Assembly (NCBI GenBank): GCA_017557405.1
Contig: JAFYYV010000024.1
Location: forward strand, 1-56,617
Direction: 5' to 3'
Origin: Prevotella sp.
GTDB lineage: Bacteria; Bacteroidota; Bacteroidia; Bacteroidales; Bacteroidaceae
Length of the DNA: 56,617 nucleotides
The translations under genes and the position numbers were made by a program. The notes beneath the pieces are model-generated. The model was not told where the DNA came from. It did not search any database and saw only the letters and a program-made list of their open reading frames with translations. Below are positions 1 through 56,617 of this stretch, one piece after another. Each line of letters starts with the position of its first letter. Within the stretch, counting starts at the first letter, position 1.

Positions 1-318
1 AATATATATAATATATAATACTAAACACTTTTTCTCTGAATTTCAAAAAACTGTCATCTGTCATCTGTCATTTTCAATCCCCTATATCGTACCACGAGTT
101 ATTCACATTTATTTCTTTCAGGTTGGGTTGCACTTTATCCAGAAAAGTTTGCCCTCACATAAACGATTTTGTAACAAATTTTCACAAGCTAGCGCCCTCA
201 AAATTTGGAGGTTTCAAAAATATTTTGTACCTTTGCAAAAACTAAATGACACAGAAACTCTGAAACTTACTAACTCTCTAACTCGTAAACTGAAATATTA
301 ACTAAAAAACCAAACAAT
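1..318. other. Upstream intergenic region of the large secreted protein gene
   Basis: No gene is visible in these 318 nt. They hold an AT-rich start (1-25, alternating TA), three exact tandem copies of the heptamer CTGTCAT at 51-71, a DnaA-box-like TTATTCACA at 99-107 that stands alone, and the promoter of the following gene at 204-235. The mRNA leader from about 240 to 318 is A-rich and has no Shine-Dalgarno sequence, as usual in Bacteroidota. Confidence 0.7.
204..235 (+). promoter_or_regulatory. Bacteroidota promoter, TTTGGAGG/TACCTTTG
   Basis: TTTG at 204 and TACCTTTG at 228-235 match the Bacteroidales -33 and -7 elements, with 24 nt between their starts. The -33 element is extended to TTTGGAGG. 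The same extended box at exactly the same spacing precedes the genes at 12831 and 54071. The predicted leader is about 78 nt. Confidence 0.75.
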
Positions 319-3300
319 ATGAAACCGTTAAAACAACTAAAGAGACTTTTGCTGATGCTCCTCCTCATCACTGTGGGAGCACAGAGTGCATGGGCAGGAA
401 GCCAATATGTATATGCTGGAACCAGAACCGAAGGTAATCTGACATTTGCTATTTATCATCATTATGGTGTTGTTAATGCCATCTATACAATTCAGCATAC
501 CGATATTGCCGTACTAACGGGTATCACTGGTACAGCAGAGGAAGTTACCATCCCAGCATATTTGGAAGAATCTGGTTTAATGTTTGGCCTCCCAGTGCAA
601 TATGCCAATGGCACCATTACGAACAATTATGTCAAAACCTTGACTTTTGCTGGCTCAATTAGTTTTTTTGGTCATTTAGAAGGTTATGAACAACAACAAG
701 CGCCGGATGTTGAAATCGAAGGCCATTTGAGTTGCTCGAATCTTAATACAATTATATTCAAGGGTAATGACGATGGTAGCGGATTGTTTAAATACGAAAC
801 AGAAACAACTACTACCGCACCCCTGCAATGTTCGAACTTGACGGACATCTATTTTCAAGCTAGTTCCGCCCCTCCATTTGAGAGCAAATTTGTATTAGAT
901 TTTAGTGGTGGCACAGTAAGCTCATACTCGATCCCAGTCACTTGGGAACAAATCTGCACAGCTCCCGGCTCCAACGTCACTGCGCATGTTGCTGCATGGA
1001 CTCAGGAAGAATGCGACCAAAGGCATCAGAGCTCCAATGTCTATAAACAGTTGAAGAACGTGGTGCACTACAAGGAAGGTGAAAACCTTGTGACGGTAAC
1101 TGCCAGCGTAACAGGTGGTGCTCTGTTCCAAGCGGAAGACTTCGGAGAACTCTCAGGCGACATGATAAAATCGAAAGATATAGACAAGAGCAACAGCTTG
1201 ACATTCTATGTCTATTCATCAAGTGAAGACATTGTGGTAGAGCATGTCTATGTGAACGATACTGACGTCAAAGACCAAATGACCACCACCACCGACGGTA
1301 AAAAGAAATACACGTTGGAAGGGGAAGTCATGCAAGACGATGTCGTCATCCGAGTGGTGGGAGCCGAGAAGGTGAATGTGACGGTCACCGTTTCTCAAGG
1401 CGTCGGAGCAAGAGCAAATGGTTTGGGTGACATCTATAATGGAAAGACGAAAACCATTAAGGTGAACAAGGGCAGCAGATTCATAATCTTTCCTTATGCC
1501 GCCAACAACAACTATGAGGTGGGTCATGTATATGTGAACGGCAAGGCGGTCACGTTGGAAACGTTGCAAGATAACACATTGAGATACATTTTTGAAGAAT
1601 TGAATCAGGAAGTTTACATCAACGTAGTGGGAGAAGCAAAGAACCTCTACGCAAACGTATCTTCCAACGCAGATGGGTCGGTAGCGTGGGATAGCTACAC
1701 CATCACGAACAACTCGACGATAGCCACCTTGCCAAAAGTCGGAGGTACGGAGTTCACCTTGACACCCAACTCAGGATATGAACTCGACAAATGCTGGCTG
1801 AGGGGTTTTGATGTCACAACGCAGTATCCCGGCAGCCTTGTGAGCAATGCTGACGGCACATATACGTTCACTCTCCCCGCCTTGGATGTAGACGAGACAA
1901 CCCTTGCGGTCACCTTCAAGAAAACTTCCGAATCCCACTGGACGATACATTTGCTTGACGGGATAGAAGGCGTGAAGATGGCATTCACGAGTATAAACAG
2001 TGCACACGGAGAGAATGATATCACGAATGCCTATGGAAATCATTATATTCCAAAGACTTCCACCGACACTTATCAGCTGAAGGTTCCTGTGGACGAAAAT
2101 GGTCGTCCTGTACGCGTTGTACGCAATGGCGAGGACATCACCTACGAATATGACGATTATGATTCAAGTAATGGGTATCTGTGTTACAACATGAACGTAC
2201 AGCAGGATGCCAACTGGGAGATCTCCTACGACATCAGCCATCGCCAAACCATCTATCGCAAGGGTGGAACAGGTGTCGTAGAGTTGGGCTATGGATACCT
2301 TTCTGAAGAATATACCCCTGCTATCAACAACGGAATGACAACGGTTGATTTTCCAGCATATAATGCGAATAAGAGTAATTATGCAGAATTCTCGATTGAG
2401 TATGTGGCAGGTGAGAAGGTCAAGATTTATCGCAATGGTGATGATGTTACAAGCGCGTTTGGTGAACCTCAGACGTTTGGTGGCTCTAAATACTATTACT
2501 ATATCTCAGACTATTCGACAGGCCCTAACACGCAGAATGCCTACGGCTTCATCCTTCGCGACCCAGCCACATGGGAGATTATAATTGAAGAGTCACATAA
2601 GATGCTGAACGCCTATGCCAACAACGATGTGTCTATTACGTTTATGAATATGGTAGATGGTGAGGCGCAATCTTCTGTTTCCCGTGATAATGCTCTGCGC
2701 GCATGGGTCAATGAGGGCGAGACCTACGTAGTGATGTTCACTCCGCAGCATGGCGAAGAACTCACCAGCTTCGACATCAATTGGACCCCAATTACCATTG
2801 GGAATGAAAGCCGACTGGTGAAGAACGATGATGGCTCTTATTCGTTCACCATTACGTACGACCAAATGAACGAAAAGAACTTCGACATCATGGCCGTGTT
2901 CTCTGGCGGAACGAATGACGAAAACGCTGTTGAATATATGTTCATCGGTGACTATGTCCAGGTTTATGCAAGTGCCGACCTTAACGATGATGTACAGTAT
3001 GACGGCTATGAGTTCGTTAAACAAAATGTTTCGGGATTCTATATTAACAAGATTGTCGAAAACGGAATGGCCGCTAATCAGTCGGCTACGGTTGAATTCC
3101 AGTTGCCGGATGCGAATGCCACAGGCAGAGTCTTTAGGAATGGCGTAGATGTGACAGACCAGTTCACGCATTATGGAGATTATTATTATCCCAAGGAAGA
3201 ATTCAGAAGCGTGATGCACGAACCTGCCCACTGGGTTATCATCAACGAGAGCGAGCTGATGAAGTACGACGTGAACCGCGATAAAAAAATCGATGTCATC

Positions 3301-3339
3301 GATGTGACTACTTTGGTGAATAAGATTCTGCACCAGTAG
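319..3339 (+). CDS. Large secreted repeat protein with dockerin-like C-terminus
   Basis: Residues 1-26 form a signal peptide ending AWA, so the product is exported. The body is predicted beta-rich with repeated modules. Two early modules contain VYVNDTDV and VYVNGKAV; three later ones contain RNGEDIT (about residue 598), RNGDDVT (about 703) and RNGVDVT (about 938), each followed roughly 30 residues on by a W-x-I segment such as PATWEI. The end (from D984) reads DVNRDKKIDVIDV, a calcium-loop EF-hand-like half dockerin that often ends secreted Prevotella proteins. No catalytic domain is recognisable. Likely roles are adhesin, surface layer or glycan-binding protein; this is inference. It is monocistronic, with its own promoter and a strong terminator at 3384-3425. 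Confidence 0.8.
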   Translation: MKPLKQLKRLLLMLLLITVGAQSAWAGSQYVYAGTRTEGNLTFAIYHHYGVVNAIYTIQHTDIAVLTGITGTAEEVTIPAYLEESGLMFGLPVQYANGTITNNYVKTLTFAGSISFFGHLEGYEQQQAPDVEIEGHLSCSNLNTIIFKGNDDGSGLFKYETETTTTAPLQCSNLTDIYFQASSAPPFESKFVLDFSGGTVSSYSIPVTWEQICTAPGSNVTAHVAAWTQEECDQRHQSSNVYKQLKNVVHYKEGENLVTVTASVTGGALFQAEDFGELSGDMIKSKDIDKSNSLTFYVYSSSEDIVVEHVYVNDTDVKDQMTTTTDGKKKYTLEGEVMQDDVVIRVVGAEKVNVTVTVSQGVGARANGLGDIYNGKTKTIKVNKGSRFIIFPYAANNNYEVGHVYVNGKAVTLETLQDNTLRYIFEELNQEVYINVVGEAKNLYANVSSNADGSVAWDSYTITNNSTIATLPKVGGTEFTLTPNSGYELDKCWLRGFDVTTQYPGSLVSNADGTYTFTLPALDVDETTLAVTFKKTSESHWTIHLLDGIEGVKMAFTSINSAHGENDITNAYGNHYIPKTSTDTYQLKVPVDENGRPVRVVRNGEDITYEYDDYDSSNGYLCYNMNVQQDANWEISYDISHRQTIYRKGGTGVVELGYGYLSEEYTPAINNGMTTVDFPAYNANKSNYAEFSIEYVAGEKVKIYRNGDDVTSAFGEPQTFGGSKYYYYISDYSTGPNTQNAYGFILRDPATWEIIIEESHKMLNAYANNDVSITFMNMVDGEAQSSVSRDNALRAWVNEGETYVVMFTPQHGEELTSFDINWTPITIGNESRLVKNDDGSYSFTITYDQMNEKNFDIMAVFSGGTNDENAVEYMFIGDYVQVYASADLNDDVQYDGYEFVKQNVSGFYINKIVENGMAANQSATVEFQLPDANATGRVFRNGVDVTDQFTHYGDYYYPKEEFRSVMHEPAHWVIINESELMKYDVNRDKKIDVIDVTTLVNKILHQ

Positions 3340-3383
3340 AAGTGAGGACCTCACTTAGATAATGAGATAAGAGATATAAGATA

Positions 3384-3425
3384 AAAGGCCACTGGATTCG
3401 AGAGGGTTCAGTGGCCTTTATGATT
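3384..3425 (+). terminator. Rho-independent-type terminator of the 1006-aa protein gene
   Basis: An 11-bp perfect stem (AAAGGCCACTG at 3384-3394 with CAGTGGCCTTT at 3409-3419) encloses a 14-nt loop. A-rich sequence precedes it and a short T-containing tail follows. It lies 45 nt past the stop codon. Confidence 0.85.
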
Positions 3426-3464
3426 TCATTTCATATTATAATGTTTGGTCATTTCACTCGGTTT

Positions 3465-3568
3465 TCACTACCTTTGACCTTCGGTCGAAATTACTCACGC
3501 TCGAAAAAACTCAAATAAATTTGGTTTTTTGCTCACTTAATCACTACCTTTGACCTTCGGTCGAAATT
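3465..3568 (+). repeat. Direct repeat, 28 nt x 2, promoter-like
   Basis: Positions 3465-3492 and 3541-3568 are identical, 76 nt apart. Each copy includes TCACTACCTTTG, a good -7 element. The actual promoter of the downstream regulator (3716-3733, CGGTTTTCACTACTTTTG) is closely related to 3460-3476 (CGGTTTTCACTACCTTTG), so the region appears to carry three versions of one promoter motif. Confidence 0.7.
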
Positions 3569-3649
3569 TGCGTAACTTTAACTACGTTGAAAGTAGGATG
3601 CACCGCGACAATGCGGGAACACTTTTCCCTCTTTTCCCTTTCACTCCCA

Positions 3650-3685
3650 GCCTTCTAAACAGGTTTAAGGTGGGAGTAAAAGTGA
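3650..3685. promoter_or_regulatory. Inverted repeat upstream of the tetR-type gene, possible operator
   Basis: CACTCCCA-G-CCTT and AAGG-TGGGAGT flank about 14 nt, pairing with one bulge. The repeat lies 20-50 nt upstream of the predicted -33 element of the regulator gene. TetR proteins usually bind inverted repeats near their own promoter, so an autoregulatory operator is possible, but the position is further upstream than typical. Confidence 0.35.
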
Positions 3686-3702
3686 AAAATAAATAAATTT
3701 AT

Positions 3703-3733
3703 TTTGCATTATGCGCGGTTTTCACTACTTTTG
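3703..3733 (+). promoter_or_regulatory. Promoter of the tetR-panB operon, nearly leaderless
   Basis: TTTG at 3703-3706 and TACTTTTG at 3726-3733 are 23 nt apart, fitting the Bacteroidales -33/-7 pattern. Transcription should start about 5 nt past the final G, only a few nucleotides before the ATG at 3742. Confidence 0.65.
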
Positions 3734-3741
3734 CACCCAGA

Positions 3742-4380
3742 ATGGAAAGGAACAAACGGAAAACGGAGACGCCAGCGCAGTATCGCGAGAACCTGAAGGA
3801 GAAGATCGTGAAGGTGGCGATGCGCGAATTCAAATCGAAGGGCGTGCGCAACGTGAAGATGGACGACATCGCTACGGCGCTCTCGATTTCGAAGCGGACG
3901 CTCTATGAGGTGTACCCCAACAAGGAGGAACTGCTGCTTGAGGGCATCAGGCTCGACGAGGAGAACCGCGTGGCCTTGATGAAGGACTACGTGGCGCAGA
4001 ACAATCCGACCGTGATGGACGTGATATTGAAGTTCTATCACACGCAAATGGAAGCGTTCTCGCAGATCAATCCCGTGTTCTTTTCCGATTTGCACAAATA
4101 TGAGCGTGTGCGCAACTACATTCAGGAACTTCGTGTGGTTCGCCAGCAGAACACGCTCGCGTTCTTCAAACGTGGGGTGGAGGACGGTTTTTTCCGCGAG
4201 GATGTGGATTATGCCATCATCTCGCAGATGGGTTCGGCCACGATGGAGTATGTGATGGACGAGCAGATGTACAAGCAGTACGACCTGAAATACATCTTCC
4301 GCAACATCGTGCTGGTGTTCCTTCGTGGGTTCTGCACCCCGAAAGGATTGAGCGTTATAGACGAAAAACTGAATGAATAG
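3742..4380 (+). CDS. TetR/AcrR family transcriptional regulator
   Basis: 212 aa, normal TetR length. The N-terminus shows the family pattern: a basic helix, then VRNVKMDDIATALSISKRTL with YEVYPNKEELL (about residues 35-65), the helix-turn-helix and the start of helix 4. The C-terminal two thirds is the variable ligand and dimerisation domain; no ligand can be read from it. It heads a co-directional run with the HAD gene (8-nt overlap), panB and an MFS transporter, so it may control export or uptake by that transporter; this is inference. The promoter sits almost on the start codon, suggesting a very short leader. An alternative downstream start would remove part of the HTH and is unlikely. 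Confidence 0.9.
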   Translation: MERNKRKTETPAQYRENLKEKIVKVAMREFKSKGVRNVKMDDIATALSISKRTLYEVYPNKEELLLEGIRLDEENRVALMKDYVAQNNPTVMDVILKFYHTQMEAFSQINPVFFSDLHKYERVRNYIQELRVVRQQNTLAFFKRGVEDGFFREDVDYAIISQMGSATMEYVMDEQMYKQYDLKYIFRNIVLVFLRGFCTPKGLSVIDEKLNE

Positions 4381-5017
4381 GAAAGAATTCAAGGCTGCGT
4401 TGTTCGACCTCGATGGTGTGGTGTTCGACACGGAGCCTCAATATACGGTTTTCTGGGGTGGACAATGCCGGTTGTACTACCCTCAGGAGGAGCATTTGGA
4501 GCAACGCATCAAGGGGCAGACGCTCTCGCAGATATACGACATGCTGCTTCCCGACCGACCTGAGGAACAGGCGAAGGTGACCGCGCGGCTCAACGACTTT
4601 GAACGGCAGATGACGTTCGACTATGTGGCGGGCTTCGTCGACTTCGTGACCGACCTGCGGGCGCATGGCGTGAAGACGGCCATCGTGACGAGCAGCAACC
4701 AGGCGAAGATGGAGAACGTGTACGAGGCGCACCCTGAGGTGCATGGGCTGTTCGACGCCGTGCTCACCTCGGAGGACTTCGAACGTAGCAAACCCGATCC
4801 CGACTGCTATCTGAAGGCTGCCGAGCGATTGGGTGCAACGCCCGAGGAATGTATCGGCTTCGAGGACAGTTTCAACGGATTGAAGTCGGTGAGAGCAGCC
4901 GGCATGCGTGTCGTAGGATTGGCAACGACCAACAGCCGCGAGGCCATCGAGGCTTATACGGACCTTTTGGTCGACAACTATGAAGGAATGGATTATCAAT
5001 CGGTTCTGGATTTCTAA
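4373..5017 (+). CDS. HAD-superfamily hydrolase, beta-phosphoglucomutase-like
   Basis: 214 aa. Motif I is FDLDGVVFDTEP near residue 11, with the two catalytic aspartates D-x-D. Motif II is the S/T in IVTSSN (about residue 104). Motif III is the K in RSKPDPDCY (about residue 143), and motif IV is FEDSFNGL (about residue 162). The cap between motifs I and II is helical, as in subfamily IA. Such enzymes hydrolyse or isomerise small sugar phosphates; the substrate cannot be told. The start ATG overlaps the end of the TetR gene by 8 nt, implying translational coupling. It acts in the cytosol. Confidence 0.9.
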   Translation: MNRKEFKAALFDLDGVVFDTEPQYTVFWGGQCRLYYPQEEHLEQRIKGQTLSQIYDMLLPDRPEEQAKVTARLNDFERQMTFDYVAGFVDFVTDLRAHGVKTAIVTSSNQAKMENVYEAHPEVHGLFDAVLTSEDFERSKPDPDCYLKAAERLGATPEECIGFEDSFNGLKSVRAAGMRVVGLATTNSREAIEAYTDLLVDNYEGMDYQSVLDF

Positions 5018-5023
5018 ACAAGG

Positions 5024-5065
5024 ATAGTTTCAAGCAACAAGAAAATAGTTTCAAACAACAAGAAA
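5024..5065 (+). repeat. Tandem 21-bp duplication forming the panB leader
   Basis: Positions 5024-5044 and 5045-5065 are copies of the same 21 bp with one mismatch at position 11 (G/A). The second copy ends exactly at the base before the panB ATG. Each ends CAACAAGAAA, the A-rich type of leader used by Bacteroidota for ribosome loading. Confidence 0.85.
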
Positions 5066-5887
5066 ATGGCAGGATATTTGGTCACAGACAAGAAGAAAAT
5101 CACGACAAGCCGATTCCAGGAGATGAAGCAGAGCGGCGAGAAGATCTCGATGCTCACGGCGTATGACTTCACGACGGCGCAGATTCTGGACAACGCGGGT
5201 GTGGACAGCATATTGATTGGCGACTCTGCCTCGAATGTGATGGCGGGGAATGCCACTACGCTTCCCATCACCGTCGATGAGATGATATACCATGCTCGGA
5301 GTGTGGCGCGTGGCGTGAAGCGCGCGCTGGTGTTGTGCGATATGCCTTTCGGTAGTTATCAGAGCGGTCGCGAGGACGGAATCCGCAATGCCTGTCGCAT
5401 GATGAAGGAGAGTGGTGTCGACGCCCTGAAGTTGGAGGGCGGCGTGGAGATTCTGCCTACCGTGAAAGGACTCATCGATGCCGGCATCCCCGTGTGCGGT
5501 CATCTGGGATTGACTCCTCAGAGCATCCATAAGTTCGGTGGATACGGACTTCGCGCCAAGGACGAGGCTGAAGCCGCCAAACTCATCAGCGACGCCCAGG
5601 CTCTGGACGAAGCAGGTATCTTCGCATTGGTGCTCGAGAAGGTTCCTGCCGCTTTGGCCGCCAAGGTGACGAAGATGGTGAAATGTCCCACGATAGGCAT
5701 CGGAGCAGGCAACCAGACGGATGGTCAGGTGCTCGTGTATGCCGACATGATGGGAATGACACAAGGTTTCCGACCGAAGTTCCTGCGCGTCTATGCCGAT
5801 GTCTGCAAGGTGATGACCGATGCTGTCGGCCAATATGTGACCGACGTGAAAGACGGCTCGTTCCCCTCGGCTGAAGAGAGTTATTAA
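5066..5887 (+). CDS. panB: 3-methyl-2-oxobutanoate hydroxymethyltransferase
   Basis: 273 aa, close to the E. coli length (264). It transfers a hydroxymethyl group from 5,10-methylene-THF to 2-oxoisovalerate, giving ketopantoate, the first committed step of pantothenate synthesis. Family signatures are clear: MLTAYDF near residue 30, the metal-binding region ILIGDSASNVMAG (about 50-62), LCDMPFGSYQ (about 90) and LEKVPAALA (about 190) with the catalytic Glu, then PTIGIGAG. It lies 48 nt after the HAD gene behind a duplicated leader. panC and panD are not in this window. It acts as a cytosolic decamer in known members. Confidence 0.96.
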   Translation: MAGYLVTDKKKITTSRFQEMKQSGEKISMLTAYDFTTAQILDNAGVDSILIGDSASNVMAGNATTLPITVDEMIYHARSVARGVKRALVLCDMPFGSYQSGREDGIRNACRMMKESGVDALKLEGGVEILPTVKGLIDAGIPVCGHLGLTPQSIHKFGGYGLRAKDEAEAAKLISDAQALDEAGIFALVLEKVPAALAAKVTKMVKCPTIGIGAGNQTDGQVLVYADMMGMTQGFRPKFLRVYADVCKVMTDAVGQYVTDVKDGSFPSAEESY

Positions 5888-5914
5888 CGAGAAGTGGAAT
5901 CAAATCCCTCCCGA

Positions 5915-7093
5915 ATGAATACACAGAACACCCCCGTCCATCCACGCCTTTGGCACCGTGAGTTTTGGTTGTTGGCGTTTGCCGACCTGTTGCTCACGAT
6001 GTCGGTATATCTTTTCATCCCCGTGCTTCCTGCTGACTTGTCGGCTCTCGGCTTCACAAGGGAGCAGACGGCGGTGGTGATGGGCGCCTATGGACTTGGC
6101 ATCTTCGCCTTGGGGCCTTTCTGCAACTGGCTCATCCAACGCTATCGAAGGAACCATCTGTTCCAGCTGACCGTCTTGGCGATGGCGCTGGTGGTGTTCC
6201 TGACGATGAAAATCGATGTGCTTCCCATCCCTGATTCATTCATGTTCCCCGCGTTTGTGGGCTTGCGATTCTTGTTTGGAGCCTTCTTCGGATTGGCTCA
6301 GATGGTGCTGGCCAGCACGCTGATCATCGATGTGTGTGAGTCGTTCCAACGCACGGAGGCCAACCACTCGGCAGGGTGGTTCGCTCGCTTCGCATTCTCG
6401 TTGGCGCCCATGTTGGCGTTGGTGCTCCATCCCTTGCAATTGCCCATCGACCATATTGTCTATTGGGTGTCGCTGGGCTTGATGCTTTTGTCGATATTGC
6501 TGATAGTGGTCGTGAAGTTCCCCTTCAAGACACCCGAGGAAGACATCAAACTGGTGAGCTTCGACCGCTTTTTCCTGCCCGAAGGATGGGCGTTGTTCCT
6601 GAATGTATTCTGCATCATGCTGGCGGTGGGGATGGTGTTGGCGTTGCCCCTCTCATCGCGTTTCTTCGCCATCATGATGTTGGGCTTCTTCCTGGCGTTG
6701 CTGGCCGAGCAGTTCGCTTTTGCCAACGCCGAGATTGAGAGCCAGATCATCACGGGGTTGATACTCGTGCTGATGGCGTGGCTGGTGATGCTTTTCCGTG
6801 CAAAGGCGGGTGTCTATATCGCACCCACACTCATGGGGATGGGAGTGGGGCTCATAGGTTCGCGTTTCCTGTTGTTCTTCATCAAACTCAGCCGACATTG
6901 CAAGCGCGGCACCTCGCAGAGCACATTCTTCGCCGCTTGGGAGTCGGGCATCGGTATCGGCTTGTTTGCCGGTTGGCTGATGAACGACGACCGCCAGCGC
7001 GTGCTCACGATATGCATCATCGTGGCTTGTGTGAGCCTCGCGTTCTATCATTTCTTTGTGCATCCCTGGTTCATCCGCCACAAAAACCGCTGA
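5915..7093 (+). CDS. Major facilitator superfamily transporter
   Basis: 392 aa from the ATG at 5915. An in-frame GTG at 5894 would add seven residues (ESNPSRM) that look unlike an MFS start, so I prefer 5915. About 12 hydrophobic segments are visible, beginning with FWLLAFADLLLTMSVYLFIPVLP. The first cytoplasmic loop carries NWLIQRYRRNH, in place of the usual GxxxDRxGRR loop. It lies 27 nt after panB in the same direction. Substrate unknown; linkage to a TetR gene suggests a regulated drug or metabolite exporter, and linkage to panB could mean a pantothenate-related compound. Both are inference. Confidence 0.85.
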   Translation: MNTQNTPVHPRLWHREFWLLAFADLLLTMSVYLFIPVLPADLSALGFTREQTAVVMGAYGLGIFALGPFCNWLIQRYRRNHLFQLTVLAMALVVFLTMKIDVLPIPDSFMFPAFVGLRFLFGAFFGLAQMVLASTLIIDVCESFQRTEANHSAGWFARFAFSLAPMLALVLHPLQLPIDHIVYWVSLGLMLLSILLIVVVKFPFKTPEEDIKLVSFDRFFLPEGWALFLNVFCIMLAVGMVLALPLSSRFFAIMMLGFFLALLAEQFAFANAEIESQIITGLILVLMAWLVMLFRAKAGVYIAPTLMGMGVGLIGSRFLLFFIKLSRHCKRGTSQSTFFAAWESGIGIGLFAGWLMNDDRQRVLTICIIVACVSLAFYHFFVHPWFIRHKNR

Positions 7094-7138
7094 TGGCCCG
7101 ACGCAATAAAACGCCATTGTGTGCGTTATAATAATGTG

Positions 7139-8599
7139 ATGAAGAAAAGTTGGATTATCACGATGTTCCTTTTTGTCGTTGCATTGATCAATTCGTGTAG
7201 CGACGACGACTCTTTTACCCTTTCCCAAACGAATCTGCTGACTTTCTCAACCGATACCGTCAAGCTCGACACCGTGTTCAGCAATGTGCCCACGCCCACC
7301 AAGACGTTTTGGGTGTTCAACCATTCGGGTGATGGCATCCGATGTGTGAACGTGCGGTTGGAGCGAGGCAATCAGACGGGTTTCCGTGTGAATGTGGATG
7401 GTACCTATCTGGGAGAGACATCGGGTTTCCAGACGTCGAATGTGGAGATTCGCAACAAGGACAGCATTCGTGTATTCGTGGAGTTGACCTCACCTTTGAA
7501 CTATCAGGAAGGCCCCGTCAATTGGCAGGACAACCTGCTTTTCACCCTCGAGAGTGGGGTGGTGCAGAAGGTGGCGTTGTCGGCTTTCACGTGGGATGCA
7601 GTCTTCTTGAACGACCTTCATGTGAAGGGCGAGCAGACGCTATCGGGTGAGAAACCCATCGTGGTGTATGGAGGCATTACGGTTGATAGTGCTGCCACGC
7701 TGACCATCAACAAGGGTACGACGCTCTATTTCCACAACGATGCCGGTATCGACGTCTATGGTCGGTTGTTGTGCAAGGGTGAGGCCGACGCCAACATCAC
7801 CTTGAGAGGCGACCGTATCGACCGCATGTTCGCTTATCTGCCCTACGACAACGTGAGTGGACAATGGAAAGGTATCCGTTTCCACGAGTCGTCCTACTGC
7901 AACCAAATGGCCTATACCGACATTCATAGTACCTACGACGGTGTGGTGGTGGATTCGTGCGATGTGGGACGCTCCACGCTAGAGATGAACGCCTGTACGG
8001 TTCACAACTGCCAGGGTTTTGGCGTGAAAGCCGTTCATTGCCAGATGAGTCTCACGAACTGCCAGCTGACCAACACGTTGGGCGACTGCCTCTATGTGGA
8101 GGGCGGCGATGTGAAGGTGGCTTCGTGTACGTTGGCTCAGTTCTATCCCTTCGACTCCAACCGTGGTGTGGCGTTGCGTATCCGAGCCATTGACGCTCCG
8201 CTCGCCTTCGAGTGCATGAACAGTCTTGTGACGGGTTATGCCGACGACGAGTTGATGGGAGAGCGAGCCGATACCACCCTTCAGTTTGACTACCATTTCA
8301 GCCATTGCGTGTTGCGTACGCCTCAGGTGAAAACCGCCGATAGCGTGCGTTTCGTGAATGTGGTGTTCGAGAATCCGAAAGATACGACAGGCACCGGACG
8401 CCGACATTTCCTGAAGTTCGACACCGACAACCTGCAATACGATTTCCGGCTCGATAGCGTGAGCGTGGCCATCGGAAAGGCCGACCCTACCACCTGTCCA
8501 GCTACCGACCGAAATGGCCTCACAAGGGATGAGAAACCTGACGTGGGAGCGTATGAGTATGTTGGGAAATCAATCAAGGAGAATTTAATAAACAATTAA
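7139..8599 (+). CDS. Surface lipoprotein with right-handed parallel beta-helix
   Basis: 486 aa from the ATG at 7139; a start at 7121 would put charged residues before the signal sequence. The signal peptide ends at lipobox residue C20 (LINSC) followed by SDDD, an acidic lipoprotein export signal linked to surface exposure in Bacteroidota. An N-terminal beta-sandwich-like part is followed from about residue 180 by short repeating strands rich in Asn, Cys and Thr (for example NACTVHNCQGFGVKAVHC), typical of parallel beta-helix coils. The end VGAYEYV matches proteins in which a beta-helix is followed by DxGAYE. No lyase residues can be assigned. It is 45 nt after the MFS gene and 12 nt before the next lipoprotein. 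Confidence 0.8.
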   Translation: MKKSWIITMFLFVVALINSCSDDDSFTLSQTNLLTFSTDTVKLDTVFSNVPTPTKTFWVFNHSGDGIRCVNVRLERGNQTGFRVNVDGTYLGETSGFQTSNVEIRNKDSIRVFVELTSPLNYQEGPVNWQDNLLFTLESGVVQKVALSAFTWDAVFLNDLHVKGEQTLSGEKPIVVYGGITVDSAATLTINKGTTLYFHNDAGIDVYGRLLCKGEADANITLRGDRIDRMFAYLPYDNVSGQWKGIRFHESSYCNQMAYTDIHSTYDGVVVDSCDVGRSTLEMNACTVHNCQGFGVKAVHCQMSLTNCQLTNTLGDCLYVEGGDVKVASCTLAQFYPFDSNRGVALRIRAIDAPLAFECMNSLVTGYADDELMGERADTTLQFDYHFSHCVLRTPQVKTADSVRFVNVVFENPKDTTGTGRRHFLKFDTDNLQYDFRLDSVSVAIGKADPTTCPATDRNGLTRDEKPDVGAYEYVGKSIKENLINN

Positions 8600-8611
8600 A
8601 ACGAGATAAAT

Positions 8612-9064
8612 ATGAAAAAGGAGGCTATTTCTTATATTTTGATGCTCATTATAGCATTGTTTCCAATCATGACTGCATGTGGTGGTGATGACGATGATGT
8701 TACTGTTAAACCTCCCGTAAATACTAATACTAACGAAGAAGTCACCTCTCCAGAAAGTAATGATAATTACTATGTGAAATATGAAGTGGAAGAAGGATCT
8801 CAAAATTCATATGGTAGAGCAGAAAGGACCGTGGTTTACAAGGATGTAAAAGAAGAGAAAAAAATAACTGTTAAAAGCACATGGGACGGAACTTACGGTC
8901 CATTTAAAAAGGGCGATAAGGTATATCTTAAAGCCAAGTCCTCATCAGTATATTTTAAATCGAATGCTAGAATTAGTGTGAGCAAAAACAAAGAAGCTTT
9001 TGCTATACAAGCAGAAGAAAGAGAATCTGAAGATATCAAACTAGAATATGTAATCGATTATTGA
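8612..9064 (+). CDS. Small lipoprotein of unknown function
   Basis: 150 aa. The signal peptide ends at C23 (IMTAC) followed by GGDDDD, a strong surface-export signature. The mature part is charged and predicted beta-rich, with KKITVKSTWDG and FKKGDKVYLKAKSSS. I do not recognise the family. Its coding sequence is clearly more AT-rich, with more AAA, ATA and TAT codons than its neighbours, which may indicate recent acquisition. It sits 12 nt after the beta-helix lipoprotein and is probably co-transcribed. Confidence 0.75.
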   Translation: MKKEAISYILMLIIALFPIMTACGGDDDDVTVKPPVNTNTNEEVTSPESNDNYYVKYEVEEGSQNSYGRAERTVVYKDVKEEKKITVKSTWDGTYGPFKKGDKVYLKAKSSSVYFKSNARISVSKNKEAFAIQAEERESEDIKLEYVIDY

Positions 9065-9118
9065 TATTTCATTATTTTTAATCTAAGAAACAATAACCAA
9101 CCTAAACGATAAGAGCCA

Positions 9119-9598
9119 ATGAAGAATATCAAATTGGAAGTCAACATCAAGTTTTGCGCTTTGGACGAATTGTCGTCTGAGGAGCAGGAACTGGTTCAAG
9201 CGGCCATCAAGGCGACTGCCAACTCATACAGCCCCTACAGCCATTTCAAGGTGGGTGCAGCACTCAGGCTTGCCGATGGGGAGATAGTGATTGGCGCCAA
9301 CCAAGAGAACGCCGCGTTCCCCTCAGGCTTGTGTGCTGAGCGCTCGGCCATCTTTGCCGCCCAGTCGCAACGCCCCGACCAAGCCATCACGATGCTGGCC
9401 ATCGCCGCCAAGAACAAGAAAGGTCTGCTGGCCGATCCAGTCACTCCTTGCGGTGCCTGCCGCCAGGTTGTGTTGGAGATGGAGGACCGCTACAAACGTC
9501 CCGTCCGCATCCTGCTCTATGGTACGAATGGCGTCTATTGCATCAATAGCATCAAGGATTTGCTTCCCTTGTCGTTTGTCGATTCCAGCATGCATTGA
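9119..9598 (+). CDS. cdd: Cytidine deaminase
   Basis: 159 aa. It deaminates cytidine and deoxycytidine to uridine in pyrimidine salvage in the cytosol. The zinc site is complete: CAER at residues 72-75 (Cys ligand and catalytic Glu) and PCGAC at 110-114 (two Cys ligands). SPYSHFKVGAAL near residue 38 is the substrate-binding signature. The length fits the short homotetrameric class, with about 20 extra N-terminal residues. It is 54 nt after the small lipoprotein gene; a joint transcript is possible but not required. Confidence 0.95.
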   Translation: MKNIKLEVNIKFCALDELSSEEQELVQAAIKATANSYSPYSHFKVGAALRLADGEIVIGANQENAAFPSGLCAERSAIFAAQSQRPDQAITMLAIAAKNKKGLLADPVTPCGACRQVVLEMEDRYKRPVRILLYGTNGVYCINSIKDLLPLSFVDSSMH

Positions 9599-9791
9599 CA
9601 ACACGAAGCGAAGGGGCTTTTCACGGCTGATTTTTCCTTTTCGATGCGGATATATGTCCTTTTGGACGCTAAAAGGATGCCAAACAACGACTTTTTTTCA
9701 AAAAGAAGTCTAAAAGTTTGGTCGTTAGCAAAAAAAACGCTACCTTTGCAGTCGCAATTCAGAAAACCACGTTCTCAACAAGAGAAAATGA
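9599..9791. other. Spacer between cdd and the tRNA cluster
   Basis: No gene is visible. It holds a short palindrome TCCTTTTGGA near 9656-9665 and the tRNA promoter at 9717-9748. Confidence 0.5.
9717..9748 (+). promoter_or_regulatory. Promoter of the tRNA cluster
   Basis: TTTGG at 9717 and TACCTTTG at 9741-9748 are spaced 24 nt start to start. The first tRNA begins 43 nt further on. Confidence 0.7.
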
Positions 9792-9864
9792 GCACCCTTA
9801 GCTCAGTTGGTAGAGCAACTGACTCTTAATCAGTGGGTCTAGGGTTCGAGCCCCTAAGGGTGTA
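9792..9864 (+). tRNA. tRNA-Lys(CTT), copy 1
   Basis: 73 nt. Acceptor GCACCCT pairs with AGGGTGT (one G-T pair), discriminator A; D-arm GCTCAGTTGGTAGAGC; anticodon loop CTCTTAA gives anticodon CTT (reads AAG); T-loop TTCGAGC. CCA is not encoded. Confidence 0.95.
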
Positions 9865-9904
9865 CATTTCTTGAGAGGAAAAGTGCTTCGGAGTCGCAAT
9901 TTTT

Positions 9905-9977
9905 GCACCCTTAGCTCAGTTGGTAGAGCAACTGACTCTTAATCAGTGGGTCTAGGGTTCGAGCCCCTAAGGGTGTA
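9905..9977 (+). tRNA. tRNA-Lys(CTT), copy 2
   Basis: All 73 nt are identical to the copy at 9792-9864, starting 113 nt downstream. The 40-nt spacer has no promoter of its own, so it is probably processed from one precursor. CCA is not encoded. Confidence 0.95.
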
Positions 9978-9991
9978 CATAAAAACGGAAT

Positions 9992-10062
9992 GGTGCGTTA
10001 ACAAAGCGGTTATGTGGCGGTCTGCAAAACCGTATAGAGCAGTTCGACTCTGCTACGCACCT
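9992..10062 (+). tRNA. tRNA-Cys(GCA)
   Basis: 71 nt. Acceptor GGTGCGT pairs with ACGCACC; discriminator T73, as required for Cys; anticodon loop CTGCAAA gives GCA. The next bases, 10063-10065, are CCA, so the end is encoded here, unlike in the two tRNA-Lys genes. Confidence 0.95.
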
Positions 10063-10071
10063 CCAAAAAAG

Positions 10072-10099
10072 AAGGTTGTCCATTGGGCAACCTTTTTTT
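10072..10099 (+). terminator. Terminator of the tRNA cluster
   Basis: GGTTGTCC and GGGCAACC (10074-10092) form an 8-bp stem with a 3-nt loop and one G-T pair, followed by seven T. It is 10 nt past the tRNA-Cys. Confidence 0.9.
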
Positions 10100-10100
10100 A

Positions 10101-10190
10101 GCCTCACCCCCGACCCCTCCCCCCAAAGGGAGGGGGATTTGAAAAGCTCTACTATTGGAGTAACCTTAAATGCCTCCCCATCGGGGGGCT
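10101..10190. repeat. GC-rich palindromic intergenic repeats
   Basis: From 10101, a GCCTCACCCCCGACCCC motif leads into CCCTCCCCCC-AAA-GGGAGGGGG. A second hairpin GCCTCCCC-ATC-GGGGGGC with five T follows at 10172-10193 and runs up to the feoB stop codon. The first element is the same type as 20244-20280. Such CCCCGACCCCTCCC palindromes are scattered in Bacteroidales intergenic DNA; here they separate convergent units. Confidence 0.65.
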
Positions 10191-10192
10191 TT

Positions 10193-12631
10193 TTACATCA
10201 GCAATGTTCCAATCTGATACACCAACGCAGATATCACCCAAGCCAACAACGTGGTATAGCCGGCGGCGAAACCTGCCCATTTCCATGAGCCTGTTTCACC
10301 CTTGATGGCCGCGATGGTGGCGATGCAGGGGAAGTAGAGCAGGATGAACAACAGGAAGCAATAGGCGGTGAGCGAGGTGATGCCATCGGCGTTCATCTTC
10401 TGGCGCAACCGCGAGTATTTGCCACTGTCGCTGCTATAGGTGTTGTCGTCGGCAAACGACTCATCGTCGCTATAGAGCACGCCCATCGTGGAGGCTACAA
10501 TCTCTTTGGCTCCCACACCCGATATGATGGCGACATCGAGCTTCCAGTCGAAGCCCTGTGGGCGGAAAACGGGTTCGATGGTCTTGCCGATACGACCTAT
10601 GTAACTCTGTTCTTGTTGCTGTTGGTTGGTCAACTCGTCGTGGTGGGGGAAATAACCCAGTGCCCACACGATGATGCTCGCTACGAGGATGATTCCACCC
10701 ATCTTCTTCAGGTATTGCTTTCCTTTCTCCCAAGTGTGGCGAAGCATGGCCTTCCATGTGGGGAATCGGTAGGGGGGCAACTCCATCACAAAGGGCGTGT
10801 CCTCACCTTTTACCACGAAACGGCTCAGAATCCTACTCACAATTATCGACATCAGGATGCCGATGACATAGAGCGAAATCATTACCGTCGAACGATATTG
10901 CACGGCGAAGAACGTTCCGATAATCATGATGTAGATGGGCAGGCGGGCCGAACAACTCATCATCGGCAGGATGAGCATCGTGATGATTCGCGAACGACGG
11001 CTTTCGATGGTGCGGGTGGCCATCACGGCAGGCACGTTGCATCCGAATCCCATGATGAGTGGGATGAATGACTTTCCGTGCAATCCCATCTTGTGCATCA
11101 GTTTGTCCATGATGAACGCTGCGCGAGACATGTAACCAGAGTCCTCCATGAACGAGATGAACGCGTAGAGGATGAGTATCTGGGGCAGGAAGACAATGAC
11201 CGAACCCACACCGCCTATCACGCCGTCTACCAGCATGTCCTTTAGCGGACCGTCGGGCAGGTGGATTCCGTTGTTGCTCACGATGATGTCCTTCAGCCAC
11301 TCCACACCCGCCTCAATCCAATCCATCGGGTATTGTCCCACCTTGAACGTTACCTCGAACATCGCCCAGATGATGGCGATGAAAATGGGAAATCCCAACC
11401 ATCTGTTCGTGATGAGTCGGTCGAGTAGGTGAGTGGTCTTGTAGGTGTCCTCATTGTCGCCCGTCATGTAGCCGGCCTCCTTCAAGGCACCATTTATAAA
11501 ACCGTATTTCGCATCCATGATGGCCGTTTCGCTATCGGTCTTCGTCTCCTCCTCAATCTGTGCGGAAGCACGGTCACGTGCGCTCAGAATGCGTTTTGAG
11601 TTGGGTAGCGTGTGTGCCAACCTCACCGTCTCGCTGTCGTGCTCCAGCAGTTTGATGGCCAGGTAGCGGGTCGAATAGCGCGTCTTCAGGTCCTCGTTGT
11701 TCTTCTTCAGTTCCGTTTGCACCGTCTCGATGCCTTCCTCAACACTGTGTCCGTGGTTCACGTGGATGTGACGGTAGTCAGGGCGATCGCCCTCTCTCGC
11801 GTTGAACACCTCGATGACGGTTTTGAAAAGCTCGTCCACGCCTCGTCCTGAGGTGAACACCGTGGGTACCATCGGCACACCAAACAGGTTGCCCAACTTC
11901 TCGTGGTCGATATTGTCGCCTCTTCGTTCCGTCTCGTCAAACATGTTGAGGGCGCACACCATACGCAAGTGCATGTCGATGAGTTGCGTCGTGAGATAGA
12001 GGTTGCGCACCAGATTGCTCGCGTCAATCACGTTAATCACGATGTCGGGCGTATGCTCCGTCAGTTGTTTGCGAACGTAGAGTTCCTCAGGAGAATAAGC
12101 CGAAAGGCTGTATGTACCTGGTAGGTCCACCAGGTTGAAGCGGAAACCACCGAACTCGGCCACTCCCTCCTTGGCATCTACCGTCACACCCGAGTAGTTG
12201 CCCACGCGCTCATGGGCGCCCGAAGCGAAGTTGAAAAGCGACGTCTTGCCACAGTTGGGGTTGCCAATTAGCGCCACATTGATGGTGTGGCGGCGATGTA
12301 GGGCCATATCGTGCATCTGCTTGTCGGTCAGCGCCATCTCGTCCAGGTCGGTCGATTCCACCAGTTCGGGCTCAAAGGTGATTTCCTTCTCGAAGCGCTT
12401 CGCCTCTTCTGCTGACACCACCTCGATGAGTTCGGCTTCCGAGCGTCTCAGCGACACCTCGTAGCCCATGATCTTGTATTTCACAGGGTCTTGCAGAGGC
12501 GCATTCAGCAGCACCTCCACCAGTTGGCCCTTGATGAATCCCATTTCAACGATGCGTTTGCGGAATCCGCCGTGCCCCAACACCTTCACGATGACGGCAC
12601 GTCCGCCTGTGTTCAATTCGGATAGTTTCAT
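10193..12631 (-). CDS. feoB: Ferrous iron transporter, FeoA-FeoB fusion
   Basis: 812 aa. Residues 1-75 are a FeoA SH3-like domain (LSELNTGGRAVIVKVLG). They are followed by a linker and the FeoB GTPase domain with G1 GNPNCGKT (123-130), G2 SGVTV, G3 DLPGTYSLS and G4 NMFDE. The C-terminal half has the Gate-type membrane domain, including the Cys-containing GFGCNVPAV that lines the Fe2+ path and a second gate repeat (VGAKEIVAS). It imports Fe2+ across the inner membrane. FeoA fused to FeoB is common in Bacteroidales. No FeoC is present. It has its own promoter (12654-12661) with an inverted repeat immediately upstream. Confidence 0.97.
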   Translation of the reverse strand: MKLSELNTGGRAVIVKVLGHGGFRKRIVEMGFIKGQLVEVLLNAPLQDPVKYKIMGYEVSLRRSEAELIEVVSAEEAKRFEKEITFEPELVESTDLDEMALTDKQMHDMALHRRHTINVALIGNPNCGKTSLFNFASGAHERVGNYSGVTVDAKEGVAEFGGFRFNLVDLPGTYSLSAYSPEELYVRKQLTEHTPDIVINVIDASNLVRNLYLTTQLIDMHLRMVCALNMFDETERRGDNIDHEKLGNLFGVPMVPTVFTSGRGVDELFKTVIEVFNAREGDRPDYRHIHVNHGHSVEEGIETVQTELKKNNEDLKTRYSTRYLAIKLLEHDSETVRLAHTLPNSKRILSARDRASAQIEEETKTDSETAIMDAKYGFINGALKEAGYMTGDNEDTYKTTHLLDRLITNRWLGFPIFIAIIWAMFEVTFKVGQYPMDWIEAGVEWLKDIIVSNNGIHLPDGPLKDMLVDGVIGGVGSVIVFLPQILILYAFISFMEDSGYMSRAAFIMDKLMHKMGLHGKSFIPLIMGFGCNVPAVMATRTIESRRSRIITMLILPMMSCSARLPIYIMIIGTFFAVQYRSTVMISLYVIGILMSIIVSRILSRFVVKGEDTPFVMELPPYRFPTWKAMLRHTWEKGKQYLKKMGGIILVASIIVWALGYFPHHDELTNQQQQEQSYIGRIGKTIEPVFRPQGFDWKLDVAIISGVGAKEIVASTMGVLYSDDESFADDNTYSSDSGKYSRLRQKMNADGITSLTAYCFLLFILLYFPCIATIAAIKGETGSWKWAGFAAGYTTLLAWVISALVYQIGTLLM

Positions 12632-12653
12632 CTTTCCATTGTCATTTCGCCTG

Positions 12654-12690
12654 CAAATTTACAACTTTTTCTTTGCAATCGAGTTGCAAA
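12654..12690 (-). promoter_or_regulatory. feoB promoter with perfect inverted repeat (candidate operator)
   Basis: On the minus strand TAAATTTG lies at 12661-12654 as the -7 element. At 12672-12690 the sequence TTTGCAATCGAGTTGCAAA is a perfect 7-5-7 inverted repeat covering the -33 region. This is where an iron-responsive repressor would bind; the sequence does not match the classical Fur or DtxR box. The leader is about 18 nt. Confidence 0.6.
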
Positions 12691-12751
12691 CTGCCATCTT
12701 CTTCAATAAATACCTAGAAATGAGGATGGAATTTTGAGAGATGACGCGAAA

Positions 12752-12783
12752 TTTGGAGGTGTCAGATATTGTTTGTATCTTTG
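12752..12783 (+). promoter_or_regulatory. Promoter, TTTGGAGG/TATCTTTG
   Basis: TTTGGAGG at 12752-12759 and TATCTTTG at 12776-12783, 24 nt start to start. The intervening sequence is also close to the promoter at 204-235. Confidence 0.75.
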
Positions 12784-12830
12784 CATTCTGAAAGATGTAA
12801 CCCATTAACAACCAGCAAATCCGTCAAGAA

Positions 12831-13889
12831 ATGAAAAAATTCATATATTTACCACTCCTGCTCCTCGCCCTGATTTGCTTTATGAACACCAAGACGTTGG
12901 CGGCAACTGATTCGTTGGGTGTCGTCAAGGTGAACAAGCAACGGCATTTCAAGCAGGAGGTGCCGGCGGGGAACTATAGCGGATTGACGCCGATAGGAGA
13001 GGGGCGTTACGCCGTTGTGAGCGACAAGTCGGTCACGGATGGTTTCTTCGTGTTCGAGATTGCGGTGGATAGCATCGACGGCCGTGTGGAGCGCGTGCGC
13101 AACTTGGGTTTCCGTTCGGATGGCTCGAAGAATCGCGATACGGAGGCGATAGTCTTTCTGCCGCAGACGCAGACGTTGATGTTGGCGGGCGAGGCCGACG
13201 GGAAGGTGGTGGAATACGACCTGCAGGGGCGACGCACAGGGCGTGTGCTCGATGTGGGCGCTACGCTGAAGGGTTGGACGGGCAACTATGGATTGGAGTC
13301 GCTGGCGTACAACGAGAAGACGGGGCTGCTGTGGACATGCACGGAGAGTACGCTGAAAGAGGATGGCGAGCGTTCGACGAGTGTGAATGGCGTGCAGAAC
13401 AGGATTCGCCTGCAGAGCTTTGACGCGGCGTTGAAACCGTGCGAGCAATATGCCTATCTGACCGATGCTCCGAAGGCTCACATGAATGGTGGGAGGTTCG
13501 CACACGGTGTGAGCGAGCTGCTGGCGTTGGACGACGGGAGTCTGTTGGTGTTGGAGCGCGAGGTGTTTGTGGCGAAGCGGAAAATAGGTTCGTACGTCAT
13601 CAATAAGGTATATCGTATAATGCCTGATAAGTCGTTATGCGTCAATGTAAAAGAGCCACTTATTGAAAGTGTTTCTTATGTTGAGAAACGGTTGGTTGCA
13701 TCGTGGAAAACAAACATCTCTTTGTTCGGTCGAAAGCTGGCGAATTACGAAGGAATGTGCCTAGGACCTCGAACGGCGGATGGTGCGCAGACGATCATCT
13801 TGGTAGCTGACTCGCAAGACCAATATGGCGGTATCTTGCGGGATTGGTTCAAGACGATTTTAGTTCAAGAGGTAAGTGGTGAGAGGTAA
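12831..13889 (+). CDS. Secreted phytase-like esterase domain protein
   Basis: 352 aa with a signal peptide (hydrophobic from residue 3, ending near TLAA, about residue 25). The mature protein shows the pattern of the 'esterase-like activity of phytase' beta-propeller family: YSGLTPIGEGRYAVVSDKS near residue 49, then DTEAIVFLPQTQTLMLAGE, GNYGLESLAYN with the conserved E, and NYEGMCLGP near the end. Members are periplasmic or secreted; the exact substrate is unproven. The gene is monocistronic and ends 16 nt from the convergent uvrB. The last codons lie in a direct repeat GAGGTAAGTGGT (13869-13894) that includes the stop. Confidence 0.8.
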   Translation: MKKFIYLPLLLLALICFMNTKTLAATDSLGVVKVNKQRHFKQEVPAGNYSGLTPIGEGRYAVVSDKSVTDGFFVFEIAVDSIDGRVERVRNLGFRSDGSKNRDTEAIVFLPQTQTLMLAGEADGKVVEYDLQGRRTGRVLDVGATLKGWTGNYGLESLAYNEKTGLLWTCTESTLKEDGERSTSVNGVQNRIRLQSFDAALKPCEQYAYLTDAPKAHMNGGRFAHGVSELLALDDGSLLVLEREVFVAKRKIGSYVINKVYRIMPDKSLCVNVKEPLIESVSYVEKRLVASWKTNISLFGRKLANYEGMCLGPRTADGAQTIILVADSQDQYGGILRDWFKTILVQEVSGER

Positions 13890-13905
13890 GTGGTATGCGA
13901 ATAAT

Positions 13906-15948
13906 CTATTTGTTTTCCAATAGTTTTTCCAAACGGAAGATTTCATCGCGGTACTGGGCGGCTTGTAGGAAGTCGAGTTCCTCGGAAGCCTTGCGCATGA
14001 GGTTGCGCGTGTTCTCGATGCTTTGTATGAGTTGTTCGCGCGACATACGTTGTTCGATGGGGTCGGCGGCCATTGCTCCTTGGGTGTTTGTCTCGCCATA
14101 AGGTGTATAGACGCTACGTTGTAGTTCGCGGCGGTCGGGCGACAAATCATCCTTCGAAGAGGCAAAGGTCTGCTTGATATCCTTCGTGATCTGTGTGGGT
14201 GTGATGCCGTGTTCGGCGTTGTATTTCAGTTGTTTGCTTCGACGTCTCATGGTCTCATCGATGGTCTTCTGCATGCTCTCGGTGATGCTGTCGGCATACA
14301 TGATGACCTTTCCGTTCACGTTTCGAGCGGCTCGTCCGGCCGTCTGTGTGAGACTTCGATGGCTTCGCAGGAAACCTTCCTTGTCGGCGTCGAGAATGGC
14401 TACGAGAGACACTTCAGGAAGGTCGAGTCCTTCGCGCAACAGGTTGACTCCCACCAGCACATCGAAGTCGCCCGCTCGCAATCCCGCCATGATTTTCACG
14501 CGATCGAGGGTTGCTACATCGCTGTGGATGTAGTTGGCGCGAACGCCGTGTATGAGCAGGTATTCGGTCATCTCCTCAGCCATTCGTTTGGTGAGCGTGG
14601 TGACAAGCACGCGTTCGTTTCGGTGGCTTCGCGTCTGTATCTCGTCGAGCAAGTCGTCGATTTGGTTCTCGCTGGGGCGCACCTCGATTTCGGGGTCGAG
14701 CAGACCTGTCGGGCGGATTACCTGTTCAACCACCACGCCTTCGGCTTCCATGAGTTCGTAGTCGGCAGGAGTGGCAGAAACGTAGATGACCTGATGCACC
14801 ATATCGTGGAACTCTTCGAAACGCAGGGGACGGTTGTCGAAGGCTGCAGGCAGGCGGAAACCGTATTCCACGAGGTTCTGCTTTCGCGCACGGTCGCCTC
14901 CATACATGGCGTTGATTTGCGGCACGGAGACGTGGCTCTCGTCGATGACCATCAGGAAGTCGTCGGGGAAGAAGTCGAGCAGGCAATAGGGTTTTTGCCC
15001 AGCAGCACGCCCATCGAAATAGCGCGAGTAGTTCTCGATGCCCGAGCAATGCCCCAACTCCTTAATCATCTCCATATCGTACTCCACGCGTTCCTTGATG
15101 CGTTGCGCCTTGATGGGGTCGCCCACCTCGTTGAAATAGTTGATTCGCTCCACCAAGTCGTCTTGGATCTCACGAATAGCCAAGGCCTGCTGCTCCTTAG
15201 AGGTGACAAACAGGTTGGCGGGGTAGAGCTGGTATTCGTTGAACGACGCCAAATGGCGGTAGTCGAGGGCGTCAATTTCTTCGATTTCATCGATTTCATC
15301 GTCCCACCACGTCACTCTCAACACCACATCGGAGTAGGCCATGAAGATGTCGACATGATCGCCTTTCACGCGGAAATTGCCACGTTTCAAGTCGATGTCG
15401 TTCCTCACGTAGAGTGCATCAACCAATCGGCGAAGGAAGGCATTGCGCTCCAATAGTTGGCCTTTGTGGATGGGGATGATGCTCTCGGTCATCGCCACAG
15501 GTCCCCCCATGCCGTAGATGCACGATACAGAGGAGACCACCACCACATCCTTGCGCCCCGACAAGAGGGAGGAGACGGCAGAAAGTCGCAAACGGTCGAT
15601 TTCATCGTTGATATCGAGGTCTTTTTCGATGTAAGTGTCGGTGGAAGGCAGATAGGCTTCGGGTTGGTAGTAGTCGTAGTAAGACACATAGTATTCGACC
15701 GCGTTCTCGGGGAAGAAACCTTTCATCTCCTCGTAGAGTTGCGCGGCGAGAGTCTTGTTGTGGCTCAAGATGAGGGTGGGGCGGTTGACGCTAGCTATCA
15801 CATTGGCCACCGTGAACGTCTTTCCCGACCCTGTTACGCCCAACAACACCTGTGCCTTATCGCCTCGATTGAGTCCTTCGACAAGTTGGGCGATGGCTTC
15901 AGGTTGGTCGCCTGTGGGTTTGTATTTCGATATGAGTTTGAAATCCAA
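13906..15948 (-). CDS. uvrB: UvrABC excinuclease subunit B
   Basis: 680 aa, the usual length. It is the damage-verification helicase of nucleotide excision repair, acting in the cytosol with UvrA and UvrC. Walker A is GVTGSGKT at residues 37-44. The beta-hairpin region [14 protein letters not shown] (about 86-99) inserts between the strands. Walker B is MVIDESHV, followed by the helicase motifs VSATPA and QTAGRAARN. The C-terminal UVR domain (about 635-675) provides the UvrC contact. A promoter-like TATTTTTG on the minus strand at 15997-15990 gives a leader of about 35 nt. uvrA and uvrC are not in this window. Confidence 0.98.
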
Positions 15949-16058
15949 AATATGATGAGAAAAGTTGTAAAAATGCGAAAATATAGTGCAAAAATACGGA
16001 TTTTCCTTGTAACAAACGTTATAATCGACGATAATTTGCCAAAATTCTTTTAAATGCT

Positions 16059-16089
16059 TTTGTAAATCGCGGAATTATATGTAATTTTG
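16059..16089 (+). promoter_or_regulatory. Promoter of bamD-rpoZ-DUF4293
   Basis: TTTG at 16059-16062 and TAATTTTG at 16082-16089 are 23 nt apart. The predicted leader is about 17 nt before the ATG at 16111. Confidence 0.65.
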
Positions 16090-16110
16090 CAAGTCCAAAT
16101 CGTAGTTTTA

Positions 16111-16953
16111 ATGAAGAAATCGTATTTCATCGTACTGCTGGCATCGCTGCTCTTTGTGAGTTGCGCCCAAGAATTTAATCAGGTTTACAAGTCGCCCGAC
16201 TATCTTTATAAGTACGAATATGCCAAGGAGCTGTTTGCTCGTGGGAAATACAACAACGCTATCACGCTGTTGCAAGACATTGTCACCATCCAGAAGGGAA
16301 AAGAGGATGGAGAGGAGTGTCTCTACATGCTGGCGATGGCCGAATACAGCAATCTTGACTACGAGACGGCAGCTGAGTATTTCAGGAAATACTATCAGTC
16401 GTACCCTCGTGGAACCTATGCCGAGTTGGCGAAGTTCTATGTGGGTCAGAGCCTTTATATGAGTACGCCCGAGCCTCGTCTCGATCAGAGTATGACGATG
16501 GCTGCCATCACGGCTTTCCAGGAGTATCTGGACTTGTTCCCCTCGGCATCGTTGAAGGAGCAGGCTCAGTCTCGACTGTTCGAGTTGCAGGACAAGTTGG
16601 TGAAGAAAGAGCTTTATTCTGCACAACTTTATTACAATCTGGGTCCTTATTTCGGCAACTGCTTGAATGGTGGAAACAACTACGAGGCTTGCATCATTAC
16701 GGCTCAAAACGCATTGAAAGACTATCCCTACACAAGCATGCGTGAGGATTTTGCTCTGTTGATCATGAAGAGCAAGTTTGAGCTCGCCCAACAGAGTGTC
16801 GAGGAGAAACAGTTGGAGAGATACCAGGATGCTGAGGACGAGTGCTATGGATTCATCAATGAGTATCCTGATTCGAAAGACCGCGCAACGGCCGAGAAGT
16901 TTATCGCCAAATGCCGCAAGGTGACAAAGAACGAGGAAATCAAGATGGATTGA
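16111..16953 (+). CDS. bamD: Outer membrane assembly lipoprotein BamD
   Basis: 280 aa from the ATG at 16111; an in-frame TTG at 16087 lies inside the -7 element and is rejected. The signal peptide ends at lipobox Cys18 (LFVSC), followed by AQEF, without acidic export residues, so it should stay on the periplasmic side of the outer membrane. TPR-like helices follow: YEYAKELFARGKYNNAITLLQDI, then DYETAAEYFRKYYQSYP and a later YPDSKDRATAEKF. It is the essential partner of BamA in outer membrane protein folding. The gene order bamD, omega-like rpoZ, DUF4293 is common in Bacteroidales. Confidence 0.93.
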   Translation: MKKSYFIVLLASLLFVSCAQEFNQVYKSPDYLYKYEYAKELFARGKYNNAITLLQDIVTIQKGKEDGEECLYMLAMAEYSNLDYETAAEYFRKYYQSYPRGTYAELAKFYVGQSLYMSTPEPRLDQSMTMAAITAFQEYLDLFPSASLKEQAQSRLFELQDKLVKKELYSAQLYYNLGPYFGNCLNGGNNYEACIITAQNALKDYPYTSMREDFALLIMKSKFELAQQSVEEKQLERYQDAEDECYGFINEYPDSKDRATAEKFIAKCRKVTKNEEIKMD

Positions 16954-17019
16954 TTCGTCGGAATTGGAAGTAGATTGATTCAGATAGACAACAAAGAAAT
17001 TATCACAATTAAAACAAAT

Positions 17020-17352
17020 ATGGATTACAAAAAGTCGAAAGCACCAGTGAACACCCAGACTCGCAACATTATGGATCTTTGCGAGGAGACTGGTAATATT
17101 TATGAAAGTGTGGCCATCATTTCGAAGCGCGCCAACCAGATCGGCACCGAGATCAAGCAGGATCTGACCAAGAAGCTGGCTGAGTTTGCTTCGTACAATG
17201 ATTCGTTGGAAGAGGTTTTTGAGAACAGAGAGCAGATTGAGATTTCACGTTATTACGAGAAGTTGCCGAAACCCACATTGCTGGCTACGCAGGAGTTCAT
17301 CGATGGAAACGTGTATTTCCGTGATCCCTCGAAAGAAAACCAGGAGTATTGA
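17020..17352 (+). CDS. rpoZ: RNA polymerase omega subunit, Rpb6-like
   Basis: 110 aa from the ATG at 17020 (MDYKKSKAPV). The frame is open upstream to 16975, but that extension looks like untranslated A-rich leader. The core TGNIYESVAIISKRANQIGTEIKQ (residues about 24-47) is the omega/Rpb6 signature that clamps the beta-prime C-terminus. The C-terminal tail TLLATQEFIDGNVYFR is typical of the Bacteroidota version. It is located 66 nt after bamD and just before the DUF4293 gene. Confidence 0.88.
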   Translation: MDYKKSKAPVNTQTRNIMDLCEETGNIYESVAIISKRANQIGTEIKQDLTKKLAEFASYNDSLEEVFENREQIEISRYYEKLPKPTLLATQEFIDGNVYFRDPSKENQEY

Positions 17353-17354
17353 TT

Positions 17355-17810
17355 ATGTGGCAACGTAAACAAACCGTATTCTTGTTCCTTGCCGTTGTTG
17401 CGGCATTTGTATGCTTGTGTCTGCCGGTCGGTTACTACGAGCCCGAAGGGATGGGCGTGAATACGGTGCTTTATAATCTCTGGACGGTAGATGCCGATGG
17501 TGTGGCTCATCTTTCTGTCGCCGCCCTCTTCGGAGTGTTGTTGGTTACATGTGCCATCGGATTGTTCGCCATCTTTAAGTTCAAGAACCGCATTCTTCAG
17601 GCTCGTTTGTGCATGTTCTGCATCCTGATGCTTGTTGGATGGTATCTGTTGTATGCTTTTTATGGTTATCTGGCAAAACCCGATGGGACCACGTTCCACT
17701 TCGATTTCGCCGCCTGCCTGCCCTTTGTGAGCTTGGTTCTCTTTGTGATGGCTCGCAAGGGAATCATCGCTGACGAAAAGCTGGTTCGCGCTGCTGATCG
17801 CATTAGATAA
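17355..17810 (+). CDS. DUF4293 membrane protein
   Basis: 151 aa from the ATG at 17355; a TTG at 17349 overlapping the rpoZ stop is also in frame. The N-terminus WQRKQTVFLFLAVVAAFVCLCLPVG and three more hydrophobic segments give four predicted membrane helices, with a soluble stretch between the first and second. This matches DUF4293, an inner membrane family restricted to Bacteroidota with no known function. It follows rpoZ by 2 nt, so it is translationally linked to that operon. Confidence 0.85.
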   Translation: MWQRKQTVFLFLAVVAAFVCLCLPVGYYEPEGMGVNTVLYNLWTVDADGVAHLSVAALFGVLLVTCAIGLFAIFKFKNRILQARLCMFCILMLVGWYLLYAFYGYLAKPDGTTFHFDFAACLPFVSLVLFVMARKGIIADEKLVRAADRIR

Positions 17811-17875
17811 AGAATAATATAAGGATTAGTTATAATAAAGACGCAGACATAAAATAGTATAAACTAAGGGTATAT

Positions 17876-17916
17876 AAAAAGAGGTTGCTCATCCATCGGA
17901 CGGCAACCTCTTTTTT
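17876..17916. terminator. Bidirectional terminator between DUF4293 gene and Ala-rich lipoprotein
   Basis: GAGGTTGC (17881-17888) pairs with GCAACCTC (17903-17910), preceded by five A and followed by six T, so it works in both directions for the converging genes. Confidence 0.9.
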
Positions 17917-17935
17917 ATGTGATGAAATATGTGTC

Positions 17936-18592
17936 TTAGATACCCAGAGCCTTCTTGGTGGCGTCAGCGGCATTGTCGACAGCCTTACCAGCAGCATCTT
18001 TGGCACCCTCAACAGCGTTGGAAGCGGCGTCTTTTGCATTGTCGACAGCCTTACCAGCGGCGTCAACAGCACCAGCAGCAGCGTCTTTTGCACCCTCAAC
18101 GGCGTCAGCAGCAGCGTCAACAGCATCAGAAGCAGCATCCTTCACGAAGTTGGAAGCGTCGATGCCCAGAGCCTTCAAAGCGTCGGTAGCACCTGTGAGA
18201 GCTTCAACAGACTCGGTGGGAAGGGCGGCAATTCCGTCAACAAGACCAGAGATGGTAGCGTTGGTACCAACAACAGCCTTCACAGCCTCAGCGTTCTCCT
18301 TCAAGAAGTTCTGAACCTTAGAGATGTACTCCTTAGCAATGCCGGGATTAACGGCGATGAACTCAGCAACTTTGGCTTTGATAGCCTCCAGAGCGGTCTG
18401 CAGAGCACTAGCGTCCTTCTGCTCAAGAGTAGCTGACAACTGGCTGATAGCGTCTTCAGCAGCGGCATTTGCCTCCTCGGCCAGAACGGCTACGCTGTCA
18501 ATTGCTTCCTCAACGGGTTTCTCGGTTTTGTTTCCGCAACTTGCGAAAGTCATAGCAGCTACAGCTATGGCCATCATGAAAAATTTCTTCAT
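17936..18592 (-). CDS. Alanine-rich amphipathic-repeat lipoprotein
   Basis: 218 aa. The signal peptide ends at lipobox Cys19 (FASC), followed by GNKTEK, with no acidic export signal, so it is probably periplasmic. Residues about 150-215 are built from 11-residue repeats of the type DAxxxAVEGAKDAA and KAVDNAKDAAS. The DNA repeats with a 66-bp (22-codon) period: CATTGTCGAC at 17971 and 18037. This pattern is that of amphipathic helices as in LEA proteins and apolipoproteins. The middle part is also helical and Ala-rich. A role in envelope protection or membrane binding is inference; I know no characterised homologue. It has its own promoter at 18646-18639. Confidence 0.8.
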   Translation of the reverse strand: MKKFFMMAIAVAAMTFASCGNKTEKPVEEAIDSVAVLAEEANAAAEDAISQLSATLEQKDASALQTALEAIKAKVAEFIAVNPGIAKEYISKVQNFLKENAEAVKAVVGTNATISGLVDGIAALPTESVEALTGATDALKALGIDASNFVKDAASDAVDAAADAVEGAKDAAAGAVDAAGKAVDNAKDAASNAVEGAKDAAGKAVDNAADATKKALGI

Positions 18593-18638
18593 ACTTTCTC
18601 TCTTTTTAATTGTTAATGGAATGTTAGTTAAAACGCTG

Positions 18639-18646
18639 CAAATATA
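18639..18646 (-). promoter_or_regulatory. -7 element of the Ala-rich lipoprotein gene
   Basis: TATATTTG on the minus strand, about 47 nt upstream of the start codon. No clear TTTG stands at -33. Confidence 0.5.
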
Positions 18647-18761
18647 ATCGATATTTCACCATGTTGTTATTTTTGTTTGCATGTTTTAACTAAAACTTTT
18701 CAATACCGTCTTCCGTTTTTTGTTAACTTTGCATGAAGAAAAATTATAATTTTGTTGTCTT

Positions 18762-19163
18762 GTGAAGATTCTATTGGGTATTATAATGCATATCATGTTC
18801 GTGGCATCTTCTGTTGTCATGCATGAGAATGATGTACATATGCCCGCGTTGGTTACCGAAGAAGAGCAGGCTTTTTCCTCAGATGGTTTACGAGATGGCA
18901 ATGATATAAGTCGAGATGGGGCCACAGCCTTCCTGACTGATGCGCATGATGTTTATCGCATTTGTAATTCGCGTCCTCAACGTTTGTTACCTACGCTTGG
19001 CTTCAAACAAGAAAGAACAACGGGCAAACCGTTTTCTCTTTTTTATTGTAAATCAAATAAATACAAGCGATCATGCCGATGGGCTTTGCGGATCACATTG
19101 CCCATTCGTACAGTAGTCTCATGTGATTATTATGTGTTCACATTGAGACGATTGTTGTGTTAG
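18762..19163 (+). CDS. Small conserved hypothetical exported protein
   Basis: 133 aa if GTG at 18762 is used; ATG at 18786 would give 125 aa and still leave part of the hydrophobic start (MHIMFVASS). An N-terminal hydrophobic stretch suggests a signal sequence. The middle has RICNSRPQRLLPTLG and the end CDYYVFTLRRLLC. I associate this RPQRL...YYV-ALRRLL arrangement with short Bacteroidales proteins of unknown function. TAACTTTG at 18724-18731 is a plausible -7 element about 31 nt upstream. No partner genes are evident. Confidence 0.55.
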   Translation: MKILLGIIMHIMFVASSVVMHENDVHMPALVTEEEQAFSSDGLRDGNDISRDGATAFLTDAHDVYRICNSRPQRLLPTLGFKQERTTGKPFSLFYCKSNKYKRSCRWALRITLPIRTVVSCDYYVFTLRRLLC

Positions 19164-19199
19164 CGAATCATGTGAATGAGTGTTTTTTTTGAAATGAAC

Positions 19200-19231
19200 T
19201 TTTCTACATTATTATTTTTTCTACATTATTA
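19200..19231 (+). repeat. Short direct repeat upstream of a hypothetical gene
   Basis: TTTTCTACATTATTA occurs at 19200-19214 and 19217-19231 (17-bp period), 37 nt before the start codon of the next gene. Confidence 0.6.
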
Positions 19232-19267
19232 ATTATCATATAACACAACAAAAAGCATATAAACATT

Positions 19268-19663
19268 ATGGCAAATATCAATAACCTGGAGATGGGCTTT
19301 TCCATTTCCAATCATCCTTATATACTCGTTAGAAAAACCTTTTTCGGCTTGCGCAAGCAGCTGGTTTACCAACCCACACAAAGCCTCGTCGATGTGATTA
19401 TCAACGATTACAACGAAGAGAATGGTGCTTTGGTTGAGAGAGTGCTAAAGGCTTCGAAAGAAAAGTTAAAGGAAACTGTAAAAACTGTGGGCAAGGTGCA
19501 GAAAGCCTCTATTTCCAATATGCGACTCGAGGTCTGTTTGTCGCGCGACCATCATTTTGCTGCCTTCCAGTTGTTCCGTTTTTCCGATTTCAATTATCAT
19601 CCGATAACGGATGTTCGTTGTTTTGAAGGGAAGGATGCGGCGTTGGTTGCTCAAATGCTTTAG
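19268..19663 (+). CDS. Hypothetical protein, 131 aa
   Basis: I do not recognise a family. The protein is soluble with no signal peptide. It has mixed alpha/beta character: a start with FSISNHPYILVRKTFFGLRKQL, a helical centre (VERVLKASKEKLKETVKTVGKVQKA written in parts: VERVLKASKEK and LKETVKTVGKV), then RLEVCLSRDHHFAAFQLFRFSDF. The ATG is preceded by an A-rich leader and the codon use is like the neighbours, so it is probably a real gene. A hairpin follows at 19692-19728. Confidence 0.65.
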   Translation: MANINNLEMGFSISNHPYILVRKTFFGLRKQLVYQPTQSLVDVIINDYNEENGALVERVLKASKEKLKETVKTVGKVQKASISNMRLEVCLSRDHHFAAFQLFRFSDFNYHPITDVRCFEGKDAALVAQML

Positions 19664-19691
19664 ATGACGAACAAAGTACGATAGACTATGA

Positions 19692-19728
19692 AAATCCCCC
19701 GTGAACGCCTAAGTTTCACAGGGGATTT
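19692..19728. terminator. Hairpin between convergent genes
   Basis: AAATCCCC plus GTGAA (19692-19705) pair with TTCAC plus GGGGATTT (19715-19728) with one internal mismatch. It lies between the 131-aa gene and the convergent rpiB, and could end both transcripts. Confidence 0.7.
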
Positions 19729-19752
19729 GTTTTGGTTCTGAACCAATATAGT

Positions 19753-20202
19753 TTACGGATTGTAAGGAATCTTGTCGATGCGACGTTGATGACGTCCGCC
19801 TTCGAATTCGGTAGCAAAGAACTCATCCATGATTTTCCGAGCCATTTCCTCATCGATGAATCGACCGGGCATCACAAGCACATTGGCGTTGTTGTGCTGG
19901 CGGATGAGATGGGCGATTTCTGGAATCCAGCAAAGGCCGGCGCGAATGGATTGATGTTTGTTCAACGTCATGTTGATGCCCTCGCCCGATCCGCAGATGG
20001 CAATGCCAGGATATACTTCCTCGTCCTCAATGCCTCGAGCCAAAGCGTGCCCAAAGTCGCTATAATCGCACGAATCCTCGGTGTAGGTTCCGTAATCCTT
20101 GTATGGCATTCCTTTCTCTTCGAGGTATTTCTTTACGAATTGTTTCAAGGCGAAGCCAGCATGATCGGAAGCGATGCCTACTTTCTTTTCCTCTTTGCTC
20201 AT
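19753..20202 (-). CDS. rpiB: Ribose-5-phosphate isomerase B
   Basis: 149 aa, standard length. It interconverts ribulose-5-phosphate and ribose-5-phosphate in the pentose phosphate pathway. The N-terminal VGIASDHAGFALK carries the substrate-binding DH pair. The motif ICGSGEGINMTLNKH is the phosphate-binding and catalytic loop, with Ser-Gly-Glu where E. coli has Thr-Gly-Ile/Asn. It lies downstream of transketolase on the same strand, 78 nt away, with a terminator-like GC-rich palindrome between them, so part of the transcripts probably stop before it. Confidence 0.95.
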   Translation of the reverse strand: MSKEEKKVGIASDHAGFALKQFVKKYLEEKGMPYKDYGTYTEDSCDYSDFGHALARGIEDEEVYPGIAICGSGEGINMTLNKHQSIRAGLCWIPEIAHLIRQHNNANVLVMPGRFIDEEMARKIMDEFFATEFEGGRHQRRIDKIPYNP

Positions 20203-20242
20203 ACTAAATTAATTCGTTTCGTTGATTTAAATCTTATATGAA

Positions 20243-20280
20243 AAAAGCCCCTCCCTGAGGAGGAGGGGTTGGGGTAGGCC
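20243..20280 (-). terminator. Transketolase terminator from a GC-rich palindromic repeat
   Basis: Read on the minus strand, CCTACCCCAACCCCTCC begins right after the tkt stop, folds with GGGAGGGG, and ends in CTTTTTT. It is the same repeat type as 10101-10140, here placed as a working terminator. Confidence 0.75.
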
Positions 20281-22290
20281 TTAGAGCAGTTTCTTCACTT
20301 GCTCGTAGACGTTCTGACCTGTGTAGCCGAGTTTCTCATCGAGCACCTTGTAAGGAGCTGAGAAACCAAAGCTTTCGAGACCCCATACGCAACCATCGGT
20401 GCCTACGAGACCTTCGAGTGTTACAGGCAGACCTGCTGTCAAACCGAACTTCTTCTTACCGGCAGGAAGCACGCTCTGCTGGTATTCCTTGCTCTGTGAG
20501 CGGAAGAGACCTTCTGAAGGAACACTTACCACACGCAGCTTCACACCATCTTCGCGCAACAGCTTGGCACCAGCCTCAAGGGTTGACACCTCTGAACCGC
20601 TAGCCAACAGGATGACATCGTAATCCTCATCGCTTCCAGCAACCACATAAGCTCCCTTCGTGGCTTGACTGTAGTCATTGCCTTCGGGCAGCATGTCGAT
20701 GTTCTGACGAGAGAAGATGAGAGCGGTCGGCGTCTCTGTATTCTCCATAGCCATACGCCAGCAGACGGTGGTCTCCTCGGCATCGGCAGGACGAACAACG
20801 AGCATCGAGTTCTTGCCGTGATGGTTCTTCAGTTTCTCCATCAGACGAATCTGGGCCTCTTGCTCAACAGGCTCGTGAGTAGGACCGTCTTCACCTACGC
20901 GGAAAGCGTCATGAGTCCATATGAACTTCACGGGAAGCTCCATCAGGGCGGCCATACGAACAGCGGGCTTCATGTAATCGGAGAATACGAAGAAGGTACC
21001 GCAAGCGGGGATAACACCACCGTGCAGAGCCATACCGATGCAGCAGCAAGCCATCGTCAGCTCGGCCACACCTGCTTGGAAGAATGCACCGCTAAAGTCG
21101 CCGCGCACGATGTCGTGGGTCTTCTTCAAGAAACCATCGGTCTTGTCAGAGTTGGAGAGGTCGGCAGATGCACAAATCATGTTGGGTACTTCCTCGGCCA
21201 AAACGGAAAGAACGGTTGCTGAAGCACCACGAGTGGCGGCACCAGCCTTCTGCTGAACCTTCGACCAGTCGACCTTAGGAGCCTTGCCGCTGAACCATTC
21301 TTTCAGCAATTCAGCCTTCTCAGGATTGGCTTTTGCCCAAGCCTCTTTGGCTGCATAGCGCTCAGCAACAATCTTCTTCAGTTCCTCAGCACGTTTTGCA
21401 TAAAGCTCCTGAACTTCGGGGAAGATCTGGAAAGGATTCTCGGGATCAGCACCGAGATTCTTCATGGTTTGAATGAAGTTGTCGCCTCCGAGAGGTGCTC
21501 CGTGAGTAGCACAGTTCGACTCGTAGCTCGAACCGTCGGCCTTGCGGGCTCCCTTTCCCATCACGCAATGTCCGATAATCAGGCTTGGACGCTCTTTTTC
21601 GGCTTGTGCCTTCTTGATAGCCTCACGAATCTGGTCGACATCATTTCCGTCAATCTTCTGAACATACCATCCCCACGACTCGTATTTCTTGGCAGTGTCC
21701 TCGATGGTCACCACTTCGGTACGAGTAGAGAGCTGAATATCGTTGGCGTCGTAGAACATGATGAGGTTGTCAAGACCAAGGTTTCCAGCAATACGGCCAG
21801 CACCTTGCGAGATTTCCTCTTGCACACCACCATCAGAAATGTATGCGTAGATGGTTTGGTTCATCACATCGCCCAAACGAGCCTTCAAGAACTTGGCGGC
21901 GATAGCGGCACCAACAGCGAACGTATGGCCTTGTCCGAGAGGACCAGAAGTGTTCTCGATACCACGCTCCAACTCGCGCTCGGGGTGGCCAGGTGTTACA
22001 GAACCCCACTGGCGGAGCTGTTGCAGATCTTCCAGCGTGTATTTGCCGATGAGGGTCAGTTGGCTATAAAGCATGGGAGCCATGTGGCCGGGATCAAGGA
22101 AGAAGCGATCGCGTCCCTCCCAATTGGGATTCTCGGGGTCGTAAACCAAAAACTCACTGTAGAGGGTGTTGATGAAATCGGCACCGCCCATAGCACCACC
22201 GGGGTGTCCAGACTTTGCCTTTTCAACCATTGCGGCAGCCAGAATGCGAATGTTGTCGGCTGCGCGATTCATAATCTTGTTGTCGTTCAT
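20281..22290 (-). CDS. tkt: Transketolase
   Basis: 669 aa, full length. It moves two-carbon ketol units between sugar phosphates with thiamine diphosphate. The N-terminal AKSGHPGGAMG is the classic start. The TPP-binding region is YISDGGVQEEISQGAG followed by GLDNLIMFYDAND (about residues 152-184), in which SDGGVQEE replaces the more usual GDGxxxEG. The middle domain has THDAFRVGEDGPTHEPVEQ, and the C-terminal domain starts with LLASGSEV. It lies between the arabinofuranosidase gene and rpiB, all minus strand, suggesting arabinose-derived pentose flow. Confidence 0.97.
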   Translation of the reverse strand: MNDNKIMNRAADNIRILAAAMVEKAKSGHPGGAMGGADFINTLYSEFLVYDPENPNWEGRDRFFLDPGHMAPMLYSQLTLIGKYTLEDLQQLRQWGSVTPGHPERELERGIENTSGPLGQGHTFAVGAAIAAKFLKARLGDVMNQTIYAYISDGGVQEEISQGAGRIAGNLGLDNLIMFYDANDIQLSTRTEVVTIEDTAKKYESWGWYVQKIDGNDVDQIREAIKKAQAEKERPSLIIGHCVMGKGARKADGSSYESNCATHGAPLGGDNFIQTMKNLGADPENPFQIFPEVQELYAKRAEELKKIVAERYAAKEAWAKANPEKAELLKEWFSGKAPKVDWSKVQQKAGAATRGASATVLSVLAEEVPNMICASADLSNSDKTDGFLKKTHDIVRGDFSGAFFQAGVAELTMACCCIGMALHGGVIPACGTFFVFSDYMKPAVRMAALMELPVKFIWTHDAFRVGEDGPTHEPVEQEAQIRLMEKLKNHHGKNSMLVVRPADAEETTVCWRMAMENTETPTALIFSRQNIDMLPEGNDYSQATKGAYVVAGSDEDYDVILLASGSEVSTLEAGAKLLREDGVKLRVVSVPSEGLFRSQSKEYQQSVLPAGKKKFGLTAGLPVTLEGLVGTDGCVWGLESFGFSAPYKVLDEKLGYTGQNVYEQVKKLL

Positions 22291-22380
22291 AATAATTAAG
22301 TTTACTATTTTAAATTGATTCTATTTCGTACTAATCTCAAATTGTCAATTCGTTGATAACCAATAAGTTCCATCGAGCTT

Positions 22381-22490
22381 GTCATTTGTGGTCTTTGACG
22401 TTGTCATTGCTATCCTTTGACCGTGTCATTGCATAGCTTTGACCGCCTCATTTGTGGTCTTTGACAACGTCATTGATGCCCTTTGGGAAT
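22381..22490. repeat. 22-bp tandem array A, five units
   Basis: Units 22381-22402, 22403-22424, 22425-22446, 22447-22468 and 22469-22490 are each exactly 22 bp. Plus-strand pattern: (G/C)TCATT, a 7-nt core, CTTTGAC-type end, 3-nt linker. Cores read on the plus strand are TGTGGTC, GCTATCC, GCATAGC, TGTGGTC and GATGCCC. The array ends one base before the stop codon of the GH51 gene. It is not coding in any frame (22 is not a multiple of 3) and is not a hairpin terminator. Confidence 0.9.
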
Positions 22491-22491
22491 T

Positions 22492-24081
22492 CTATTTCAA
22501 AGTCAGGATAACGATGCTCTTGGCAGGCAGTTTCACGCTGACTTTACCCTTCTTCAACTTGGCGTCTTTGAAAGAAACCGGCTGCACGCGATTCGGGTTG
22601 TCGAAGTCATTGTAATCCTTCTCGCTCTTGCTGGTAAGTATCTGTCCTATAACAGTCTTGGCATTGACGCCTTCGAGGTTCACTTCAATCTCTTGTGCTT
22701 TGTTGAGCGATACGTTCGTGAGTGAGATGACGATGTCTCCAGCGGTGGTCTTAGCTGCTGAAGCGCTCACAAGTGGAAGAACGCGATAGCCGTCTTTGCT
22801 ATTGACGTCCATCTCCTTGCGCATCTCATGACGCACTTTCATCTGGTCGCATTTCAGGTCGAGCGGCAGATAGGTGGCTTCTTGGAAAGGCTTGTACATG
22901 CTGAAAACATGATACGTAGGAGTCAACACCATGTGGCCAGTCCCTTTTGTGTCGGTCAGAATCATCGATTGGAGCACGTTCACAATCTGAGCGATGTTGG
23001 CCATACGAACACGGTCGCAATGACGATGGAAGACGTTCAGCGAGAGGGCTGCCACCAAAGCGTCGCGCATAGCGTTCTGCTGGTAGAGGTGTCCACTGAT
23101 GGTACCAGGCTCTTCATCCCACCATGTTCCCCATTCATCAACAAGAAGACCGATGTTCTTTTTGGGGTCTTTCTCGTCCATGATGTCGCAATGCTTCTTC
23201 ACCACATCCTCGATTTCAAGGCATTTTCCCAATGTCCAATAATATTCGTCGTCGGTGAAATTGGTGGCCGAACCTTTCGAGCCATCCCATCCTGAGCAGG
23301 TGTAGTAGTGGAGGCTAAGCCCATCCATACGGTCGCCCACATTGTCCATCAAGACCTTTGTCCAGTTGTAATCGTAATCGCTGGCGCCAGAGGCAATCTT
23401 ATACAGTTTGTTACTGTCGTAGTTACGGCAATAGATGCTATAACGGCGGTAGAGGTCGCTATAGTATTCGGGGCGCATGTTTCCGCCACAACCCCAACTC
23501 TCGTTTCCAACACCCAGATACTTCACCTTCCAAGGTTTTTCACGACCGTTCTCCTTGCGGAGTTTTGCCATAGGTGTTCCTTCTTCCGACGTCATGTATT
23601 CCACCCATTTGGCCAGTTCCTCAACCGAACCGCTACCCACGTTTCCGCTGATGTAGGGCTCGCAATCGAGCATTTCACAGAGATTCAGGAATTCGTGTGT
23701 ACCGAACGAGTTGTCTTCAATAGTACCACCCCAGTTGTTGTTTTTCAACGAGGGGCGTTTGTCGCGAGGACCGATACCGTCCTTCCAATGGTATTCATCT
23801 GCAAAGCAACCACCTGGCCAGCGAAGCACAGGCACCTTGAGGTCTTTCAGCGCTTGAAGCACATCGTTTCTATAACCGTTGGTGTTGGGGATGTTTGACT
23901 CAGGACCCACCCAGAGGCCACCATAGATGCAAGTGCCAAGATGCTCGGCAAATTGGCCATAGATTTCCTTGTGGATTTTCTCTTTGCCTTCGTTGGCGTG
24001 AATGGTCACAGTCGCATCTTGTGCACAAGCGGGTGCAACAAGGGCTAACGCGATGGCAGTAGAAAGAATTTTTTGTTTCAT
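22492..24081 (-). CDS. Alpha-L-arabinofuranosidase, GH51
   Basis: 529 aa from the ATG at 24081; upstream codons to 24129 lie in the promoter region and are rejected. The signal peptide ends in APACAQ (about residue 21). The (beta/alpha)8 catalytic domain carries the acid/base Glu194 in GVGNESWGCGG and the nucleophile Glu316 in LLVDEWGTWW, both classical GH51 sites. RWPGGCFADEYHW is another family signature. A C-terminal beta domain follows. It removes arabinose from arabinan or arabinoxylan oligosaccharides, probably in the periplasm. With tkt and rpiB next to it, it resembles the arabinose region of Bacteroides thetaiotaomicron, but no araA, araB or araD genes are here. Confidence 0.95.
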   Translation of the reverse strand: MKQKILSTAIALALVAPACAQDATVTIHANEGKEKIHKEIYGQFAEHLGTCIYGGLWVGPESNIPNTNGYRNDVLQALKDLKVPVLRWPGGCFADEYHWKDGIGPRDKRPSLKNNNWGGTIEDNSFGTHEFLNLCEMLDCEPYISGNVGSGSVEELAKWVEYMTSEEGTPMAKLRKENGREKPWKVKYLGVGNESWGCGGNMRPEYYSDLYRRYSIYCRNYDSNKLYKIASGASDYDYNWTKVLMDNVGDRMDGLSLHYYTCSGWDGSKGSATNFTDDEYYWTLGKCLEIEDVVKKHCDIMDEKDPKKNIGLLVDEWGTWWDEEPGTISGHLYQQNAMRDALVAALSLNVFHRHCDRVRMANIAQIVNVLQSMILTDTKGTGHMVLTPTYHVFSMYKPFQEATYLPLDLKCDQMKVRHEMRKEMDVNSKDGYRVLPLVSASAAKTTAGDIVISLTNVSLNKAQEIEVNLEGVNAKTVIGQILTSKSEKDYNDFDNPNRVQPVSFKDAKLKKGKVSVKLPAKSIVILTLK

Positions 24082-24118
24082 ATTTGTGATGTTTTGTTTA
24101 TTATACAAATGGTTGCTA

Positions 24119-24126
24119 CAAAGGTA
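24119..24126 (-). promoter_or_regulatory. -7 element of the GH51 gene
   Basis: TACCTTTG on the minus strand, 37 nt upstream of the start. The region where -33 should be is occupied by the hairpin at 24136-24163, so a regulator or attenuation may be involved. Confidence 0.55.
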
Positions 24127-24163
24127 CAAAAAAAAAATGGTATCTTCGTCTTTTTGATACCAT
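24127..24163 (-). terminator. Terminator between thrC and the GH51 gene
   Basis: On the minus strand AATGGTATC (24163-24155) pairs with GATACCATT (24144-24136), loop 10-11 nt, followed by a run of about ten T. It ends readthrough from the thr operon just before the GH51 promoter. Confidence 0.85.
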
Positions 24164-24207
24164 TAATATGTATAGTTTTGTATTACGTTTTTCTTTTTAT
24201 GTTGCAA

Positions 24208-24253
24208 AACGCGCATTTCGTAGTCAAATTATTGGCAATTACGAAATGCGCGC
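24208..24253 (-). terminator. Hairpin following thrC
   Basis: GCGCATTTCGTA and TACGAAATGCGC form a perfect 12-bp stem around a 17-nt loop, 25 nt past the thrC stop, followed on the minus strand by GTTTTGC. It may be the first terminator of the thr operon or an mRNA-stabilising 3' structure. Confidence 0.7.
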
Positions 24254-24277
24254 AGTTCAAAATGAATATTTTGAAAC

Positions 24278-25603
24278 TTATTGTCTCATCAGGAATTCCT
24301 TGAAATCAGCAAACTCTTTGCTCATCTCCACGCTCTGCTTTTTACCCTTCATGAAAGCGGCAAGCCGTTCGGGGATTTCAATGTCGTTGCCAATAATGGA
24401 ATCAACCGTTTCCTTGAACTTGGCAGGGTGGGCGGTTTCGCAGAAGATTCCCACTTCGTCAGGTTGCAATTGTTCTTTCAACGCACGATATCCGCATGCA
24501 CCATGAGGATCGAGCGTATAACCTGTCTCGGCAAAGCATTGGCGCATGGTTTCGCTGATTTGCTCGTCGTTGTAGGTGGCTCCGCTAATCAACGATGTGA
24601 TGCGTTGGTGAGTCTTTTCAGCCGATAGTTTCTTGTGCTCCGAATAGAGGTCGATGATGCGGGCAAAGTTGCTCGGATCGCCCACATCCATCGCGTTGGC
24701 GAGCGTTTGGATGGAAGCCTTCGGATTGTATTGACCACTTTGCAAGTAGTTGTAGAACACGTCGTTGGCATTGTTGGCCGCGATGAATCGTTTGACGGGC
24801 ATTCCCATAGCATGTCCGAAAAGTGCGGCACATATGTTTCCGAAATTGCCCGAAGGCACACACATCACGCAGTTCTCGGCCTTGCCTTCATGCTTCAGTT
24901 GGGCGACAGCGTTGAAATAATAGAACGCCTGTGGAAGGAATCGTGCAACATTGATACTGTTGGCACTTGTCAGTTTCATGTGATGATTTAGTTCTGCATC
25001 CATGAAGGCGTTTTTCACCAGAGCCTGACAATCGTCAAAAACTCCATCCACCTCAATGGCGGTGATATTTTGTCCGAGCGTTGTGAATTGGCTTTCTTGG
25101 ATTTTACTGACTTTTCCTTTTGGATAGAGCACATAGACGTGGATTCCATCCACTCCAAGAAAACCATTGGCTACAGCCGAACCTGTATCACCTGAAGTCG
25201 CTACAAGTACGTTTACATTCTCACTTCCTTCCTGTTTGATGAAGTGCTGGAGCAGACGAGCCATGAAGCGTGCACCTACATCTTTGAATGCCAACGTAGG
25301 ACCATGAAAGAGTTCAAGGCTGTAGATATTGTCTTCAAGTTTTACGATTGGGGTGTCGAATGACAGCGTATCATATACGATACGCTTCAAAGCATCTGCC
25401 TCGATGTCTTCACCAAAGAAAGCATCTGCCACAACATAAGCGATTTCTTGGAAAGACATGTCCTGCATATTCTCTAGAAAATCCGCTGGGAGTTGCTTGA
25501 TGCGTTCAGGCATGTAGAGCCCTCTGTCTTCAGCCAAACCTTTGACTACTGCTTTGTGAAGGTCGGCTATTGGTGCCTGGCTGTTGGTTGAAAAGTATTT
25601 CAT
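24278..25603 (-). CDS. thrC: Threonine synthase
   Basis: 441 aa. It converts O-phosphohomoserine to threonine with PLP. The N-terminal YFSTNSQAPIADLHKAV is typical of the bacterial form. The Schiff-base lysine is in GPTLAFKDVGARFM (about residue 107). SGDTGSAVANGFLG is the phosphate-binding loop, with the sugar-phosphate contacts in PSGNFGNICA further on. It is the last gene of the thrA, mutase-like, thrC operon, 23 nt after the gene at 25627, and is followed by two hairpins. Confidence 0.97.
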   Translation of the reverse strand: MKYFSTNSQAPIADLHKAVVKGLAEDRGLYMPERIKQLPADFLENMQDMSFQEIAYVVADAFFGEDIEADALKRIVYDTLSFDTPIVKLEDNIYSLELFHGPTLAFKDVGARFMARLLQHFIKQEGSENVNVLVATSGDTGSAVANGFLGVDGIHVYVLYPKGKVSKIQESQFTTLGQNITAIEVDGVFDDCQALVKNAFMDAELNHHMKLTSANSINVARFLPQAFYYFNAVAQLKHEGKAENCVMCVPSGNFGNICAALFGHAMGMPVKRFIAANNANDVFYNYLQSGQYNPKASIQTLANAMDVGDPSNFARIIDLYSEHKKLSAEKTHQRITSLISGATYNDEQISETMRQCFAETGYTLDPHGACGYRALKEQLQPDEVGIFCETAHPAKFKETVDSIIGNDIEIPERLAAFMKGKKQSVEMSKEFADFKEFLMRQ

Positions 25604-25626
25604 AATTAGTTAATGTCAATAAGTTC

Positions 25627-26898
25627 TTATATTTTCATGAAGGTTTGCATAAACTCTTGAAGCCTCAAAAGTCCATAACCACCTCTGACACATGATACTT
25701 CGTCGTATTGTTGCACATCATCTGCCTCGATTCCTTTATGATAGATGATAAATGGAATGGGCTCGTTCACATGAATGCGCATTTCCACAGGGGTAGGATG
25801 GTCGGGAAGGACGGCTATGCAAACTAGTTCCCCCCAATCTTTCACAGCTTCGTATATAGGACCGACGATTCTGCTATCGAGGTTCTCGATGGTTTTGATT
25901 TTCAATTCCAAATCGCCATCATGTCCTGCTTCATCGCTGGCTTCAACATGCAGAAATACGAAATCGTTGTTTTTTAATGATTCAATGGCAGCCTTTGCCT
26001 TACCTTCGTAATTGGTGTCCCACAATCCTGTTGCCCCCTCTACGATGATGTTGTCCAACCCAGCATAATGACCGATTCCACGAATGAGGTCGACCGCGGA
26101 GATGACCGCACCGCTTTTCACTTGAGGGAATTGTTGGTTGATGGTTTCCATCGAAGGCCTATAACCGCCACTCCAAGGCCAGATGCTGTTTGCTTGTCGT
26201 TCTCCTCGCTTTGCTCGTTCCTGATTGAAAGGATGGGCGCTGAGCAATGCTTGCGATTTGAGGATCAGCATGTTAATCAGTTCGACCGTTTGTGCAGGCG
26301 AGAGTTCAGTTTGTTTCCCCTCGTTGTTAGCCTCACTAAGCGGTTTGACAAGCAGTTCTGCCCAAGGTTCGTTGGGATGATCATGGGGTGGGGCGCAATC
26401 AATGTGTTTGTTTCCACCGCGAATGATGAGCAAGTGGCGATATTGGATTCCCGCAATGAATTTTACACGATTCTCACCGAATCGTTCAGCAATTTCAGAA
26501 TCGTTGGCCAAATGCTCGTTCAGATAATCGATAAGCACGGCAGCATCTGATGTTTGCAGATTTCCACCATTGTGCGTGATGATTTTTCCATCTTCCAACG
26601 TGATGATGTTGCATCGAAGTGCCAAGTCATCTGTGCGCATCTCATATCCAATAGATGCTGCTTCCAACGGTCCTCGGCCCTCATATACTTTGTTGAGGTC
26701 GTATCCTAAAATGGCGGTGTTGGCCACTTCTGAGCCAGGAGGAAACCCTTCAGGAACCGTGATAAGACGACCTGTGCGACCCATACGTGCCAGTTTGTCC
26801 ATATAGGGTTTGCGGGCATGTTGCAAAGGCGTCTTTCCACCGAGGCTCTCAATAGCGTGGTCAGCCATTCCGTCGCCGAGTATGATGATATGTTTCAT
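25627..26898 (-). CDS. ApgM-type phosphoglycerate mutase homologue, likely homoserine kinase
   Basis: 423 aa. The start HIIILGDGMADHAIESLGGKTPL is that of the archaeal-type cofactor-independent phosphoglycerate mutase in the alkaline phosphatase superfamily. GFPPGSEVANTAILGYD holds the Ser for the phosphoenzyme, and ASDEAGHDGD and VLPDHPTPV supply metal-binding D/H residues. It sits between thrA (13 nt) and thrC (23 nt), exactly where thrB belongs, and no GHMP-type homoserine kinase is in the operon. Related genes in Bacteroides and Desulfovibrio have been reported by mutant-fitness work to supply homoserine kinase activity. I infer that role here; glycolytic mutase activity is the alternative. 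Confidence 0.85.
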   Translation of the reverse strand: MKHIIILGDGMADHAIESLGGKTPLQHARKPYMDKLARMGRTGRLITVPEGFPPGSEVANTAILGYDLNKVYEGRGPLEAASIGYEMRTDDLALRCNIITLEDGKIITHNGGNLQTSDAAVLIDYLNEHLANDSEIAERFGENRVKFIAGIQYRHLLIIRGGNKHIDCAPPHDHPNEPWAELLVKPLSEANNEGKQTELSPAQTVELINMLILKSQALLSAHPFNQERAKRGERQANSIWPWSGGYRPSMETINQQFPQVKSGAVISAVDLIRGIGHYAGLDNIIVEGATGLWDTNYEGKAKAAIESLKNNDFVFLHVEASDEAGHDGDLELKIKTIENLDSRIVGPIYEAVKDWGELVCIAVLPDHPTPVEMRIHVNEPIPFIIYHKGIEADDVQQYDEVSCVRGGYGLLRLQEFMQTFMKI

Positions 26899-26911
26899 CT
26901 TCTTTTTGTCA

Positions 26912-29362
26912 TTATATGTTAGCGATGCTCATTACATTGGCGAATACGCCAGCGGCGGTCACACTAGCACCAGCACCGTATCCTTGAATAAGCATAGGGA
27001 ATTCCTTGTAGCGCTCGGTTGTCAGCATCACGATGTTGTTCGAACCTTGAAGATTGTAGAAGGGATGTCCTTGTTCTACCTCTTGCAACTCCACCTTGGC
27101 TTCTCCTGCTTCCATCGTAGCTACAAATCTCCACCGTTTCTGCTCTTTGTCAAGTTGCTGGCGGCGTTGTTCGAAGTCTGCGTCTAATGCAGGAAGCTTT
27201 TTCCAGAAATCCTCGGTAGAACCTTTGAAATATTCATCAGGAACAAACAAGTTCTTCTTCACGTCTTCTTGTTCTATCTTGTAACCAGCTTCGCGAGTCA
27301 GAATCACCAGTTTGCGAACCACATCTGTACCACTTAAATCCACACGTGGATCGGGTTCGCTATAACCTTGTTCCTTTGCTCTGCGAACAGTTTCACTAAA
27401 GGGCACATCGGCTGAGATTTCGTTGAAAATGAAGTTAAGAGTACCAGACAAGACGGCTTCAATCTTCAGAATCTTGTCCCCAGAATTTCTCAGGTCGTTG
27501 ATGGTGCCGATGATTGGAAGTCCAGCACCCACATTGGTTTCGAAACGGAACTTCACACCACGTTCCATAGCCGTTTTCTTCAATCTGACATAGTTGTCGT
27601 ATGCGGATGAAGCTGCAATCTTGTTGGCGGTGATGACGTTAATGTTATGCTCTAAGAAATCTTGGTAAAGTGCTGATATATCTTTACTTGCAGTACAATC
27701 AACAAACACGCTATTGAAGATGTTCATTCCAATCACGCCCTCGCGAAGCCGTTCAGGATTGCTGTTTTCTGCTTCATCTAGAAGTTGCTTGTAATTCTCG
27801 AGATCAATTCCATCACGTGTGAAGACCGCCTTCTTCGAACTAGCGATTCCAACAACATTCAACTTCAATCGTTCGCGTTCTTTCAGTTCCTCTTGTTGAG
27901 AACGAATCTGTTCGATCAGCTTGCTTCCTACTGTTCCAACACCACAGATGAAGAGGTTCAACACTTTGTATTCCGACAGGAAGAACGAATCGTGGAGCAC
28001 GTTCAACGATTTGCGAAGGAATCTTGCATCGACCACAAACGAGATATTGGTTTCTGATGCACCTTGTGCACACGCGATGACAGAAATGCCACTACGACCC
28101 AATGTTCCGAAAAGCTTACCCGCAATACCAGGAGTGTGCTTCATATTCTCGCCTACAATAGCGATAGTGGCCAATCCTGTCTCTTTGATCATCGGGAACA
28201 TGGCGCCTGTTTCTATCTCTTTTGCGAATTCTTCGTTCAATACACGAACTGCAGAATCGGCATCTTCATCGCGTACACCAATGGAAGTAGAGTTTTCTGA
28301 AGATGCTTGGCTTACCATGAACACGCTGATACCGTTCTCTGCCAACGTTGTGAAAATACGGCGGTTCACACCAATCACACCCACCATTGATAAACCAGTC
28401 ACCGTGATCAAGGTAGTTCCTTTGATGCTTGAAATACCCTTAATGGGCTTCTGGTCGTTTTCTATTTGTTGTTTGATGAGCGTTCCTGGATGATCTGGAT
28501 TAAATGTATTCTTAACCTTGATAGGGATATTCTTCACACAGACGGGATAGATGGTCGGCGGGTAAATCACTTTCGCACCAAAGTTGCAAAGCTCCATTGC
28601 TTCCACATAGGAGAGCTCATTGATAGTATATGCACTCTTGATCACTTTGGGATCAGCAGTCATGAAACCATCGACATCCGTCCATATCTCCAACATCTCA
28701 GCATCCAAAGCAGCAGCAATGATAGCGGCCGTGTAATCCGAACCACCACGTCCCAAGTTGGTTGTCTCGTTATTATATTTATCCCTACTTATGAAACCAG
28801 GTACAACCGAAACGCGGTTCTTCAAATCGCCATTCTCATTAAGGAAAGCCTCTCTCACTAGTCGATATGAGAGTTCCGAATCCAATGCGTGCTTGCCGTT
28901 CTTGAGTTCGGTGCGAATGAAATCGCGTGAGTTCATTCGTTTAGCACCACGAATGAGTGAAGCAACGACGTGTGAACTCAATCGTTCGCCATAACTCACA
29001 ATCGCATCCTCCGTCTTGCGACTCAAGTCGTGAATAAGGAATACACCATAATAAATTGAACGAAGTTGCTCGAAAAGAGAATCCACGGCGTTGAACAAGT
29101 CTTCACGACGCTTTGGCTCCTCAATGATGGTATCAATCATCTGATGATGACGATTCACCATACCATCAAACTCCGTTCGCCAATGCTCGTCTCCTTGTAA
29201 CGCCAACTGCGATGTCGCAAGCAATTTGTCGGTAATGCCACCTAAGGCACTTACAACCACTACAACAGGCCCACGCTTAGCCTCGTTTTCCACAATGCGC
29301 TTCAAGCTTAGAATGCTTGTCACGGAACCTACAGATGTTCCGCCGAATTTCAATACTTTCAT
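26912..29362 (-). CDS. thrA: Bifunctional aspartate kinase / homoserine dehydrogenase I
   Basis: 816 aa, near E. coli ThrA (820). It catalyses the first and third steps from aspartate to threonine. The kinase domain starts KFGGTSVGS. The central ACT pair (about 310-460) includes ITVTGLSMVGVIGVNRRIF and the threonine-sensing repeat TIAIVGENMKHTPGIAG. The dehydrogenase domain begins with the NAD(P) site LFICGVGTVGSKLIEQI (about 468) and has NVGAGLPIIGTI and the GYSEPDPRVDLSGTDVVRK substrate region. It is first in the thr operon, with a minus-strand promoter TATCTTTG at 29429-29422. Feedback by threonine is expected from the ACT domains. Confidence 0.97.
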   Translation of the reverse strand: MKVLKFGGTSVGSVTSILSLKRIVENEAKRGPVVVVVSALGGITDKLLATSQLALQGDEHWRTEFDGMVNRHHQMIDTIIEEPKRREDLFNAVDSLFEQLRSIYYGVFLIHDLSRKTEDAIVSYGERLSSHVVASLIRGAKRMNSRDFIRTELKNGKHALDSELSYRLVREAFLNENGDLKNRVSVVPGFISRDKYNNETTNLGRGGSDYTAAIIAAALDAEMLEIWTDVDGFMTADPKVIKSAYTINELSYVEAMELCNFGAKVIYPPTIYPVCVKNIPIKVKNTFNPDHPGTLIKQQIENDQKPIKGISSIKGTTLITVTGLSMVGVIGVNRRIFTTLAENGISVFMVSQASSENSTSIGVRDEDADSAVRVLNEEFAKEIETGAMFPMIKETGLATIAIVGENMKHTPGIAGKLFGTLGRSGISVIACAQGASETNISFVVDARFLRKSLNVLHDSFFLSEYKVLNLFICGVGTVGSKLIEQIRSQQEELKERERLKLNVVGIASSKKAVFTRDGIDLENYKQLLDEAENSNPERLREGVIGMNIFNSVFVDCTASKDISALYQDFLEHNINVITANKIAASSAYDNYVRLKKTAMERGVKFRFETNVGAGLPIIGTINDLRNSGDKILKIEAVLSGTLNFIFNEISADVPFSETVRRAKEQGYSEPDPRVDLSGTDVVRKLVILTREAGYKIEQEDVKKNLFVPDEYFKGSTEDFWKKLPALDADFEQRRQQLDKEQKRWRFVATMEAGEAKVELQEVEQGHPFYNLQGSNNIVMLTTERYKEFPMLIQGYGAGASVTAAGVFANVMSIANI

Positions 29363-29421
29363 TTTATACTTTTAATATTCAGTTGCCCCCTTAACAATAG
29401 GGGAAAAACAAAACTTGGGCG

Positions 29422-29475
29422 CAAAGATACGAATAAAAATGAAGAATGAAGAATGAAGAATTTTTCGTATCTTTG
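29422..29475. promoter_or_regulatory. Divergent promoters of thrA and the radical SAM gene, with heptamer repeats between
   Basis: The minus-strand -7 TATCTTTG is at 29429-29422 (thrA) and the plus-strand -7 TATCTTTG at 29468-29475. Between them ATGAAGA is repeated three times exactly (29439-29459), covering the -33 position of both promoters; neither has a TTTG there. Confidence 0.6.
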
Positions 29476-29482
29476 CAAAAAT

Positions 29483-30784
29483 ATGTTGACAGAAAACACT
29501 CTCGAGAAACTCCGAATACTTGCCGAGTCGGCGAAATATGATGTTTCCTGCTCATCGAGTGGTACTGTGCGTAATGGACATAAAGGCATGGTAGGTAACA
29601 CGGTGGGCGGTATGGGCATCTGCCATTCGTTTGCCGATGATGGTCGTTGTATCTCGCTTTTGAAGGTAATGCTCACCAACTATTGCAAATACGATTGCGC
29701 CTATTGCATCAATCGTCGTTCGAACGACATTCCTCGCGCAACACTCTCGGTTAGTGAGTTGGAGGAGATCACAATGGAGTTTTATCGCCGCAACTACATT
29801 GAAGGGTTGTTTCTGAGCAGTGGGGTGGTGCGCAATCCTGATTACACGATGGAACGACTCACAGCCATCGTACGCGATTTGCGAACGGTACATCGCTTCA
29901 ATGGTTATATTCATTTGAAAAGCATTCCTGGTGCTAGTCGCGAGTTGTTGGCCGAGGCGGGTCGTTATGCCGACCGCATGAGTGTGAACATCGAGATTCC
30001 TCGTGAGGAATCGTTGAAATTGTTGGCTCCCGAAAAAGACCATCAGAGTGTTTTCCAACCCATGCAACTCATTCAGCAAGGAGTGCTTGAGAACAAAGAA
30101 GACCGCAAGAAATATCGCCATGCACCTCGCTTTGTGCCTGCTGGACAGAGCACTCAGATGATAGTGGGTGCCACGAAAGAAACCGACCGCGATATTCTTA
30201 CCATGTCTTCTTCTCTTTATGGGCAGCCAACGATGCGACGAGTTTACTATTCGGGGTATGTCAGCGTGAATACATACGACCCACGTCTGCCTGTGTTGAA
30301 ACAACCACCTCTTGTCCGCGAAAACCGTCTGTATCAAGCAGATTGGTTGATGCGTTTCTATCAGTTCAAAGTGGATGAGATTGTTGATGATGCTCATACG
30401 AACCTTGATCTCGATGTGGACCCCAAACTAGGATGGGCGCTTCGTCATCCTGAATTTTTCCCTGTTGACATCAACACGGCCGCCTATGAGCATATCCTTC
30501 GTGTGCCGGGCATTGGCGTGAAGTCGGCCAACCTCATTGTCAATTCCCGTCGTTTTGGTCGTGTGACATCCTATCATCTCAAGAAGATGGGTGTGGTAAT
30601 GAAGAAGGCAAAGTATTTCATTACATGTGGCGAATTGACTGATGCCTATTCACAACCTATTGTCGGCATTAACGAACTACATCCCGAACGCTTACGTCCC
30701 TTGTTGGTTTCGAAAGCCCTGCAAAAGCGTGCCGCCGCCGAGCAGCAACTCACGTTGGAATTTGAGGAACCAGACAACGATTGA
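29483..30784 (+). CDS. Radical SAM protein of a putative DNA modification/repair system
   Basis: 433 aa from the ATG at 29483; the ORF opens at 29453 but that part includes the -7 element. The radical SAM cluster motif is C68-x3-C72-x2-C75 (NYCKYDCAYC). Near residue 340 there is a helix-hairpin-helix DNA-binding motif, VPGIGVKSANLIV. This combination defines the family annotated as putative DNA modification/repair radical SAM protein, whose substrate is not established. The next gene, overlapping in function, starts 13 nt after the stop. The predicted mRNA leader is only 2-4 nt. Confidence 0.88.
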   Translation: MLTENTLEKLRILAESAKYDVSCSSSGTVRNGHKGMVGNTVGGMGICHSFADDGRCISLLKVMLTNYCKYDCAYCINRRSNDIPRATLSVSELEEITMEFYRRNYIEGLFLSSGVVRNPDYTMERLTAIVRDLRTVHRFNGYIHLKSIPGASRELLAEAGRYADRMSVNIEIPREESLKLLAPEKDHQSVFQPMQLIQQGVLENKEDRKKYRHAPRFVPAGQSTQMIVGATKETDRDILTMSSSLYGQPTMRRVYYSGYVSVNTYDPRLPVLKQPPLVRENRLYQADWLMRFYQFKVDEIVDDAHTNLDLDVDPKLGWALRHPEFFPVDINTAAYEHILRVPGIGVKSANLIVNSRRFGRVTSYHLKKMGVVMKKAKYFITCGELTDAYSQPIVGINELHPERLRPLLVSKALQKRAAAEQQLTLEFEEPDND

Positions 30785-30797
30785 AATGGAGGTGAAG

Positions 30798-31580
30798 ATG
30801 ATTGTTTATACATTCGACCGCACTTTGGATGGTCTATTGACGGCTGTTTTCGATGCTTATGCCCTACATCATCAATCGGTGGAACTGGTTGTGGAGGGTG
30901 AACAGTTGCCACTTTTTTGTGATGAGGTGCATCAAGTGGAGACAACTGAGGAAAAAGCACAACGCGTATGGGCGGGAGTAGAGAAACGATTGTCGCCCGA
31001 AGCCTTGAGGATGATTACCGTCAGTTGGCTGTCCGAACAGAGGGAGTTGTATTCACCGCTTTTCCATTATATATATAAGGTGTTCCAACAACCCGTTGGC
31101 AGTAAGAGCATAGAACGCAATTTTGCCGATCCAGATGTGTTGGAAGTGACAAACATTGCCCGTCGTGTGATGCATGAGCAATTGCGAATGAAGCAGTTCA
31201 TGCGGTTCCAAAAGACCAAAGACGGCATTTATCTCGGTGTGGTGTCTCCCGACCATAATGTGCTGCCGCTCATCATTCATCATTTCCGCGATCGATTTGG
31301 AGATCAGCAATGGCTCATCTATGACGCCAAGCGGCGATATGGCTATTATTTCGATTTAACGGAAGTGTTGCGCATGACATTCCAAAACGAGGACGAATTG
31401 CCTTTCAATCTTGAAGATGGTCGACTTGACGAGGCTGTGCTCAGCAATGACGATCAATTATTCCAAGACCTTTGGCGCACTTATTTCAAAGCCATCTGCA
31501 TTCGCGAGCGCATGAATCCCAAGAAGCAGTTGAACGACATGCCGCGGCGCTATTGGAAATATATGACTGAGAAACAATGA
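30798..31580 (+). CDS. Partner protein of the radical SAM DNA repair pair (TIGR03915-type)
   Basis: 260 aa from the ATG at 30798 (MIVYTFDRTLDGLLTAV), preceded by GGAGGTGAAG; ATG at 30786 would add MEVK. It has the recognisable family start YTFDRTLDGLLTAVFDAY and a C-terminal part with YYFDLTEVLRMTF and QLFQDLWRTYFKAICI. Proteins of this kind are always found beside the radical SAM gene; in other species one of the two is fused to a uracil-DNA-glycosylase-like domain, which is absent here. Its role is inferred only from this association: a DNA-binding or substrate-handling subunit. Confidence 0.85.
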   Translation: MIVYTFDRTLDGLLTAVFDAYALHHQSVELVVEGEQLPLFCDEVHQVETTEEKAQRVWAGVEKRLSPEALRMITVSWLSEQRELYSPLFHYIYKVFQQPVGSKSIERNFADPDVLEVTNIARRVMHEQLRMKQFMRFQKTKDGIYLGVVSPDHNVLPLIIHHFRDRFGDQQWLIYDAKRRYGYYFDLTEVLRMTFQNEDELPFNLEDGRLDEAVLSNDDQLFQDLWRTYFKAICIRERMNPKKQLNDMPRRYWKYMTEKQ

Positions 31581-31604
31581 CAAATACTGAAAATTGATAG
31601 ACGA

Positions 31605-32756
31605 ATGAAGACAGTAAGGACATTCCTGACAGCATTTTTTCTTCTTGCCATTACCTCACCCAGTATGGCACAAGATAAACGTGATGCCTATGAGTATTGG
31701 GGTGATATTCCTGTCTATGTGGATTCCATTCAGCAGAGTCTCACATATCCGTTGGCTTGGCGCAATTGCAAAGAGCGTATGACGATGGAACAATGGCGTG
31801 AAACGGCTCGAAAGAAAGTTTTCGAGTTGATGGGACCTGCGCCACCACGACCTGAGACATGGGATATGAAGGTGTTGGCAGAGGAGGAACGCAATGGTTA
31901 TAAGGCTCAGAAGATTGAATTTAACCTTTCGCGATGGTATCGTGTGAAAGCCTACCTGTTGATTCCCAATGGAAAGTCTAGTTGTCCTGCCGTTAATCTG
32001 CTTCATGATCACGGAGCGCACCTTTTCATTGGCAAAGAGAAGATGATTCGACCTTTCGATGATGATTCACTCGTTATAGCCGATGCCAACCAATGGGTGG
32101 AGAATCTTTATCAAGGACAATATCTGGGCGACTATCTCGCTCGCCAAGGTTATGTGGTGTTTTCCATCGATGCTCCTCTCTGGGGTGAGCGTGGACGTAA
32201 AGAGGGTGTTGACCGCAACCGTTATGATGTCATCGCGGGCAATATGATGATGCTTGGTCGCAATCTTTGCGCTTTCATGCACTATGATGACATTGTTTCA
32301 ACAGAGTTCCTCGCTTCTTTGCCATTTGTTGATAGCAGCCGCATTGGTTGTGCTGGCTGTTCGATGGGTGCGTATAGGGCATGGATGCTTTCTGCCCTGA
32401 GCGATGATATTGCCGTTGGATGTGCTATATGTTGGATGAACACCACCGAAGATCAACTCACGCTGAAGTATGGTCGCAAGGAGAATGGTGGTTTTGCCAA
32501 CAGTATTCCGTTGCTTCGCAATTATCTGGATTATCCTGACATCGCCTCGCTGGCAGCACCGAAGCCCATGTTGTTCATATCTGGAAATAAAGATAAACTA
32601 TTCCCCGTTCCAGGTGTAGAGAAGGCGTTCGCTCGTATGCGAGAGGTGTGGGGTAGTTCACCTAAACTAGTGACAAAGATTGAAGACCAACCGCACGAGT
32701 GTAATCTTCGCAATCAGAAAGAAATTTTGGAGTTTTTGGATAAGTATTTGAAATAA
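31605..32756 (+). CDS. Secreted alpha/beta hydrolase, acetyl-xylan-esterase-like
   Basis: 383 aa. A signal peptide (FLTAFFLLAITSPSMAQ) ends near residue 23. The alpha/beta hydrolase nucleophile Ser253 is in GCAGCSMGAYRAW. The likely acid is Asp in FISGNKDKLFPV (about residue 330) and the His is H364 in DQPHECN. CPAVNLLHDHGAHLF gives the oxyanion-hole region. The arrangement matches dienelactone hydrolase/acetyl xylan esterase relatives found beside carbohydrate genes in Bacteroidales. It is 24 nt after the repair pair and might be co-transcribed, though functionally unrelated. The exact ester substrate is unknown. Confidence 0.82.
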   Translation: MKTVRTFLTAFFLLAITSPSMAQDKRDAYEYWGDIPVYVDSIQQSLTYPLAWRNCKERMTMEQWRETARKKVFELMGPAPPRPETWDMKVLAEEERNGYKAQKIEFNLSRWYRVKAYLLIPNGKSSCPAVNLLHDHGAHLFIGKEKMIRPFDDDSLVIADANQWVENLYQGQYLGDYLARQGYVVFSIDAPLWGERGRKEGVDRNRYDVIAGNMMMLGRNLCAFMHYDDIVSTEFLASLPFVDSSRIGCAGCSMGAYRAWMLSALSDDIAVGCAICWMNTTEDQLTLKYGRKENGGFANSIPLLRNYLDYPDIASLAAPKPMLFISGNKDKLFPVPGVEKAFARMREVWGSSPKLVTKIEDQPHECNLRNQKEILEFLDKYLK

Positions 32757-32805
32757 CAGGAGTAGATAGAGAACACCGGACAAGGTGTTTAAGGAAAGTA
32801 TAAAA

Positions 32806-32836
32806 AAGAGGGGCGTTTTTAAAACGTCCCTCTTGA
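32806..32836. terminator. Terminator between the esterase gene and a convergent lipoprotein gene
   Basis: AAGAGGGGCGTTTT pairs with AAAACGTCCCTCTT (one G-T pair) with a minimal loop; A-rich before and T-containing after, usable by both converging genes. Confidence 0.8.
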
Positions 32837-32856
32837 TATTTGATGGTAAAACTTGA

Positions 32857-33297
32857 TTAATCTTTCAGTTTCTGGCTGATAATCTGTGTGCCACTACGTT
32901 TCACAGTGACTTTTGCTTCCTTTGGCAGAGGAGCAACAACAGCACCCAGGTCGCTGATTGCAGAATAAACGGCAGCTTTTACCTTGTTGTCGTTTGAAGA
33001 CTGCTCTCCACCAGTGATAGTGAATGTTTGGGCATTGACATTAACCACAGCACCAGCTTGCTTTGTGAATGCAGCACCAAGGGCGGTGTTCACGGCGTTC
33101 TCAGCGGCAAGAGCCTCTTGTCTTTCCTGAGTAGTAGCTCCACTGCTCAGAGTCGTGTTGTCCAAAGTCCAAGAATATGAATAGACACGGGGACCATTGT
33201 CGTCATCGTCATCTCCACCACATGAACTGATTACCATAGGAAGGCAGAACAGCAACATGGCCATCAGTGCCTTCAAGCTAAATTTCATTGTTTTCAT
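32857..33297 (-). CDS. Surface-type lipoprotein of unknown function
   Basis: 146 aa from the ATG at 33297 (MKTMKFSLK); further upstream codons to 33345 lack a signal-peptide pattern. The lipobox is VISSC with Cys26, followed by GGDDDDD, a strong acidic surface-export signal. The mature part has YSYSWTLDNTTL, an Ala-rich helix and VVNVNAQTFTITGG. I do not recognise the family. It has its own promoter, TATCTTTG on the minus strand at 33350-33343. Confidence 0.78.
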   Translation of the reverse strand: MKTMKFSLKALMAMLLFCLPMVISSCGGDDDDDNGPRVYSYSWTLDNTTLSSGATTQERQEALAAENAVNTALGAAFTKQAGAVVNVNAQTFTITGGEQSSNDNKVKAAVYSAISDLGAVVAPLPKEAKVTVKRSGTQIISQKLKD

Positions 33298-33446
33298 TTG
33301 TTCTTGTTTGTTTGTTAATTGATTGATAATTCTATTTGCTGGCAAAGATAGTAAAATCCTTTAAGAATTGAATGGTTTTAAGGTTTAAAAGTTATAAAAC
33401 GACTGTTTTTTTTCATATTATATTGATTTTTTCATATTTTTGCAAC

Positions 33447-35027
33447 ATGATTCAAGAACATCAAATCCGCATTCTGCCAGAGCAGGCAGCCTCTCAGCAG
33501 GCCATCATTGGTTTCTTGGCTCGCGAGAAAGGCATTGATGCACGGACGGTGAAAGCCATTCGTGTGCTACGTCGTTCAATTGATGCCCGCCAACGCACGA
33601 TTTTTGTCAATCTCCTCGTGCGCGTATATATTAATGAGGTGGCCGAAGACGATGAATACGTTCATACGGAATACCCTGATGTGTCCGACCGCCCACAGGT
33701 GATTGTTGTGGGTGCAGGTCCTGGAGGTTTATTCGCTGCTTTGCGATTGATAGAATTGGGTTTGCGCCCAGTTGTCTTGGAACGTGGGAAAAATGTTCAT
33801 GATCGTAAGCGCGACTTAGCCCTAATTAGCAAGACGCATCAGGTGGATGCTGAGAGCAACTATTGTTTCGGCGAGGGTGGAGCTGGTGCCTATAGCGATG
33901 GAAAACTATACACTCGCTCGAAGAAACGTGGTTCCATTGAGAAGATTCTGAATGTGTTCTGTCAGCATGGAGCCAGTACGGCCATCCTTGCCGACGCCCA
34001 CCCACATATCGGCACCGACAAACTACCAAGGGTTATCGAGAACATGCGAAACACCATCCTGCGTTGTGGGGGTGAGGTGCATTTCCAAACTTGTATGACG
34101 CGCTTGTTGATAGAGGAGGGCAACGGGCGGCGTGTAGTGGGTGTGGAAGCTGTCAGTCAATCATCAACACCCAATACCCAACTCCAATTCCTCGGTCCTG
34201 TCATCTTGGCGACTGGTCATAGTGCGCGCGATGTCTATCGCTATCTGTCTGAAGCCCGCGTGTTGATAGAACCAAAGGGGATTGCCGTGGGTGTCAGGTT
34301 GGAGCATCCTGCCGAACTCATCGACCAAATTCAATATCACAACCGCAACGGACGCGGTAAGTATCTGCCTGCCGCCGAATATTCGTTCGTGACACAAGTG
34401 GATGGACGTGGTGTCTATTCGTTCTGCATGTGTCCGGGAGGCTTTGTCATTCCCGCCGCCACAGGTCCTGAGCAGATTGTCGTAAATGGCATGAGCCCCA
34501 GCAATCGCGGTACAGCATGGTCGAACTCAGGTATGGTGGTAGAAATGCGACCGGAAGATGTTGAGGGTGAAGGCGCGTTGAAGATGATGGAATTCCAAGA
34601 GCAATTGGAGCGCAGCACGTGGCAGCAGGGTAACATGCGTCAGACAGCTCCTGCTCAGCGAATGGCTGATTTTGTCAACAACCGTCTATCGTTCGACTTG
34701 CCCAAAAGCTCATATTCGCCAGGTCTCATTAGTAGTCCTCTCCATTTCTGGCTTCCACCTTTCGTTGGCAAGCGTTTACAAGAAGGTTTCAAGAAGTTCG
34801 GAAAGATGAGTCACGGATTCCTGACCAACGAGGCTGTATTGATTGCCGTAGAGACCCGCACTTCATCGCCTGTCCGCATTTTGCGCAACATGGAGACATT
34901 GCAGCATGTGGAGGTTGAAGGGCTTTTCCCATGTGGCGAGGGCGCGGGATATGCTGGAGGAATTGTCTCGGCGGGAGTCGATGGAGAACGATGCGCAGAA
35001 ATGTGCGCACAATACATGAAAGATTAA
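33447..35027 (+). CDS. FAD-dependent oxidoreductase (NAD(FAD)-utilising dehydrogenase family)
   Basis: 526 aa from the ATG at 33447; the frame opens at 33372 but that stretch is an AT-rich promoter region. The Rossmann FAD motif VVGAGPGGLFAALRLIELG is at about residues 88-106. Next come the conserved GEGGAGAYSDGKLYTR and, later, FSFCMCPGGFVIPAATG and FPCGEGAGYAGGIVSAGVDG, which closes the FAD site. An N-terminal domain (about 1-85) precedes the dinucleotide fold. This family is widespread and cytosolic; its substrate is unknown. The -7 element TATTTTTG ends only 4 nt before the ATG, so the transcript may be leaderless. Confidence 0.88.
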   Translation: MIQEHQIRILPEQAASQQAIIGFLAREKGIDARTVKAIRVLRRSIDARQRTIFVNLLVRVYINEVAEDDEYVHTEYPDVSDRPQVIVVGAGPGGLFAALRLIELGLRPVVLERGKNVHDRKRDLALISKTHQVDAESNYCFGEGGAGAYSDGKLYTRSKKRGSIEKILNVFCQHGASTAILADAHPHIGTDKLPRVIENMRNTILRCGGEVHFQTCMTRLLIEEGNGRRVVGVEAVSQSSTPNTQLQFLGPVILATGHSARDVYRYLSEARVLIEPKGIAVGVRLEHPAELIDQIQYHNRNGRGKYLPAAEYSFVTQVDGRGVYSFCMCPGGFVIPAATGPEQIVVNGMSPSNRGTAWSNSGMVVEMRPEDVEGEGALKMMEFQEQLERSTWQQGNMRQTAPAQRMADFVNNRLSFDLPKSSYSPGLISSPLHFWLPPFVGKRLQEGFKKFGKMSHGFLTNEAVLIAVETRTSSPVRILRNMETLQHVEVEGLFPCGEGAGYAGGIVSAGVDGERCAEMCAQYMKD

Positions 35028-35117
35028 AGATTTTATGAAAATCTTCCCATATCTTGCATTTTGACTCAACATTTTGACCTCTACGAGAGAAGTGAAAATT
35101 GGGGGGTGTAGGACAGT

Positions 35118-35435
35118 TGTGACAATTAGGACAATTAGACACGCCTTTTTTCCACGCCCCTCTTTCGAGTTATTCGCACAGGGAATTGAGTATCAATAAG
35201 TTATAATAATTATTTAATAATAATTAATAATAATTATATATATATTAACATATATATTATATAATATATACACATTTAGATAGATATATTTGTTGATTTG
35301 TAGATTTATATATCTATTATCTGCGGAGAAAACTGCTAGTTGAAAAAGCATCAATCATGTTCAATGCTCAATGTTCAATGTTCAATGATTTCCGACCGTG
35401 TAAAAAATGACTGTCTAATTGTCCCAATTGTCACA
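35118..35435. repeat. AT-rich block bounded by 24-bp inverted repeats (MITE-like)
   Basis: The arm 35118-35141 is the reverse complement of 35412-35435 with one mismatch. Each arm contains two copies of GACAATT in direct order. They enclose 270 bp, about half of it almost pure A/T. There is no ORF inside of a size to encode a transposase, so a miniature non-autonomous element or a structured region is possible. I see no clear target-site duplication. Confidence 0.65.
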
Positions 35436-35495
35436 GAGATTTTGAGCCTCCCCATGAATAAAGGGTTTAAAGGGAAAGGCGATGAAAAAGAAAAC

Positions 35496-35583
35496 GCCAT
35501 TGTGGCCCAATGGCGTTGTCAAAGATATGGAATGACACGGTCAAAAGGGTGCTTTGACAGACTCAAAGGGCCACAATGACGAA
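35496..35583. repeat. 22-bp tandem array C, four units
   Basis: Units 35496-35517, 35518-35539, 35540-35561 and 35562-35583, all 22 bp. The last three follow the (G/C)TCAAA(G/A) ... TGAC + 3-nt pattern. The first is more palindromic: GCCATTG-TGGCC-CAATGGC. It lies 34 nt beyond the stop codon of the uxuB gene. Confidence 0.8.
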
Positions 35584-35617
35584 TGAAATCGAAAGAACAC
35601 GAAGTGTCTCGATGGCT

Positions 35618-37204
35618 TTATCTTGCCATCACATATTTGTGCAACGTCTTGCGCACGGCACCGTTGCCAGCATAGAGTTCCTTCACCATTTGCTCGATTT
35701 GCTCGCCAAGACCGGCTTCGTAGAGGTCGACACCAAACACATCCTTACGGCTGTAGAGTTGGTGCAGACATGAGAAATCCTGCTCTGGTTTGCCAATCTC
35801 GAGCGGAGCGACAATGGCTTGGAGTTCTTGGAGCATGGGATCGGGCGAAGGCTCGAAGGGAGTGCCATCGTCCTTGATGCCTTTCAGGTAGCGGGCATAG
35901 CCGGCCAGCGTGAGGGGGATAAGCACCAAGTTCGACATGTCGAGTCCTCGGGCGATATATTTCTTGATGGTCTCGCCGAATCGGATGGGCAGTTTCTGAC
36001 TGGTATCCATCGCAATGCGTTGCGGAGCATCGGGCATGAACGGGTTGGGCAGACGGCGGTTGATGACTGCGCCAATGAACTCATATGGGTTTAGTACCCC
36101 TGGATCGGTTACGACAGGCATGGCTTCCATGTATCCGATTTTCTGGATGAAGGGGCGCAAATCAGGGTCGGCCATCTCGGCAGAGATAAGTGTGTAGCCG
36201 AGCATGCAACCATAGATGCTCATAGCGGTGTGCAGGGGATTGAGGCAGGTGGTCACCTTCATGGTCTCCACCTTGTCAACGGTCTCGCGGGTGGTGTAGA
36301 GTGCACCTCCGAGATTGAGCGGGGGACGACCGTTGGTGTAGTTGTCCTCGATGACCAGATATTGCACTTCCTCGGCGTTGACGAACGGAGCGGTGAAGGT
36401 GTGCTTCTCGGTTTCGATATAGTTGTTGTCTTCGAATCCATCAGCAGCCAACAGCTCTTTCACTTTCTCATGCGGACGTGGCGTGATTTTGTCAATCATC
36501 GACCAAGGGAAGGTTATTTTCGTCTGGTCGTTCAGGTAGTCGAGGAATTGGGCAGGTACAAGACCATCGTTCACCCAGCGCTCGGCGTAAGCGAAGACAC
36601 CAGCACGAACCTTGTCACCATTATGCGAACAGTTGTCCATTGACTGCACGGTGAGTGGCAGTTGTCCAGCTTGGAAGCGCTCGAAGAGCAATGCACACAC
36701 TTTTCCCATGGCAAAGACGGGTTTCATGCCACGAGCGAGGTCGGCTTCGTTGTAGGTGTACCCCTTTTCGGTGATGGTGAACGAAATCATTTGCAACGAT
36801 GGGTTGCGGAAAATCTCTACCAATCGGTTCCAATCTTCGAACTGCGGGTCGGCCTTCAACGCCTCGGTGACGCTGGCAATGACCTTCTTCTCAATGGTTC
36901 CCGTAGATTGCAGGCTGACGAGCAGCGAGAGGTTGTTGTAAGGTGCATAAGCTTTGTCAATGACCTCGAAATCGAAGGTCTCGGCAACAATCACACCCCG
37001 GTCGTATTTGCCCGTATTGAGCGCATCATTGAGGATGGCTGCAGGGAAAGCGCGGAAGATGTTGCCTCCGCCAAAGTGCACCCAAGTGGGTTCCTTGGCA
37101 GTCTTTTCGCGTACGGCCTTGAGGTCGAACTTGGGGAGTTGGTAACCCTTTTCCTCCCATTCTGCGGCATTAAACTGGCCGCTCAGTATGTCATTCAGTT
37201 TCAT
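35618..37204 (-). CDS. uxuB: Fructuronate reductase (mannitol dehydrogenase family)
   Basis: 528 aa. It reduces D-fructuronate to D-mannonate with NADH. The N-terminal Rossmann part begins THVHFGGGNIFRAF-like (WVHFGGGNIFRAF at about 41). The family signature SFTITEKGYTY and SMDNCSHNGDKVRAGV follow, and the catalytic K-x5-N-x2-H is in KVTTCLNPLHTAM (about residue 320). The family also contains tagaturonate reductases. I choose UxuB because uxuA lies in the same operon and no altronate dehydratase is present. It is the last gene, 45 nt after the LacZ-like GH2. Confidence 0.87.
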   Translation of the reverse strand: MKLNDILSGQFNAAEWEEKGYQLPKFDLKAVREKTAKEPTWVHFGGGNIFRAFPAAILNDALNTGKYDRGVIVAETFDFEVIDKAYAPYNNLSLLVSLQSTGTIEKKVIASVTEALKADPQFEDWNRLVEIFRNPSLQMISFTITEKGYTYNEADLARGMKPVFAMGKVCALLFERFQAGQLPLTVQSMDNCSHNGDKVRAGVFAYAERWVNDGLVPAQFLDYLNDQTKITFPWSMIDKITPRPHEKVKELLAADGFEDNNYIETEKHTFTAPFVNAEEVQYLVIEDNYTNGRPPLNLGGALYTTRETVDKVETMKVTTCLNPLHTAMSIYGCMLGYTLISAEMADPDLRPFIQKIGYMEAMPVVTDPGVLNPYEFIGAVINRRLPNPFMPDAPQRIAMDTSQKLPIRFGETIKKYIARGLDMSNLVLIPLTLAGYARYLKGIKDDGTPFEPSPDPMLQELQAIVAPLEIGKPEQDFSCLHQLYSRKDVFGVDLYEAGLGEQIEQMVKELYAGNGAVRKTLHKYVMAR

Positions 37205-37249
37205 GTTTGAAATGTTTATTGATTCGTTCTTACGTACGTTGTGGGATGT

Positions 37250-41269
<4,020 letters not shown>

Positions 41270-42502
41270 TTAATCGAAGAAACCTGGTTGTTTATAGGGA
41301 ATATCCAATTCACGATCGACTGTGGCAAGAATGCCTTGAACCTGTCCGAGTGCGAACATGCGCCCAAGGAATGAATATCCAGCATTGTATCCCTTTGTCT
41401 CATCGCCCAACATCGTCATTCCATGATCGACACGCATGGGGAGTAGTGGGTTTTCTTTCTCGAAAATGCGTGCAAGTTCGATGATGTCGGCTCGTCCACC
41501 CAGGTGGGAGGCTTCTGTGAAGTCGCCGTTGGGGAAGATGTGGCATGAGCGAAGATGAACGAAATGAGTGCGCGAAGCAAACTTCTTTGCCATCTCTACC
41601 ACATTGTTATAAGCTCCTGCCGAGAGTGAACCAGCACAGAATGTCAAACCATTATGTTTGTTTGGTACGGCATCGAGGAACCATTGAATATCCTCTTCGG
41701 TGCGAACGATGCGAGGCAAACCGAGAATCTCGATAGGAGGATCATCTGGGTGTACACACATGTTCATTCCACATTCCTCACAAGTAGGCATGATAGCTTC
41801 AAGGAAATATTTCATATTTTCGCGTAACTGCTTCTTATCAATGCCTTTATACAATTGAAGGAACTCGCGGAATTTTTGGATTGGAGCCTCGTCATCTTCT
41901 TTGAAATTACCACTCACGAAGCCTTGTGTCTTGATGACAATGTTTTCAACTAATGCATGATCTTTCTCGGGCGTCATCGTCTTTGCCAGTTCATCGGCTT
42001 CAGCCAACACGTTGCGTCCTTCGCCCACACCTTCGGGGAATTTGAACTTCGCCCATTCCTCACGTGCACCTTCGCGTTTGAGGATGTAAATGTCGAAGTA
42101 TGCGAACTCTGCATAGTTGAAATACAGGTTGGATGCTCCGTTGGGATTATCGTGAAGCAAGTCGGTGCGCGCCCAATCGAGCACAGGCATGAAATTATAG
42201 CAAATGCAATGAATGCCCTCAGCCGACAAGTTGCGAAGTGACTCTTTGTAAACCTCGATTTGATGGTCGCGGTCAGGACCTCCATATTTGATGGTTTCCA
42301 CCACAGGAAGCGACTCTACAACACTCCATCTCATGTCGTAGCTTTCGATGTATTCGCGAAGGTCGCGAATCTTCTCGCGTGTCCACACCTCACCAAGAGG
42401 CACGTCGTGCAAAGCGGTTACAATACCCTCAACGCCGATTTGTTTTAGCATGGCAAGCGTGATTTTGTCGTTCTTGCCAAACCATCTCCAAGTTCTTTCC
42501 AT
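41270..42502 (-). CDS. uxuA: Mannonate dehydratase
   Basis: 410 aa, slightly longer than E. coli UxuA (394). It dehydrates D-mannonate to 2-keto-3-deoxygluconate in glucuronate catabolism, in the cytosol. The start RTWRWFGKNDKITLAMLKQIGVEGIVTALHDVP is characteristic. Metal ligands lie in NMCVHPDDPPIEILGLPRI (Cys/His, about residue 245), the CAGSLSAG region, and RSCHIFPNGDFTEASH and MRVDHGMTMLGD near the end. It is first in the uxuA, GH2, uxuB operon. The minus-strand promoter has TATCTTTG at 42556-42549. Confidence 0.96.
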   Translation of the reverse strand: MERTWRWFGKNDKITLAMLKQIGVEGIVTALHDVPLGEVWTREKIRDLREYIESYDMRWSVVESLPVVETIKYGGPDRDHQIEVYKESLRNLSAEGIHCICYNFMPVLDWARTDLLHDNPNGASNLYFNYAEFAYFDIYILKREGAREEWAKFKFPEGVGEGRNVLAEADELAKTMTPEKDHALVENIVIKTQGFVSGNFKEDDEAPIQKFREFLQLYKGIDKKQLRENMKYFLEAIMPTCEECGMNMCVHPDDPPIEILGLPRIVRTEEDIQWFLDAVPNKHNGLTFCAGSLSAGAYNNVVEMAKKFASRTHFVHLRSCHIFPNGDFTEASHLGGRADIIELARIFEKENPLLPMRVDHGMTMLGDETKGYNAGYSFLGRMFALGQVQGILATVDRELDIPYKQPGFFD

Positions 42503-42772
42503 AAATTGATTTATTTTGTAATTTGTGTTTGTTTTTTAATTCGCGATGCAAAGATATGAAAAACGTAGCAATTTTTGCGATAAATACATACGTTTTTTTG
42601 TGTAATCTCGTTGGAATTTCATTTTTTTATCTGCTTTTTGTCGTTGAAAGGTGCTAAATGTTTAAAAAGTGCAAAAATTATATTAAAAAACGAAAGCGTT
42701 CTCTTGACAATATGAAAAATATTTATTAAATTTGCAACATGAAGATTATGAACTATTTATAAATTAACGGCT
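42503..42772. promoter_or_regulatory. Divergent promoter region, uxuA and AraC-type gene
   Basis: Minus-strand -7 TATCTTTG lies at 42556-42549 for uxuA, and plus-strand -7 TAAATTTG at 42727-42734 for the HTH gene. A TTGACA at 42704-42709 sits close to the -33 position of the latter. The spacer is AT-rich. No operator repeat stands out. Confidence 0.55.
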
Positions 42773-43273
42773 ATGGCAAAGTATAATCTTACTGAAAAGA
42801 AGGAAAAGGAGGCCGCTTACCGCACTCTTGTTAGCCCTAAACTGATGGATGAATTGAAGGAAAAAATTCTTGACATCATTCTTATCCAGAAGAAATTCAA
42901 GGACAAGAATTATTCCGCCAAAAAACTTGCAGAGGACCTTGGGACGAACACGCGCTATATCTCGGCTGTAGTCAATGTTCGTTTCCACATGAACTACACA
43001 TCATTTGTGAACAAGTATCGCATTGAGGAGGCGATGGCCATTTTGACCGACAGGCGCTATCAGCATCTGAATATGGAGGAAATTTCCGATATGGTGGGAT
43101 TCTCCAACCGTCAGTCGTTCTATGCGTCTTTCTTCAAATTGAATGGCGTAACGCCGCGCGATTACAAAGTCACTAACCTGGCTCAACATCCAGCATTGGC
43201 CGAGAAGCCCAAGAAAAGGGGCAGAAAGGCTGGAGGAAAGAACAAAAACAAAGGAAAATCAACAACGGAATGA
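42773..43273 (+). CDS. AraC-type helix-turn-helix protein with basic tail
   Basis: 166 aa. Residues about 40-145 are an AraC/XylS DNA-binding domain with both HTH motifs: YSAKKLAEDLGTNTRYISAVVN and LNMEEISDMVGFSNRQSFYASFFKLNGVTPRDYK in two parts. There is no sugar-binding domain. The C-terminus (about 146-166) is strongly basic, KKRGRKAGGKNKNKGKS, resembling an AT-hook-like or histone-like tail. It is divergent from uxuA, so control of the uronate operon is possible. It also overlaps the dipeptidyl peptidase start (ATGA), so it may simply serve that operon. Confidence 0.85.
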   Translation: MAKYNLTEKKEKEAAYRTLVSPKLMDELKEKILDIILIQKKFKDKNYSAKKLAEDLGTNTRYISAVVNVRFHMNYTSFVNKYRIEEAMAILTDRRYQHLNMEEISDMVGFSNRQSFYASFFKLNGVTPRDYKVTNLAQHPALAEKPKKRGRKAGGKNKNKGKSTTE

Positions 43274-45228
43274 AAAAAGAGGATTTTGTCTATTCGGGTG
43301 AGCGCTTTGCAGATTTGCAAATGTTGCGTTATCGCTTGAATGGATTTGAAGACCTGACCATCAAACAAAAGACGTTGATCTATTATCTCGCTGAAGCCAC
43401 GTTGAGTGGTAGAGATATAACGACAGATCAGTTCGGGAAATACAACCTACAGATACGCAAGCTGATGGAGCTTGTGTATCTGCATTTTAAGGGTGCTCGC
43501 CATTCTGAAAACTATCAGGCGTTCGAGGTTTATCTGAAACGCATTTGGTTCTCGAATGGCATTTACCATCATTATGGTTGCGAGAAGATTTTGCCAGCCT
43601 TTGACGAACAATTCCTACGTACAGCCATTGCCGATATCAATCCCGATCTGCTTCCTAAAGCTGAAGGACAGAGTGTTGAGGATTTCTGTCAGGAGTTGTT
43701 CCCCGTGATATTCAATCCTGAAGTATTGCCCAAACGAGTGAATAAGGAAGATGGGGTGGATTTGGTGGAGACCTCTGCCTGCAATTTCTATGAAAACGTT
43801 TCTCAACAGGAAGTGGAAGACTTCTACGCTCGTTTGAAGGAGGAGGGTGGTGATGATAATCCTCCTTCGTATGGATTGAATTCGAAGTTGGTCAAGGAAA
43901 ACGGGGCGGTTTCAGAGAAGGTTTGGAAGAAAAACGGAATGTATGGCAAGGCTATTGAGCGAATCGTCTATTGGCTTGAAAAGGCTTTGGATTTTGCCGA
44001 AAATGACCAACAGAAACGAGTCATTGAACTGCTCATAAAATATTATGAGACAGGAGACTTGCGCATTTTCGATGAATATTCAATAGAATGGTTGAAAGAG
44101 CTCGATGGGCAAATCGATTTCATTAATGGATTCATTGAGGTTTATGGAGATCCATTGGGCTTGAAAGGCTCGTGGGAAGGACTTGTTGAGTACAAGGATT
44201 TGGAGGCCACCAAGCGAACACAAGCTATCAGCAACAACGCCCAATGGTTTGAGGATCATTCACCTGTTGACTCGCGATTCAAGAAGAAAAAAGTCAAAGG
44301 AGTTACCGCTCATGTAATTTGTGCCGCTATGTTGGGCGGTGATGAATATCCTTCAACGGCCATTGGAATCAATCTTCCCAATGCCGATTGGATTCGTGCT
44401 CAATATGGTTCGAAGAGCATCACAATCGCCAATATAACCGATGCTTACAACAAGGCGGCTCATGGAAACGGATTCAAGGAGGAGTTCGTCATCGATGATG
44501 CAACGCGTCGGATGATTGAGAAATACGGCGATATTTGCGATGACTTACATACTGATCTACACGAGTGTCTCGGGCACGGAAGCGGGCAGTTGCTTCCTGG
44601 TGTTGATCCTGACGCCTTGAAGGCTTATGGAAACACCATCGAAGAGGCACGTGCCGACTTGTTCGGGCTTTATTACATTGCTGATGAAAAACTCGTCGAA
44701 CTCGGTCCTCTTCCCGATAAAAAAGCATATCAAGCTCAATATTACACCTACATGTTGAATGGTTTGATGACCCAACTCACAAGGATTCAACCTGGCAACC
44801 AAATCGAGGAGGCTCACATGCGTAATAGGGCGTTGATTGCACATTGGGTTTATGAGCATTCGAAAGGAATTGTCTCGCTGATTCGCCGCAATGGGAAGAC
44901 CTTCCTTTTGATTCACGACTATCCGACTTTGCGTGGTTTGTTTGCCCAACTTTTGGCAGAAGTGCAACGCATCAAGAGTGAGGGTGATTTCGAGGCGGCT
45001 CGTGCGTTGGTTGAGCGATATGCGGTGAAAGTGGACAAAGAACTCCATGGAGAGGTGTTGGCTCGTTTTGAAAAGCTTAATCTCGCTCCATATAAGGGAT
45101 TCTTGAATCCTTGGTTGAAGCCTGTTTTCGACTCGGAAGGCAACGTTGTGGAGGTGGAGGTGGATTACTCAGAAACCTACGCTGAACAGATGCTTCGCTA
45201 TAGTCGTGAATACGGTTTTCTGTCTTGA
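43270..45228 (+). CDS. Dipeptidyl peptidase III family zinc metallopeptidase (M49)
   Basis: 652 aa. It removes dipeptides from the N-terminus of short peptides. The zinc motif HECLGH is at residues 431-436 and the third ligand Glu is in EEARAD at 458-463. The spacing of 21 residues between them is much shorter than in eukaryotic DPP III (about 50) and fits the bacterial branch. There is no signal peptide, so it appears cytosolic, while some Bacteroides homologues are reported as lipoproteins. It starts inside the stop codon region of the AraC-type gene (ATGA overlap). A 22-bp repeat array begins 13 nt after its stop. Confidence 0.92.
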   Translation: MKKEDFVYSGERFADLQMLRYRLNGFEDLTIKQKTLIYYLAEATLSGRDITTDQFGKYNLQIRKLMELVYLHFKGARHSENYQAFEVYLKRIWFSNGIYHHYGCEKILPAFDEQFLRTAIADINPDLLPKAEGQSVEDFCQELFPVIFNPEVLPKRVNKEDGVDLVETSACNFYENVSQQEVEDFYARLKEEGGDDNPPSYGLNSKLVKENGAVSEKVWKKNGMYGKAIERIVYWLEKALDFAENDQQKRVIELLIKYYETGDLRIFDEYSIEWLKELDGQIDFINGFIEVYGDPLGLKGSWEGLVEYKDLEATKRTQAISNNAQWFEDHSPVDSRFKKKKVKGVTAHVICAAMLGGDEYPSTAIGINLPNADWIRAQYGSKSITIANITDAYNKAAHGNGFKEEFVIDDATRRMIEKYGDICDDLHTDLHECLGHGSGQLLPGVDPDALKAYGNTIEEARADLFGLYYIADEKLVELGPLPDKKAYQAQYYTYMLNGLMTQLTRIQPGNQIEEAHMRNRALIAHWVYEHSKGIVSLIRRNGKTFLLIHDYPTLRGLFAQLLAEVQRIKSEGDFEAARALVERYAVKVDKELHGEVLARFEKLNLAPYKGFLNPWLKPVFDSEGNVVEVEVDYSETYAEQMLRYSREYGFLS

Positions 45229-45241
45229 AAAAGGGGAATTT

Positions 45242-45351
45242 GTGAAAGACCATCAATGACGTTGTCAAAGACCACAAATGACAAGGTCAAAGCTATGCAA
45301 TGAGGCGGTCAAAAGCCACAAATGACAAGGTCAAAGGGCATCTTTGAGAAA
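45242..45351. repeat. 22-bp tandem array B, five units
   Basis: Units 45242-45263, 45264-45285, 45286-45307, 45308-45329 and 45330-45351. Plus-strand pattern GTCAAAG, 7-8 nt core, ATGAC, 3-nt linker. Cores (after GTCAAA) are GACCATCA, GACCACAA, GCTATGCA, AGCCACAA and GGGCATCT. GACCACAA, GCTATGCA and GGGCATC also occur in the reverse complement of array A. Confidence 0.9.
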
Positions 45352-45405
45352 CGAATGTTGAAAGAAGGAGTTTAAGGAGGATGAAATGAACATATATTGT
45401 TGCTT

Positions 45406-46032
45406 ATGACAGAAGAAACACTCAATAAAGTAAAGGAAATCAAACGCTCGTTTCGTTTGATGATGAATGGCGTTGCTTCACAATCCATGCGCCAGAAAGG
45501 CGCTGATTATCAGGTCAATTGGGGCATTGGACTTGTGGAATTAAGAAACATGGCGGCCGAATATGGCAAAGATTACGATTTGGCTATTGCCTTGTGGAAA
45601 GAGAACATCCGTGAGTGCAAGATTCTTGCCACCATGATAATGCCGCCAGAGAAAATGTTGCCTGAGATTGCCGAGATTTGGATGGAGCAGACACCCACTC
45701 AGGAAATTGCCGAGATTGCAGCTTTCCATCTCTATCAGCATTTGGACGAGGCGTCTGTGTTGGCTTTCAAATGGTTGGCAATAGACAAACCCCTTTATGA
45801 GATTTGTGGTTTCCAGATTCTCTCTCGCTTGTTCATGCAAGGGTTGGAACCCGATGAACGCGGCATCAACGAGTTGATGGATCAAGCGTTGACGGCATTG
45901 AGTTCGGAGCATGCTGGAGTACGCCACGCGGCCATGAATTGCATGCGTAGATTCGCCGATTTAGGAGATAATTACGAACTCATTGCACAGAAGGCTTTAA
46001 GTAGTGTTGGCACTAATTTAGATTTTTTTTAA
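45406..46032 (+). CDS. HEAT-repeat DNA alkylation repair-like protein
   Basis: 208 aa from the ATG at 45406. It is all-helical with HEAT-like repeats: GIGLVELRNMAAEYGKDYDLAIALW, IRECKILATMIMPPEKML, AAFHLYQHL and YEICGFQILSRLF. This resembles the AlkD-like DNA alkylation repair family, but the helix capping residues and glycosylase aspartate cannot be confirmed by eye. Upstream, a good AAGGAGG (45374-45380) sits 5 nt before a seven-codon ORF (45386-45409) whose TGA overlaps this ATG. That is suggestive of coupling but possibly chance, since Bacteroidota seldom use Shine-Dalgarno signals. Confidence 0.65.
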   Translation: MTEETLNKVKEIKRSFRLMMNGVASQSMRQKGADYQVNWGIGLVELRNMAAEYGKDYDLAIALWKENIRECKILATMIMPPEKMLPEIAEIWMEQTPTQEIAEIAAFHLYQHLDEASVLAFKWLAIDKPLYEICGFQILSRLFMQGLEPDERGINELMDQALTALSSEHAGVRHAAMNCMRRFADLGDNYELIAQKALSSVGTNLDFF

Positions 46033-46064
46033 GTTAGGGATTCTTTTATGTGACAAAAAAGTTG

Positions 46065-46072
46065 TAAATTTG
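46065..46072 (+). promoter_or_regulatory. -7 element of the fur-purA-hisS operon
   Basis: TAAATTTG, giving a leader of about 22 nt. TTCTTTTATG precedes it at the -33 region; no clear TTTG. Confidence 0.5.
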
Positions 46073-46098
46073 CGCGTTTTTCTGTCACATGATAATTT

Positions 46099-46599
46099 AT
46101 GGATGGCAAATTGAACGAATCTGTCAAGAAAGTGCTCGATGAATATCTTGAGGTGAATCATCATCGCAAGACCCCTGAGCGCTACGCGATTTTGGAGGCT
46201 GTTTATAGTTTGCCAGGCCATTTCACGCTTGAAGAGCTTGGCGCTCATTTGGAGAAGAACAATTTCAGGGTGAGTCGTGCAACGTTGTATAATGCAATGC
46301 GATTGTTCTTGGAGTTAAGACTCGTTGTTCGTCATCGACTTCAGGACGGCACAAAATACGAAGCCTGTTATGCTAGCGCCAATCATAGCCACCAGATTTG
46401 CACCGTGTGTGGGAAGGTGTCTGAGGTGAAATCCACAGAGATTGTGCGAGTAATCAATAATACCAAATTGAGACGTTTCCGTAAAGATGGATTCGCACTC
46501 TACATCTACGGCATTTGTAGTTCGTGTCAGGCAAAGTTGACTCGTCGTAAAAGCCAACAAGAGAGAGCAAAGATTAAAAAACAAAATAAAAGAAAATGA
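46099..46599 (+). CDS. Fur family metal-dependent transcriptional regulator
   Basis: 166 aa. The N-terminal winged helix includes KTPERYAILEAVYSLPGHFTLEELG and VSRATLYNAMRLFLEL (about 60-75, recognition helix). The dimerisation domain has two Cys pairs, CTVCGKVSE (about 100) and CSSC (about 140), the structural zinc site, plus HSHQ metal-binding residues. Whether it is Fur, Zur or PerR cannot be decided from the sequence. The C-terminus is basic ([18 protein letters not shown]). It overlaps purA by 4 nt (ATGA). feoB and rubrerythrin in this window are natural target candidates. Confidence 0.88.
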   Translation: MDGKLNESVKKVLDEYLEVNHHRKTPERYAILEAVYSLPGHFTLEELGAHLEKNNFRVSRATLYNAMRLFLELRLVVRHRLQDGTKYEACYASANHSHQICTVCGKVSEVKSTEIVRVINNTKLRRFRKDGFALYIYGICSSCQAKLTRRKSQQERAKIKKQNKRK

Positions 46600-47870
46600 A
46601 TAAAGGAAAAGCAGACGTCTTGCTGGGACTTCAGTGGGGCGATGAAGGTAAGGGAAAGGTCGTTGACGTGTTGACGCCCGAGTATGATGTTGTGGCTCGT
46701 TTCCAAGGCGGTCCTAATGCTGGTCACACTTTGGAGTTCGAAGGAGAGAAGTATGTGTTGCGTAGCATTCCTTCTGGTATTTTCCAAGGTGGCAAAATCA
46801 ACATCATTGGTAATGGTGTGGTGTTGGCTCCCGACTTGTTTATGGCTGAAGCCAAAGACTTGGAGAAGAGCGGACATGAATTGAAATCTCGCTTGCACAT
46901 TTCGAAGAAGGCTCACCTCATCATGCCTACTCATCGCATTCTTGACGCTGCACTCGAAGCCGCAAAAGGCAAGAACAAAGTGGGTACTACAGGAAAGGGC
47001 ATTGGTCCTACCTATACCGATAAAGTCAGCCGCAATGGTTTGCGTGTGGGCGACATTCTCGAGAACTTCGAGGAGAAATACGCTGCTCACAAGGCTCGCC
47101 ACGAGGAGATGCTCCGTTCGTTAAACTACACCGATTACGACATCACCGAAGTGGAGAAGGTGTGGATGGAAGGTATTGAATACATGAAGCAATTCCCGAT
47201 TGTAGATAGCGAGCACGAAGTGAACAACCTTCTTCGTGAAGGCAAGAGTATTCTTTGCGAAGGCGCACAAGGTACTATGCTCGATGTGGATTTCGGTAGT
47301 TATCCTTTTGTTACTTCTTCCAACACCATTTGCGCTGGTGCTTGCACGGGGCTTGGTGTCGGCCCTAATAAAATTGGAAATGTTTATGGTATCATGAAGG
47401 CTTATTGCACTCGTGTGGGTGCAGGTCCTTTCCCAACAGAACTTTTCGATGAGACGGGCAGACTTATTCGCGATCTCGGCCACGAATACGGTGCTGTTAC
47501 AGGTCGTGAGCGTCGTTGTGGTTGGATTGACTTGGTGGCTCTTCGTTATTCTATCATGGTGAATGGAGTTACTCAACTTATCATGATGAAGAGTGATGTG
47601 CTCGACGGTTTTGACACTATCAAGGCGTGTGTGGCTTACAAGCAGAACGGCAAGGAAATCAACTATTTCCCATATAACATCGAAGAAGGAATCGAACCCG
47701 TTTATGTGGAGATGCCCGGATGGAAGACCGATATGACTAAGTTCACTAGTGAAGAGCAGTTCCCGAAAGCATTTGTTGATTATATAAAGTTCTTGGAGAC
47801 TCAACTCGAAACTCCCATCAAGATTATCTCAATAGGTCCTGACAGGGCTCAAACCATCATCAGAAAATAA
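46596..47870 (+). CDS. purA: Adenylosuccinate synthetase
   Basis: 424 aa, standard. It makes adenylosuccinate from IMP, aspartate and GTP in AMP synthesis. [16 protein letters not shown] is the GTP-binding start with the catalytic Asp, and [10 protein letters not shown] the IMP loop with its His. [14 protein letters not shown] (about 129-142) and the late [18 protein letters not shown] are further signatures. It starts within the stop region of the fur-type gene and is followed 5 nt later by hisS. Confidence 0.97.
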
Positions 47871-47875
47871 GCATA

Positions 47876-49237
47876 ATGGCAAACAAACCAAGCATACCCA
47901 AAGGAACGCGCGACTTCTCTCCTGTGGAGATGGCGAAACGCAATTACATTTTCAACACCATCAAGGAGGTGTATTCCCTTTACGGCTTCCAACAGATTGA
48001 GACGCCCGCGATGGAGAATCTCCAGACGTTGATGGGTAAGTACGGAGAGGAGGGTGATAAACTGTTGTTCAAAGTCTTGAACTCGGGCGATTACCTGAAC
48101 AAGGTATCTGATGAGGAATTGGCTGAACGCAATGTGCTCCATTTGGCTTCGCGCATTTGCGAAAAAGGACTTCGCTACGATTTGACGGTTCCTTTTGCTC
48201 GTTATGTGGTGATGCACCGTGATGAATTGCAACTCCCATTCAAGCGTTATCAGTTCCAACCCGTGTGGAGAGCAGATCGTCCGCAGAAAGGTCGTTATCG
48301 TGAGTTCTATCAGTTTGATGGCGATGTGGTGGGTAGCGATTCGTTGCTCAATGAGGTGGAGTTGATGCAGGTCGTTGATACCGTTTTTACACGTTTTGGC
48401 ATTCGTGTGCAAATCAAGATTAACAACCGAAAGATTCTCTCTGGTATTGCCGAAGTGATTGGTGAAGCCGACAAAATCGTTGACATCACCGTGGCCATTG
48501 ACAAACTCGATAAGATTGGTTTGGAGAATGTGAATGCCGAACTGAGGGAAAAGGGAGTAAGCGATGAGGCTGTTGAGAAGTTGCAACCAATCATTTCCTT
48601 GTCGGGAACAAATGCTGAGAAACTTGATGTGATTGCTCAATTCCTGAATTCATCGGAGATTGGCACGAAGGGTGTTGAAGAAACTCGTTTCGTCCTCGAT
48701 ACGTTGAATACGTTGGGATTGAAGAATGAGGTGCAGGTCGATTTGACTTTGGCTCGTGGCTTGAATTATTATACCGGAGCAATTTTCGAAGTGAAGGCTT
48801 TGGATGTTCAGATGGGAAGTATCACTGGTGGAGGTCGCTACGACAATCTTACGGGTATCTTCGGAATGCCAGGTGTCAGTGGAGTTGGGATTTCGTTTGG
48901 CGTTGATCGCATCTTCGATGTTTTGAACGAACTCGATGCTTATCCTCAAGATGCCATGATTGCCACTCGCGTATTGTTCATCAATTTCGGCGACAAGGAA
49001 ACAGCTTATTGCCTACCTGTTGTCAAGAAATTGCGCGATGCTGGCATTCGAACCGAGATGTATCCCGAAAGTGCAAAAATGAAGAAGCAGATGAGCTATG
49101 CGAACACCAAGCAGATTCCTTTCGTAACAATGGCGGGTGAGAACGAAATCAACGAAGGTAAGTTCACACTCAAGAATATGACTACTGGCGACCAGCAAAT
49201 GGTTACCGTTGAGCAGTTAATCGAACTGTTGTCATAA
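47876..49237 (+). CDS. hisS: Histidyl-tRNA synthetase
   Basis: 453 aa. Class II aminoacyl-tRNA synthetase. [10 protein letters not shown] opens the protein; motif 2 is [23 protein letters not shown]. The histidine-A motif [15 protein letters not shown] and motif 3 [28 protein letters not shown] (in parts) follow, then the C-terminal anticodon-binding domain from about residue 360. The [18 protein letters not shown] sequence belongs to the longer eukaryote-like group seen in Bacteroidota. It lies 5 nt after purA and 3 nt before the acetylesterase gene. Confidence 0.97.
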
Positions 49238-49240
49238 GGG

Positions 49241-50227
49241 ATGAAAAGAGTCGCGCTGTTCTCGTTCATTCTTGTGTTGGTTGTTGTCTTGAGTGCATCA
49301 AAGAAACACACCACCATCTTCATCATCGGTGATTCTACTGCTGCTAACAAAAGCAGTTTCGACACGAATCCCGAACGAGGGTGGGGGATGGTTCTACAAG
49401 GTTTCTTCGATGAAAGCATTTGGGTTGACAATCATGCCGTGAATGGGCGGTCATCGAAAAGTTTCATTGATGAAGGTAGATGGCAGAAAGTGTTCGATAA
49501 GATAAAACCAGGCGACTATGTTTTCATTCAATTTGGTCACAATGATGAAAAGGCCGATCCTAGACGCCACACTGAGCCAGGTTCAACATTTGACGACAAT
49601 CTGCGCAAGTTTGTTAGGGAGACGCGTTTGAAGGGTGGAATCCCTGTATTGTTCAATGCCGTTGTTCGTCGCAATTTCTATCAACAGACAGACATCACGA
49701 TTGAAGATGAGTCGTTGCGAAATACACAATATGCAGATGAAATTGTAAACAGCGACACACTCATCGATACGCATGGTGCTTATCTGCTCTCTCCGCGCAA
49801 GGTGGCTCGCGAGATGAATGTACCATTTGTTGATGCCAACAAAATCACCCACGATTTGGAACAGAGTATGGGTGTTGACGGTTCTCGGAAACTCCACATG
49901 TGGTTCAAACCAGATGAAGTACCCTCAATCCCTAACGGTCGTCAAGACAATACTCATTACAATGTATATGGTGCACGCATTGTTGCAGGTCTTCTTGCTG
50001 ATGCTATTGGAGAGGAGATTCCTGTCTTGGTGAAGCACATTCGTCATTATGATTATGTGGTTTCCAAACAAGGTAAGGGCAATTATCTTTCTTTGCAAGA
50101 GGCGGTTGATGAAGCGCCTATGGGAGCCACAATCTTGGTGCTCGATGGCGAATGGCCATCTCCTCAGATCACAAAAGGTAAGCTCATCAAGTTGGTTAAA
50201 TTCTCTGATGTGAGAATCGCGAAATAA
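49241..50227 (+). CDS. Rhamnogalacturonan acetylesterase (CE12, SGNH) with pectinesterase-like tail
   Basis: 328 aa. A signal-like N-terminus (VALFSFILVLVVVLSAS) precedes IFIIGDSTAANKS with nucleophile Ser32. FIQFGHNDEKADP is block III, and DNTHYNVYGAR supplies Asp236 and His239, completing the SGNH triad. Such esterases deacetylate rhamnogalacturonan. After about residue 270 the sequence changes to DYVVSKQGKGNYLSLQEAVDEAP, the typical opening of a pectin methylesterase beta-helix, but it ends after only about 58 residues. It lies 3 nt after hisS, so a pectin enzyme is transcribed with housekeeping genes. Confidence 0.88.
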   Translation: MKRVALFSFILVLVVVLSASKKHTTIFIIGDSTAANKSSFDTNPERGWGMVLQGFFDESIWVDNHAVNGRSSKSFIDEGRWQKVFDKIKPGDYVFIQFGHNDEKADPRRHTEPGSTFDDNLRKFVRETRLKGGIPVLFNAVVRRNFYQQTDITIEDESLRNTQYADEIVNSDTLIDTHGAYLLSPRKVAREMNVPFVDANKITHDLEQSMGVDGSRKLHMWFKPDEVPSIPNGRQDNTHYNVYGARIVAGLLADAIGEEIPVLVKHIRHYDYVVSKQGKGNYLSLQEAVDEAPMGATILVLDGEWPSPQITKGKLIKLVKFSDVRIAK

Positions 50228-50250
50228 CATGTTTATTCCATAAAAGATAA

Positions 50251-50282
50251 GGGATGCTCCATATTCGGAGCATCCCTTTCTT
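50251..50282. terminator. Bidirectional terminator between CE12 gene and rubrerythrin
   Basis: GGGATGCTCC (50251-50260) and GGAGCATCCC (50267-50276) form a perfect 10-bp stem with a 6-nt loop, then TTTCTT on the plus strand and TTATCTTTT on the minus strand. Confidence 0.9.
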
Positions 50283-50305
50283 GTGTCATGTGTGCCACTC
50301 GGAGA

Positions 50306-50863
50306 TCATTTGCCGAAATATCTCTTCAGCAATCCTGCGAAGCCAGCACCGTGACGAGCTTCGTCCTTTGCCATTTCGTGAACGGTGTCATGAATGGCGT
50401 CGAATCCTGCAGCTTTGGCGTTCTTGGCAATGCGGAACTTGTCCTCGCAAGCACCTGCTTCAGCGGCAGCACGCTTTTCAAGATTCGTCTTAGTGTCCCA
50501 CACGCACTCGCCTAACAGTTCAGCGAAACGTGAAGCATGATCGGCCTCCTCAAAGGCGTAACGCTTGAAAGCCTCGGCAATCTCGGGATAACCCTCACGG
50601 TCAGCTTGACGAGCCATAGCGAGATACATTCCAACCTCACTGCATTCACCATTGAAGTGATTGCGCAGGTCGTTGATCATCTCTTCGCTCACTCCTTCGG
50701 GTTTGCCGTCGCCAATCTTATGAACAGTAGCGTAAGTCATGTCAGCGTCTTCTTTCAGTTCAGAGAATTTCGATGCAGGAGCTTTACAAATTGGGCATCT
50801 TTCGGGTGCCTCAGTTCCCTCAAAAATGTAGCCACAAACGGCGCAAATGAATTTTTTCTTCAT
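50306..50863 (-). CDS. rbr: Rubrerythrin with N-terminal rubredoxin domain
   Basis: 185 aa. It reduces hydrogen peroxide in anaerobes. The N-terminal rubredoxin-type iron site is [10 protein letters not shown] and [11 protein letters not shown] (residues about 7-30). The four-helix diiron domain follows: [29 protein letters not shown] and DEARHGAGF carry the Glu and His ligands. Classical rubrerythrin has the rubredoxin domain at the C-terminus, so this is the reverse order. The promoter is clear on the minus strand: TTTG at 50938-50935 and TATCTTTG at 50914-50907, 24 nt apart. Confidence 0.94.
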
Positions 50864-50906
50864 GTTGTTTAGTTTTAAGTTATTACTAATAGATGTATTG
50901 TTTTCG

Positions 50907-50938
50907 CAAAGATAGGGTTTTTATTTTGAATTTGCAAA
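50907..50938 (-). promoter_or_regulatory. Rubrerythrin promoter
   Basis: TTTG starting at 50938 and TATCTTTG starting at 50914 on the minus strand, ideal 24-nt spacing. The leader is about 40 nt. Confidence 0.7.
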
Positions 50939-50983
50939 CATACGAGAGCATTATTTTTTCACGAAATCATTTTTTCTTCATTC

Positions 50984-53407
50984 TCATTTCTCGATGAGTG
51001 AGAGAGTAATCGTCTTGAAGTCATCGGATTTGACCTTTAAAGTTACTTTTCCCGCTTGTCTTCCTGCGCGTAGAATCACCAAAGCCGAGCCATTGAACAA
51101 GTGTCGTTGGTTAGCCGTGTGTAGTTCGTCGCTAGCAATGTTTCCATTGTCAACCGCTACAATCTTCGCGTCGCCTTCTACTTCGAAAGACAATAGTTGA
51201 TTGGCATTCCAACAACGTCTGCCTTTGTCGTCAACAGCCGTCACTCTGACGTGCATCAAATCCATTCCGTCTGCATTCCATGTTTGGTTGTCAGCCACCA
51301 ACTTCAGTCGTTTCGCTTCCCCCGATGTCTCAATCTTGTGACGTGCTACCACCTTGTTAGATATATAGCCGACAGCCTCCAAAGAACCTTTCTCGTAGGC
51401 GATGTGATCAAAGCGTAGTTTATTGCGCGATTTCGGGTCGTTGCAGTTCTCTTTCGTTGCCACCTTCTTGCCATTCACCAGCAGGTCGACACGTTCGCAA
51501 TTGGTATAGACGTTCAACGCCACGTTCGTACCCGCCTTGCGATTCCAACTCTCACTCATGCGGGCAGTGCCCACCTGTACATCGTTCCATACAACGTTCG
51601 AATTCTCGTCGTCAATAACTCCAATGTGAATGGTCGGTTCATCCGAGAACATCGACTTCATCAAGTAAGCCATCGGTTTGGGTTGCAATGATAAGTCGAA
51701 CACACCTTGTGCCCATCCTTTTGCTGGCCAACCATTGCTCTCGCCGAGATAGTCGATAGCACCCCAATAGGCGAGTCCTATCACCTTGTCGTTGTCCATC
51801 TCGAAGAAATTTGGCCCCATAGCTGACACGCTAGCTTCACTCTGATAGAAGGTCATCCAAGGGAAAAGCTTTCCATCGCCGGGGAAGTACATGTAACGAT
51901 AGTTGTAGGCCTGCACATCAGTTTCCATTGCGAGGTCGCACGGTAGTGAATCCGTTTCCCAATTTCGGTAGCGAGGGTGCATAGCCACCGTTACAGGTCT
52001 TGTTGTGTCGTATCTTTGTAGCAACGTTTTCATCAGTTTATACATCGTCACACCGAAATCGTTGTAAGGCATGTTGGGATCTTGTTGCAGTTCGTTGCCG
52101 AGGCTCCACATGACCACCGATGGCGAATTACGGTCGCGCTTCACCCACTCAGGCACCTCCTTTTGCCAATGGCTCTCGAAGTCGGCGGTTCCACCAGTAT
52201 GTTGTCTCGTCCATTTATCGTAGAGTTCGTCCACCACCAAGATTCCATGTTTGTCGCATAATTCGATGAACTCGCGGCTATATGGATTGTGCGAAGTGCG
52301 AATATGGTTTACGCCAAACTCCTTCATCAGCATGATACGTTTCTCAATGGCGCGAGGGTAGGCGGCTGCACCCAATGCTCCGAGTGAGTGGTGGTTGGCA
52401 AATCCTTTCAACAGCACTTTCTTACCGTTGAGTTTCAATCCGAAGTCGGGACCAATCTCGATGGTGCGGATTCCGAATTGTGCTGATGTCTTGTCAGCCG
52501 TCGAACCATCCTCCCTCATCAATGTCACCTCGGCTGTATAAAGGCTTGGGTCTTCGAGAGTCCATAGTTGAGGGGTGCGAATCTCAATTTGTGGCAACCA
52601 TGCTTCTATGGTGCGCGAGGGAGTGATACGCTGATGCTTCATCGTGTCGCAATAGACCTCCTTCCCGTCGGGCGAGAGAATGCGAACTCCGATATGCGAT
52701 GTTTTGTCACGTCCACGATTCGTAAACCCGGCTTTGATGAAGGCGAAATGACCATTCATTCCAGGTTCAGTGGTTATATACAATGGGTGACGTTCGAAAT
52801 AGAGGTCTTTCGATGTGGCGATGAGTTTCACGTCGCGATACAATCCACCACCTGTGTACCACCGCGAATTGTTCGGTTCTCGGGTATCGGCCTTCACAGC
52901 GATAATGTTCTCTTCGCCCACCTTCAATTTCCCTGTGACGTCAATCTCGAATCCCACATAGCCATAATCAGTACCTCCAATGAGTTCGCCATTCAAGTAA
53001 ACATCCCCCACGTACATGATGCCTCCGAAATCGAGCAGCAGACGACGGTCGTTCAGTTCTTTGTCAGGAGTGAGATGCAGACGATACCAGCCAATTCCCA
53101 TCTCCTTGAATCCACGACTTGACAAGCGGCTCTTGATGTTCGCAGCAACGTCGGTGTTGTCGGCCTTCTCGTCAGCGCCTGGTTTCACCCACGGCTGCTC
53201 TATCTGGAAATCGTGTGGTAGGTCCACTGTTCGCCAATCCGAGTCGTCGAACGCAAATTGTTCAGCCCCCGATACGTCGCCCGCATGGAACCTCCAACCG
53301 AAATTCAAGTTTGTTACCGTGCGGCCCTGTGCGAACATGTTGCCCGACAACAGCAAACAGAAAACAGCCAGTATGATTGTTCTTGGTGAAATGCTTTTCA
53401 TTCTCAT
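50984..53407 (-). CDS. Secreted GH2 glycosidase (beta-galactosidase-like)
   Basis: 807 aa from the ATG at 53407 (MRMKSISP); 53401 is also possible, and the longer upstream frame overlaps the promoter. The signal peptide ends NMFAQ (about residue 27). The sugar-binding and Ig-like domains are followed by the TIM barrel with HNPYSREFIELCDKHG, acid/base Glu439 in WSLGNELQQDPN and nucleophile Glu524 in YQSEASVSAMG. The C-terminal part has beta-sandwich domains (ALNVYTNCERVDLLVNGK; HVRVTAVDDKGRRCW) as in the Bacteroides beta-galactosidase type. It differs in architecture from the GH2 at 37250, so the two are not duplicates. It is monocistronic with a promoter at 53444-53437. Confidence 0.93.
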   Translation of the reverse strand: MRMKSISPRTIILAVFCLLLSGNMFAQGRTVTNLNFGWRFHAGDVSGAEQFAFDDSDWRTVDLPHDFQIEQPWVKPGADEKADNTDVAANIKSRLSSRGFKEMGIGWYRLHLTPDKELNDRRLLLDFGGIMYVGDVYLNGELIGGTDYGYVGFEIDVTGKLKVGEENIIAVKADTREPNNSRWYTGGGLYRDVKLIATSKDLYFERHPLYITTEPGMNGHFAFIKAGFTNRGRDKTSHIGVRILSPDGKEVYCDTMKHQRITPSRTIEAWLPQIEIRTPQLWTLEDPSLYTAEVTLMREDGSTADKTSAQFGIRTIEIGPDFGLKLNGKKVLLKGFANHHSLGALGAAAYPRAIEKRIMLMKEFGVNHIRTSHNPYSREFIELCDKHGILVVDELYDKWTRQHTGGTADFESHWQKEVPEWVKRDRNSPSVVMWSLGNELQQDPNMPYNDFGVTMYKLMKTLLQRYDTTRPVTVAMHPRYRNWETDSLPCDLAMETDVQAYNYRYMYFPGDGKLFPWMTFYQSEASVSAMGPNFFEMDNDKVIGLAYWGAIDYLGESNGWPAKGWAQGVFDLSLQPKPMAYLMKSMFSDEPTIHIGVIDDENSNVVWNDVQVGTARMSESWNRKAGTNVALNVYTNCERVDLLVNGKKVATKENCNDPKSRNKLRFDHIAYEKGSLEAVGYISNKVVARHKIETSGEAKRLKLVADNQTWNADGMDLMHVRVTAVDDKGRRCWNANQLLSFEVEGDAKIVAVDNGNIASDELHTANQRHLFNGSALVILRAGRQAGKVTLKVKSDDFKTITLSLIEK

Positions 53408-53436
53408 GCCTTTTTGATTTTGTTTAGTTTCTGATG

Positions 53437-53546
53437 CAAAGATACTAAATATTCGGGAGAAAAGCAAATTTTGTCTTAATTATTCATAACAAAACAAACT
53501 CTCTCACCCAAATCTGATTGTTTTACAAAACAAGAATATATCTTTG
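53437..53546. promoter_or_regulatory. Divergent promoters of the GH2 gene and the DUF2007 gene
   Basis: Minus-strand TATCTTTG at 53444-53437 has TTTG at 53469-53466 (25 nt). Plus-strand TATCTTTG at 53539-53546 serves the small gene at 53574. Confidence 0.6.
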
Positions 53547-53573
53547 CAATAACTAACCAAAAACCATAAGATT

Positions 53574-53792
53574 ATGATAGTGAACATAGCTAGTTGCAAA
53601 GATGCATTTGAGGGTGAGATGGTGAAAGGTCTGCTTGCAGCTCATGGCATTGATTGTTTTCTCCAGAACGAGTCAATGTCTCAACTTTATGGCGGCGTTT
53701 TGGCGATGGCTATCAACGTGTTGGTACGTGAAGAAGATGCGGAGAAAGCCAAAGAAATACTTGACTCTCGCCCTGAAGAGGGTGCCGATTGA
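53574..53792 (+). CDS. DUF2007 family small protein
   Basis: 72 aa. The pattern ASCKDAFEGEMVKGLLAAHGIDCFLQNE, then INVLVREEDAEKAKEIL fits DUF2007 (a ferredoxin-like alpha/beta fold annotated as putative signal-transducing protein). The function is unproven. It has its own promoter and terminator (53815-53847), so it is an independent unit. Confidence 0.88.
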   Translation: MIVNIASCKDAFEGEMVKGLLAAHGIDCFLQNESMSQLYGGVLAMAINVLVREEDAEKAKEILDSRPEEGAD

Positions 53793-53814
53793 GTGCATCA
53801 TATGAAAAAATAGT

Positions 53815-53847
53815 AGAGCAGCCATTCATGTGGTTGCTCTTTTTTTA
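53815..53847 (+). terminator. Terminator of the DUF2007 gene
   Basis: AGAGCAGCC (53815-53823) pairs with GGTTGCTCT (53832-53840) with one G-T pair and an 8-nt loop, followed by seven T. Confidence 0.92.
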
Positions 53848-53978
53848 TATATAATAAGGTTAAGTATCAAGGGTGAAAAGAATAATATTCTGCCAGCGAG
53901 TCATTTGAAAGTTTGAAATAGAAATAATATTTACTAATATTACAAATAATAGGTATATTTTCCTATTATCAATAAAAA

Positions 53979-54010
53979 TTTGGAGGATAATTCCAAATAT
54001 CGTAACTTTG
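53979..54010 (+). promoter_or_regulatory. metY promoter, TTTGGAGG/TAACTTTG
   Basis: TTTGGAGG at 53979-53986 and TAACTTTG at 54003-54010, 24 nt start to start. The leader is about 55 nt; no SAM riboswitch-like structure is visible in it. Confidence 0.75.
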
Positions 54011-54070
54011 CAACGTCAAAATCAATAAAGAATAAACGTAAAACAAAAAACATAAAGAAAGGACAAGATT

Positions 54071-55363
54071 ATGAGTACAAAGAAAGACTATCGTTTTGAG
54101 ACGTTGCAACTTCATGTAGGACAGGAACAAGCCGATCCCGCTACCGACGCGCGTGCGGTGCCCATTTACCAAACAACGAGTTATGTGTTCCACAACTCCC
54201 AGCACGCTGCCGACCGCTTCGGTCTTCGTGATGCAGGAAATATATATGGCCGACTGACAAACTCCACGCAGGGCGTCTTCGAAGACCGTGTGGCAGCCCT
54301 TGAGGGTGGCGTGGCAGGTCTTGCCGTTGCTAGTGGTGCAGCAGCCATCACCTACGCTCTGCAGAACATCCTTCAGGCAGGCGACCATATTGTGGCAGCC
54401 GACAATCTTTATGGCGGTTCCTACAACCTCATTACCCACACCTTGTCTACTCAAGGAATCACGAACACTATTATCAACGTGAACGACCTCGAGGCTCTCG
54501 ATGCAGCCATTCAGCCGAATACGAAAGTTGTTTATGCCGAGACTTTTGGCAATCCTAATAGCGATGTACTCGATATCGAGGGTGTGGCAGCTGTCGCTCA
54601 CAAACATGGCATTCCATTCATTGTTGACAATACCTTCGGAACACCTTATCTCATTCGTCCGTTGGAGCATGGTGCTGACGTCGTTGTCCACTCTGCCACG
54701 AAGTTCCTGGGAGGTCATGGAACAAGCCTTGGAGGTGTCATCGTCGATGGTGGAAAATTCGATTGGAAAGCCAATGCAGACAAGTTCCCCACACTTGCTA
54801 AGCCCGATCCTTCATATCATGGCATAGTTTTTGCTGATGCAGTTGGTGCAGCCGCATATGTCACACGCATTCGTGCCGTGCTTCTGCGCGATACAGGTGC
54901 TACACTCTCACCGTTCAATGCCTTCATCCTGCTGCAGGGTGTCGAGACGCTGAGCCTGCGTGTGGAGCGTCATGTGGAGAATGCGTTGAAAGTCGTGGAC
55001 TTCCTTGCCAACCATCCGAAGGTGGCAAAGGTGAACCATCCTGCATTGGAGCATCATCACGACCACAAGCTCTATCAGAAGTACTTCCCCAATGGCGGCG
55101 GCAGCATCTTCACCTTCGAGATCAAGGGCGGACAAGAGGAGGCTTGGCGTTTCATCGATGCCCTCCAGATATTCTCTCTGCTGGCCAATGTGGCCGATGT
55201 GAAGAGCCTCGTGATTCATCCCTATACCACAACCCACTCGCAACTGTCGCCTGAGGAGTTGAAGGAACAGCACATCACGCCCTCTACCATTCGACTCAGC
55301 ATCGGTACCGAGCATATTGACGACATCATCGAGGATCTTGCCCAGGCATTCGATAAGATCTAA
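54071..55363 (+). CDS. metY: O-acetylhomoserine sulfhydrylase
   Basis: 430 aa, typical of the O-acetylhomoserine aminocarboxypropyltransferase class. It joins sulfide to O-acetylhomoserine, giving homocysteine, with PLP. The start FETLQLHVGQEQADPATDARAVPIYQTTSYVF (in two parts) is diagnostic. The PLP lysine is K211 in VHSATKFLGGHGT, and IRLSIGTEHIDDIIEDL closes the protein. It lies 57 nt before cysK, so sulfur assimilation into methionine and cysteine is placed together. The transcript starts at a TTTGGAGG-type promoter. Confidence 0.95.
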   Translation: MSTKKDYRFETLQLHVGQEQADPATDARAVPIYQTTSYVFHNSQHAADRFGLRDAGNIYGRLTNSTQGVFEDRVAALEGGVAGLAVASGAAAITYALQNILQAGDHIVAADNLYGGSYNLITHTLSTQGITNTIINVNDLEALDAAIQPNTKVVYAETFGNPNSDVLDIEGVAAVAHKHGIPFIVDNTFGTPYLIRPLEHGADVVVHSATKFLGGHGTSLGGVIVDGGKFDWKANADKFPTLAKPDPSYHGIVFADAVGAAAYVTRIRAVLLRDTGATLSPFNAFILLQGVETLSLRVERHVENALKVVDFLANHPKVAKVNHPALEHHHDHKLYQKYFPNGGGSIFTFEIKGGQEEAWRFIDALQIFSLLANVADVKSLVIHPYTTTHSQLSPEELKEQHITPSTIRLSIGTEHIDDIIEDLAQAFDKI

Positions 55364-55420
55364 AACCAAATAGGAGATAAAAGACAATCAATAAAAAGAA
55401 ACTCAAAAACTCATAGTATT

Positions 55421-56368
55421 ATGACTAAGATAGCAAAACAATTGACCGAACTTATCGGCAACACCCCATTGTTGGAACTTAACAAGTTTTCAAAGGCAAA
55501 AGGCATTGACACGCCCGTCATCGCCAAAGTAGAGTTTTTCAATCCCGGTGGAAGCGTGAAAGATCGCATCGCACTCGCCATGATCGAGGATGCTGAGCAA
55601 CGCGGACTTCTGAAGCCTGGAGCCACCATCATCGAACCCACCAGCGGTAATACTGGTGTGGGATTGGCACTCGTCTCCGCCGTGAAAGGTTATAAGCTGA
55701 TTCTCACCATGCCCGACACCATGAGCGTTGAGCGTCGCAACCTTGTGAAAGCCTATGGAGCCGAGGTGCGCCTCACTCCTGGTAAGGATGGAATGCCAGG
55801 TGCTATCCGTGAAGCTGAGGCATTGCGCGATGCCACTCCCGGCAGCATCATTCTCCAGCAGTTCGAGAACCCCGCCAACCCCGCCAAGCATTTCGCCACC
55901 ACAGGTCCTGAGATCTGGAAGCAGACAGAAGGCGAAGTCGACATCTTTGTCGGTGGAGTAGGCACTGGTGGAACCATCTCGGGTGTGGGCAAATATCTGA
56001 AGTCGCAGAATCCCGATGTGAAAGTGATTGCTGTGGAACCCAAGTCGTCGCCTGTACTCAATGGTGGCAAGAGTGGTCCTCATAAGATTCAAGGCATTGG
56101 AGCCGGCTTCGTTCCCAAGACCTACGATGCTGACGTCATCGATGAGGTGTTTGATGTAGAGAACGACGACGCCATTCGTACTGGTCGCGAGATTGCCCAA
56201 CAGGAAGGTCTGCTCGTAGGAATCTCCGCAGGTGCTGCCCTGTTCGCAGCCGCTGAAATCGCCAAGCGTCCTGAGAACAAAGGCAAGAAAGTGGTTGCAT
56301 TGCTTCCCGATACAGGTGAGCGCTATCTCAGCACTGTGCTCTATGCCTTCGAGGATTATCCCCTGTAA
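55421..56368 (+). CDS. cysK: Cysteine synthase A
   Basis: 315 aa. It forms cysteine from O-acetylserine and sulfide. The PLP lysine is K47 in [24 protein letters not shown] (about residue 70) is the substrate loop, and [19 protein letters not shown] the PLP phosphate site. [13 protein letters not shown]-like ([13 protein letters not shown]) contains the Ser at the pyridine nitrogen. It follows metY. A hairpin at 56388-56418 may end the transcript, and a 22-bp unit array follows. Confidence 0.97.
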
Positions 56369-56387
56369 ACCATTTCTCAATCAGCAT

Positions 56388-56418
56388 ATCCCCGGGTCCT
56401 TCAGATTCGGGGATTTTC
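56388..56418 (+). terminator. Terminator-like hairpin after cysK
   Basis: ATCCCCG (56388-56394) pairs with CGGGGAT (56408-56414), 13-nt loop, then TTTCAT. It lies between the cysK stop and the repeat array. Confidence 0.7.
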
Positions 56419-56422
56419 ATAG

Positions 56423-56510
56423 TGTCATTGATGGTCTTTGAGCCTGTCATTTGTAGTCTTTGACGTTGTCATTGCATAGCTTTGACACACTCATTCCATA
56501 GCTATGACAA
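56423..56510. repeat. 22-bp tandem array D, four units
   Basis: Units 56423-56444, 56445-56466, 56467-56488 and 56489-56510, followed by a degenerate stretch to about 56540. Cores include GATGGTC, TGTAGTC and GCATAGC on the plus strand, matching words in arrays A and B. The remaining bases to 56617 are purine-rich (repeated GAACAGA-type words) without a gene. Confidence 0.88.
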
Positions 56511-56617
56511 AATGATGTCAAATTGTCATGCTGAAGAGATGAACAGATGGCGAACAGAAAAGCGAACGAACAGATGAACAGTTTATTTCATGAATGTGCA
56601 ATTGTGACTTTATTTAT

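Follow-up and report, generated by a model that had tools for sequence, protein, structure and literature searches.

The contig examined here raises the question of what short arrays of 22-bp units are doing in a Prevotella genome, and what keeps their spacing so regular. The window is the whole stretch that was analysed, namely the entire contig C12 (56,617 bp) of a 3,557,533-bp genome in 54 contigs (G000). A first-pass annotation had described four arrays with 18 units in it, and direct reading confirmed both their number and their placement. In a scan with the unit pattern allowing up to 3 mismatches, 18 matches were found in the window against 0.84 expected, the maximum among 100 shuffles being 4. 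The arrays and the repeats adjoining two of them are the following:

22342..22371, plus strand: remnant adjoining array A, TTGTCAATTC then GTTGATAACCAATAAGTTCC (comparison by eye)
22381..22490, minus strand: array A, five 22-bp units with, on the minus strand, the cores GGGCATC, GACCACAA, GCTATGCA, GGATAGCA and GACCACAA (direct reading and pattern scan)
35496..35583, plus strand: array B, four units, the outer ones degenerate (direct reading and pattern scan)
45242..45351, plus strand: array C, five units, GACCATCA / GACCACAA / GCTATGCA / AGCCACAA / GGGCATCTT
56423..56510, minus strand: array D, four units, GCTATGGA / GCTATGCA / GACTACAA / GACCATCA
56530..56600, plus strand: part of an AT-rich palindromic repeat (GAACGAACAGATGAACAGTTT) adjoining array D, truncated by the contig end

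The arms are degenerate in some outer units of these arrays. As had been proposed, the cores recur: GACCACAA is found in A and C, GCTATGCA in A, C and D, GACCATCA in C and D, and GGGCATC in A and C. The first and last cores of array B, GTGGCCC and GGGCCAC, are reverse complements of each other. By eye, the remnant adjoining array A corresponds to the hairpin half of a copy (C16:210526) of the long F1 element described below, and the repeat adjoining array D resembles one (F2) found by other arrays. Families of AT-rich palindromic repeats, with ends carrying GAACGAACAGTTGAACAG, AATGACAAATGAC and GAACAGTTCGAACAG, lie at similar distances from arrays (window 35100-35400 and 56530-56600; C44:146467, C44:160616, C44:185330, C16:266334, C16:274625, L003 and L005). 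A further short repeat, AACTGCGAGTAAGTGAG...CTATCCCGAACGTGAGCAGTTTCG, occurs between or beside arrays (L108 3850-4340, L067 300-400, C16:382038-382080). The window also contains three consecutive tRNA genes (9792-10062) and tandem repeats of 33, 54 and 21 bp (17969-18136), whose periods are multiples of three, like those of coding repeats.

Across 43 arrays with 218 units, the unit consensus is GTCAAA-N9-TGA[C/G]-N3, and most arrays (31/43) have 4 or 5 units. Among the core words two main classes stand out, CTATG/CATAG and CCA/TGG, and they are distributed by position: inner units carry CTATG 51 times and CCA 23 times, while outer units carry CTATG 11 times and CCA 45 times (Fisher p 2e-8; 31 arrays of 4-5 units, with 13 units of other class excluded). 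In the related genome RUG11493 (G285), an AT-rich unit variant, GTAAAATAAATTATTTTAC, is a 19-bp palindrome about a central A and keeps the 22-bp register next to GTCAAA units. A similar array at C44:165433 was excluded, having AT-type units, from the half-word and pairing statistics. Since this variant is a 19-bp palindrome in 22-bp register, the repeat unit is a 19-bp imperfect dyad (GTCA...TGAC) followed by a 3-bp linker, which places the dyad centres 22 bp, or about two helical turns, apart. The fixed register, fixed arms and recurring cores first noticed in the window are borne out by the arrays elsewhere in the genome.

A repeat confined to the window, which would speak against a dispersed family, is not what was found. 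Genome-wide, TGAC-N3-GTCAAA-N9-TGA has 96 exact matches, 64 distinct places when counted from the listing, against 0 in a reversed control. GTCAAA-N9-TGAC-N3-GTCAAA with up to 2 mismatches has 400 matches against 1 in the control, near-palindromic units scoring on both strands. A sample of six contigs (1,056,950 bp, non-randomly chosen) contains 46 arrays, around one per 23 kb, which would scale to about 155 per genome. None of the 33 sampled arrays outside long elements lies mostly within a predicted gene, genes being called by a simple codon-score script, no published caller. All four window arrays do lie 1-54 nt past a stop codon, as was first noted, but this is not a general rule: the nearest gene boundary is a stop in 17/30 arrays, against 15.3 expected by random placement in the same gaps. 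Nine of the 30 are within 64 nt of a gene, all at the stop and none at the start. No excess of 3' positions or convergent genes was found for the arrays. The sampled arrays show neither a gene-orientation bias nor, by local GC skew, a replication-strand bias (long elements 6 same and 9 opposite, other arrays 15 and 18). Mapping against stop codons, strand and replication, suggested as a check in the first-pass annotation, thus showed no general 3', orientation or GC-skew bias.

The dispersed family suspected at first does exist, although it had been missed that a longer element with conserved ends surrounds many of its arrays. Flank similarity to another array is found in 33/43 arrays, partly through other repeats. 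The main long family, F1, is about 400 bp long, in the order leader, array, tail, and has at least 27 near-full-length copies including the query, besides partial or split rows, with 40 of 179 candidates scored. The other 26 copies are 65-83% identical to the query, and their net length difference to it is zero in 22, 1-2 bp in 3 and exactly -22 in one. Some copies are broken, such as the split copy C39:40655-41016 (net difference about -10). F1 is noncoding, with 2-11 stops in every frame in all 14 copies aligned below, and a decayed coding repeat was rejected on these stops together with the 22-bp steps.

In Hallella mizrahii and UBA7764, the long element measures 353-460 bp, and most of the arrays read are enclosed by two element ends, TTGACAAAA-21-TTCTAGAGA on the left and ...GTCAGTTTATTCAACA on the right. 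A model of the right end finds at least 75 and at least 83 places in the two genomes, respectively, and the left end is present for 71 of 77 Hallella right ends by the rule used. These 71 elements reduce to 61 by the right-flank 12-mer or to 69 by the last 60 nt, near-orthologues remaining among them. Across 200 genomes of the genus, the same model matches 14, strongly 4 (G062, G101, G130, G190), and it has no match in the genome of the window. In the F1 tail, compared by eye, a GACAAA-like end and TCTAGA lie as far apart as in the Hallella form; on this resemblance, unsupported by the right-end model, we regard the two as probably one superfamily. Short ends of about 8 bp, GACAAAA or TACAAAA on the left and TGACA on the right, are found in 57 of 69 Hallella elements, and no clear inverted ends were seen by eye in the F1 copies of our genome. 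The short arrays may have arisen from the long element by deletion, or may be its compact form. At four Hallella loci (L168, L180, L188 and L184), a long, nearly perfect palindrome, AAAAAGGTACTTTGACGAGAAATTCTCTAGAGAATTTCTCGTCAAAGTACCTTTTT, directly follows the array.

Inverted features of this kind could point to an RNA or cruciform element, in which the arrays would act at mRNA 3' ends as terminator-like hairpins. Hallella arrays contain inverted units and the long palindrome, the long element has units 3 and 5 in inverted orientation, and two-sided change is seen in 10 of its 38 predicted pairs. Of six folded strands from four arrays, four are more stable than shuffles (z -2.39 to -5.08), as expected from the arms, but the other two are weaker (z -2.04 and -1.53). 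Moreover, the arrays fold no better than controls in which the arms are kept and the vocabulary is randomised (mean z -0.08, 25/41 arrays), complementarity of mirror linkers is no better than permuted (p 0.35), the first and last cores give p 0.43, and the net covariation term of RNAalifold (+0.76) is unsupportive. With neither 3' or convergent-gene bias nor word-specific RNA pairing, the mRNA 3'-end role proposed in the first-pass annotation is not supported, and we consider this explanation very improbable. Rfam matched only the three tRNAs in the window, and its six rows for three Hallella loci all score well under the cut-offs of the families concerned; a described structured RNA was rejected, as no Rfam model matched the arrays at these places.

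The long element also conserves its length. We aligned 14 F1 copies scoring >150 by multiple alignment (MAFFT; 91 pairs, 72.5% identity); 15 long copies had scored >100 in the G000 sample, of which C16:84628 (113.5) was left out along with lower-scoring partials. There are 1.30 gap openings per 100 substitutions, or 1.13 in the left part, 0.97 in the array and 1.82 in the right part. All 26 gaps within the array are of 22 nt and all 92 outside it of 1 nt. Pairwise alignment of the same copies gives 1.16 gap openings per 100 substitutions, the 107 gaps being of 1 nt in 64 cases, of 22 nt in 22 and of other lengths in 21 (nine of 13 nt). For orthologous intergenic DNA the rate is 10.10 and for coding DNA 0.92, both from BLAST alignments and hence from a different aligner than the element figures. 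The controls that share the aligner are other dispersed repeats, with 10.48 in F2, 6.67 in F4 (one gap) and 3.64 in F3 (two gaps). Orthologous arrays with 30-bp margins show 8.05, on 7 gaps only.

The Hallella elements also vary in steps. The 61 unique lengths have a period of 10.75-11 bp (R 0.79 and 0.77), against R 0.27 at period 22 (69 elements), and fall into groups near 353, 364, 375, 386, 397, 407 and 418 bp, plus two of 460. The 11-bp step comes partly from two subfamilies offset by about 11 bp, each varying by 22, and the copies are non-independent. Ungapped pairs of equal length have a median identity of 54%, compared with 27% when shuffled and 31% when slid by one base. No clear 11-bp peak emerged when the conserved columns of the long element were subjected to Fourier analysis (strongest at 28.0 and 20.7). 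A length conserved more than the sequence fits the suggestion that the units are protein sites recurring on the same DNA face. This conservation is best explained by a complex on double-stranded DNA with phased contacts, and it could equally reflect a host function.

Range was examined in related genomes with patterns that would miss arrays having other arms. The exact GTCAAA-N9-TGAC-N3-GTCAAA is absent from all 59 other genomes of the relatives sample. A stricter pattern is found in 5/398 genomes of the genus, with 15 matches in our own, 5 in RUG11493 and one each in three others; its control had one match elsewhere. Among the matches listed, arrays are present in RUG11493, Hallella mizrahii, UBA7764, RGIG7148, RGIG6979, SUG386, RUG13423, RUG753, S28M and an ERR1855550 bin. 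The family is present in relatives, some of them carrying the same arms and register with different cores. CTATG and CCA words are used in our genome, RUG11493, RGIG7148 and RGIG6979, CAACCGAGA, ACACTGAGA and TCGCCGAGA in Hallella and UBA7764, GGGCCGTAG in SUG386 and GAGCATGTT in RUG13423. Most sampled congeners have no match by the patterns used. Two Psychrobacter matches, each a single pattern match with no array beyond it, were taken as chance. Viral contigs searched with the exact pattern, and plasmids and phages searched with one element as query, gave no match, and a phage or plasmid origin was rejected on these queries.

RUG11493 is about 77-90%, mostly 80-85%, identical to our genome in syntenic blocks, which allows arrays to be compared locus by locus. 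Of 19 syntenic gaps holding an array in RUG11493, our genome has a detected array in 10 and none detected in 9; the loci were picked for having arrays, and absence means below a detection rule that misses diverged arrays, the one at L106 among them. This count leaves out L067 (inverted matches), L109 (rearranged), and L135 and the second L146 match (unbracketed), while L063, L066 and L089 duplicate other loci. Three of the nine array-free gaps (L120, L122, L123) carry a whole F1 element in RUG11493, and no clean insertion junction was found in the presence/absence gaps of this pair. Nine array pairs from shared gaps were aligned. Four are the same at least in part (L076, L121, L129, L091), L121 being nearly identical and L129 having a core replaced as a block, in register. 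The other five are unlike in type or orientation (L107, L110, L119, L128, L141), with L119 sharing the first unit.

At L076, compared with C44:171780, exactly one 22-bp unit was gained or lost in otherwise nearly identical arrays. Such a change, like the 22-bp steps within long elements, is what would be seen in a plain minisatellite growing and shrinking without function by slippage or unequal exchange. However, this would leave unexplained the equally strict length of the non-repeated left and right parts of the element, its conserved ends and the positional order of the cores, and we find it improbable.

A stronger competitor is that the arrays are host-owned chromosome sites, phased for a nucleoid-associated or chromosome-organising protein with an architectural role and a specificity varying by species. 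The conserved length and register would be expected of them, as would an intergenic position with no gene-orientation or GC-skew bias and the lack of matches in viral contigs, plasmids and phages by the queries used. Both species have an array in the gap at 10/19 syntenic loci, when at most about 15% of gaps of at least 100 bp hold one (46 arrays, 302 gaps), and this points the same way; so does the presence of arrays of different type or orientation in 5 of the 9 aligned pairs. On the other hand, most sampled congeners have no match, presence differs at about half of the syntenic loci, copy number and vocabulary vary by species, and we have no candidate protein. We judge host-owned sites unlikely, if worth keeping in view.

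Movement was also sought in the Hallella mizrahii and UBA7764 pair, where many elements occupy corresponding positions and no clean insertion difference was seen; thus there is no evidence of recent movement there. Scanning of offsets around 61 Hallella elements gave no excess of matching flanks indicating a target-site duplication. No clear gene was found between the ends at 77 Hallella right ends, six lone ends being traced for a few kb, and no autonomous related element was seen among the copies read and the matches listed. Breaks of synteny between the two genomes coincide with elements or lie no more than several hundred bp away from them at L207/L211 versus L194, L224/L213 and L233/L242, as expected from recombination between copies. 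At L228 (1300-2313), about 1 kb of extra DNA directly follows the Hallella mizrahii element and is absent in UBA7764; it has AATAATAATTATTGTTACA near both ends and a longest open frame of 112 aa.

No description of the array family was found in the open text of PubMed Central, subscription papers being outside this scope. The units are contiguous, with 3-bp linkers and recurring cores in place of unique, repeat-length spacers, and CRISPR was rejected on this arrangement. The nearest described thing is BrickBuilt, a minisatellite/MITE of Porphyromonas gingivalis with 19 reported copies and contiguous 23-nt units (PMC4596501). As far as the available part of that description goes, both families belong to the same bacterial order, consist of contiguous units embedded between a leader and a tail in a longer intergenic element, and have a limited host range (PMC4596501), whereas the Prevotellaceae unit is 22 bp with a dyad, steps in length by about 11 bp, exceeds 19 copies and uses several interchangeable words. 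The IS5-like terminal repeat of BrickBuilt, GAGACCTTTGCA, is missing from the terminal 30 nt of the Hallella copies and of our own: its mean mismatches are 5.26 against 5.66 shuffled in 69 Hallella ends (best 3), and 5.83 against 5.70 in 15 own copies (best 5).

REP/BIME and RAYT systems, in the parts of the literature consulted, share high-copy intergenic short repeats with mixed units in both orientations (PMC3733652, PMC2817692, PMC3116915). The arrays differ in that no GTAG/CGTC-tagged hairpin was seen in them and no units lie directly by the Y1_Tnp gene. Spread by a RAYT (TnpA-REP), as the first-pass annotation had allowed for, would find some footing in the REP-like copy number and intergenic position, and in the presence of one Y1_Tnp-domain gene in the genome, with a diverged array (L106 about 183-290, a weak match) some 0.9 kb upstream, beyond another gene. 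With about one array per 23 kb, finding one less than 1 kb from any particular gene is not unusual and may be chance. The stretches read directly at both ends of this single gene have no units and the unit is not a tagged hairpin, so that mobilisation by a RAYT appears highly improbable. The Y1_Tnp gene itself (L106 1216-2271; C16, about 298 kb) has a long C-terminal extension and adjoins an inverted repeat, AATCTTACATCTGACAG...CTGTCAGACTGTAAGG; a 149-aa gene beside it is presumably HU-like.

The long element is small, noncoding, dispersed and present in high copy number, as a MITE is. It resembles MITEs, so far as the portion of the source seen describes them, in being a small noncoding dispersed element with short similar ends, and departs from them in that neither a target duplication nor an autonomous partner was found and indels are strongly suppressed (PMC10969869). 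The patchy distribution among lineages, the lineage-specific cores and the presence or absence at syntenic loci suggest MITE-like spread in trans. The ends of Tn7 or Mu, with phased transposase sites of about 22 bp in a row, resemble the arrays; the survey for a transposase of this kind covered seven flanking genes of the window.

Our preferred reading, held tentatively and just short of an even chance, is a MITE-like dispersed element whose units are putative phased sites of a dimeric DNA-binding protein, probably the mobilising one. We infer from the DNA both protein binding and mobility, and a single protein doing both. A dimeric protein would fill the phased dyads along one face of the helix, and the resulting complex would fail when the spacing shifts by less than one turn. 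Because such a complex would not tolerate sub-turn shifts, indels would be purged, while letters and words could drift or be replaced block by block. The element would be spread by a trans-acting protein whose sites the units are.

A bolder reading, possible though doubtful, is that some Prevotellaceae have nucleoprotein assembly sites chromosome-wide, each 22-bp unit being a pair of 11-bp half-sites of one turn. Length would be selected in whole turns with the sequence nearly free, and the species-specific words would be read by each species' own version of the binding protein. If this is true, the word lists of the species would be a DNA counterpart of the species dialects in uptake signals.

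In bacteria, repeats between genes usually erode through numerous small indels, and the control repeats and intergenic DNA analysed here do show frequent small indels. By contrast, noncoding copies of this element hold their length almost as strictly as coding DNA, even with a quarter to a third of their positions changed. A length kept in steps of one or two turns is a sign of a phased protein-DNA complex readable from sequence alone. The arrays thus offer a direct route to seek a DNA-binding or transposition system in abundant gut bacteria, and the way their core words vary by lineage within an unchanging frame would reveal how such specificity changes.
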